The notes beneath the pieces were generated by a model, which did no database searches, was not told the origin of the DNA, and was given only the letters and a program-made list of their open reading frames with translations. The position numbers and the translations under genes were made by a program. Of a DNA stretch of 51,177 nt, positions 1 through 51,177 are shown one piece after another. Source of the DNA: Candidatus Altimarinota bacterium (GTDB lineage: Bacteria; Patescibacteriota; Gracilibacteria; BD1-5; UBA6164). Each line of letters starts with the position of its first letter. The first letter of the stretch is position 1. Location of the stretch: contig JAMONT010000015.1 in assembly GCA_027066455.1 (NCBI GenBank), positions 1 through 51,177 of the forward strand. The letters run 5' to 3'.

Positions 1-2
1 TA

Positions 3-83
3 TTCAAATTCAAAGACATAGATGACTTAGAATTGATAGACTTATTTCATTCATTTCTTTGTGGATTTATGAAAGAAATTTAA
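3..83 (+). CDS. 3' end of an unidentified gene
   Basis: Only the last 26 codons of a plus-strand gene are inside the window; the frame opens at base 3 and ends with TAA at 81-83. The visible tail is acidic then hydrophobic (FKFKDIDDLELIDLF, then CGFMKEI). This frame is more protein-like than the alternative frame starting at base 2, which ends a few bases later. No function can be assigned. It converges on the minus-strand transporter, with a shared hairpin between. Confidence 0.5.
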   Translation, partial: FKFKDIDDLELIDLFHSFLCGFMKEI

Positions 84-91
84 GATAAAAA

Positions 92-112
92 AAGGTGCTT
101 TTCAGCACACTT
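92..112. terminator. Bidirectional hairpin terminator
   Basis: Stem AAG-GTGC pairs with GCAC-CTT, with one bulged A and a 6-base loop, between two convergent genes, and A/T runs on both sides. It probably ends both the upstream plus-strand gene and the minus-strand transporter. Confidence 0.55.
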
Positions 113-160
113 ATTTTACATTAACCCAAATTTTTCAGTATTTTTTTTAAAGAAATTTTT

Positions 161-1738
161 TTATCAAGCTAATTTATCATCACTAACAAAATATTTAGGA
201 TCTTCTAAAACATTCACATCAATTATTTTATTTGCATTATTTATTAATATTCTACAATCTGGAGATAAGTGTTTTAAATGTAATTTTTTTCAAGCTTTAG
301 AATATTTTTCAGTTAAATTATTTATGGCTTCAATTGCTGAATGGTCCATAACTTTTGAGTTAGCAAAATCTATAATTACTTCTTTTGTATCATTTTTTAT
401 ATCAAATAATTCTTTGAATTTTGAGATAGAGGCAAAAAATAATGGTCAATCAAGTTCATAATGAGTTATATTTTTATTATCAATATATTTTTTTACATTT
501 ATATCTTGAGATTTTTTCCAAGCAAAAACAAGTGCTGCAATTATTACTCAAGAAACTACAGCTAAAGCTAAATCTCCAGAAATAGCAGTTATTAGAGTTA
601 CAGCAATTAATACAAAAGCATCAGATTTTGGAATTTTGTTGAGCATTCTAAGAGTTGGCCAAGCAAAGGTTCATATTACAACCATAAACATTAGTCAAAC
701 TAAAGCTGCTAAAGGAATTTTCATTATTAAAGTTGTTCCAAAAACTACAAATAATATTAAAAATATTGAAGCTGAAATTCCGGAAAGTCTTTTTCTTCAT
801 CAATTGTTAATATTAATCATAGATTGTCAAATCATAGCACAACCTCACATTGCTCAGAAAAATCAACAAGTTACATTTGCAATTCATTGTCCAACAGCTT
901 CTTTATTTGCTTTTCATCTAGTATTTGTTAATTCATCAATTAATGTTAATGTCATAAGAGATTCTGTTAAACCAATAACTGCTAATATAAGGGAATAAGG
1001 CAAAATTATTTTCAAAAGTTCAAAAAATGGAATGTCTATAATTGGAATATGAAAACTAGGAAATCATCAAACAAGTCAATTAAATCAATTATCTTTCAAA
1101 TAAGTTGCAACAGTTCAAGTATCAGATAAACTAGGAATGTAAAGTGCAAGTAAAGTTACAACAACAATTGCTACTAAACCTGATGGAATAGCTTTTGTTA
1201 ATTTTGGTAAGAATTGAATAATTGCCATAGTTAAAAAAACTAAGAAAAGCATTATTATAAGTGGTCAACTTTCAAGTAAATTTCAGTCAGCTCATTTGAA
1301 TTGAGCCATTTGAGCAAGAAAAATAATTATAGCAAGTCAATTTACAAAACCAAGCATAACTGAATGTGGAATTAATCTAATAATTTTTCAGAGTTTCAAA
1401 AGTCAAAATAATATTTGAAATATTCAAGCTAAAACTACAGCTGCAAGCAAAACTTCTATTCAATTAACTATAACTAAACTAGTCATAACTACAGCCATAG
1501 CTCAAGTTGCTCAACTTATCATTCCAGGTCTACCACCAAAAATAGCAGTTAAAAGCCCCATAATAAAAGCAGCCCAAAGTCAAACCATAGGATCAACTTT
1601 TGCAACAAATGAGAATGCAATTGCTTCTGGAATTAAAGCCAAAGCAACAGTAATACCAGATAAAATATCAGCTTTAACTTGTCATTTTTTTCATAAATCT
1701 ATATAATCATTTTTTTGTAACCAATTTAAAAGTAGCAT
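161..1738 (-). CDS. SulP-family inorganic anion transporter with C-terminal STAS domain
   Basis: 525 aa. An inner-membrane anion carrier of the SulP family (sulfate, bicarbonate or similar; the substrate cannot be read from sequence). The first about 400 residues hold a run of hydrophobic segments. The N-terminal SulP signature is clear ([19 protein letters not shown]), followed by [13 protein letters not shown] and, mid-protein, GGCAMIGQSMIN and GGRKRLSG. About the last 110 residues form a STAS domain (HYELDGPLFFAS, then [15 protein letters not shown]). Length is normal for the family. The start is the ATG before LLLNWLQK; no Shine-Dalgarno is visible. It stands alone on its strand, so it is probably transcribed singly. 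Confidence 0.93.
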
Positions 1739-1816
1739 TTTTTTTTGTTTATTAATTTAAAATTTATTTTATTATATATATTTTTTTAAAAAGTAAATTT
1801 GTTTTTAAAAAAAAAG

Positions 1817-1844
1817 CTTGAATAATTTTTTTTCTTTGTATAAT
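1817..1844 (+). promoter_or_regulatory. Candidate promoter for the gene at 1882
   Basis: A perfect -10 TATAAT (1839-1844) lies 38 bases before the start codon at 1882. A TTGAAT/CTTGAA-like -35 sits 15-16 bases upstream, slightly short spacing. The -10 is convincing, the -35 less so. Confidence 0.45.
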
Positions 1845-1881
1845 AGCTTTGTTTTAAATTTAATTTATTAATAAAAAAAAT

Positions 1882-3993
1882 ATGATAAGAAATAAAAAAT
1901 GATCTATCAGTGTAGTTCTAATTATTATTTTTGTGATTTTAGTATGACTTTGATGATATGCTTATTATAATGGAAATAAAGCTGAACCAAATTCTAGTTT
2001 AACTGATAAAATAACAGGATGACTTACAAAGGTAGTAGAATCTGTAACTCCTGAATCTAATAGTAGTTCAGAAGAATTAAACTATAAATTTAATTTTGAT
2101 GCTAATTTTGAACTTTTAAATGATTCAAAAAAAGAATCTTTTTGAGAATTAAAAATAGAAAATTGAGAAATAATTACAAAAGAAAAATCTCTTAAACAAA
2201 GTATAAAAATTTGAAATATTAGTTGAAAATTAAAAACTCCTGAAATAAAAAACTGAGAAAAGCAAGAAATTAATTTCAAGGATTTTTCAGCAATTTGAGA
2301 TAATGAAATTACATATTTTTACACTTGAGAATGATATGAAAAATTAATGGAATTTTATAAATGAATATATGAATCAGTAAAACTAGATTTAAATACTATT
2401 AATTCTATTGAAAAAGCTTACAGAGAAAAAAAATATGTAAAAGTAGATAATTCTAAACCGATTTTAAAAGTTTTATGAGAATTATCAAAAAATGAATTAA
2501 TTAAAAAAATAGCTATTTGACTTTCAACAACAAATCCAAAAGCATATTATGAAAAAATAAAAATTTGAAAAGAATTAAAAAAAGTTTTTGCTTCTGATTT
2601 TATCATAAATTATATTTTCAAAGATTGAGAATATAATGAAAAAACTAAAAAAACTTTTTTATCTATAAATGATAGAATTTGTACAGATGCTATTCCAGTT
2701 ATTTCGAATATTGTAAAAGAATTTAAATTAGAAAGTTTTATTGATACAAGTTTTGAAAATGAATGTATTACTGGAATTAAACAAGTAAATGGATTTTTAC
2801 CAATGTTTATTCAAATCTACAAAGAAGGTGATATAAAATCTGGAAATTATAAATTTGTAGTTAGTCAAGGAATTACTTTAAAATTAGAAATAAATTATAA
2901 AAGAAATATTTTAGATACTTATAGTTTAGATTTAAAAGACCCAAAAAATTCTGTAAGTTTAGCTTTATCAGGAGATAAAAATAAATTAAAATCAAGTTTG
3001 TTAAAATTAAATATTGATGAAAACTGAATAAAAATTAACTGAGAAATAAAAAATTGAAAATGAAAAATTAATATAAATATTTGAGAAGAAACTGAAAATA
3101 TAAAATGATTTATAGAATTCAAAAAATATTTTGTTTCAAACTATGACTTAGAATGAAACTCTGAAGACTGAGAAAATACTTTTATAGCAAAATGAAATTA
3201 TAAAGAAGGAAAAATTAGAATAGAATGAAAAAAACAATGAGATAAATGAAATTTTTTATTAGAATATAATAAAGAAAAATTTTTATTAGATTCTAATGCT
3301 CCTATTTGAAATAAATTTAAAATTAGTTATGAAAATAAAAAAATTGATTTGGATATGGATTTTTTAAATGGTTTAAAATTAAAATCTCATTATGAAAAAT
3401 GAAAATTTTATTATGATATGGTTGAAAAAAATAAATTTACTTGAAAAATTACAAAATCTAAACTTAATTATGATAATTGAAAAATAAATTGAGAACGGAT
3501 TTATAATGATAATAAAGGAACTTTAACTTGAAATTTTAAAAATTTAGAAGATTTTGATTTAGAATTTTCAGAAGAAAAAGAAAAAATAAATATAAAAGCA
3601 AAATCAGAAAAAATTTCAGATAAAGAAACAAAAATTACTGTTGTTTTAAAAGAAAAAGATAAAGAAAAATTAAATGTAAATATTTCAAGAATTAAATGAA
3701 AAAAAGATTGATATAAAACTTGTGAAATAAAATGAAAAATTTTAAGTGTAGATGATAAAAAAGAAATTAATTTTAATATTAATTCTAGCTATAAAAAAGG
3801 TTGAGTAAAATTTGAAATTCCAAAAGATTTTGAAGAAATAAATATAACTTTTTTAGAAATTTCTACTTTACCAGATTTTAATATGGTAGCAAGATTAAAG
3901 GAAATAGAAATTTGAGCAGATAAATTAGTTTTTTGAGCTGTTTGAGTGATATGATGAGTTTTTGTTGCTTGAATGATAGATTGATTTTTCTAA
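1882..3993 (+). CDS. Large membrane-anchored protein of unknown function
   Basis: 703 aa, not recognised. An N-terminal membrane segment at about residues 8-27 (SISVVLIIIFVILVGLGGYAY) follows a short basic stretch, which suggests one anchor with the bulk outside. A low-complexity Ser/Asn linker (about 50-62) leads to a long Lys/Glu/Asn-rich region that looks like repeated beta strands rather than coiled coil: many short alternating hydrophobic/charged stretches with Asn-Gly turns. A second hydrophobic segment closes the protein (about 682-703, GAVGVIGGVFVAGMIDGFF), so both ends may be in the membrane. Many of the glycines are encoded by TGA. The gene is followed by a hairpin terminator and lies in a cluster of envelope genes. 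Confidence 0.8.
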
Positions 3994-4017
3994 TACTTTT
4001 AAAAAATAAAACCAAAA

Positions 4018-4047
4018 AAAATTATGATAAATTTTTATAATAATTTT
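4018..4047 (+). terminator. Hairpin terminator
   Basis: A 14-bp A/T stem (one mismatch) with a 2-base loop is followed by a run of T, 24 bases after the stop of the preceding gene. It is nearly the same sequence as the hairpin at 17085. Confidence 0.7.
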
Positions 4048-4135
4048 TTTTTGTTTAAAATAATATTAAAAATTATTATGAAAAAATAAAATAAATGATA
4101 TAATGAAAATAATTTTAAAATTTAAATAAAAAAAT

Positions 4136-4834
4136 ATGTGAAAAATAATAAAAAAATCAGTTGAAAAAATTATTATTAATAAAGAAAAATTTGATTTAAC
4201 AATGAAATGAGAGTTCAAAATAGAATTTTCTTCTGATTCTTTTTGACCTTATAATTACAAATTTGAAAAAACTGATTGTTATTTTAATGATTGACTTGAA
4301 GATAGATGAACTTCTATTTTTCCTTTAAAAAATAAATCTTTTAAAAATACAGAAATTTTTCTTGAAACTGATGAAATTGTAATTGCTGTTTGAGAAAGAT
4401 GAAGTTTGATGTGAGAAGAAAAATCTTTTATTGATGTAATAAATATAAAAACAGAAAAAAAATATAGACTTTTTTCTGATGAAATAAATTTGATTTATAA
4501 TACAAAAGAAAATTTAATTATAAATGCAAAAAAAGAATGAGTTTTTAAAACTCTAACTTTGAATAAAAAAACTCTTGAAAAAAATACTGAAAAAAATGAA
4601 GAATTACAAGCATTTTTCAAAATAATTTATAATGCAAAAGAAAAAAAATGGTTTTTATTAGATTTTGATGCTGAAAATATAAGTGAAATTGATGAAGAAA
4701 AAAAATACCAAAATTGATATTTTAATTTAAAAGAAATAAAAATTTCAGGAAAACCAGAAAAATTTGACAGAAAAAATTTTATAATAAAAACCGATAAATG
4801 AGAAATAGATATTTGGGAAGAAAGTATAAAATAA
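4136..4834 (+). CDS. Unknown soluble protein
   Basis: 232 aa, not recognised. The start is ATG followed directly by TGA (Met-Gly), so a standard-code reading would hide this gene. No signal peptide or membrane segment is visible. The sequence is rich in Lys, Glu, Ile and Asn with alternating hydrophobic and polar residues (for example EIVIAVGERGSLMGEE, then KSFIDVINI), which suggests an all-beta fold. Single cysteine. It lies between two envelope-protein genes and ends just before a strong promoter, so it is not in an operon with the next gene. Confidence 0.7.
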
Positions 4835-4855
4835 TTTTGTAAAAATGCTAAATAT

Positions 4856-4884
4856 TTGACAATGTACTAAAAATATTGTAGAAT
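4856..4884 (+). promoter_or_regulatory. Strong sigma-70-type promoter for the protease-TPR gene
   Basis: Consensus -35 TTGACA (4856-4861), exactly 17 bases, then -10 TAGAAT (4879-4884). The predicted start of transcription is about 30 bases before the ATG at 4922. This is one of the best promoters in the window and shows a normal primary sigma factor. Confidence 0.8.
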
Positions 4885-4921
4885 TAATTTAATTTAAAAG
4901 TTTATTTATTAAATTAGTTTT

Positions 4922-8182
<3,261 letters not shown>

Positions 8183-8242
8183 TTATTTTTTATTCAATAG
8201 ATAATGAAATAAAATTAATTTTGTAATATCTTTTTTACTTTT

Positions 8243-9433
8243 TTACCAAATTTTTTTATAAATTCAAGCTATTAAAAATCATATTAATAAAAAATGTATT
8301 CAAACAGGAACATTAAAAGAGAAAAAAATTAAAAACAATAATAAAGAAATTTTTATTTCTTTATTATTTGCTTTTTTAATTATATAAAAACTAAAAAAAG
8401 AAAAAATAACAAATCATAAAAATCCAAAAAAATAAAAAAAATCTAAAAAAATATTATGAGTTCTACTTGCTGTAAAAAAATTATTTTTTTGTAATTCATA
8501 AATTTTAAAATTATCAAAAATTATACTTATTGTATCTGCTCACCAACCAAAAAAGAAAGTTTTAAAATTATAAAAAATAGCATTTATACTTGTTTCCCAA
8601 ATATAAAATCTATTATTTAATGAACCTATTTTTTCAGAAGAAATATAAAAAAATCATATAATTATTATTAATAAAAAAATTGAAATAATAGGGAAAAATA
8701 TTTTTTTTGTTTTAAAAGTAAAATGATAAATCAAATATAAAATTGCTAAAAATATTCAAAAATAACTTTTTGTTAAAATTATTATAATAAAACTAGAGAA
8801 TAAAAAAATATTTTTTAGAATTTTATTTTTTATAAAATTACTAAGTGGTAATAAAATTAAAGATAATCAAGCTAAATAATTAGGATTTCATAAACTTGAA
8901 AAAACTCTATCTTTAGAAAAATCTGTGATACTTTTTTCAAAAATAGGATCTAATCATAATTTTTGAATTATTGTATATAAATATAAAATAGAACTGAAAA
9001 AAAATATTATATATAAAGTTTTATAAAAATCTTTTTTTTCAAAACTAAAAAAAATACTAAGAGAAAAAAATATTATAGAAATATAAAAAAATATTCAGTG
9101 ATATTTATCAAAAGTACCTAAAAAAGAAATTTTTGGATTTATACTAAAAATAGAAGAGACTAAAAGTAAAAAAATAATTGATGAAAAAATAATTAAAGAA
9201 GAATTTTTTATTTCTATATTTTTTTTGAATATATAAAATATAGAAAAAATTATAAAAAAAAGTCCTGATAAAGCTATTATTGTGGATTTTATTCATTCAT
9301 ATCATCAAATTCAAAAAATATTTATTTCTTTATTTATATGAAAAATATATAAAATATGTGAAAATAAAAAAAATGTAGAAAAAAATAATATTAACACATA
9401 TTTTTTAAAAAGTTGTTCAAAAATATTTAGCAT
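8243..9433 (-). CDS. O-antigen ligase/polymerase-like membrane protein (Wzy_C type)
   Basis: 396 aa, almost entirely hydrophobic with about ten to twelve membrane segments. The family signature is near the C-terminus: NRFYIWETSINAI, then FFFGWGADT, then the extracytoplasmic-loop motif ASRTHNIFLDFFYFFGFLG. Such proteins transfer or polymerise undecaprenyl-linked glycans at the outer face of the membrane. The start chosen is ATG (MLNIFEQLFKK); an upstream in-frame TTG would add 25 residues but has no better leader. It is the only minus-strand gene in this stretch, between two surface-protein genes, which fits glycosylation of surface proteins or a capsule. No glycosyltransferase genes are nearby. 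Confidence 0.82.
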
Positions 9434-9584
9434 AAAAAAATTTATTTTTAAGGAATATCTGAAAATAAAAAAATTTTTTTTATTATAAACAAAAAGAAAA
9501 TTAATCAAAAAGTTTTTTAGTATTTCCTGTAATAAACAAAAAATATTTCTATATTAAAAAATATTTCAAAAAATAGTAAAATAT

Positions 9585-9613
9585 TTGCATATTACAAAAG
9601 AATGTGTTTTAAT
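9585..9613 (+). promoter_or_regulatory. Candidate promoter for the giant secreted protein
   Basis: TTGCAT (9585-9590), 17 bases, TTTAAT (9608-9613), about 55 bases before the ATG at 9668. Moderate match in AT-rich DNA, where chance matches are common. Confidence 0.35.
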
Positions 9614-9667
9614 ATATTTGTTCGGTAAAAAATTATTTTATTATTTTATTACAGTTTATATTAAAAT

Positions 9668-12600
9668 ATGAAAACAAAAACAAAAATAGTTTCTATAATT
9701 AGTTTATGAATTCTTACTATTTCTTGACTAGTTGTAGCTTCAAATCAAAATCTTTTGAATATGTTTGATTTTAAAAATCAAATTGAACAAAAAAAAGGAA
9801 AAGAAAGTAAAACTTTTTTTATTAATCCTGGAGATAGTCAGGTAATAAGTTTTGCTCAAAAAATAAAAAGTATAAATTTTTCTTTAGATTCTGGTTTTAC
9901 TATTAGAACTTTAGAATGATGAACTTGGAAAGATGCTTCTTGAAAAATAGAAGATTTTCAACCTTTAAAAGGTTATTTAGTTAGAAATTTTTCAAAAAAA
10001 CCTTTAATAATAAAAGCTAATTATGCTCCAGTAACAAAAATGGAGGATGCTTTTTTCAGTAGGGAATTGAAAGCTGGTTGGAATATGGTAGCTCCAGCAT
10101 ATAAAAATGATTTATGTAGAGCTGTTACAATAAATAATTGATTGGGAGACAGTTTACCTTATTCAAGTATTTTAGATGTAACTGGAATAGCTTTTCAAAA
10201 TGTAAAAAATTCAAAAGATGATAATGGTGATTTTTGTACATTATTAAGGCAATTAGATCCTAGCTCAACTTGTTACTCAAATACAAAAAAAATAAAAATT
10301 GTAAAGAAATTTTATAGCTGAGAAAATCATTTTGAAGCTATAGTTGATGATGTTGAAGACTTAGATATAGTTAATAAAAATTGAAATTTTGCTATAAAAT
10401 CTAAAAATGATGCTAAAAATAATTTTATGTATGAAAATTTGGCTTATCCAATTTTTGTAAATAATGATACTCTTATTTCAGGTAGCCAAAATATTACAGA
10501 TTCACAAGGTAGAGAAATTCTTAAAAATAAAGAACTTCCTATTGTTGCTGTTATTTTGAATAATAATGAAAAAGTTATAAATACTTCTGATAAAAAAATA
10601 ATTATTCCCTTTCAATTAATTTCTACTTTATATCCAAATAATGAAAGTATAAATGCTTTAGTTTATAATTTAAAATTTAATTATAATAATTGAATAAAAG
10701 AAAGTTATATAAAAATTTGAGATAAAAAATTCTATGATTGAGTTATAAATAAAGAAATAAAAAATTGAATATTATTTTGAGAATTACATATAATTTTAAA
10801 AGATGATGCTGATTCAGATATTTTTGATATTAATTTTTATAAAGATGATTCTTTGATTTTAGATACTACAACTTGATTATCTTTTTGTGGAAGAGAAAAT
10901 ATTATTTCTAATATGGAAGATATAAGAATTAATTATAAAAAAGAAGTAACAAATAGTTGTGCAAGTTTATGAAAATATACAGATTATACAAAAAATACAC
11001 AATGTTGTAATTGATTAACTTGAGTTATTCCAAAATGAGCTTGAGGTTCTATGGTTTGATGAGAAATGCAATGTTTAAAAATAGATGATTGAATTTGTAA
11101 TAATCAATATGAAGATAAAAATAATTCTCCTTTAGACTGTAAATCAGAAACTGTTGTAGTTTCTATACCATTATCAAATATTAAAGCTGTAAGATGAGAA
11201 ATAAATGTTGAATTTATGAATTTAGATATTAAAGCTCAATGAAAATTTGATATTGTTTTAGATGAAATTATTTTTAAAATAAAATCTATGAGTTGAACTG
11301 TAGTTGATAATTCTAATATTTCAAAAGTTTCTTTATATTCAGGATTTAATTTAATAAAAGAAATTTCAGGTTCACAAATAAATAAAAATTTTGCTATAGC
11401 TGATTTCACTGGAACAAAAAGTTTTAAAAATGTTTGACTTTTTAGTTGAATTGATGTGAATATATTAAAAAATACAACTGAAATTCTTAGAATAAAAGTA
11501 GATTTAACTGATAGTTCTGAAGCTGTAACAAATTCTCCTTATGAAATAGAAATAGTCAGTTTAACAATTAATGATGAAAATTGAAATAAAGTAAAAGTAA
11601 ATAATTTACCTTTAAAATCATCTAGGCAATTAAGTGTAGTTGATTCAGGAAAATTAAATATTGTGTATGATTCATCTAATGAAGATAATAATAGTCCAAA
11701 AACAATTTTAGCTTGAGATGAAAAAATTGTTGCTTCTGTTGATGTTAAAGCTACAAATGAATATGTTGATATTGAAATTGTGAAATTTATAGTTGATAAA
11801 GATTTAACTAGAGCTATTAGTTCAGCTTCACTATATTTAGATGATGGATTAATTGCTACTAGTACAAGTTCTGATATAAATTATTGAACTATTTGAACAA
11901 TTATTAGTTTTGATAATTTAACAAATTTAATAATTCCTGAAGAAACTGTAGAATTAAGATTGGAATTAAAAACAAATAATATTGGTTATCAAAAAGTTTG
12001 AGGAGATGTATTAAATGCAAAAATAATAAAAGTAGATTTATTAAATTTAGAAGGAATAAATTCTGGAAAAACACTTTTAGATATAGATACTTGAATGTTT
12101 TCTTCAAAAGATTTTTCTATTGTTCCAGCAATAGTAATTCCTTCAATAATTAATACTTTATCAACTAATTGAGAAGCAAAAATAAGAGTTACTGCTGATT
12201 CAGGTGATAATAAACAAAAAAATTCTAATGCTTCACCAGTTGTTAATGTAAAAGAATTTGTATTTACTGAATTAGGTAATTCTGAAGAAATTGATAGTTA
12301 TTCTATTTATAAAGATGGTAATTCAGCTAGTACAAAAAATTGTGTTACTTCTGATAATAGAGTTATTTGTACCTTATTAAATCCAGTTTCTATAGATGGT
12401 TATGAAGATTTTATAATAAAAGCTAAATGAACTATTAATAAAACTTATAATTTACAATTACAAAAAACAGGTGTGATTTATTCTACTTCTGAAACAGATG
12501 ATAATGACAATGGTAGTGTTGAATTTACTTCTAATATAAATCAAGAATTAAATTTATGAAATTTTATTTGAGAAAATTCAGTTGGTAATGAAAATAATAT

Positions 12601-14743
12601 TGATAAAGATGAAATTATTAAGAATTCTTTTAATGAAGTATATAATCATTATAAAAAAGAAATTCCTAAAAAGTTAAAAAAAGATTCAAATTGATATAGT
12701 GATACTTATGTTTTATATGATTTTCAAACTCATATGCAAACTTCACTTATATATGCTGATGAAAAATGAAATAAAGAAATGTTAGCAAAATTACTTGAAT
12801 TGGCCTTGATTCCTTTACAAGATAAATATCTTACAAATTGAAAATGGTTAAATAATAATAATTGATATGTTTGAAAAGAAGTTAATCTTCCTATTTCACA
12901 ATATTTTAGTTTATTAACTAGAGTTATATCTGCAGGGGAAAGACATTGAATAAATGTTAATTTATCAGATTGAGATTTAAAAATAATTGAAGATCATATT
13001 GATAAATGGATAAAAATAGAAGTTAATAGAGATAGAATAGATGATAAGGATATGTTTTATGTTCAATCAATATTACAATTTTATGATTATATGAATAAAA
13101 ATTGAAAAACAATTAAAAATATTATAGAGTGGAAAAAATATGTTCAAGATTATATGAATTTGAGTGTTAATCCTAAATGGGAAAAAGTAGAATGTAGTTA
13201 TAATAATGAAGAATATAATTGTTTAGCCTTAGATAGAACTGGTTGGGGAGATTATATAGATTATGCTTATGCTTGATATGGTAAAGACTATAAAAAAATA
13301 AATTCAGATACAGATCCTAAAGCTATGTTTGACTCTAATTGAGTGGTTAAACATCCCAAAAAATATTTAGATAAAGTTGCAACTGATATATCTCATGCTA
13401 GAAGATTTAATTGGTTTTTTGAAACAGTATACAGATTTTGAAAACCTTTTGATGTTACAATAAGTAATAATACTTTACAATGATGGGCAAATAATTTGGC
13501 TTATAGAGTTTCAATATGAACAATTGAATATCCACATTTTACAGTTTTTTCTGATTGAGTAAATGGTTGGTATAGAGTTAATTATAATTGAACAAAATGA
13601 GCAGGACTTGCTCCTTGATATGTTGATAAATATTTTGTATGAAGTTCATATTGAATTATGTGAATATATAATGAAAAAATTTATAGATGGATGAATGCTT
13701 GGGTAAATAAATATTGAATTGAATGAGTTTATAAAACTGATAAATTAAATTATTATAGTTCAATAGAAATTAATATAAAAAATAGTTTAACTAATATAAG
13801 TTCAGAAAAAATAGTTAATTTTTTAGAAATATGAAATATATGAATTAATACAACACAAAGAGAATATTCAAAAGATTCTATTTTAGCTTGAGAAACACAA
13901 GAAATTTTTAATGTTGTAATAGAATGACAAAATGAAGATATTGAAGTTTGAGCTTTGAGTTTTAAATTATTAGGTTGAGATTGAAGTACTAATGAAGATT
14001 TGAAAAATACAATAAATAAATTTTTTGTTTATTTAGATGATACTCAAATTTTTGAATGAACAAGTTCTAGTATAGTTGTTGAAAATTGAACTTTAAGTTT
14101 GAAAGTAGAAAATAGTTTTATTTTAAAAAAGTGAAAACAAAAACTTAGATTAGTTATAGAAACTAATAATATTTGATACCAAAATGTATGAAAAGCTATT
14201 TATTATGCTTCTATGAAGGAGTTTTGATTTTATAAATTAAGATGAATTGAATCAGATGCCAGTTTAGATTCTGTTGTACAAATAGATAATTTTACAAGAT
14301 ATCAATTTTTTGTAACTCCTGCTAAAATTACTACATCAGTAATTAATACATTAGCAAATAATTGAGAAGCAAAAATAAAACTTTCTGTAAATACTTGATA
14401 TAATAAAGAGTTAAATACAAATGCTAGTACAGCAGTTTATATTAAATGATTTTCTTTAAAAGAATTATGAAATTCAAATGAGATAGATTCTTACTTTGTA
14501 TATAAAGATTGAGATTCTGCTAGTACAAAAAAATGTAATACTTTTTTTAATGGAGATTTTATATATTGTGAACTTAAAAATCCTGTACATATAAGTGGTT
14601 TTGAAAATTTTATTATAAAATCTAAAGCTACAGTAAATAAAACTTATGCTTTAGAATTGAATTGAATTGACTATGTAACTACTTCAGGTAGTACAAATCT
14701 TAATTCTTCAATAAAATTAGACTTGGGTTCTAAAACTTATTAA
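9668..14743 (+). CDS. Giant secreted surface protein with a duplicated beta module around a helical domain
   Basis: 1691 aa, family not recognised. A signal peptide (about 1-26) is followed by a region with several cysteines. A module of about 270 residues occurs twice (about 680-940 and 1405-1675): both copies carry NNIGYQ(K/N)VG, then (I/V)INTL(S/A)(T/N)NGEAKI, then GNS(E/N)EIDSY and KDG(N/D)SASTK, and end with GINKTY-like strands. Between them (about 985-1360) sits a Trp/Tyr-rich, mainly helical domain (DTYVLYDFQTHMQTSLIYAD, GWGDYIDYAYAGYGKDY, DISHARRFNWFFETVYRFG) that recalls alpha/alpha-toroid carbohydrate enzymes, but no catalytic motif is certain. No C-terminal anchor is visible. Probably an S-layer, adhesin or glycan-acting protein. 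The next gene starts 26 bases later and may be cotranscribed. Confidence 0.85.
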
Positions 14744-14769
14744 AAAAATTTATTTATTAAAAAAATATT

Positions 14770-16512
14770 ATGAAAAAAATAGCTTCAACAATAATCTTAA
14801 GTTTATTTTCAATTCAAACTATTGCAACTTGAATTCCAGCTGAACCTATGACAATTTATTGAAATATAAATTGAAAAAGTTTGCCTGATACAGCAATTTT
14901 AGAAATTTCTAATAATTGAAAAATTTTAAATTCTTCAAAAATTATTTCTAATAAATATTGAACAAATAAAACTTTTGATTTAAAAAATAAAATAAATTTA
15001 GAAAAATTTGATTGACAATTAAAATTTTCTGTAAAAGAATGAAATAAAAAAATTGAAATTTGAAAAATAGAATTATGAGAAATAAAAATTTGTAACGAAA
15101 ATCCTATTTTTCAAAAAAGTTTTTTATGTCAATATAATTTACTTTTAAAAAATGTTAATTTAAATTTAGAGGAAATAGAAAAAGAAAAAGAAAGATTAAG
15201 AAAATTAGAAGAAGAAAGATTGAAAAAATTAGAGGAAGAAAAAAAATTAGTAGAAGAAAAAAAACTGGAAGAAGAAAAAAAAATACTTATAGAAAAAGAA
15301 AAAAAATTAAATAAAAATTTTTGAAAATTAAATATAAAAGAAAAATTACCTTTAAATATTTGAAGAGAAAAATTTTTAGTAAAAAAAGAAAAATTAAATA
15401 AAAAAATTAATTTTTCTACTAAAGAAGTAATTGTTTCAGGAGAAAAAGTAGAAATAAAAGATGAATTACAAAGAGATTTATTAATTATTTCAAAAATTTG
15501 ACAAAAAGAATTATTTTTACATATTCCAAAAAAAGCAAGATTACTTCAAAAAAATATTGAAATAAATCCTCCAAAGTTAATTGAATTTAAACAAATTGAA
15601 AAAAGATTAAAAAATAAAAAAATTAAAAAAATTATTTGAGCTGTTGAAATTCCTACAAGTAGAAAATTAAATTTTTCTGATAAAATAGAAATTTGTATTC
15701 CTACAGAAAAAAAGTCTATTAAAAATTTACAAGTTTTTTATAGCCAAGATTTAATTAGTTGGAATTTTGATTCTAATGCTTCTGATTTGAAAATTGTTGA
15801 TTCAAAAATGTGTTTTAAAACTAATCATTTAACTTGATTTGTGATTTGAGAAGTAGAATCTAACTGATTTTGAAATGCAAGATGAATAGATGTTTGTCCA
15901 CAAAATATTGACAATTCTTGAAGTAGGTATGATGGGAAGTGTGATAAAATATATTTAACTCTTTCTCCTACATCTTCTCTCTCTGATGTGGATGAAGTAG
16001 TTGTAAAGGAAGAAAAAATAGTAAAAAAAGAAGATAGTATTTCAGAAATGTTATGAGAATTATTTTGAGATGATGATATGGAAATTCCAGTTAAAACAAA
16101 TACTTTTATAGAACCAAAAACAAATAATGTTGCAAAAAAAGATTATTCTATTTCAGCAAAAACTTATAGTACTTTTTTAAAATGAGCTAAATTAAAAGAA
16201 ATTACAACTAAAATAAGTTGATTTAATGTTATTATTTTAACTTGAGAAAAAGAATATAATTTGAATACATTACAAAAAGTAAAAGAAATAAATTCAAATT
16301 ATAAAAGATTATATTATAAAACTTTATTAATTGAATATTTAAATTCAATAACAAATTCTTATAGTCTTTATAAAGAAGCTTTAGCAAATAATGATTGAGT
16401 AGCTTGATTTTCTAAAACTTATAATTTAAAAATTTCTTCATTTAAAATAAAACAAAATATTTTTAGAAATTTAGATAGTTGAAAAAGAAAAGCTAATAAT
16501 ATTTCTTTTTAA
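14770..16512 (+). CDS. Secreted coiled-coil protein of unknown function
   Basis: 580 aa, not recognised. A signal peptide (about 1-22, ending IATG) is followed by a beta-rich region (about 25-125), then a highly charged helix rich in Glu, Lys, Arg and Leu (about 135-185) that should form a coiled coil. The middle (about 220-380) contains beta strands and paired cysteines (EICIPTEKK, KMCFKTNHLTGF, DVCPQNIDNSG, YDGKCDKIYL). The C-terminal third is helical. It begins 26 bases after the giant surface protein, with the same A/T leader, which suggests one transcript and possibly a shared envelope structure. The following DNA is decayed. Confidence 0.8.
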
Positions 16513-16554
16513 AGTAAAAAATAGTTGAAAAAAAATAAATAGCAAAGAAGAACA

Positions 16555-17084
16555 AAAGGAGATTTTTTTTATAAAACCAAAAACAGGAGAGAAAATTTAT
16601 AGAAAAAAATTTAAAATCAAAAATAAAAAGGATATAGAAAAAAAATTATGATTTTAAAAAAAATACAAAAAAAGAATTTATATGAAAACAAAGTGATTAT
16701 AAATATAAAAGTGTTTTTGATAGTTTTGAAAAATAAAAAAAAGAAAATTATAGATTTATGATTTGCAGATTGAGAAAAAAATAAATTTTTAGAAAATAAT
16801 TTTAATATAAAAAATCATTTAAAAAATCTATATTTAAATTTAAAAGTACAAGAAAGTTTTCAATTACTTAGAACTATAATTAATGAAAAATCATTTTGAA
16901 CAAAGGAAAAAAGAAATGATTTTTTTAAAGACAAATAATAAATTTATTTTTGCTTTTTTTATTCATAATTATGATCCAAAATTAGAATTATTATTAGATA
17001 TGGAAATATCATAATTAGAAGATTGTGATAAAACATTAAATAAGGTTTTTTGGGTTAAAACAAAAGATTTACTAAAATATATTT
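16555..17084 (+). pseudogene. Decayed coding region
   Basis: The stretch between the coiled-coil gene and the terminator has protein-like fragments in shifting frames. One (from about 16559) reads FIKPKTGEKIYRKKFKIK and stops; the next continues in another frame as KKEFIGKQSDYKYKSVFDSF. An open frame 16648-16938 (96 codons) and another from ATG at about 16887 (KTNNKFIFAFFIHNY) follow. The latter meets TAA at LDMEIS-stop-LEDC and then continues in the same frame to KVFWVKTKDLLKYI, ending at 17084. An in-frame stop plus several shifts point to a dead gene. The parent family is not recognised. Confidence 0.55.
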
Positions 17085-17116
17085 AAAAATTATGATAAAA
17101 ATTTATCATAATTTTT
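17085..17116 (+). terminator. Strong hairpin terminator
   Basis: A perfect 15-bp A/T-rich inverted repeat (17085-17099 with 17102-17116) with a 2-base loop, followed by T residues. It still closes the decayed gene region. Confidence 0.85.
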
Positions 17117-17459
17117 TTTATTATTTTAACTAAATTAAATAATTTTTTAGACTTTTTCAAGAAAAAAATCCTTAATAATTAGCTTAATTTTTAACAAAAA
17201 CGTTAAAAATTAATTTTTAGTACCTATTTTAAAACAAAAAACTACTTTTTAAAACCTTAAAAAAACTAAAAAAAATGCTAAAAAAATTATAAAATATTTT
17301 TTAAAATTGGCAAGTATTTGATGTCTATTAACTTAAAAATTAGTTTTTAACAATTTCAGTATATTTTTAACATCATTGTACAAAAAATTGTAGCAATAAA
17401 TGAAAAAATGAGTATAAAATGTTGTATCAAAAAAATTTATTTATTTAACAAAAGCAAAG
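17117..17459 (+). other. Long leader/intergenic region upstream of the RNR gene
   Basis: 343 bases without a gene. It holds an inverted repeat AATTTTTAAC/GTTAAAAATT around 17187-17212 and several related ttttaac blocks, ending in a T/A-rich leader next to the ATG at 17460. Some short stretches (for example around 17375-17400 and 17418-17430, with TTGTA cores) could be binding sites for a regulator such as NrdR, but I cannot align a convincing NrdR box. Confidence 0.4.
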
Positions 17460-20174
17460 ATGAAAATAAAAGTTATAAAAACAAGAGATTGAGAAATAAT
17501 CCCTTTTGATAAAACTAGAATTGAATCTGTTTTAGAAAAAGCTGCAGAATCTGTTTGAAGAAGAAACTTTGATTTTATTGATGAATTAACTGAAAAAATT
17601 ATTGAAGATTTAAAAGCTCTTTTAATTAATTCTAAATGAGAAGAATTTATTACTATTGAACAAATTCAAAATTCAGTTGAAAATAATTTGATGCTTGAAT
17701 GATATTTTGATATAGCAAAACATTATATTTTATATAGATCTGAAAGGTCTAAAATTAGAGAAAGAGAAAAGGAAAAAGTAGAAAAAAAATTGGAAAAAAA
17801 TATTTTAAAAATTACTAAATCTAACTGAGAAAAAGAGGTTTTTGATGTGGAAAAAATAAAAAATACTTATAAAAAAATTAGTTTTTGATTGGCAAGAAAA
17901 TGTAAATTTGATGTTTTGGAAGAATCTCTTAGAAAATATATTGTTGAAGGAATGAAAACTTCTGATATTGTGAAAATGATGGTAAAATCTGCTATTGATT
18001 TGATTTCTGTAGAAAATACTTCTTGGCAATTTATTGCTGGAAGATTGACTATGGTTGACCTTTATAAGCAAGCTGGAAAAAATAGAAATATGAATATTAA
18101 AAAAATATATGAAGCAAAACATTATAAAACTTTGTTTGATGATTATATTGAAAAAGGTCTTTATTTTAAAGATTTTTATAAATATTATAGTGAAGAAGAT
18201 ATTTTGGAAGCTGGAAATAATTTAAAAAGAGAAACAGATTTTGATTATAATTATACAACTCTTATGATGTATAAAAAAAGATATTTATTAAATCCAAACT
18301 GAATTATAAATGAATTACCTCAAGAAATGTATATGTCTGTGGCTTTATTTTTAGCTATTCCTGAAGGTTTTGAAGAATTAGAATGAGAATATTCTGATTA
18401 TGTTTCTAAAAATGCTGATTTAGAAGATTTGGTAAAAATTCCTGAGAATCTTAGACTTGACTCTAAAGTTAGAAAAAAAAGATTAGAAAGGGCTTTAGAA
18501 ATTTATAAATATTGTTCTAAGTGAATGATTTCTCTTCCAACTCCAACTTTATTAAATGCAAGAACAAATCATCATCAATTATCAAGTTGTTTTGTTTTTA
18601 ATATAGATGATAATTTGAGAAGTATTTATCACAATATTGAAAATATGGCTCAAATTTCAAAATTTGGTGGTTGAATAGGTGTTTATCTTGGGAATATTAG
18701 GTCAAAATGATGAACAATTAGAGGTAGAAAATGAGTTGCTTGAGGAGTTAATCCTTGGATAAAAGTTATTAATGATACAGCTGTTGCAGTTAATCAACTT
18801 TGATCAAGAATGGGTTCTATATCAGTAACTCTTGATATGTGGCATAAAGATATTTTTGAATTTTTAGATATGCAAACTGAAACTGGAGATATTAGAAGAA
18901 AATCTTATGATGTTTTTCCTGCTGTTTCTGTTCCAGATTTATTTATGAAAAGAGTAGAAGAAAATGGTGATTGGACTTTGTTTGATCCTAAAGAAATAAA
19001 AGATATAACAGGAAAAAATTTGCAAGATAATTTTTGAGATGATTTTGAAAAATTTTATTTAGAATGCGAAAAAAATTCTAAATTTGAATTATCTGAAAAA
19101 ATAAAAGCTAAAGATCTTTTTAAAACTTTTATGAAATCTACAGTTGAAACTGGTATGCCTTATGTTTTTTATAGAGATACAGTGAATGCTGTAAATCCAA
19201 ATAAGCACGCGGGAAATATTTATTCTACTCAACTTTGTGTAGAAATTTGTCAAAATACTAGTCCTTCAAAATTTATAGAAGAAGAAATAGAAGATGGAAA
19301 AATTGTTATAAAATATGAACCTGGGGATAATGTTGTTTGTAATTTGGCAAGTGTAAATATTGCAAAAGTAAATAGTGATGAAAATATAGAAAAAGTAATT
19401 CCTGTTTGTATGAGAATTTTAGACAATGTAATTGCAATGAATTTTTATCCTGTGAAAGAAACAAAAATTACAGCTATGAAATATAGATCAGTTTGACTTG
19501 GTTTTATGTGATTAGCAGAATATTTAGCTACAAGTAAATTAGCTTATGATTCTCCTGAAGCTAGAAAAGTAGTAGATATTTTATTTGAAAAATATGCTTA
19601 TACAACTCTAAAGGCTTCTAATAAAATTTCAGTAGAAAGATGAGCTTATGATTTATTTGAGGGAAGTGAATGGTCAAAATGAATTTTGATGTGAAAAGAT
19701 GAAAAATGGTTTAATGAAAATTCTAGAATGTCAGATAAATGGTCACAGTTAATAAAAGATATAAAAGAAAAATGATTAAGATTTGCTTATAATATGGCTC
19801 CAGCTCCAAATACTTCAACAGCTCTTGTTATTTGAACAACAGCTTGAATTGTTCCAGTTTATAAAAAATATTTTGTAGAAACTAATAAATTTGCTCCTTC
19901 TGTAAACGTTGCACCAAATTTGAATGAAGAGACTTTTTGGTATTACAAGGAATATGTTAGTATGGATATGAATGATGTAATTGATATGGTTTCTGTTGTA
20001 TATAAATGGATTGATCAATCAATAAGTTTTGAATGGATGATAAATCCAGAAAAAGTTTCTCCTTCAGAGTTATATTCTTATTATGTAAAAGCTCACAAAC
20101 AAAAAATAAAAACAGTTTATTATGTTAGATCTATGAGTTTAGAAGTGAAAGAATGTGTTAGTTGTAGTGGGTAG
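17460..20174 (+). CDS. nrdA: Class I ribonucleoside-diphosphate reductase, alpha subunit, with two ATP cones
   Basis: 904 aa. Makes deoxyribonucleotides from ribonucleoside diphosphates together with a radical-generating beta subunit, which is not in this window. Two ATP-cone domains stand in tandem at the N-terminus (about 3-95, TRDGEIIPFDKTRIESVLEK; and about 115-200, NGEKEVFDVEKIKNTYKK), where allosteric ATP/dATP would bind. The catalytic barrel follows. The redox pair Cys377 (SSCFVF) and Cys627 (VVCNLASVN) and thiyl Cys593 with Glu595 (TQLCVEI) are present; Gln591 stands where Asn is usual. The C-terminal shuttle cysteines are C899 and C902 (ECVSCSG), so the protein is complete. Its TAG stop is part of a mobile palindromic repeat. 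Confidence 0.95.
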
Positions 20175-20215
20175 CCCTCACCCCCTAGCCCCCTCTCCCT
20201 TATAGGGAGAAGGGG
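20172..20215. repeat. GC-rich palindromic element, copy R1
   Basis: A C-rich left arm (CCCTCACCCCC, then CCCTCTCCCTT) and a G-rich right arm (AGGGAGAAGGGG) in DNA that is otherwise almost all A and T. The first bases (TAG of TAGCCCTC) are the stop codon of the RNR gene. Same family as R2-R9. Confidence 0.85.
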
Positions 20216-20223
20216 AATATAAG

Positions 20224-20255
20224 AAAAATCTCAAGGCTTTTGCCTTGAGATTTTT
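20224..20255 (+). terminator. Strong hairpin terminator of the RNR gene
   Basis: Perfect 14-bp stem (AAAAATCTCAAGGC with its complement), 4-T loop, then T residues, just after repeat R1. Confidence 0.9.
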
Positions 20256-20275
20256 GGGGAAAATGTTGAATTGCA

Positions 20276-20374
20276 AAGGGTTGAAACTCTCTGTTGACAA
20301 ATTGGGTTTATTTTTAATTAAAAAAAATGGAAAAAGATATACTAAATGATTGAGAAAAGAAGCCTTTATTTTAG
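20276..20374 (+). pseudogene. Remnant of a PemK-type locus: leader repeat plus 15-codon ORF
   Basis: About 65 bases here match, at roughly 85%, the leader of the intact PemK gene at 36470-36540: a GGGTTGAAAC hairpin arm, then CTCTGTTGACAA, then GGTTTA, an A/T stretch and ATGGAAAAAGAT. The ORF from 20327 reads MEKDILNDGEKKPLF and stops at TAG 20372-20374, so only the extreme N-terminus survives. The matching leader shows that the two loci share an origin. Confidence 0.6.
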
Positions 20375-20382
20375 TAAAAAAA

Positions 20383-20450
20383 ATTAATCTTGATTATAAA
20401 ACATTAAACTTATATAATTAAATTACACTAAGAATACTAGTGATTTTATA
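20383..20450 (+). promoter_or_regulatory. Twin promoter/operator repeat, copy 1
   Basis: A 68-base block nearly identical (64/68) to 20749-20816. It contains TTGATT (20390-20395), 17 bases, TATAAT (20413-20418). Downstream, at the predicted transcript start, lies the inverted repeat CACTA-N7-TAGTG, a likely repressor site. All four differences between copies lie outside the -35, the -10 and the two arms. Confidence 0.75.
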
Positions 20451-20466
20451 AAATAACCAATATATT

Positions 20467-20736
20467 ATGTATATAGAAAAATTTAATGATATTTTTAAGA
20501 GTATTAATAATGATACTTTTGTTTTAAAATATTCAGATAAAGAGTTTATTATAAATGAAGATGTAACTTTACATTGAAATCTTTTAGTTTTACTTTGAAA
20601 GTGTAAAAAAGTTATTTTTAAAAAGGAGGTAAGAATAACCTCTTGTAGTATTTTATGAGAGAAAAAGTTATACTATGATATTGATGTTGGTATTGATTTT
20701 TGAAATATTATTTTTAAACAAAATTGTACATTTTAA
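20467..20736 (+). CDS. Small unknown protein under twin operator copy 1
   Basis: 89 aa, not recognised. Begins MYIEKFNDIFKSI; the middle alternates hydrophobic and polar residues (DKEFIINEDVTLHGNLLVLL) as in a beta-rich or left-handed beta-helix fragment, ending FGNIIFKQNCTF. Three cysteines. No membrane segment is certain. It is preceded by the promoter/operator repeat, as is the next gene, so both should respond to the same regulator. Its composition is like the host's, with TGA used for Gly. Confidence 0.65.
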
Positions 20737-20748
20737 AATTATTAAAAA

Positions 20749-20816
20749 ATTAGTCTTGATTATAAAATATTAAATTTATATAATTAAATTACACTAAAAA
20801 TACTAGTGATTTTATA
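20749..20816 (+). promoter_or_regulatory. Twin promoter/operator repeat, copy 2
   Basis: Second copy of the 68-base block: TTGATT, 17 bases, TATAAT, then CACTA-N7-TAGTG. It stands directly before the gene at 20834. Confidence 0.75.
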
Positions 20817-20833
20817 TTTTAAAAATTATTATT

Positions 20834-21163
20834 ATGGTAAAAGAAATTTATTCAAACTTGAATAAAGTAGGTATCAAAAAAATTGATACTAATAAAGTTA
20901 ATTTAATTATAGATAATCTAAAAACTATTTCTAAAAAAGACTCAATACTTATTGATTGTTGAGATACAAGTGAATTAGATACTATTAGGAAATCTAAAGT
21001 AGTTATGGGTTTGGCTATTAATGCTGATAAATCAATTATTAACAAAGCAATTGAAGAGGTATGTAAAAAAATGAAAATTTTTAAAAATAAAAAAAATAGA
21101 GTGGTTTTTTATTATTTGTTAAGTTATTTATTAGAAAAGGAAGAAAAAATAACTGTTATATAA
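20834..21163 (+). CDS. Small unknown protein under twin operator copy 2
   Basis: 109 aa, not recognised. Lys/Ile-rich, probably alpha/beta: SILIDCGDTSELDTIRKSK, then VVMGLAINADKSIINKAIEE, then a basic helix and FYYLLSYLLEKEEK. There is one Gly encoded by TGA, so it is expressed with code 25. It shares its whole promoter region with the gene at 20467 but not its protein sequence, which suggests a two-gene accessory module. Toxin-antitoxin is possible but not shown. Confidence 0.65.
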
Positions 21164-21492
21164 CAAAATAAGTGTAATAATAAAATTGTAGAAATTTTAT
21201 AATAAATAAATAATGTTATAATACTATAATGGAAAAAATTAAAAATTTGTATTTTCCTGTTAGTAATGAAGATATGCAATAAAAAAACACTCATTTCTGA
21301 GTGAATTATATTTGGCCTTACTTTTCAGTAAGGGTGGATCCCTAAGGACTTAGTAAAAGTATTATATCTTTTTTGTAAACAAAAGTCAATATTTTTTTCT
21401 TGTTTTTTTCCTAAAGTACTAAAAAAAGCAAGTTTTTATTTGAAATTTTTGATAAATCAGTATATTAGGATGAATAAAACTAAAAAAAAATT
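21164..21492 (+). other. Intergenic region with a mini-ORF and a structured element
   Basis: 329 bases. A 17-codon ORF (21229-21282, MEKIKNLYFPVSNEDMQ) has a TATAAT just upstream but could be a gene remnant. At 21286-21378 two hairpins (CACTCA/TGAGTG; CCTTACT/AGTAAGG) are followed by GTGGATCCCTAAGG and AGTAAAAGTATTATATC; a partly similar block is at 36930-36975. Nearer the methylase, a TTGAAA/TATATT pair (21440-21466, 15-base spacing) is a weak promoter candidate for the defence operon. Confidence 0.45.
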
Positions 21493-22449
21493 ATGACAAC
21501 TCTAACTTTAAATTCTCTTTCTTCCAAATTTGGTTTAACAATTCATATTGTTAGATCTTGGTTAGAGCATTTGGATTTTTCTTCACAACAAGAAGCAGAA
21601 GTTTTTTTTGAGGAAAATTTGCAAATGATAAAAGCTAAACCTTTTATAAAATGGGTAGGTTGAAAAAGGCAACTTATAGCACAATTTCAAGAACTTTTCC
21701 CAACAGAATTTAATAATTATCATGAACCTTTTTTATGATGATGAGCTGTATTTTTTAATTTACAAAAAGAAAAAAGTTATCTGTCTGATGTAAATGAGGA
21801 ATTAATAAATCTTTATAAAGTAATAAAAAATAAACCAAAAAAATTAATATCTTTTTTAGAAAGTTTAGAATATTCAAAAGAAAAATTTTTAGAGTTAAGA
21901 TTTTGGGATAGAGAGGAATGATGATTAAAAAAATATTCAAAAATAGAAAGAGCTGGAAGATTTATATATTTAAATAGAACTTGTTTTAATTGATTATATA
22001 GAGTAAATAGTTCGGGAGAATTCAATGTTCCATTTTGAAAATATACAAATCCAGATTTTGTACAAAAGAAAAATATTTTAAATACTTCAAAACTTTTAAA
22101 TAGAACAAAAGCAAAAATAAAGCTGTCAAGTTTTGAGCAAGTTTTAAAAAATGCAAATTCCTGAGATTTTATTTATTTTGATCCACCTTATGATGTTTTA
22201 ACTGAAAGCTCCAATTTTACCAGTTATGACAAATCCTGATTTTGACAAGATATGCAAAAAAAATTAGCAAAAGTTTTTAGAAAGTTAGACAAGATGTGAT
22301 GTAAAGTTATGCTTTCAAATCACAATACACCATTTATAAGAAAGCTTTATAAGGGTTTTGATTTTAAAATTGTAAAAGCCACAAGAATGATAAATTCTAA
22401 GGCTAGTGGAAGGGGGAAAGTTGAGGAAATAGTGGTGAGAAATTATTAG
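21493..22449 (+). CDS. DNA adenine methyltransferase, Dam/DpnM type
   Basis: 318 aa. Alpha-class adenine-N6 methyltransferase, expected to protect GATC sites from the nuclease at 23886. The SAM-binding motif is KPFIKWVGGKRQL (about 49-61) and HEPFLGGGAVFF (about 78-89); the catalytic motif is DPPYDVLTESSNFTSYDK (from Asp230). The C-terminal VEEIVVRNY is typical. There are about 48 extra residues before the catalytic domain (from MTTLTLNSLSSKFGL) that look helical, perhaps a small DNA-binding or dimerisation segment. Ends with TAG. The next gene begins 18 bases later. Confidence 0.93.
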
Positions 22450-22466
22450 TTTTTAATAAATAAATT

Positions 22467-23303
22467 ATGATTAAATTTTTGAAAGATTTTATGAAAAGTC
22501 TTTGAATAATAAGTATTTTACTAACAATTCCTACATTACTTTTTGTAGATTTTACTAAAAATATTATTTGAAATAATTGAACTTATTATTTTATAATTAT
22601 ACTGTTAATAAGTTTAATTTATTGAATAATCAGAACATTACCATTAAAAAATATTAATATAAAAATTAAAAATAAATTAAATGTTATTATTAAATATTGA
22701 GATTTATTTAGTGAAAAAGGTATAATTGTAATTCCTGTAAATGAATATTTTGATACAATTGTTGATGATGAGATTATTTCAAAAAATACTATCCATTGAC
22801 AATTTATAAATAAATACTTTTTATGAGATACTAGAGAACTAGATAATAAAATAAAAATTGAATTAAATAATATAGAATCAATTGAAAAAAATAATTCTAG
22901 AAAAAAATGAAAAAAAAATAAATATAAATTATGAACTAGTATTAAAATAAGGTTAAATAATGAACAGGTTGCTATATTAATAGTATTAAGTAAATTTAAT
23001 AGTAATAATACAGCTTATATTAAACGATGATATAGTTATAATATAAATATTGAATTTCAAAATTTTTTCATATTAATGTTAGAATGAATTTATAAATATT
23101 CTCAATGAAAAAATGTAAATATATCTTTAATATGATCTTGATTATCATGATTACCTTTAGATAAACAAAAAAATTTAGAATATATCCTATTTTTAATATA
23201 TTTATATTCTTGAATTCTTAAAGATAGAAATGAGTTAATTCAGATTATTTTACATAAAGATAATAAAAAAGAAATATCCTTAAATAAAATAAATACTTTT
23301 TAA
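22467..23303 (+). CDS. Type II Thoeris effector: two membrane segments plus macro domain (DUF6430-like)
   Basis: 278 aa. Two membrane segments (about 13-29 and 40-56) are followed by a soluble domain from about 65 to the end. It matches the macro-like domain I know as DUF6430: KYGDLFSEKGIIVIPVNEYF, then DDEIISKNTIHGQF, and later SLIGSGLSGLPLDKQ, a glycine-rich ADP-ribose-binding loop. In type II Thoeris, from memory, such proteins sense histidine-ADP-ribose made by the TIR partner and damage the membrane. The TIR gene follows 11 bases downstream, the diagnostic pairing. Membrane toxicity is inferred from the family. Confidence 0.85.
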
Positions 23304-23313
23304 TAATAAAAAT

Positions 23314-23865
23314 ATGACTTACAGAAATTGAACATATATAGCTTTTAGTTGAAATAATACTACTGATCCAACAAAATCTGATATTAAATATTTTAATATG
23401 ATTAAATGATGGAATAGTATGAAAGGAAAAGATTTTTCATTTAATAATAGTCATGAAAAAACCTATCAAGTTAGAGATACAAGTCATATTTCAACATTAA
23501 AAAATAGACTTTCAGAAAGATTATCAAAATCAAAACATCTTTTATTAATAATAACAGACCTTTCAATATATAATAAATGAATGTTAAATTGGGAAATAGA
23601 AAAAGCAGTAGATAATTATAAGTTACCAATAATTATTGTTTATCCTTGAGATAATTATATTTTAGCTCCAAATAAATTAGAACATCTTTGGCCTTCATCA
23701 TTAAAAATTAGAATAAATAATTGAGATGCTAAATGTATTCATATACCATTTAAAGAAATAGTTATATCTAGTGCATTAAATCAATTTTCAATACATGATG
23801 AACAAATTAGTACATCTCTTAATTATTATACAAAGGAAACATATATAAACTGGGGACTAATTTAA
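23314..23865 (+). CDS. thsB: ThsB-like TIR-domain protein (Thoeris)
   Basis: 183 aa. TIR-like domain of the ThsB/MTH538 type (DUF1863): strand A YIAFSGNNTTDPTKSDIKYF, then KGWNSMKGKDFSFNNSHEK, the helix STLKNRLSERLSKSKHLL, strand LLIITDLS, and the active-site helix MLNWEIEKAVDNYKLP with the presumed catalytic Glu94. The order YIAF..D..YF..W..F.F....I...L..RL..SK matches ThsB sensors, which detect phage and make an NAD-derived signal. Partner effector directly upstream; a DpnII-like nuclease starts 20 bases downstream. Spacing suggests one operon across all four genes. Confidence 0.88.
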
Positions 23866-23885
23866 CTATAAATAAATTTTTAAAA

Positions 23886-24752
23886 ATGCAAAACTTCCAA
23901 ACCCTAATCTCCACACTCCAACCCTCAATATTTTCTTGGGATTACTTTTCAAACTTTGAAAAAATAAAAGAAAATACTTTTGAGATAAAAGTTCAGTTGA
24001 ATATTCTGAATTCTCTTTTAGGTGAAAAAAATATTGAAGAAAAATTTTTAGAATTAATAAAAACTTATCCTGAAATTAGAAAAGTTTTACCTATTTTAAT
24101 TGCTGTTAGAAAATTTGATAAACAAATTTTGGATAAAGAAAATTTTGAAATAAAAGAAGTAAAAAATTTATTTAATCCTGAAAAAGATTTTGAAGAAATT
24201 GAAATGCTGAAATTTTTTGAAATTTCTTGATTAAAAAAAGTTTTTGAAAATAAATATATTTCAAATTTGAATGATTATGTTTTTGGGGTTGAAACTGGAC
24301 TTGATAGTAATGCAAGAAAAAATAGAACTGGAGATTTGATGGAAGATTTGGTTGAAGAATTTGTAAAAAATTTGTGTGAGCAAAAAGGCTTTGAATATAG
24401 AGAACAAGCAACAGCAAAATTTATGAAGGAAAAATGGGAAATAGAAGTTAAATCTGATAAATCAAGTAGAAGATTTGATTTTGCTATTTTTGATAGTGAG
24501 AAAAAACAAGTGTATTTGATAGAAGTAAATTATTATGGTTGAGGTTGAAGTAAACTAAAAGCAGTAGCTTGAGAATTTGCTTGATTATATGACTTTATGC
24601 AAAAACAAAATATTCCTTTTTTCTGGATTACAGATTGACTTGGTTGGCATACATCAAGTAAACCACTTGAAGAAGCATATAATAAAATGGATGGAAATAT
24701 TTATAACTTGGAAATGTTGAAGGAATGAATTTTATTTGAATTAGTAAAATAA
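23886..24752 (+). CDS. Type II restriction endonuclease, DpnII family
   Basis: 288 aa, the same length as R.DpnII as I recall it. Expected to cut unmethylated GATC. The conserved block GLDSNARKNRTGDLMEDLVE (about 137-156) is the family signature. The nuclease core is RRFDFAIFDSEKKQVYLIEV with Asp198, Glu213 and Asn215 as a PD-(D/E)XK variant (ExN). GLGWHTSSKPLEEAY near the end is also typical. The N-terminal 120 residues are helical. Starts 20 bases after the TIR gene; the matching methylase is separated from it by the Thoeris pair. The following gene begins 2 bases after the stop. Confidence 0.93.
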
Positions 24753-24754
24753 AA

Positions 24755-25279
24755 ATGGTAGAAATAAATTTAGTTTGAAAAATTTTTTTAGAAAATATTT
24801 CAAATGATAGTACTGAAAATAGAAATAATTTAAGAAAAATAATTTTAAATGAATTTTTAAAAGAAAATCCTTGAACTTGAATTTGAAAATTAGTAAGTAA
24901 ATATTTATATATTGTTGAAAAGTTAAATAATTGATGAAAGATTTGTTTAAGAAGACCTGCAAATTTAAAAAATGGTTTTGATTTTTTAATATTATACCCT
25001 GATTCAAATATTAATAAATGATCTAGATTAAAAGATGCACCTTCTTTTGATAACATTTTAAAAATTATTCAGGAAAATATAAAAAATATAGATTTTAAAA
25101 ATTCTTTTTTAGAAAAAATTAAATTAATTTATGAATGTAAAAATATAGATAATTTTTATTCTAATGAAGAAGAAATAATTTTAAAAATTTCAAAATGGTT
25201 ATTTATTGAGCAAGATATAAGATATTGGAATTATTCTGGAAGAGATAAATTTTATTTAGAAATACAAAAAATTAAATAA
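24755..25279 (+). CDS. Unknown accessory gene of the restriction-modification operon
   Basis: 174 aa, not recognised. It begins 2 bases after the stop of the DpnII-like nuclease, so it must be cotranscribed and probably translationally coupled. Visible features: an N-terminal helical part, the distinctive block KICLRRPANLKNGFDFLILY (about 64-83), then GSRLKDAPSFDNILKIIQ and a helical Lys/Glu-rich tail with YECKNIDNFYSNEEE and WLFIEQDIRYWNYSGRDKF. No motif for catalysis. Position suggests a role in restriction, modification or control of the system. Confidence 0.7.
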
Positions 25280-25332
25280 ATAAAAAGTAAACCAATTTAG
25301 TTGACTTGTTTTAAAAAATTAATAGAATAAAA

Positions 25333-25569
25333 ATGTTAGAGAAACAAATAAAAGATTTTTTGAAAAAACAAAACTTGAAACAAAGTGATGTTTATAAGGA
25401 ATTAAAAATTTCTAAACAAAATTTTTATAAAGCAATTAGGACAAAAAATTTTGATAACCCAACTTTGCAAAAAATTCTTGATTTTCTCTGACTTGAAATT
25501 TTTATTTTATTAAAAGAGAAAAATGAAGATATTAAAAAAAGTACATTATCATCAACTTGAAAAAGTTAA
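25333..25569 (+). CDS. Small XRE-type helix-turn-helix regulator
   Basis: 78 aa. A single HTH domain: KKQNLKQSDVYKELKISKQN then FYKAIRTKNFDNPTLQKILD, close to Cro/CI-like and restriction C-protein folds, followed by FLGLEIFILLKEK. Probably controls expression of the restriction-modification operon. The 3' end overlaps the next ORF by 47 bases in another frame if that gene starts at its first ATG. Confidence 0.8.
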
Positions 25570-25906
25570 AAATATTATAAAAGTAAAAGAAATTTATTGT
25601 ATGCCTTGATTAATTCATGAAGAAGAATTGGAACAAGAAATAAATATGAATGAATTTATTTTTCCTTGAAAGAGAAATTGGGATTGGTATTTTTCAAGTG
25701 ATAATTGAAATAAAGATTTGGAAAAAATGGAAAATGTTTATTTTTCAAAAGAGCCTTTAGAAGAATTATTGTATGAACATATAGATTATTTTCCTGATGT
25801 AGAGTTGTATATGTATGTAAAAATTTGAGAAAAAAATAATGTCTTACTTGATCCAAAAGAATATTTTAAATTATTTTTAGAACCAAAATCATATAAATTA
25901 GCTTAA
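25523..25906 (+). CDS. Unknown acidic protein in the restriction island
   Basis: 127 aa from the first ATG; an in-frame ATG at 25601 (MPGLIHEEEL) would give 101 aa and avoid the 47-base overlap with the HTH gene, so the start is uncertain. Not recognised. Acidic, aromatic-rich: FIFPGKRNWDWYFSSDNGN, DLEKMENVYFSKEPLEE, YFPDVELYMYVKIGEKN. No membrane segment. It ends 6 bases before the second methylase, which suggests cotranscription and a related role. An inhibitor-like or specificity-modifying protein is conceivable but there is no direct evidence. Confidence 0.6.
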
Positions 25907-25912
25907 AAAATT

Positions 25913-26662
25913 ATGCCTAAAAAATTAAAAAATCCACCAGAAAATTTTGAACAAGAATGCTCTACTGTTTGGTCTTTTCCTAGAAGATGAAACTGGACAA
26001 CTCATAATTCAAAATATAGATGAAATTGGTCTCCTGAAGTTGTGAGAAATCTTATTTTAAGATATTCTAAGCAAGGAGATTATTTACTTGATCCTATGAT
26101 TTGAGGTGGAACAACAGCTATTGAAGCAAAACTTTTAAATAGAAATTTGCTTTGTTATGATATAAATCCTGAAGCAATAAAATTGACTGAAAATTTTTTG
26201 GATTTTGAAAGTTCTAGTAAATCAAAAGTAAAGATTTTAAAATATAATGCAACTAAAAAAAATGAAAATCTTAAAAAAGAAAGTATTGATTTTGTATTAA
26301 TGCACCCACCTTATGTTGATATTATAAAATATTCAGACTGAATAAAATGAGATTTATCACAAATTCATGATGTTGATAAATTTTGTGATGAAATAGAAAA
26401 AGTAGCAAAAGAAAGTTTTAGGATTTTAAAAAAATGATGATTTTGTGCTGTTTTAATGTGAGATACTAGAAGGGAAAAAATGTATATTCCTTTGGCTTTT
26501 AAAACTATGGAAAGATTTTTGAAAATAGGTTTTGCTTTAAAAGAAGATATTATTAAAGTTCAACATAATTGTAAAGCAACTTGATTTTGGGTAAAAAAGA
26601 GTAAAGATTATAATTTTTTACTAATTATGCATGAACATTTATTTATTTTTAAAAAATTGTAA
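25913..26662 (+). CDS. Second DNA methyltransferase (N4/N6 class)
   Basis: 249 aa. SAM-dependent DNA methyltransferase: motif I DPMIGGGTTAIEA (60-72), acidic motif II CYDINPEAIKL, and catalytic HPPYVDIIKYSDG (131-143), a His form of the DPPY/SPPY motif. An N-terminal WSFPRRGNWTTHNSKYRGN fits the target-strand side. The order (motif I before motif IV) differs from that of M.DpnA, so it is not a simple DpnA copy even though DpnII systems often have two methylases. It may modify single strands or another site. Last gene of the island. Confidence 0.85.
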
Positions 26663-26775
26663 GGATAAACTAAAATTTTTAAAAAAACAAATCAGTTCTT
26701 TTTTCTTGCAAAAATAATTAAAAAAGTATAATAAAAATATATTAAAAATTAATTTTAAAACTTAAATATAAAATA

Positions 26776-27030
26776 ATGTTAAACAAAGAAGAATTAAAAG
26801 AAATGCAATTTTTTGCACAAAAAGTTTCAGAAGTTCATTGACCAGAACATACTGAATATATAGAAGTAAATAATTTAGTTAAAGATTTAGAAAATGATAT
26901 TGATATAAATGATGAAACTTTTGAAGAATTAAAAAAATTAACAAATAATTATATAATTCCAAAAGGAGCTTGTAATGCTCAAACTAAATTATTAACTTTA
27001 TTACAAAAATTAGATAGTGATATTTTGTAA
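26776..27030 (+). CDS. Small RIC/hemerythrin-like protein (truncated family member)
   Basis: 84 aa. Two parts resemble the iron-sulfur-repair RIC/ScdA family: SEVHGPEHTEYIEVNNLVKD (about 18-37) recalls the EVHG-EHPELIEV block that follows the N-terminal helix, and IIPKGACNAQTKLLTLL (about 61-77) recalls the P-ACNTFRALY block. The long middle with most di-iron His/Glu ligands is missing, so iron binding is doubtful. It could be a genuine short family form or a product of internal deletion. Single gene between the restriction island and the repeat protein. Confidence 0.55.
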
Positions 27031-27114
27031 ACACTAAAAAAAATAATAAAAAATTTTACTTTAATAAAAAAATGTGCTAATATTTTAGTATATTTAATTT
27101 TTATAGAATTTTTT

Positions 27115-28512
27115 ATGAGAAATTTTAATAAAATATTTTTAGTAATATTTTTAATGATATTCACAAATTCTATTAGTTTTGCACAAACTGATAGAAATTT
27201 TTCTGGTCTAAAAGGAAAAATTGAAATTTTGAATGATAATAAAGATTTAACTTTAAAACAAAAATTAAAATTATTTATTGTTTTAAAAAATAAACAAAAA
27301 AAATTAAAAGAAGAAAAAGCAAAAAAAATAAATTTTAAAAATAATTTAATTTTAAAACCTTTATTAAATCAAGAAAAAAAAGAAGAAAAAATAAAAAAAC
27401 CTAAGAAAGAAAAAGAAGTTAAAAATATAAAAAATAATAAAAAAATTGTAAAAAAAATAGTTGATTTAAATTTACCAAAACTAATAAGAGTAGGAAGTAA
27501 TTTTTATGATAAACCGTTTTATGTTTGACAAAAACCAGTTTATAAAACTAAATATTATCTAAATCCAAAAACAATAAAAGAAAAAAAAGTTTTGGTTGCA
27601 AAATTAGAAAAGCCAAAACCAATAAGAGTAGGAAGTAATTTTTATGATAAACCGTTTTATGTTTGACAAAAACCAGTTTATAAAACTAAATATTATTTAG
27701 ATCCAAAAACAATAAAAAAAGTAGAAAAAAAAGTTTTGGTTGCAAAATTAGAAAAACCAAAACCAATAAGAGTAGGAAGTAATTTTTATGATAAACCGTT
27801 TTATGTTTGACAAAAACCAGTTTATAAAACTAAATATTATTTAGATCCAAAAACAATAAAAAAAGTAGAAAAAAAAGTTTTGGTTGCAAAATTAGAAAAA
27901 CCAAAACCAATAAGAGTAGGAAGTAATTTTTATGATAAACCATTTTATGTTTGACAAAAACCAGTTTATAAAACTAAATATTATTTAGATCCAAAAACAA
28001 TAAAAGAAAAAAAAGTTTTGGTTGCAAAATTAGAAAAACCAAAACCAATAAGAGTAGGAAGTAATTTTTATGATAAACCATTTTATGTTTGACAAAAACC
28101 AGTTTATAAAACTAAATATTATCTAAATCCAAAAACAATAAAAGAAAAAAAAGTTTTGGTTGCAAAATTAGAAAAACCAAAACCAATAAGAGAATGAAGT
28201 AGGTTTTATGATAAACCATTTTATGTTTGACAAAAACCAGTTTATAAAACTAAATATTATCTAAATCCAAAAACAATAAAAGTTTTGGCTGTAAAAAAAA
28301 CAGGGAAAAAAAATGTAAAGAAAATAGAAAAAAAAGCTATTATTGTAAAAAAAGTTTTGGATACAAAAAAAGTAGAACAAAAACTTATAGTTCAAGCAAA
28401 AGAAGAACCAAAGCCAGTAAGGCAGGGAAGTATTTATTATGATAAACCATTTTATGTTTGACAAAAATCTATACCTTGAACAAAATATTATTTAAAACCA
28501 AGTAATAATTAA
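27115..28512 (+). CDS. Secreted protein with seven near-identical repeats
   Basis: 465 aa, family unknown. Signal peptide 1-23 (IFLVIFLMIFTNSISFAQ), a Lys/Glu-rich stretch (about 50-115), then seven repeats of 46-48 residues with the core GSNFYDKPFYVGQKPVYKTK and YYLNPKTI, linked by Lys-rich KVLVAKLEKPKPIR. Repeat 6 is changed (EGSRFYDKPFY) and repeat 7 is the most diverged (RQGSIYYDKPFYVGQKSIPG). The very basic repeats with aromatic clusters may bind glycan or another polyanion. Near-identity at DNA level suggests recent amplification. Followed by a long palindromic terminator. Confidence 0.85.
27484..28500 (+). repeat. Seven tandem 138/144-bp coding repeats
   Basis: Units begin at 27484, 27622, 27766, 27910, 28048, 28186 and (diverged, after a longer spacer) 28416. 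Two unit lengths, 138 and 144 bp, differ by a two-codon insert (KV) in the linker. Copies 1-5 are almost identical. Confidence 0.95.
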
Positions 28513-28514
28513 GG

Positions 28515-28560
28515 AAAAAGTAAAAAAAATATTTTTTAAAAAATATTTTTTTTACTTTTT
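28515..28560 (+). terminator. Long perfect palindrome terminator
   Basis: A 46-base perfect palindrome of A/T with one G/C pair per arm, starting 2 bases after the stop codon. A second small hairpin (GCAAAA/TTTTGC followed by T) is at 28571-28590. Confidence 0.85.
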
Positions 28561-28642
28561 ATAATTTTGTGCAAAAAAATTTTGCTTTTTTCCTTAAAAG
28601 AAATATATTTAACTAGTTATTTTGTTTAATAAATATAAAAAT

Positions 28643-29032
28643 ATGAAAATATATGTGTCTTATAAACAATCATGAGTTCCTGAAAAGGAATTAGAAAAAA
28701 GTTTAACTTTTTTAAGAGAAGAAATAGAAAAACTTTGAAATAAAACTTTTATTTATTTTTTAGATGCTGATTCTGAAAAACCAGCTACAGAGTTAGTAGA
28801 AATTTTTAAATCAGAAATAGAAAAATCAGATTTATTTTTTTGTTTTATAAATCATAAAAAACCATCAGAATGACAACTTATGGAATTAGCAATGGCTTAT
28901 GCTATGAATAAAAAAATCATTTTATATGTGAATGATGAAGTGAAAGATAGTTATTTTTTAACTTACTGAGTAGCTTCTCATACTTTTTATTTTAAAAATT
29001 TTAAAAAAGATTTAAAGAAAATTTTGGGATAA
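28643..29032 (+). CDS. Nucleoside 2-deoxyribosyltransferase-like protein
   Basis: 129 aa. Rossmann-like fold of the nucleoside 2-deoxyribosyltransferase family: strand KIYVSYKQSG at the N-terminus, IEKSDLFFCFINHKKPSEGQ and LMELAMAYAMNKKIILYVN, where the Ser-Glu-Gly and following Glu sit at the usual active-site position. Known enzymes swap bases between deoxynucleosides; many distant members have other roles, including TIR-like signalling. No close gene partner. Function is therefore a family-level guess. Confidence 0.7.
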
Positions 29033-29078
29033 AAAAATATAAAAATAAAAAAAATTTAGTATTTAAAAAATAAAAAAA

Positions 29079-29717
29079 ATGTTACATGAAATGATAAATT
29101 ATATAGTTTCTTTTGCAGAAGCTATGGGGTATGTGTGAATTTTTATTATGATGGTTTTGGAATCTAGTTTTTTTCCTTTTCCTTCAGAAGTAGCTATGAT
29201 TCCAGCTTGAATAGCAGTTTCTAAATGAGTTATGGACTTTTCTCTGGTTTTGATTATTTGAACTTTCTGAGCTTTAGTTTGAGCAACTATAAATTATATG
29301 ATAGGTTATTATTTAGGTTGAAAAAAAGTAAAAAAATTAATAGCAAAATATGGAAAATATTTTCTTATAAAAGAAAAACATTATGATAGATCTGAAAAAT
29401 ATTTTTTCAAACATTGAAGTATAACTACTTTTTTAGCAAGATTTATTACAGTAATTAGACAACTTATTTCACTTCCTGCCTGAGTTTTTAAAATGAATTT
29501 TGCAAAATTTTTCTTTTATACTTGACTTTGAGCTTGAATGTGGAATTTAATTTTAATTTTGATTTGATATATTTTTGCTGAAAATGCAGATGTAATGGAG
29601 GAATACAAAATTGCAATGCTTATTTGATGAATTAGTTTTATAGTTTTAGTTTGATGAATTTATTATTTTATAAATAAATGGTTTGAAAAAAGAAATAGAA
29701 TTAAAGTAAAAAAATAA
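29079..29717 (+). CDS. DedA-family membrane protein
   Basis: 212 aa, about five hydrophobic segments. Family motifs are clear: ESSFFPFPSEVAMIPAG near the N-terminus (with the acidic residue needed in the re-entrant loop) and FLARFITVIRQLISLPAGVF then FKMNFAKFFFYTGLGAGMWN, with the paired arginines typical of DedA. These proteins flip polyprenyl or phospholipid carriers and help keep the membrane potential. Basic C-terminus. Spacing of 46 bases to the previous gene; a strong terminator follows. Confidence 0.92.
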
Positions 29718-29738
29718 AAAAAGTGGAAAGTGTAAAAT

Positions 29739-29776
29739 AAAAAAAGTTTAGAAAAATATTTTTCTAAACTTTTTTT
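29739..29776. terminator. Bidirectional hairpin terminator
   Basis: Perfect 18-bp stem with a 2-base loop, A-tract on one side and T-tract on the other, between the convergent DedA gene and the minus-strand gene whose stop codon it overlaps. Confidence 0.88.
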
Positions 29777-30129
29777 AATTATCATTTTTTATCTCTTCAT
29801 TATTTTCTTGTTCTTCTGAAAGTCCACCTTCTATAAAATCTGTTTCTTCTAATGGATCTCTTTCATCTTCATAACTATTAGTATCTCATAAATCTTCATT
29901 TGCATGTTTCATCACCTTCTACAGGTTTACCAGGTTCATGTATTTCATCATCTTTTTTATCTCAATCAAATGTTTTTCCTAGTGTTTCTAGATATTGTTC
30001 AGGATTATTAAACATTTCAACAATATTTGTTATTTCTTTTGGAAAATTTTGTGATAATTTTATTTCATCATTTAAATTTTTTGGAATAAAACCTGAATTT
30101 AATTGTTCTGGTTGTGTTTTAATTTGCAT
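29775..30129 (-). pseudogene. Acidic protein gene split by a frameshift
   Basis: Starting at ATG 30129 the frame reads MQIKTQPEQLNSGFIPKNLN and on to PGKPVEGDETCK, then stops at TAA 29878-29880 (83 codons). A different frame, open from about 29912 (ATG, MKHANEDLGDTNSYEDERD), continues the same acidic, Pro/Gly-containing style for 45 codons to TAA at 29775-29777 (EEQENNEEIKNDN). A one-base shift near TGCAAATGAAG would join them into a protein of about 117 aa. It is either a recent frameshift, a sequencing error, or two overlapping genes. The family is unknown; the acidic tail suggests a soluble, possibly disordered protein. Confidence 0.55.
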
Positions 30130-30248
30130 ATTTATTTATAATTAAAATATAAAGTTAGAGTATTTAACTTAAAAATTTTTAAAAGTCAAACTTTTTTTTG
30201 AAAAAGTTTATAGCAAGTAAAAAAATATTATGATTTCTAGAAAATTTT

Positions 30249-31037
30249 TTAAATTCCTCTTAATCATTCTCAAATAAATAATCATCAATTTTTTTTAATT
30301 ATTTCTAGAAAAAATTTTGAAAGTTCAGGGTTAATATTTCTAGAAAGCTCTTTTAATCTATTAAAACTCATAATATATTTATATTCTCCAATTTCTTCAA
30401 AAACTTTTTTATCAAATATTTTTGAATATTTTTTTAAAGTTTTATTTAATAAATAAATTTCAAGTCATTCTTCTAAATTAGAAATTAAGCTTGTTTCTAG
30501 TATTGATAATTCCAAATTTGAAATTTTTAAATTTATTTCTTCTATTTTAATTGTTTTTGTGTGTTTTGATAGTTTGGCATATAAATTTGTTTTTTTTCAT
30601 CTTACAAGTCAAGAAATTTTTTTAAAAATAATTTCATAGTTTTGAATTTTTATTTTTTTTTCTAAATTTCTATTTATAACAAAAATTTTTTCTGGAATAG
30701 AAAAATCCTTCATATGAAACTCTAAAGATTTTTTTCCTGAAATAAAATAATTATTTTTACATTCAAAAGAAATAAATTTTTTTAAAACTTTGAAATAATA
30801 TTTTTCAATCAAATCAATTTCATTTAATTTTAAATCTTCCAAAAAGGGAACTATATAAATTCAGTTTCTTATAGAAATAATTTTTTTTTCATTTTTTAAC
30901 TTATAAATTATTTTACTAACTTTTGTCTCATAAATTTTTTTTCTTTCTGGATCTACTAACTCAAAAATATCATCTTTGTTTAATATTTTTCAACATTTTG
31001 TTAACAACTTTTTAACTATTTTGTTAAAATCTAACAT
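30249..31037 (-). CDS. AbiEi-like transcriptional regulator/antitoxin
   Basis: 262 aa. An N-terminal winged helix ending in the wing SKIIYKLKNEKKIISIRNG then IYIVP is followed by the AbiEi-type C-terminal domain signature NNYFISGKKSLEFHMKDFSI then PEKIFVI, which corresponds to the YYISG-SAL-.H block of AbiEi antitoxins. The last 100 residues are helical. In AbiE systems this protein represses its operon and counteracts an AbiEii nucleotidyltransferase. No toxin gene is adjacent here: upstream is a long noncoding region. It may be an orphan or may work with a distant toxin (compare the decayed AbiEii at 46665). Confidence 0.65.
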
Positions 31038-31145
31038 TCTAATTATGCTTATAAAATAAAGATAACTAACTTATAAATATAATATAGTTTTTACTATAAA
31101 AAGCAAATCTTTTTTACTATAAAAATTGTAGAGTTTTTTCTTTAG

Positions 31146-31196
31146 AATCCCTCTCACCTGAATCCTCTCTCCCCTTACGTGGAGAAAGGGGCTACA
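31146..31196. repeat. GC-rich palindromic element, copy R2
   Basis: CCCTCTCACCTGAATCC, then TCTCTCCCC, then GTGGAGAAAGGGGCTACA. Very close to R5 and R8 in the helicase gene. Confidence 0.85.
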
Positions 31197-31249
31197 AGAT
31201 AAGGAAGAAAAAATAATAAAAAATAACAAAAAAAGTAAACTAAAAAATG

Positions 31250-31296
31250 TAGCCCTCTTCCCTTAGACTTAAGGGAAGAGATTCAGAGATGGGATA
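31250..31296. repeat. GC-rich palindromic element, copy R3
   Basis: TAGCCCTCTTCCCTTAGAC, then TTAAGGGAAGAG and GAGATGGGATAA. The right half matches the reverse complement of R9. It lies 53 bases from R2. Confidence 0.8.
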
Positions 31297-31787
31297 ATTA
31301 TTATAAAAAATTAAAAAATATAATTAAAATTTTATAAAAAAAGATATTTAAAAAAATCCTTTAAATAAGCTAAAAATAATTAATAATATATTTTTTTATA
31401 AAATAATAATAAAAAAAGTCAATAGATATTTGACAAATAAAAAAAATTATAATATAATATATTTGTTAGATAAAAAAAACATAAAATTTTTAGATAAAAA
31501 AATATAGTTTCTAAAAAAAATATATTATATTTAAAATTAAGGGAATATAATATTTTAGATAGAAAAATATAATTTTTTAAATAAAAAAAAGATTTTATGT
31601 GAAAATATTTTATTATTCTGAAAAAGCGTGATATAATAATTAAAATATTTAAAAAGTTTGAAAAATATTTAAATAAAAAAAATATTTTTCAGATTTTCCT
31701 TAGTGTTAAAAAAAACATTAAATTGACTTTGATAGTCAAAAAACCTTTTATCGAAAAAAAGATATATTATTTTTTAAATGTATAATT
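31297..31787 (+). other. Long AT-only leader region upstream of ppk2
   Basis: About 490 bases without a credible gene. After the promoter at 31430 come four degenerate tandem copies of TTTTAGATAAAAAAATATA-like units (about 31462-31600), a second TATAAT (about 31630), an A/T hairpin (GAAAAATATTT/AAATATTTTTC, about 31660-31692) and a small hairpin TTGACT/AGTCAA (about 31722-31740). These could form a transcript leader. No known riboswitch is recognised. Confidence 0.45.
31430..31458 (+). promoter_or_regulatory. Consensus sigma-70 promoter
   Basis: Perfect TTGACA (31430-31435), 17 bases, perfect TATAAT (31453-31458). It points at the ppk2 gene, with a leader of about 320 bases. Confidence 0.75.
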
Positions 31788-32966
31788 ATGCCAAGTATTT
31801 TTTATGATATTTTTAATAATAAATTAAAAATAAGCTCTGTTTTATTAGCTAAATTAAAATTAGAAATAGAAAAAATATTTTTAGATTTAAAAGTAAAAGA
31901 AGATATTGATAATATAAAAGTTCTTAGAAATAAAATTAGTTATTTACTTTGAAAAAAATATTCTCATATTGATAAAAAAACTAAAAGAGAATTAAAAAAT
32001 ATAAAAATTTTCTTAGAAGAAGTTAATGAATATATAGAAAATAAAGAAGAAAAATATGTACTTATAAGTGAAAAAAGTGATGAACCTATTATTGATGTTC
32101 TTGAAAAAGTTGAAAAACAATATAGAAAATGTAGCTGAATACCATCTCAAGAGAGAAAAAAATATAGACAAACTTGTACAAAAAAATCTAAAATAAATTA
32201 TGAAAAACAATTAATTAAATTACAATTAGAACTTTTAAAACTTCAAAAACATATAAAAAATAGTTGAGAAAAATTACTTATTATTTTTGAAGGAAGAGAT
32301 GCTGCTGGAAAATGAGGAACTATAAAAAGATTTACAGAATATTTAAATCCTAGATGAGCAAAAATAGTTGCATTAAATAAACCAACAGAAATGGAAAAAT
32401 CTCAATGGTATTTTCAAAGATATGTAAATCATTTGCCTAGTGCTTGAGAAATAAAATTTTTTGATAGAAGTTGGTATAATAGAGCTGGAGTTGAACCTGT
32501 TATGGGATTTTGTACAAAATGAGAATATGAACAATTTTTAGAAGATGTTCCAAAATTTGAAAAAATGTTAGTTGATTCTTGAGTTAAATTAGTAAAATTT
32601 TATTTTTCTGTTTGAAAAGAAGAACAAGCAAAAAGATTTGATGATAGGAAAAGAAATCCTTTGAAACAATACAAACTTTCTCCAATTGACCAATTTTCTC
32701 AACAATTATGGGAAAAATATACTTTAGCTGAATATAAAAATTTTTCTGCAACTCATAAAAAAGAAACTCCTTGGACTCTTATAAATAGTGATAATAAGAA
32801 AAAAGCTAGAATTAATGCTATAAAATATGTTTTGAATCAATTTGAATATCCAGGAAAAATTGATAAAGAGTATTTGGAATTAGATTCTGAAATAGTTTAT
32901 GATTGAAGAGAAAAAACTAAAAAATTAATGGAAGAAATAAATATAGAAGCTGATTTATTTGATTAA
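31788..32966 (+). CDS. ppk2: Polyphosphate kinase 2 (PPK2) with N-terminal extension
   Basis: 392 aa. Transfers phosphate between polyphosphate and nucleotides. Walker A FEGRDAAGKGGTIKRF (about 165-180), NKPTEMEKSQWYFQRYVNHL, Walker B FDRSWYNRAGVEPVMGF and the lid KRFDDRKRNPLKQYKLSP are all present, with the late WTLINSDNKKKARINAI block. The kinase domain begins at about 130; the first about 125 residues are a Lys/Glu-rich helical extension not found in compact PPK2s (ISYLLGKKYSHIDKKTKREL). It could aid oligomerisation or bind polyphosphate. In a reduced genome this enzyme may regenerate ATP or GTP from polyphosphate. Followed by a strong terminator. Confidence 0.93.
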
Positions 32967-33007
32967 AAAATATTTCAAAAGAAAAATAAAACATTTTACA
33001 TTTGATA

Positions 33008-33048
33008 AAAAAAACATAAAATAAAAAAAAATTATTTTATGTTTTTTT
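33008..33048 (+). terminator. Hairpin terminator after ppk2
   Basis: Perfect 17-bp A/T-rich stem (33008-33024 with 33032-33048) and a 7-A loop, ending in a T run. Confidence 0.85.
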
Positions 33049-33061
33049 ATTTATAAAATTT

Positions 33062-36000
33062 ATGAAAAATATTATTAAACAAGACTTTTTAGAAAAAAAT
33101 TATCAAATGTTAAATAAAGCTCAAAAAGAAATTGTTGAGCAAATTTATTGACAAATTATGGTTGTGGCTGGACCTTGAACAGGAAAAACTCAAATTATTG
33201 CTCTTAGAACAGCTAATATAATTTTGAAAACTGGAATAAATCCTGAAAATATTTTGATTACAACTTTTACAGAAGCCTGAGTAATTGCAATAAAAAAAAG
33301 ATTAGTTAGTTTTATTTGAACTGAAGCTTATAAAGTAAAAGTGTCTACAATTCACTCTTTTTCTCAAGATATAATTACTAGTTTTCCTGAAAAATTTGCA
33401 GAATATAAAGCATTAAATAATATTTCTGATATAGAAACTTTGGAAGTTTTGACTGATATAATAGATGAAAATATTAAAAATAATAATATAGAATATTTAT
33501 TTTCTCCTTATGATAGATATATGTATTTGAGAGATATTAAAGATAGAATTTGAAAATTGAAAGCAGAATGAATTAATATGAAAAAATTTGAAAAAATTAT
33601 TTTTGATTTGAGAAAAAATTATGATGAAAAATTGGAAGAATTAAAAAGTAATAAGAGAATTAGGGATTTGGAAAAAAGGACAAAAAAAGATTCAGAAATT
33701 TATAATAAACATATAAAAAAATTGGAAGAATTAAATTATATTTACTGATTATATCAAGAATTTTTGAATAAAAATAGTTTGTATGATTTTTCTGATATGA
33801 TTAATTTTGTTGTTGATAAATTTAAAAAAGATGAAGATTTGAAATATTTAATTGCAGAAAAATATCAATTTTTAATGTTGGATGAATATCAAGATACGAA
33901 TAATCCACAAAATGAAATTATGAATTTAATTTTGAGTGTTTCTGATGAAAAAAATATTATGGTGGTTTGAGATGATGACCAGTCAATTTATAGATTTCAA
34001 GGTGCAAATATAGAAAATATGTTGGATTTTTCTAATACTTATCCTGATACAAAATTTATAGTTTTGGAAAATAATTATAGAAGTTCTCAATCTATTTTGG
34101 ATTTATCAATGAATTTAATTGAAAATAATTCTCAAAGACTTATTAATAAATTAGATTTTTTAGATAAAAAATTAATAGCTCAAAGTATTTATAAAAATTT
34201 AAATAAAAATAAATATTATATTTTACAAGATGAACAATTAGAAAAATTATTTGTTTTGGAGGAGATGAAAAAGAAAAATCCCCCTATCCCTAGCCCTTTT
34301 CCCCCAAGGGAGAAAGGGAACTTAGAAAAAAAAGCCCTCTCTCTTGAATTCTCTCTCCCTGATGGGGAGAAAGAGGCTGCAAAACAAAATGAAGAAACTT
34401 TTGCAATAATTTGTAGAAGCAATAAAGAGGTTGAAAGTTGGACAAAATTTATGCAGTTGGAATGAATTGAGGTTGAAAGTAAATTAAAAACAAATATTTT
34501 GAAAAATAAATTTGTAAATTTTATTTTAAATTTTTTGAGCATAATTGAAAATCCAAACTCTAGTGATGAAAAATTACTTGATATTTTAAGGACAGAAATT
34601 ATTGATGTTGAAAACATTGATGTGATAACTTTAGCTAGAGAATTATATAAAAAAAATTATTCAAAAAGTTGATTTAAATATAGTTTGTGGGAGTTGGTGA
34701 AAAGAGAATTAAGCTCTTATTCTAACCCTCACCCTAACCCTCTCCTTTGAGAGGAGAGGGGACAAGAACAAAAAAACTCCCATCTCCCCCAAGGGAGAGG
34801 GGCTGGGGGTGAGGGATTTCAAGCAATTTTAGAATTAGAACAAGAAGAAAAATATAAAAGTTTTGAGAAAATTATAGATTTTAGAGATTTGATTTTAGAA
34901 TTAAATTCTAATCTAGGTCTTTATTGAATTTCAAGATTATTTCAAAAATTATTAGATAAAATTTGATTAGTTGAATATATTGAAGTGCATTGAAATTTTT
35001 CTGATTTGGAAGATGTTTTTAGTTTGTTTAATAAAATAAAAAGTTTTAATGAAAGAAATTCTGAATTAACTTTGAAAGAATTATTGAATAAATTTGATTT
35101 GCATCATAAATATAATATTGCAATTCCTAGACAAATTTTGAAAAAAACAAAATCAAATATAGAAATTTTAACAGCTCATTCTAGTAAATGATTGGAATAT
35201 GATTATGTTTATATTCCTTGAGTTTTTGCTTGAAATTGGGAAGGAAAAAGAATTGTAGATAAATTAAAATTACCATTACATATAGTTTGAGAATGATTAC
35301 AATTTGCTTGATTATCAGAAAAAGAATTAAAAGATATTGAAAAAGAAACTCAAACACAAGAAGATAGAAGATTATTTTTTGTAGCAATGACGAGAGCAAA
35401 AAAAGAACTTATTTTTACAAGACCAGCTTGAAAGGAAAATAAACCTTATATTGACAGTTCTTTTATTTTAGAAACAGGATTAACATCAACAGTATTAGAA
35501 AATTCATTTTCAGAAAATGAAATAAAAAAATCTATAAAAAATACTTTATTATCAAATGAACAAAATTTGATAAAAGTATCTAAAGATGAAATAAATTATA
35601 TTTCAGAATTTTTAGAAACTTATAAATTAAGCCCAACAGATTTGAATACATTTTTAGAAGACCCAAAGCAATTTTTGAGAAATGTTATTTTTAAGTATCC
35701 TTTTAATGGAAATGAATTTACTATTTTTGGGAATGTTTATCACAAAGTTTTAGAAATATTTACAAATGCAAAAATCAGAGGAGAAAAAATAGAACTTTGA
35801 ATGATTACAGAAAAATTTTTAGAACTTTTGAATTATCAAATTTTAACTTCTGAAGAAAAAGAAAGATTAACAAAAAAATGAATTGAATGATTAACTTGAT
35901 ATTTTGAACATTTTACAAAAAATCCTAGAACACCTTTAGTAGTAGAATACAATTTTAGAAGTAGAGATGTAGTTTTTGAAGGAGTTAGAATTACTGGGAA

Positions 36001-36445
36001 AGTTGATAAAGTTGAAAAAGTTTGAGATTCACTAACTAGCCCTCTCTCTTGAATTCTCTCTCCCCATTCAGGGGAGAAAGAGGCTACACAATCAGCACTT
36101 TTTGTAGAAGATGTAGCTGTAGTTGATTATAAAACTTGAGCTATAAAAACTCAAGGAAAAATTAAATGAGTTGATAGATATTGAAATAAAAAGGATAATT
36201 TTGAAGAAGGGAAATATTATAGGCAATTACTTTTTTATAAACTTTTGGCTGAAAATGATAGAGAATTTAATTCAAAATTTAATGTTGTTGAGTTGGCTCT
36301 TGATTTTGTAGAATGAAAAAATTGAGAATATAAATATGTTGCAATTAGTCCAGAACAAGATGATTATGAAGAGTTTAAAAAGTTAGTTAAAGATAGTTGG
36401 GGGAAGATAAATAGTTTAGAGTTTTGGGAGGAAGTTTTGGGGTAG
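33062..36445 (+). CDS. UvrD/PcrA-type helicase with C-terminal PD-(D/E)XK nuclease, carrying in-frame palindromic inserts
   Basis: 1127 aa. SF1A helicase: Walker A AGPGTGKT (36-43), motif Ia TTFTEAGVIAIKKRL, Walker B MLDEYQDTNNPQ (Asp274-Glu275), motif III GDDDQSIYRFQGA, motif IV FAIICRSNKEVE, motif V/VI LTAHSSKGLEYDYVYIPG and RRLFFVAMTRAKK. The C-terminal nuclease has the AddB/RecB-like core GKVDKVEK and VAVVDYKTG, then YYRQLLFYKLL. Likely role: recombination or repair of double-strand ends. Five GC-rich palindromes sit within the ORF at about residues 406-439, 553-585 and 991-1009 (translated PIPSPFPPREKG, NPHPNPLLGEERG, SPLSGILSPHSGEKEA). None breaks the frame. All are at expected surface loops; the last lies between the catalytic Asp strand and the DYKTG strand. 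TAG stop. Confidence 0.93.
34280..34320. repeat. GC-rich palindromic element, copy R4 (in the helicase gene)
   Basis: CCCCCTATCCCTAGCCC, TTTTCCCCCAAGGGAGAAAGG. Translated in frame as PPIPSPFPPREKG, just before motif IV of the helicase. Confidence 0.85.
34334..34380. repeat. GC-rich palindromic element, copy R5 (in the helicase gene)
   Basis: GCCCTCTCTCTTGAATTC, TCTCTCCC, TGATGGGGAGAAAGAGGCTGC. Translated ALSLEFSLPDGEKEA. Nearly the same DNA as R8, but read in a different frame. Confidence 0.9.
34723..34763. repeat. GC-rich palindromic element, copy R6 (in the helicase gene)
   Basis: AACCCTCACCCTAACCC, TCTCCTTTGAGAGGAGAGGGG. Translated NPHPNPLLGEERG, where one Gly is a TGA. Confidence 0.88.
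34777..34815. repeat. GC-rich palindromic element, copy R7 (in the helicase gene, inverted)
   Basis: CTCCCATCTCCCCCAAGGG, AGAGGGGCTGGGGGTGAGGG: opposite orientation to R6, 13 bases away. Translated SHLPQGRGAGGEG. Confidence 0.88.
36037..36088. repeat. GC-rich palindromic element, copy R8 (in the helicase gene)
   Basis: TAGCCCTCTCTCTTGAATTC, TCTCTCCCCATTCAGGGG, AGAAAGAGGCTACACA. Translated SPLSGILSPHSGEKEAT between the two catalytic strands of the nuclease domain. Confidence 0.9.
36392..36445 (+). repeat. Direct repeat, copy A (3' end of the helicase gene)
   Basis: The last 54 bases of the helicase gene, ending in its TAG. About 50 of 54 bases recur at 37037-37093, on the far side of the PemK cassette. 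Confidence 0.85.
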
Positions 36446-36473
36446 TAGGGGAAAGTGGATTAATATTAGTAAA

Positions 36474-36528
36474 GGGGGTTGAAACCCTCTGTTGACAAGT
36501 TAGGTTTAATTTTTAATAAAATATAATT
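36474..36528 (+). promoter_or_regulatory. Leader and promoter region of the PemK gene
   Basis: A hairpin (GGGTT-GA-AACCC) is followed by TTGACA (36492-36497) with a TAATAA-like -10 16 bases later, close to the ATG. About 65 bases from here into the gene are shared with the remnant at 20276. Confidence 0.5.
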
Positions 36529-36918
36529 ATGGAAAAAGATTTTGATAAATGGAATGAATTGAAAAAAGAAATAGAATGTAATGATGAAAAATTACTTTTC
36601 AATCAGTGAGAGATTTGGTGGTTATCTGTATGAATAAATTCTAGGCAAGAAACTTGTTGAAAATGAAGAAGTTTCAGAAGACCAATTTTAGTTTTGAAGA
36701 AATTATCATCAAACACTTTTATTTGAATTCCATTAAGTACAAAAATAAAAATCTGAACTTGGTTTGCACAATATACACAACATTGAGAAGATTTTACAGC
36801 TTTATTATATCAAATAAGAATGTTTGATATTGGTAGATTTCAAAGAAGGATTTGAGAAATGGATGAAAAAGATTTTTTAGAAATAAAAAATAGACTCAAG
36901 AATCTCTTAAATCTATAA
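36529..36918 (+). CDS. PemK/MazF-family toxin-like protein
   Basis: 129 aa. PemK/MazF fold: FNQGEIWWLSVGINSRQE (about 26-43) with the conserved start of the barrel, then KGRSFRRPILVLKKLSSNT, IGIPLSTKIKIGTW and the C-terminal block LLYQIRMFDIGRFQRRIG with KDFLEIKNRLK. Typical members are sequence-specific mRNA endonucleases. A short charged N-terminus (MEKDFDKWNELKKEIE) precedes the barrel, as in a subfamily I recall in Patescibacteria. No antitoxin ORF lies next to it, so it may be solitary or the N-terminal segment may act in control. Flanked by a 55-base direct repeat; looks like an acquired cassette. Confidence 0.85.
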
Positions 36919-36929
36919 TTATTATCATC

Positions 36930-36975
36930 CAGTGTTTCCACTGGAATCGGTGGGAAATCCCCAAAAGTAAACTTA
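36930..36975. other. Candidate structured element
   Basis: Hairpin CCAGTG-TTTC-CACTGG, then AATCGGTGGGAAATCCCC (a second small hairpin), then AAAAGTAAACTTATTATAT. GC-rich relative to surroundings and partly like 21286-21378 (hairpin, GGTGG..ATCCC, AAAAGTA..TATTATAT). Identity unknown. Confidence 0.45.
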
Positions 36976-37036
36976 TTATATATCAAAATTACAAAAAAAG
37001 CAAATTTATTTTTCAGATTTTTTTGTTTTTGGATAT

Positions 37037-37093
37037 GATAGTTAAGAGAAGATAAATAGTTTGGAGTTTTGGGAGGAAGTTTTGGGGGAGTAG
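37037..37093 (+). repeat. Direct repeat, copy B (orphan copy of the helicase 3' end)
   Basis: 57 bases matching the end of the helicase gene, including TTTTGGGAGGAAGTTTTGGG and a final TAG, but not part of an open frame (TAA near its start). Confidence 0.85.
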
Positions 37094-37115
37094 TTTAATT
37101 ATTAAGAAATAAAAT

Positions 37116-37694
37116 ATGGAAAATAATTTATTAAGTATCTTTTCAATTATATTTGCAGCTTTTAGTTTTCTGCTATCTATAATTACATTATATTTCACAT
37201 GGGTATCTAACCAATGAAAAATAACATTAAATGATATTAAAATATCATCAAATAGAAATGAAAATAATTTATTGTTTAATATATTATTTTTGTTTAAAAA
37301 TATTTGAAATGAGGACATTAAAATTGAAAATATAAAAATTTGAACAATAAATATTAATAGAAATGCAAGTTTCGAATTAATAAATAATGATGAAATAGTT
37401 AATTTAATCAATGAAGGTAATATATTTAATTATAATGTAAACTTTACATTAAATATTCCTAATGATTTTATTAATTTAAATAATGTAGAATTATCTAATC
37501 AACTACCATTAATAGTAAAAAAGCAGGCAATTTTTTTAAGAATTGATTATAATATTAAAAGATTTTGAATTTATAAATCAAAAAATTATTTTTATCAATA
37601 TATGCTTTTTACTTGATGAGCTTGAATTGCTCATTTAGAAAAGAATGATTTTGATTTAATTGAAAATAAAATTCCTAAAGATTTTATTATTTAA
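37116..37694 (+). CDS. Unknown protein with an N-terminal membrane anchor
   Basis: 192 aa, not recognised. One membrane segment at about 8-29 (IFSIIFAAFSFLLSIITLYF) then a soluble domain with alternating strands (ILFLFKNIGNEDIKIENIKI, NVNFTLNIPNDFINLNNVEL) that looks like an Ig-like or C2-like sandwich. The pattern (N-terminal TM, then 'F.v.N.G...i.i..i') recalls small membrane proteins often found in accessory regions. Begins 22 bases after the direct repeat. Composition like the host. Confidence 0.7.
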
Positions 37695-37780
37695 AAAACT
37701 TAATACCACAAATAACTCTAAATAATCAGCAAATAACTTTCCAGAAAAAGTATTCTAATTTTAATCTTTAAAGAAAAGAT

Positions 37781-38533
37781 ATGAATAAAAAAATTGATAA
37801 AAATAAAGTAAATAAAGTTATTTTTAATTTTTGGAATAATTTTTTAAATTTTAAAGAAATCCCTGTTAGTTGAAATAATTTAACAATTATACATAATAGA
37901 AAATCTGATTTACCAGAAAATCAAATTAATATTTTGTCTTTTTATAATAATTGAAATATTATATCTGTGCCTAAAAAATATTTTAATATTTTATCTAAAT
38001 ATTTAAATTCTAATAAATATAATATTGAAAAATTATTAATTAAGTTTGAATCAATAGAAAATAAAAAAGTACAAAAATTTTGACCAGTTATTTTTTATTA
38101 TTTATATAATACAAACAAACTTATTCCAAAAAATATAAATGTAAGACAATTAAAATGAATTATAGATAAAAGTATTTTTAATGAATATATAGAATCTTGC
38201 ACTAAGGAAGAACAAAATAGTGTTGATATGGATTTTGATGATAAAACACATATTTTCTTTTGATTATTTATTGAAAAAAAATTAGTTTCTTTATGAAATT
38301 ATTCTATTGATATAGATACTGGAATTTCTCATATTTGAATTTTAACTCATTCTAAATATGTTAAAAATTGATATTGAAAAGAATTAGTAAATACTTTAGT
38401 TTTAGATATTTTAGAAAAAGGACTTATCCCACAATATAGAGTAAAACATAATAATATAGCTTCAATTAAATTGGCAGAATCTTTATGATTTGAAAAAGTA
38501 TTGGAATGAATTACTTTAATGACTGTTGAATAA
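37781..38533 (+). CDS. GNAT-family N-acetyltransferase
   Basis: 250 aa. The C-terminal half carries a GNAT core: IFFGLFIEKKLVSLGNYSID (strands 3-4), ISHIGILTHSKYVKNGYGKE (the acetyl-CoA loop, Q/R-x-x-G-x-G/A form YVKNGYGKE), and NNIASIKLAESLGFEKV (the classic late motif, with N and GF). The N-terminal 120 residues are less conserved and may shape the substrate site. The substrate is unknown. Apparently a single gene. Confidence 0.85.
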
Positions 38534-38637
38534 TATTTTAAAGAAAAAAATATTTGAAAAAGTTCAAAAAAAAATTTCACAAATCACATAAAAATCATAT
38601 AATAAAACTATGTAAAATATATGATAATCAAAAAATT

Positions 38638-38949
38638 ATGACAAACAAAGAATTATTAATTTATCAAGGAAAAAATTGAGAAATTATTTTGAAGGAAGAT
38701 AGTAAAAATGAAACTATTTGGGCAACAAAAACTCTAAAAGAACATATAATGGGGGGATTTACTATAAACAAAAATAGATTACAACAAAATTATGAAAAGT
38801 TTTTACAAGCTGTAGAAGATGTGAAAAAAATTTTACCAAAAAATTCTGAAAAGATAAAAAATAAAGATATTTTAGAACTTGTAAAAAGCTTTGTAAATAC
38901 TTGGTTTAAGTTTTATTATAGCTTTATTATTAGCAGAATCAAATCCTAA
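38638..38949 (+). CDS. Short RhuM-like protein, internally deleted
   Basis: 103 aa. The N-terminus (LLIYQGKNGEIILKEDSKNE, TIWATKTLKEHI) is like the start of RhuM-family proteins, and the C-terminal part (QQNYEKFLQAVEDVKKILPK, ILELVKSFVNTWF) is like their distal region; normal members are about 330 aa. The DNA-binding middle seems lost. It ends with a short hydrophobic tail KFYYSFIISRIKS that may be read-through after a shift. Possibly a dead or repurposed remnant. Confidence 0.55.
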
Positions 38950-38975
38950 AGAAAAAGAAAAAATTGTTTGATTAT

Positions 38976-39434
38976 TTATTTTATTTTTTCATATTTTAAA
39001 ATTTTTCAATTATCAGTATCAAACCAAAAATTATATTCAATATTTGTTTCTCAATCAAGAATTCTAGGTAACCAATAAATATCATCAGCCCACATTCTTT
39101 CATATGGAATTTTATCAAGAGGGGACCAAAAAGGTCTTATTTCTTCTGTTTCAATTATTTCTCAGTTCCAAGAATCTATTTTAAATAAGTTCAAATCTAA
39201 ATTCCATTCAGGTTTTTTTTCAAAATAAAAATGCATTATTCAAACTTTTTCCTGTTTTAAAATATCAATTCAAATTTCTTCTTTAGCTTCCCTAATCATA
39301 CATTCTTCAATGCTTTCATTTCATTCTTGTTTTCATCAAACTCAATTTAAAACTCCTAAAGCAAAACCTTTCTTTTTTTCTCAAAGAAAAATTTTATCAT
39401 CTTTTATCATTACTCAAAGTGTTGTTTGTAACAT
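38976..39434 (-). CDS. Nudix hydrolase, MTH1-like (8-oxo-dGTP diphosphatase type)
   Basis: 152 aa. A full Nudix box G-x5-E-x7-REAKEEIGI at 34-56 (with two TGA glycines). Upstream FALGVLNGVGGKQEGNE is the MTH1 pattern, and downstream EIRPFWSPLDKIPYERMWAD then DIYWLPRIL matches the MTH1/NUDT1 substrate-site block (W..LD.IP...MW.DD.YW.P.LL). Expected to remove oxidised purine nucleotides from the pool. The YjjX fusion gene is directly upstream on the same strand (30 bases), so the two are probably cotranscribed. Confidence 0.9.
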
Positions 39435-39464
39435 ATTTTTTTATTTAATTTTTGTTAAAGATTA

Positions 39465-40439
39465 TTATTTATAATATTTATTAAAAAATGGAACTATTCA
39501 GCTTAAAAAAGCTAAGATAAATTGATCTTTTCTTGTTAGCATATCATCACTCCAATGTCAAAAAGCTCATCATTTTTTAGAAGCATTTTCTTCTTTTGTA
39601 ACTTCACTTAAAACTGGTCAAAGTTCTTGTCCTTCATCATAAATTTTTTGTCTAAAAAATTCTGGAACTTCCATCATATTTGACATACCAAAATGTCATT
39701 TTCAGTTTTTATCTAAAATATAAACAACTCAAAATAAATATGCTTTTTCAAGGAAAATATTTACTCATCATTCCATTCAAACATAAAAATCTGCATCAAT
39801 TTCTTTTTTACAATTTTTAGCTCTATTTTTAGCTCTATTTTTAGCTCAATCCATATTTTCCTCTATTGTAATAGGCATATCAGAAATTCAAGATTCAACT
39901 TTTAATGAAATAATTTCAATATTTTTTTCTTTAAAATATATACATCTTTCAATAGCTTCTTCAATTGCTGCCACTTTTGGTGGAGATTTAGTTCATATTG
40001 CTATTTTTATAGAACATTCTTTATCTGTAGAAATTAATTTTAATCTTTTTTCTAAATCATCTATATTTTTTAAAAAAGTTTTATATTCTCAAGATTCTTT
40101 TAATAATTCTTTTAACTCAATATTTTTATTTTTTTTAAAAAAGTTAATAGCTTTTAATCAAATCTCAATATATTTTTTACAAACAAGAAAATCATTTTTT
40201 TTAATCCAATTTTTCAATTCTAAAGAAATATCTTTTGAAAAATAACCTTTTTTTCAAGCAAAAATTTCCAATGCAATAAAAATGTTTAAAAATTCCAAAT
40301 CTTCCTTATATTTCTCTTCTTCAAAATGGCTGATTGAATCAAATAAAAAAGCTTTAAAATTATTTCATTCATTTTTTAAATCATCAAAATAATCTAAAAA
40401 TTCATCATTTTCAAATAGATTAACTCAATACATTCACAT
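39465..40439 (-). CDS. DUF4259-YjjX fusion: inosine/xanthosine triphosphatase with an N-terminal DUF4259 domain
   Basis: 324 aa. Residues 1-138 look like DUF4259: the start MGMYGVNLFENDEFLDYFDD matches MG-WG-G-FDND-A-D, and fixes the start codon. Residues 144-324 are a YjjX/DUF84 domain: IAIGTKSPPKVAAIEEAIER, VESGISDMPITIEENMDGAK, DFYVGMEGGVN, PVLSEVTKEENASKKGGAFG, LTRKDQFILAFLSG. Homologues hydrolyse ITP and XTP. A small tandem Ala-Lys-Asn-Arg repeat sits at about 204-212. Encoded with the MTH1-like gene, so both probably clean the nucleotide pool. Confidence 0.88.
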
Positions 40440-40593
40440 ATTTTTTTATTTTAAAATTTAATAATATTATTATATATTTTTTAATATTAAATGCAAAATT
40501 TTTTTTTGTCAAAAATTTTTTATTTACTAGTATTTTTTTAGTATGATATTTAATATTTATTTATGTTTTTTTATATAAATATTATTAGAATAA

Positions 40594-40770
40594 GTAAAAC
40601 AAATTTTATTACTTTTTATTTGAGATTCTGGAGGAGGGCATTGATGACTTATATTAATATTTTATTGAATTATAATACTTTTTTGTATAAATTTTATTAT
40701 TTCACTTATTTTATGAATTTTAGTTAAAAGAAAAAATAAAATCATAAAAAAAGAATTTAGAAAATTATAA
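40594..40770 (+). CDS. Possible small membrane protein without a normal start codon
   Basis: An open frame from 40594 to TAA at 40768-40770 reads LLLFIGDSGGGHGGLILI then a long hydrophobic stretch and a basic tail (VKRKNKIIKKEFRKL). It is convincingly membrane-like but has no ATG, GTG or TTG in frame after the preceding stop. A GGAGGAGGG stretch within it lies 8 bases before an ATG in another frame (27 codons). It is either a remnant or uses an odd start. The rest of 40440-40899 is A/T-rich, with nothing else recognisable apart from the terminator at 40847. Confidence 0.3.
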
Positions 40771-40846
40771 AAAGTTAATAGTGTTTTTTTAAAACTAAAA
40801 AAACTAAAATTTTCTTTTGAAATTTTAAAAAAAATAAATAAAATCT

Positions 40847-40877
40847 TTTTTGCTTAAAAAAAAGTTTTAAGCAAAAA
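40847..40877 (+). terminator. Hairpin terminator
   Basis: Perfect 13-bp stem TTTTTGCTTAAAA/TTTTAAGCAAAAA with a 5-base loop, just before the lipoprotein gene. Confidence 0.6.
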
Positions 40878-40899
40878 TATTTTATAAAAAAAAATTAAA

Positions 40900-41607
40900 A
40901 TGAAAAAAATAATTATATTAGCAAGTTTATTATTTTTAGCTTCTTGTTGAACAAATAATGAAACTACTGTAGAAGTTCCAGTTGATCCTTCTCCTGATGT
41001 AAAAACACTTTATGTCCAAACTTGTAAAAATAAAGATAGCTCTTGTAAACAATTACTTTGTAGTAAAAATAGTGATTTAATTTTTGTTTGTAGTGATTCT
41101 ATCACTGCTAGCAAAAATTGTTCTGAACAAAAAAGTTTTGATAATATTGTAGAAAAATATAAAATTTGTTCTGAAAATAAAGAATTATTAACAAATTCTA
41201 TTTTTAACTATTCTGAAAAATCAAATGAATTTTTTGAAAAAATGACTCCTTCTGAATTAGAAAAGAAAATAGAAGAAGAAACAGCAAAATTGGAAAATTG
41301 ATGAGAATCTGAATGGATGTGATCTTTTTTAGCAGCAGCTTGATGAGCTTTGCTTGGTTGAATTATTGCAAATAAATTATTTTGATGAAATTCAGCACAA
41401 GTTCCACAAAGACCAAATAATATTGAAAATAATAGAACTTTTAATAAAAATTCTTTAGCTGAAACTAAAAAAGAAGCCACAAAAGAAACAACTGCAAGAA
41501 ATACAAAAAGAGAAGAAACTAAAAAACAAATTGCTAATTCTAAAAATCAAGCAAAAAAATCTACTCCTAAAAAAAGAAAAACTAGATCTAAAAAAAGAAG
41601 AAGATAA
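40900..41607 (+). CDS. Lipoprotein with Cys-rich domain, glycine-zipper segment and basic tail
   Basis: 235 aa, family unknown. A lipobox LFLASC ends the signal peptide at Cys16, with Gly at +2 encoded by TGA. Residues about 40-100 contain eight cysteines (TCKNKDSSCKQLLCSK, VCSDSITASKNCSEQ, KICSENKE), likely a disulfide-bonded domain. A glycine-rich hydrophobic stretch at about 144-168 (SFLAAAGGALLGGIIANKLF) looks like a glycine zipper that could insert into a membrane. The last 50 residues are Lys/Arg/Thr-rich and end KKRKTRSKKRRR. Followed by a strong terminator. Confidence 0.85.
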
Positions 41608-41624
41608 TAATTCCTCCATACTAC

Positions 41625-41662
41625 AAAAAAAGTAAAATATATAAAAATATTTTACTTTTTTT
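41625..41662. terminator. Bidirectional hairpin terminator
   Basis: Perfect 16-bp stem (41625-41640 with 41647-41662), 6-base loop, between convergent genes; it overlaps the stop codon of the minus-strand gene. Confidence 0.85.
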
Positions 41663-42746
41663 AAACTGTAATAAAAGGGGCAAAAATAAGTCTGTTTTCT
41701 TTATTTTTTATGAAATCTTGAGATAAAAAATCCAAATTTAATTCACTTCTATATCAAGCATTTCATCTTTGAATCATATTGTATCAAACAGTTTTTATTT
41801 TGTAAGAAACATCATATCTGTTGCAAGTTCTAGGACAAAGCTCATCAGTTGCATACATTCATTTTGAAGGATTTTCTATGGCAGAAGTATCACAAAGTCT
41901 TCAAGTAAAAATTATTGCCCAAGGATAATATAGGTCTATAGCTGGATTTTTCTTATCAGGAGAAGTTGGGAGAGGGGAATTATACAAATTTTCTCTTTTT
42001 TCCATAAAATCCAAAGCAACTCTTTTTACATTATATTTTTCCAAAAAATTTTTGTAACTATCCAAATTAGCTTCAGAAGAACTATAAAATTTTAATTGCC
42101 ATTTAACAATTTCACTTCTTAGTTTCAATTTTTCTTGTTCAGATTTATTTTTTATCAATTCTCAAGCAGGATGAGCTTCATAACCATAAGTATCAATTAA
42201 AGGAGTTTTTAAAAGTTTGTGAATTAATCTTCAAAAAACAGGTTTTAAATTAGTATATTTTTTATTCAAAAGTCTTAAAACTCAAAAATCATTTACAACA
42301 ATTTCTATAGAATTTTTTATTTTTAATTCATTCAAATATTCCAAAGTTTCTTCCAATTTTTCAAGCATTGCATCTCAAACATAAGGTGTAACAACTGTAA
42401 AAGTTCTAATACAATGTGGAGGATAATTTTTATTAAATTCTACAAATTTTTTATATGCTTTTTCTATTTCATGTTTATATGGAATTAAAAATTCACAATT
42501 ATCACTTCAATAATAAATTCAGCTAATTTTATTAAAACATTCTCCTCAAAATTTCTTTTTAATTTCTCTTATTGCCATAAAATTTACCTCATATTGTGGG
42601 GAAATATTTGTAGCTAATTCTCAAGGAAAATTTTCCATAAAAAAAGAAGCAAGTTCTCTATCTTTTTTTCATTGAGATAAAATTTTTCACTTATTTAAAA
42701 GATCAAAATATTCTAAATTAGTTCCTAAGTGTAAAAAAAGTTCCAT
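41661..42746 (-). CDS. Peptidase-U32-like protein with a C-terminal cysteine cluster
   Basis: 361 aa. The central part SIEIVVNDFGVLRLLNKK then KPVFGRLIHKLLKTPLIDTY resembles the TIM-barrel core of U32 peptidases and the UbiU/UbiV group. Cysteines in GRLCDTSAIENPSKGMYAT and ELCPRTCNRYDV could bind an iron-sulfur cluster, as in that group. The segment NSPLPTSPDKKNP (about 255-267) is encoded by a C/G-rich stretch that may be a decayed copy of the palindromic element. It starts at ATG 42746. The true substrate is unknown; most U32-like proteins modify nucleic acids or cofactors rather than cut proteins. Confidence 0.6.
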
Positions 42747-42784
42747 ATTTTTTTTGTTAGTTTTTAATTATTAATTTATTAATT

Positions 42785-42830
42785 ATCCCATCCCCAGCCC
42801 TTCCCTTAAATCTAAGGGAAGGGGGTTAGA
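42785..42830. repeat. GC-rich palindromic element, copy R9
   Basis: TCCCATCCCCAGCCC, TTCCCTTAAATCTAAGGG, AAGGGGGTTAGA. It lies between two minus-strand genes; close to R3 read on the other strand. Confidence 0.85.
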
Positions 42831-42852
42831 TGAAGAGTAATTTTTTTAATAA

Positions 42853-42878
42853 AAAAAACAGAAATTTTTCTGTTTTTT
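42853..42878 (-). terminator. Hairpin terminator of rpsO
   Basis: Perfect 12-bp stem AAAAAACAGAAA with its complement and a 2-base loop; begins at the stop codon of rpsO on the minus strand. Confidence 0.8.
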
Positions 42879-43137
42879 ATTTTCTTAATTCTAATTCTTT
42901 TAATACATTTTGATAAGATTCAATATCTTTTTTCTTTAAGTAATTCAACATTTTTCTTCTTTTTGCAACCAAAAGTAATATTCATCTTCTTGAGTGATTA
43001 TCTTTTGCATGAGTTTTTAAATGTTCTTTTAAATTTTCAATTCTATCAGTAAAGATAGCAATTTGAACTTCAGCAGAACCAGTATCTCATTTTTTCTTAG
43101 CAAACTTTTTGATAATTGTTTTTTTATCAGTAGACAT
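42877..43137 (-). CDS. rpsO: Ribosomal protein S15
   Basis: 86 aa, normal length. Typical sequence: [53 protein letters not shown] and [13 protein letters not shown]. It binds 16S rRNA in the small subunit. Two conserved Gly (GDTGS first Gly, SRRG) are TGA codons, firm evidence for the code. Single gene with its own terminator. Confidence 0.98.
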
Positions 43138-43325
43138 AAGGTATTTTTTATATAAATAAATTAAAAAATAATTAAACCAGAAAAATACACCAGTAAAATC
43201 ATTAAAACTATTATATGTTTTTTTATAAAAAAAGCAAAAAAAAATTGAAAAAAAAAATATTTGTGTAAACTTAAGTATGTTTTGGAAAAAAATAAAAAAA
43301 TATTTAATAATTAAAAAAATAAAAA

Positions 43326-44564
43326 ATGAATAATATAAATTTAGAAAGTATAAAAAAAGCAAAGCAAGATTTTTGAGATTTTATAGAAAATACTCCACTT
43401 TTATTTTCAAAAAGATTATCTAAAAAATATGATGCAGAAATTTATATAAAAAGGGAAGATTTACAAGCTGTTAGAAGTTATAAAGTTAGATGAGCTTTTA
43501 ATAAAATAAATTCTTTGAATTTGGAAGAAAAAAAATCTTGAGTAGTTTGTGCTTCAGCTTGAAATCATGCTCAATGAGTTGCTATAACTTGTAAATATTT
43601 GAAAATAAAATGAACTATTTTTATGCCTATAACAACTCCTGAACAAAAAGTTTATAAAACTAAACAATTTTGAGGAGAATTTGTTGAAGTTATTTTGATT
43701 TGAGATACTTTTGATGATGCTCTGAAAGAAGCTTTTTTATTTCAAGAAAAAAATAAATTAAGTTTTATTCATCCTTTTGATGATTACAAAGTTATTGAAT
43801 GACAAGCAACTGTGTCTTTAGAAATTTTTGAAAAAATTTCTCCTGATTTTTTAATTGCACCTATTTGATGAGGAGGATTTATTTCTGGACAAATTTTAGC
43901 AAAAAATATTTTATCTCCAAAAACTAAAATTATTTGAGTAGAACCAACTTGAGCAAAAGCTATGAAAGATAGTTTAAAAAATTGAAAAAATATAGAACTT
44001 GAAAATATAAATGTTTTTGTCGATTGAGCTGCTGTAAAAAAAGAATGAGAAAAAACTTTTGAAATTTGTAAGCAGGAAAATCTTGAAATAATTGATTGTC
44101 CAGAAAATAGAATTTGTTCAACTATTTTAGAATTTTTAAGAGAAGATGGAATTGTTGTTGAACCTGCTTGAGCTTTAACTACAGATGCTTTGAAAGATTT
44201 GAAAGATAGAATTATTTGAAAAAAAGTTGTTATTGTAATTTCATGAAGTAATTTTGATTTTGAAAGATTGCCAGAAATAAAAGAAAGAAGTATGAAATAT
44301 GAATGATTAAAAAAATATTTTTTACTTTCTTTTCCTCAAAGACCTTGAGCTTTAAAGGATTTTTTGAGTGTTTTATGAGAATGAGATGATATAGAAAGAT
44401 TTGAATATTTGAAAAAATCTGCAAAAAATACAGCCCCAGTTTTTATTTGAATAAAAACTAAAGACAAAAAAAATTGGGAAAGAATAGAAAAAAATATGCA
44501 AAATTTAGGATTTAAATACAAAGATGTAACTAATGATGAATTGTATTTTGATTTGCTTGTGTAA
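43326..44564 (+). CDS. ilvA: Threonine dehydratase (threonine ammonia-lyase)
   Basis: 412 aa. PLP enzyme that converts threonine to 2-oxobutanoate and ammonia. The PLP lysine is Lys53 in QAVRSYKVRGAF; the substrate loop is SAGNHAQG; the phosphate loop is PIGGGGFISG; VEPAGALTTDA and VVISGSNFDF are further family motifs. The last about 80 residues form one ACT-like regulatory domain (KYFLLSFPQRPGALKDFL, then TAPVFIGIKTKDK), so the enzyme may respond to isoleucine or valine. No other isoleucine-pathway gene is near; the role may be catabolic. Confidence 0.94.
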
Positions 44565-44601
44565 AGGAAAAGTTAAAGAAAGTTTGAAAAATTATTAATT
44601 T

Positions 44602-44697
44602 TTGAGTTGAAGTTTATGAAAAATAATTATTTTAGCTTTAATTAGATTTTTAGTTTTTTTATTTTTTTGAAATAATTTGCAATTTGTTAAAAAATAA
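44602..44697 (+). CDS. Possible 31-aa membrane peptide
   Basis: From TTG at 44602 the frame reads a short polar start, then IIILALIRFLVFLFFGNNLQ and KK before TAA. It sits between ilvA and hisS. It could be chance in A/T-rich DNA, which readily makes hydrophobic frames. Confidence 0.25.
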
Positions 44698-44736
44698 TTA
44701 TACTATAAAGTGATTTATTATTTAAAAAAACAAAAA

Positions 44737-46062
44737 ATGGAAATACCAAAAAAGGTTAGATGAATGCAAGATTTATTACCAGAACAACACAAGTATTTCA
44801 CTTTTATAAAAAAAGTTTTTAGACATGAATTCAGAAAAAATGGTTTTAGAAGAATTTCTACTCCTATTTTAGAAGAAAAAGAACTTTTTGAAAGAGCTCT
44901 TTGAGCTTGAACTGATGTGATAGATAAAGAAATGTATAATTTGGTTGATAAAAAATGAAGAGAATTAGTTTTGAAACCTGAAACAACAGCTTGAGTTATG
45001 AGAGCATACATTGAAAATGATATGCAATCATTAACACAACCTGTTTCTTTGTATTATTTTGAGCCTCATTTTAGATATGATAGACCTCAAAAAGGTAGAT
45101 ATAGACAACATCATCAAATCTGAGCAGAAATTATTTGAGAAAAAGATCCTATTTTAGATGCTCAACTTATTTATATAGCCTATAAAACTTTTAATCTTAT
45201 TTGATTAAAAGGGGATTTTAAGGTGAAGATAAATTCTATTTGAACTCCAAAAGATAGAATAAAATATTTGGAAAAACTTAGAGATTATTATGAAACTAAA
45301 AAGTCTTTATTAAGTGAAGATGCTCTTTCTAAATTAGAAATTAATCCTTTGAGAGTTTTAGATACAAAAATAGAAGATGAAATTATTTTAGCAAAACAAG
45401 CTCCAAAAATAGTAGATTCTTTGAAAAAAGATTCAAAAGCTCATTATGATAAAGTAAAAGAATATTTAGAAATTTTTTGAGTTCCTTATACAGAAGACCA
45501 CACACTTGTAAGATGACTTGATTATTATACTCACACTGTTTGGGAATTTGTTGATGATTCTGGTAGAAGTCAAAATTCTCTATGAGGAGGTTGAAGATAT
45601 AATTTATTATCTCAAGCTATTTGACATAAAGATGAAATTCCAGCTGTTTGAATGTGATTATGAGCTGAAAGAATTATGGAAGCTATGATAGATAAATGAG
45701 TAAAATTAAAAAATAAAGACAAAATTGATTTATACTTTATAGCTCTTTGAGATGAAGCTAAAAAAATAGTTTTACCTTTGAGTTTAAAAGCTAGAGATTC
45801 TTGAATAAATACAGCTTTATCTTTATGAAGTCCTAGTTTATGAGTTCAAATGAAAAAAGCAAATAGAATTGAAGCAAAATATGTAGTTATTGTTGGAATT
45901 ATGGAAGCTAAAAACTGAGTTTTTCAAGTAAGAGATATGATTGAATGAAATCAAGAAGAAATAAAAAAAGAAGAAGTTTTGGAATATATAATAGGAAAAA
46001 TTTGAAAAGAAAATTTGAATTTTTATTCTCCATTAAATGATTTAATTTTAGAAGAAAAATAA
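44737..46062 (+). CDS. hisS: Histidyl-tRNA synthetase
   Basis: 441 aa. Class II synthetase: motif 1 region RGMQDLLPEQ and FRRISTPILEEKELFERALG, motif 2 YYFEPHFRYDRPQKGRYRQH then HQIGAEIIG, HisA-type TLVRGLDYYTHTVWEF, and motif 3 AVGMGLGAERIMEAM. A C-terminal anticodon-binding domain (LYFIALGDEAKKIVLPLSLK, SLGVQMKKANRIEAKYVV) completes it. Normal length. The gene for an RNHCP protein starts 7 bases downstream. Confidence 0.97.
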
Positions 46063-46069
46063 AAAAAAT

Positions 46070-46384
46070 ATGTGAAATTTTATAATGATAAATGAAAATT
46101 TTAAATGTGAAAAATGTAATTTTTCTGTAAAAAAAGATGATTTATGATGAGTTAGAAACCATTGTCCAAATTGTCTTTTTTCTAAGCATTTAGATGAAAA
46201 TTTTCCTTGAGATAGACTTTCAAAATGTTTTTGACTTATGGAAGCTATTTGAATAGATTTTAAAAAAAATAAATGATTTATGATAAAACATAAATGTTTG
46301 AAATGTGAAAAAGAAATTTTGAATAAACTAGCAAAAGATGATAATATGGATATTTATAATAATTTGAATAAAAAGAATTTTTAA
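46070..46384 (+). CDS. RNHCP-domain zinc-ribbon protein
   Basis: 104 aa. Named for its motif, visible as GGVRNHCPNCLFSKHLDENF (about 26-45). Cysteine pairs KCEKCNF, HCPNCL and KCLKCEKE with His residues suggest two zinc sites. FPGDRLSKCFGLMEAIGIDF is also conserved in this family. The start is ATG followed by TGA (Met-Gly); a start 5 codons later (MINENFKCEKC) is equally likely. Next to hisS, it may have a role in RNA or translation; the biochemical function is not known. Confidence 0.88.
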
Positions 46385-46423
46385 GGAAAAATTTGAAAAA
46401 TTAATTTTTTAAAAATAAAAATT

Positions 46424-46672
46424 ATGACTATTAAAAAAATTTTAAAAGAAAATAAAGAATTATTTTGGGATATTTCTAATTTAGATAAATTAGATGATAT
46501 AGCTATAGAAGAAAGATTTTTACAATATTGAAATTGGAAAAATATTTTAGATTTAATTAGTATTTTTTGAAGAGAAAAATTTAAAGAAAATTTTTTAAAA
46601 ATTAGAGATAAAAAAAGAACAAATCTTTCAGACAAAACTATTAATTTTTTTAATTTATATTTAAATGTATAA
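46424..46672 (+). CDS. Type IV antitoxin-like protein (DUF6922-like)
   Basis: 82 aa. Pattern LFWDISNLDKLDDIAIEERF, LQYGNWKNILDLISIFGR, then a helical tail resembles small antitoxins (DUF6922-like) that are encoded directly before AbiEii nucleotidyltransferases. The stop codon overlaps the ATG of the toxin remnant by 8 bases, which fits translational coupling. The antitoxin ORF itself looks intact. Confidence 0.7.
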
Positions 46673-46999
46673 AAATATATTATATGAAAAGCAATTAAAA
46701 TTAATTTCAATTTTAAAACTTTTTTGAAATAAATTTTATTTAGCTTGATGAACAGCAATTGCTTTGCAATATGGAAAGATTATGTTGATATTTATTTTTT
46801 ATTTAATGCTTGATACACTTTAATACAAATTTCAGATTTAGCAGAAAAAATTTTTGAAGGTTGATATAATGAAAAACTTCTAAGAGAACAATTATGCTAT
46901 TACAAAGATATTGACTATTCTGAAGAAGTTGATTATTTATCAGAAAATATAGAAAAATGTAAAATTAAAAATTATTTAATAAATATTTCTAAAAAATAA
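46665..46999 (+). pseudogene. Decayed AbiEii-like nucleotidyltransferase toxin
   Basis: The start (MYKNILYEKQLKLISILKLF, then KFYLAGGTAIALQYG) matches the N-terminus of AbiEii toxins including the GG-TA/S nucleotidyltransferase signature. The reading frame then runs into an unrelated stop at 46821. In another frame the distal AbiEii region continues: KDYVDIYFLFNAGYTLIQI, LAEKIFEGGYNEKLLREQL and so on to 46999. The catalytic middle (hG-GS-x-D/E-type acidic residues and more) is missing and the junction is out of frame, so the toxin is inactive. Confidence 0.75.
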
Positions 47000-47003
47000 A
47001 ATT

Positions 47004-48488
47004 ATGCAAAACCTAAATTATTATAAAGAAAAAATTAAAGAAAAAAGAAAACAAACTAAATTTAGAGATTTTTTGAAAGAAATTCCAAGTTGGTTACCTT
47101 TGACTTTTCATAGAAATGATTGATTAATTTCAAGATATCCAGTTACAGAAAGAAGTAAAGTAATGGATTATGAAAAATTTGAAAAATATAGAGATGATTT
47201 GATTAAATATGGATTAAATTATAATTTTTGAAAAAATTTTTTTTGAAATTTTTGAAATTTATTTAATAAAACAGATTTACCAAATTTAATTTTTTACTGA
47301 AAAAATGAAAATTCTAATTTTTCTGATTCAACTTTTAATTGTAAAAATGTTTATTTAAGTAACACAACAATTGTAAATTGTGAAAATATTTTTTATAGTT
47401 TTTCTACAAATATGTCTTCAAATGTTTATAGTTCACTTTATGTAAAAAACCATTGTGATATCATTTATTTTTCAAGATGAATTAAATCCTCGTTTAAAAT
47501 TTTTTATTCAGCATATATTAATAATTCAAATAATATTTGGTTTTCAAGTAATTTAACAGGTTGTTCAGATTGTATTAATTCTAATAATTTAGTTAATAAA
47601 AAATATTGTATTGATAATAAAGTTTTAGAAAAAGAAGAATACTTTAAAAAGAAAAAAGAAATTTTAGAAAAAAAAGAAAATTTTGAAGAATATTTTTGAA
47701 ATATAGAAAAAATTTGAAAAAATCATTGAAGTAAAAATGTTTCTTGAAATTATATATTAGATTCAGAAAATGTTGAAAAATCCTGATATATTGTTTTTTG
47801 AAAAGACCAAAGGCATGCTTTTTTCTGTTGAAGTAACATTATTAATGAAAAATTTTATGATGTTTTTTCATGATGATGAGCTTGATGAGAAGATTTTTAT
47901 TGAGTAGTTTCTGCTTGAATTAGTAATAATTTATATTGTTCAACATTAATTGCTGGTTCATCGAATATTTTTTATTCATATTTTTTAGAAAATTGTTCAT
48001 TTTGTATCTGATGTATTTGACTAAAAAATAAATCTTATTGCATTTTAAATAAACAATACTCAAAAGAAGATTGGGAAAAACTATCAAGTGAAATTTTTGA
48101 ACAAATGGAAAAAGATTGAATTTTGTGAAAATTTTTTCCTGCAAAACTAAATCCATTTTACTTTAATGATACAGTTGCTTGATTAATTGGTTGATTTAAA
48201 AAAGATGAAGTAGTAAAAGAATGATTTATGTGGAGAGATGAAAAAATAAAAGTTGATATTCCAGATGAAAGTTTGGTTATTTCAGTTTCAGATTTATATA
48301 ATTTTGAATGATTTGATTCTGAATGAAATTGGAAAATAAACCCAGAAGTTTTGAAAAAAGTAATAAAATCTGAAAATGGAGATTATTATAGAATAGTAAA
48401 AATGGAATATGATTTTTTAGTAAAACATCAGCTTCCACTTCCAAGATTGCATTGGCTTGAAAGAATGAAAGTTAATTTTGGGGTTTAA
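47004..48488 (+). CDS. Patescibacteria-type Cys/Asn-rich repeat protein of unknown function
   Basis: 494 aa. A sort I recall being often annotated in Patescibacteria as CaiB/BaiF-like, without good cause. The middle (about 110-200 and 240-345) is built of short repeats (NCENIFYSF, NSNNIWFSSNL, SSNIFYSYFLENCSFCIGC) like a pentapeptide or beta-solenoid, followed by NKSYCILNKQYSKEDWEKLS (a recurrent family motif). Both ends are different: an N-terminal basic helix with WLPLTFHRNDGLISRYPVTE, and a tail with QLPLPRLHWLERMKVNFG. Many cysteines may bind metal. Function unknown. Confidence 0.8.
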
Positions 48489-48508
48489 TTTTTAATAAAT
48501 ATTTAAAA

Positions 48509-48690
48509 AACTATGAAAAAACTAATTTCAACAAATCCTGCAAATAATTTTGAAATTATTTGAGAAGTAAATATTTCTACTAATAAAGAAATTATAGAAA
48601 AAGTAGAATTTGTAAATAAAGCAAAAACTACTTGGAAAGAATTATGATTAAAAGAAAGAATAAAATTAATTACTCCAATTTGTAAAGAAT
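48509..48690 (+). repeat. Segmental duplication, copy 1 (aldehyde dehydrogenase 5' end)
   Basis: About 180 bases, from just before the ATG to the ICKEF codons, match the second copy with one clear substitution (GTA/GCA) plus changes at the end (AA/GG). Confidence 0.9.
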
Positions 48691-48851
48691 TTAATTTTAA
48701 TATACTTCCTGAAAATTTAAAAAATATATATACTGATTGATATAAAGATTGAGAATTATGTAGCCCAAAAGATTTTTGAAATAAAACATTAGATTTTTTA
48801 GAAACAAGTGTTGCTAAAATGTTTAAAAAACAAGTGGAAGAATTATTTTAG
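48513..48851 (+). CDS. Chimeric ORF: aldehyde dehydrogenase N-terminus fused to an unrelated tail
   Basis: 112 aa. Codons 1-60 are nearly identical at DNA level to the start of the aldehyde dehydrogenase at 50288 (MKKLISTNPANNFEIIGEVN...). After LITPICKEF the sequence switches to NFNILPENLKNIYTDGYKDG and ends DFLETSVAKMFKKQVEELF, not related to dehydrogenases. The tail looks like the end of another protein. It is probably a product of partial duplication and has no dehydrogenase activity. A strong palindromic terminator follows. Confidence 0.75.
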
Positions 48852-48856
48852 TTCTT

Positions 48857-48886
48857 TTCAATAATTATCAATTGATAATTATTGAA
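48857..48886. terminator. Perfect 30-base palindrome
   Basis: TTCAATAATTATCAA and its exact reverse complement with no loop, 6 bases after the stop of the chimeric ORF, followed by A/T. Probably a terminator. Confidence 0.75.
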
Positions 48887-48912
48887 ATAATAATTTTTTA
48901 ATATTTTTTATT

Positions 48913-49419
48913 ATGAATAATATAATTTTTATTTGAATGCCTTGATCTTGAAAAACAACTATTTGAAAAGATTTAGCAACAAAATTATGAATGAATTTTT
49001 TAGATTTTGATGATGATGTTATAGAAAAGGTAATGAATAAAACAGTTTGAGAAAAGCTTATTGAATTATGAGAGGAAAAATTTATTCAAATGGAAGAAAA
49101 TTTAGCTTTAGATTTAGATATTCAAAACACAGTTTTATGTACCTCTGGAAGTCTTCCTTTGTCAGATAAAGCAATGATTAAATTAAAGAAATTATGAAAA
49201 GTTATTTATTTAAATATAAATATAGAAGTTGTAAAACAAAGGCTTTCTATTATGAAAGTTGATAGAATTATATGAATGGATAATATGACTTTAGAAGAAA
49301 TTTTAATTTATAGAAAAAGTTTTTATGAAAAATCATTTAATTATGAATTTAAACTTGATACAAAGTGAACAAAAGAAGAAATATTTAAAGTCTTTTTTGA
49401 TTGGTTTATAAAAATATAA
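48913..49419 (+). CDS. Shikimate-kinase-like P-loop kinase
   Basis: 168 aa. P-loop GMPGSGKTT (8-16; its glycines are TGA codons), then FLDFDDDVIEK as in shikimate kinases. Further on, LGEEKFIQMEENLAL corresponds to the GE--FR--E block but has Ile where shikimate-binding Arg is usual, and TSGSLPLS replaces the GGG motif. The lid Arg (KVDRIIGMDN) and the late Arg (IYRKSFYEKS) are present. The fold and phosphate binding are secure; the acceptor may not be shikimate. No other aromatic-pathway gene is in the window. Confidence 0.8.
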
Positions 49420-49453
49420 TAATAAAAGAGTTGTATTAATTAATGTAAAAAAA

Positions 49454-50251
49454 ATGATAAAAATAAGTTTAATAAATTTTGAAGCTAGCTGGAAAGATAA
49501 AAAAGCTAATTTAGAAAAAAAAGAAAAACATATAAAAAAAGTTTTAGAATTATTTCCAGAAACTCAAGTTGTAGTTTTCCCTGAATTAAGTTTTACCGGC
49601 TATGTTTTAGATGAAGATAATAAAAAATTGGCAGAAGATGAAAATGGTTTTTGTGTTAGTGAAATTAAAAAATTAGCAAAAAAATATTGAATAAATATTA
49701 TTGCCTGATTTATTGAAAAAAATTTTGAAAAAAAGCCTTTTAATTCTGCAATGGTTGTTAGTAAAGAATGAAAATTAATTACAACTTATGCAAAAACTCA
49801 TCTTTTTTCTCAATGTCCAGAACCTAAATTATATTCTGCTTGAAAAAGTTTGAAAACTTTTGAACTTGAATGAGTAAAATGTGGATTGTATATATGTTTT
49901 GATAATAGATATCCTAAATTATTTGAAGCATATAAAAAAGAAAAAGTTGAATGTTTATTTTGAATTCATGCTTGGGTTTCTGATAGAAATAAAAAAGAAA
50001 TTTTTGATGTAATAACAAAGACAAGAGCTCACGAAAATCAATATTTTATAGCTTGAATTGATTGTATCGGTTCAGATGTAAATACTTCTTATACAGGAAG
50101 TTCTTGTATATCTTCACCCTTTAGTGAAGATATAAAACAAACAAAAGAAGATATTTATCATTATGCAGAAATAAATTTAGATGATATAAAAAATATTTCA
50201 AAAATATTACCATTATGACCTTCTTATTTAGAAAAATATGATGTTAATTAG
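49454..50251 (+). CDS. Carbon-nitrogen hydrolase (nitrilase superfamily)
   Basis: 265 aa. The Glu-Lys-Cys triad is visible: Glu44 in VVVFPELSFTGY, Lys114 in TTYAKTHLFSQ, Cys148 in CGLYICFDNRYPKLFEA. A second Glu-containing block and RAHENQYFIAGIDCIG are also normal. Members cleave amides, nitriles or carbamoyl groups; the ICFDNRYP form is frequent in omega-amidases and related amidases. It lies between the kinase-like gene and the aldehyde dehydrogenase, all in the same direction, which hints at a small catabolic operon. TAG stop. Confidence 0.93.
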
Positions 50252-50285
50252 AAAAATAAAAAAAATTATATAACATAAAACAAAA

Positions 50286-50466
50286 CTATGAAAAAACTAA
50301 TTTCAACAAATCCTGCAAATAATTTTGAAATTATTTGAGAAGTAAATATTTCTACTAATAAAGAAATTATAGAAAAAGTAGAATTTGCAAATAAAGCAAA
50401 AACTACTTGGAAAGAATTATGATTAAAAGAAAGAATAAAATTAATTACTCCAATTTGTGGAGAATT
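50286..50466 (+). repeat. Segmental duplication, copy 2 (aldehyde dehydrogenase 5' end)
   Basis: The source copy of the duplication at 48509-48690, here continuing into a full dehydrogenase, so this is the original locus. Confidence 0.9.
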
Positions 50467-51177
50467 TAAACAAAGAAAAAATGAAATAGCTGAACTTATT
50501 ACAAAAGAAATAGGGAAGACAAATAAAGAATCAATTTGAGAAGTTGAGTGGAATATTTGAGAATTTGAATGGTATTTAAAAAATGTTGAAAATGCAATAA
50601 AAGATGAAATTACTTTTGAAGATGAAGAAGTATTAAATAAAATTGTTTATGAACCAATTTGAGTTACGGCCATAATTATACCTTGGAACTTTGCTTTTGG
50701 TTTAGCTATTTGGAGTATAATTCCAAATTTACTTGTTTGAAATACTATTATTTTCAAAATTTCAGAAGAATGTCCTTTATTATGAAAATTAATTGAAGAA
50801 ATTATAAATAATGCTAATTTACCAAAATGAGTTTTTTCTGAAATTTATTGAGGTTGAAAAGTTTGACAAAAACTTCTAGAAGAAAATATTGATTTGATAT
50901 GGTTTACTTGAAGTACAAAAGTATGAAAGCATTTGTATGAAATTGCATCAAAAAAATTTATAAAAATTAAATTAGAAATGTGATGAAGTAATCCTTGTAT
51001 TGTTTTTGATAATAAAATAGAAAACTATATAGACACAATTTTTGAATGAAGATTTCATAATAATTGACAATCTTGTAGTGCAATAAAAAGATTAATTGTT
51101 CACGAAGATATTTTTGACGAAGTTGTAGAAAAATTAAAAAAATTAGTTTTAGAAAAAAATATTCTTAATTCTAGTGA
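50288..51177 (+). CDS. Aldehyde dehydrogenase, partial (cut by the window end)
   Basis: At least 296 codons. NAD(P)-dependent aldehyde dehydrogenase, closest in style to succinate-semialdehyde dehydrogenases: IVYEPIGVTAIIIPWNFAFG (cofactor-side motif), NTIIFKISEECPLLG, DLIWFTGSTKVGKHLYEIAS (Rossmann Gly motif), the general-base Glu in IKLEMGGSNPCIV, and the catalytic Cys in HNNGQSCSAIKRLIVHEDIF. The C-terminal third is outside the window. Its first 60 codons are duplicated at 48513. Confidence 0.95.

What the first reader, a model, noticed from the sequence alone, without database searches (positions are those of the whole stretch)
20383..20816. Duplicated promoter/operator driving two unrelated small genes
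Two 68-base blocks (64/68 identical) each precede a small gene (89 and 109 aa) that do not resemble each other. Each has TTGATT-N17-TATAAT and CACTA-N7-TAGTG at the predicted transcript start. Differences avoid all these elements, so they are under selection. This is a ready-made regulon: a common repressor would control both genes. Neither gene is known; they lie 0.3 kb from the defence island.
Basis: partly seen in the sequence, partly recalled or inferred. Interest (0 to 1): 0.66.

Follow-up and report, generated by a model that had tools for sequence, protein, structure and literature searches.

The report
Duplicated promoter before two small genes
In a tiny bacterium with an unusual genetic code, a 73-base promoter-like stretch was copied so that it sits in front of two neighbouring unrelated small genes; the copy is real, but it occurs nowhere else in the genome, so it is a local two-gene arrangement rather than a wider control network.

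Summary
A 73-bp direct repeat (20378-20450 and 20744-20816; 69/73 identical, no indels) lies at nearly the same distance (89 and 90 bases) before two ATG-start ORFs of 89 and 109 aa. The genome reads TGA as Gly (code 25). Both copies carry TTGATT-N17-TATAAT and CACTA-N7-TAGTG at the predicted start. (i) Four transitions missing the named elements is expected by chance (P=0.10-0.23), so it shows no selection. (ii) The exact dyad occurs only at these two sites in the 1.49-Mb assembly. One-mismatch sites (9) are no commoner than the reversed control (7), and most lie inside genes. There is no genome-wide regulon. (iii) Gene 2 is a DUF2853 (PF11015) protein; gene 1 is an orphan in every collection searched. 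(iv) The 'defence island' is real: a DpnII-type R-M cluster with Thoeris genes inside it. Best reading: a recent local duplication of one promoter/leader that gives two adjacent accessory genes the same promoter and, if the dyad is functional, the same control. The same genome has two other 57-71-bp repeats bracketing toxin-antitoxin-like genes, so the repeat may also be a scar of gene insertion. Ordinary to mildly interesting.

The parts
20378..20450 (+). 73-bp repeat copy 1: promoter-like block and start of leader
   Evidence: 69/73 identical to 20744-20816
20744..20816 (+). 73-bp repeat copy 2
   Evidence: E 6.2e-27
20390..20418 (+). TTGATT-N17-TATAAT, copy 1 (putative -35/-10)
   Evidence: such 10/12 matches occur about 1 per kb by chance
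20756..20784 (+). TTGATT-N17-TATAAT, copy 2
20426..20442 (.). dyad CACTAAGAATACTAGTG, putative operator or 5' mRNA hairpin, copy 1
   Evidence: only two exact matches in the genome
20792..20808 (.). dyad CACTAAAAATACTAGTG, copy 2
20467..20736 (+). gene 1, 89 aa, orphan, 4 TGA read as Gly; strand-rich in a low-confidence model
   Evidence: coding score +0.17 bits/codon versus at most 0.02 for spurious ORFs; no relatives; model pLDDT 42
20834..21163 (+). gene 2, 109 aa, DUF2853 (PF11015) protein
   Evidence: E 8.6e-15 over residues 15-103; PDB 2pyq_A E 0.0024
20280..20375 (+). apparent remnant of an older small-gene cassette just upstream of copy 1: element GTTGAAACYCTCTGTTGACAA and short ORF MEKDILNDGEKKPLF, alignable to the start region of the PemK-like gene at 36529
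   Evidence: (78% over 95 nt)

Best explanation
One 73-bp promoter/leader block (-35 to about +25) was duplicated recently and locally, so that two adjacent, unrelated accessory genes (an orphan and a DUF2853 gene) are each transcribed from their own near-identical sigma-70-type promoter. If the dyad at about +1 to +17 is functional, a repressor dimer bound there would block initiation at both promoters alike. No sense-strand terminator was predicted between gene 1 and copy 2, so gene 2 probably also receives read-through. Shown: the duplication, its position relative to the two start codons, and its uniqueness in the genome. Inferred: that the block is an active promoter, that the dyad binds anything, and that the two genes are co-regulated.
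For: The 73-bp repeat is 69/73 identical, without indels, and ends 16-17 bases before each ATG. The -35/-10 spacing is 17 and the predicted starts fall on the dyad in both copies. Both ORFs look coding, at +0.17 and +0.34 bits per codon. Similarity stops near the end of the block and the proteins are unrelated. The exact dyad occurs in the genome only here.
Against: Promoter matches of this quality are as common in shuffled sequence. The dyad has only 5-bp arms and about a 1-7% chance in such sequence. The positions of the differences carry no signal. No relative with the same arrangement was found in which conservation could be tested. No repressor gene has been identified.
Confidence: 0.62

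Rival explanations
1. The repeat is chiefly a scar of gene insertion. Gene 1 (with a copy of the neighbour's upstream sequence) was inserted in front of the DUF2853 gene, for example by single-crossover integration or tandem duplication followed by replacement, leaving direct repeats on both sides. Shared promoter activity is a by-product, and recombination between the repeats could delete gene 1.
For: In a 215-kb sample of the same genome, two other short direct repeats bracket toxin-antitoxin-type genes: 36392-36448/37037-37093, the UvrD 3' end, around a PemK-like toxin gene; and a 71-nt repeat in L072 around HicAB-like genes. Just upstream of copy 1 lies an apparent remnant of a PemK-type cassette. 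The interval lies between an RNR gene and a defence cluster. Gene 1 has no relatives in the order or in the phylum sample.
Against: The repeat boundaries fit a promoter block placed at nearly the same distance from both ATGs (89 and 90 bases), which a random scar would not predict. No empty site is available in any relative.
Confidence: 0.22
2. The conserved dyad acts in the RNA: a 5'-terminal stem-loop (CACUA/UAGUG, 7-nt loop) at the predicted +1 that protects both mRNAs or tunes translation.
For: The dyad starts at the predicted transcript start. Leader 1 folds into this hairpin (-3.3 kcal/mol for the hairpin).
Against: In leader 2 the lowest-energy fold is a different one. The stem is weak, and no covariation can be tested because the arms are identical in both copies.
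Confidence: 0.1
3. A wider regulon under one repressor that includes these two genes.
For: The dyad is placed where an operator would be.
Against: There are no further exact sites in 1.49 Mb. One-mismatch sites are about as frequent as the reversed control (9 beyond these two, versus 7), and 7 of the 9 lie inside genes. No LexA DNA-binding domain was found.
Confidence: 0.04
4. A neutral AT-rich repeat without a promoter role.
For: AT-rich sequence, and promoter-like matches at background frequency.
Against: Its register to two start codons is near identical, and it carries the best + strand promoter match of the region twice.
Confidence: 0.02

Closest known systems
DUF2853 family (PF11015), PDB 2PYQ
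   Same: Gene 2 matches the profile over residues 15-103, above the curated cut-off (55.6 versus 25 bits).
   Different: Divergent member with weak similarity to 2PYQ. Present in only 3 of 77 genomes of the order, and the two other loci show no gene 1 or similar upstream block.
Duplicated promoter/operator serving two adjacent genes (general knowledge of bacterial promoters with short inverted-repeat operators)
   Same: Near-identical upstream blocks, dyad at the predicted transcript start, same orientation.
   Different: Repressor unknown; the genes are unrelated; no third site in the genome.
Gene insertions bracketed by short direct repeats, as seen in the same genome around PemK-like and HicAB-like genes
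   Same: 57-73-bp direct repeats bracketing small accessory genes.
   Different: Here the repeat is an intergenic promoter-like block, not the end of a gene.

Membership tests
Co-regulated pair or regulon under a shared repressor | Same operator-like dyad at both promoters, at the same position | tested here: met
Co-regulated pair or regulon under a shared repressor | Further operator copies at promoters elsewhere in the genome (needed for a wider regulon) | tested here: not met
Co-regulated pair or regulon under a shared repressor | A repressor that binds the dyad | not testable with these tools
   Nearest Cro-type HTH gene 25333-25569 has no such dyad upstream; LexA DNA-binding domain not found
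DUF2853 (PF11015), gene 2 | Profile score above the curated cut-off | tested here: met
   55.6 bits versus 25, residues 15-103
Dispersed mobile or intergenic repeat | Many copies in the genome or in relatives | tested here: not met
   two copies only; the few pattern matches elsewhere lie inside genes or are weak AT-rich matches
SOS (LexA) regulon | LexA in the genome | tested here: not met
   no PF01726 match at E up to 1 (assembly 97.7% complete)

The most novel reading that the evidence does not exclude
An orphan gene and a DUF2853 gene at the edge of a DpnII/Thoeris cluster are switched together by a dedicated, still unidentified repressor acting at two duplicated +1 operators, so that both are small accessory factors of the defence cluster.
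Probability: 0.06. Interest if true: 0.5.

Novelty: new member of a known kind. Interest (0 to 1): 0.22.

Why it matters
My literature searches found nothing on promoters of these TGA=Gly candidate-phyla bacteria, and a recently duplicated promoter pair is a convenient natural pair for mapping transcript starts. It also shows how accessory genes may gain expression by promoter duplication. Otherwise it is ordinary.

Tried and rejected
SOS/LexA box: no LexA DNA-binding domain found. Dispersed repeat: two copies only. Pattern matches in Aquimarina and in two viral contigs lie inside genes. TATAAT-N7-dyad in viral contigs: 14 stretches, many inside genes, with no consistent context. Phage LR756508 hit to gene 1 (30%, E 0.08): no convincing ORF. 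Lak-phage DNA similarity (76% over 61 nt, E 5e-3): treated as AT-rich chance. Residual homology of gene 1 and gene 2 as diverged tandem copies: score 37, below the 95% null of 39, so rejected. Fold search with the gene 1 model: nothing significant, and the model is poor. The gene 2 single-sequence model is also poor and was not used. Rfam: no match. Literature on DUF2853: one paper, which lists it among unannotated temperature-responsive Bartonella quintana genes (PMC3595295); none found on promoters of these bacteria.

Full report
SETTING. The window is the whole of contig C15 (51,177 bases) of a 1.49-Mb, 102-contig assembly, 97.7% complete, with 20.8% GC. Its genes are open only when TGA is read as glycine (NCBI table 25, SR1/Gracilibacteria). 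Under that code the finding lies between a ribonucleotide reductase gene (17460-20174) and a D12-class adenine methylase (21493-22449) that opens a defence cluster.

OBSERVATION. The repeat is real and slightly longer than reported: 20378-20450 and 20744-20816, 69/73 identical, no indels, 366 bases apart. It ends 16-17 bases before each ATG. The hexamers TTGATT and TATAAT, spacing 17, and the dyad CACTA-N7-TAGTG are as described. The blocks are homologous beyond doubt (E 6e-27). The promoter letters by themselves are not significant: matches of 10/12 or better occur 0.96 per kb on the + strand and 1.0 per kb in shuffles. A dyad with 5-bp arms, at least two G/C pairs and a loop of 3-12 is found in 1.3% of shuffled blocks, 1.8% of shuffled start regions and 7.4% of random intergenic 32-mers. 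It is suggestive, but the second copy adds no independent support because it is a duplicate.

SELECTION CLAIM. All four differences are transitions, and they miss the named elements with probability 0.10-0.23 by chance, depending on the block length used and on whether the dyad loop is counted; one difference lies in that loop. This is no evidence for selection. It fits a recent duplication.

REGULON CLAIM. The exact dyad occurs only at these two places in the assembly. The 27-base core with up to 3 mismatches also occurs only here. With one mismatch the dyad has 9 further places against 7 for the reversed control. Seven of those nine lie inside genes, one lies in a strong hairpin and one in a short gap about 30 bases upstream of a topoisomerase I-like gene. 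Across 48 genomes of the family, near-matches were common in every genome and showed no excess over the reversed-pattern control. A genome-wide regulon is not supported.

GENES. Gene 2 belongs to DUF2853 (PF11015, 55.6 bits, cut-off 25) and weakly matches the solved structure 2PYQ. In the order, 3 of 77 genomes carry the family, and the other two loci have different neighbours and no similar upstream block. Gene 1 has coding character (+0.17 bits per codon; spurious ORFs at most 0.02; other small genes of the window 0.15-0.64) but no relatives in the order, in 380 genomes of the phylum sample, in viral contigs, or in Pfam, PDB and NCBIfam; PHROGs gave only weak matches, E 0.03 or worse. A weak hit in G046 runs through two TAA stops and is discarded. 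Its single-sequence model is strand-rich with pLDDT 42, too poor to interpret.

ORIGIN. The residual similarity of the two genes is at background, so they are not recognisable as diverged tandem copies. In a 215-kb sample of the genome two other short direct repeats bracket toxin-antitoxin-like genes: the last 57 bases of the UvrD-like gene are repeated beyond a PemK-like gene (36392-36448/37037-37093), and a 71-nt repeat brackets HicAB-like genes in L072; HicAB is my reading of the sequences, not a profile match. Just upstream of copy 1, 20280-20375 resembles the upstream and start region of that PemK-like gene and looks like its remnant. The interval is therefore a place of gene turnover, and the repeat could be an insertion scar as well as a promoter duplication. 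The near-identical register to both ATGs favours the promoter reading.

MECHANISM. Most likely (0.62): two near-identical promoters, one before each gene, from a recent local duplication, with the dyad at the predicted start as a possible common operator. The scan predicted no sense-strand terminator between gene 1 and copy 2 (the nearest terminator-like site on that strand, 20624-20644, lies inside gene 1), so gene 2 may also be read through from the first promoter. An RNA role of the dyad is weaker, because only leader 1 folds into that hairpin as its best structure.

VERDICT. Observation confirmed. Interpretation partly supported: two neighbouring genes with a duplicated promoter-like block, possible common control, no wider regulon, no evidence of selection, and gene 2 is a known domain family. 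Promoter activity, operator binding and co-regulation remain inferred.

Noticed in passing
window 34330-34389, 36038-36091, 31146-31197; L072 16745-16799 and others: A dispersed ~50-nt palindromic repeat (CCCTCTCTCTTGAATTCTCTCTCCC-loop-GGGAGAAAGAGGCTACA), 19 matches in a 215-kb sample. At least three copies sit in frame inside genes: twice in a UvrD-like helicase and once in an HtpG-like gene, adding about 17 residues. It resembles the protein-coding palindromic elements known from Rickettsia (from memory, not tested).
   Followed up: partly
window 21493-24752: Thoeris genes (ThsA macro-domain protein, ThsB TIR protein) lie between the adenine methylase and the DpnII endonuclease gene of a restriction-modification cluster, which continues with a Cro-type HTH gene and a second methylase.
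   Followed up: partly
window 36392-36448 and 37037-37093: The last 57 bases of the UvrD-like gene are repeated (91%) beyond a PemK-like toxin gene (36529-36918), as if that gene had been inserted at the helicase 3' end.
   Followed up: partly
L072 12312-12382 and 13789-13859: A 71-nt repeat (93%) brackets HicAB-like small genes, downstream of a DnaK-like gene.
   Followed up: partly
window 48507-48694 and 50282-50469: A 188-nt, 98% identical duplication of the 5' end of an apparent aldehyde dehydrogenase gene (by eye); the first copy continues as a 112-aa ORF of different sequence.
   Followed up: no
window 21288-21389, minus strand: TTGACT-N17-TATAAT (11/12, the best promoter match of the region), followed by two hairpins and a T-run terminator: a possible ~70-nt small RNA before the methylase gene. 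No Rfam match; only short 20-28-nt matches in relatives.
   Followed up: partly
window 27300-28520: A 465-aa ORF with seven 138-144-base tandem repeats, up to 97% alike, next to the defence cluster; no Pfam match.
   Followed up: no
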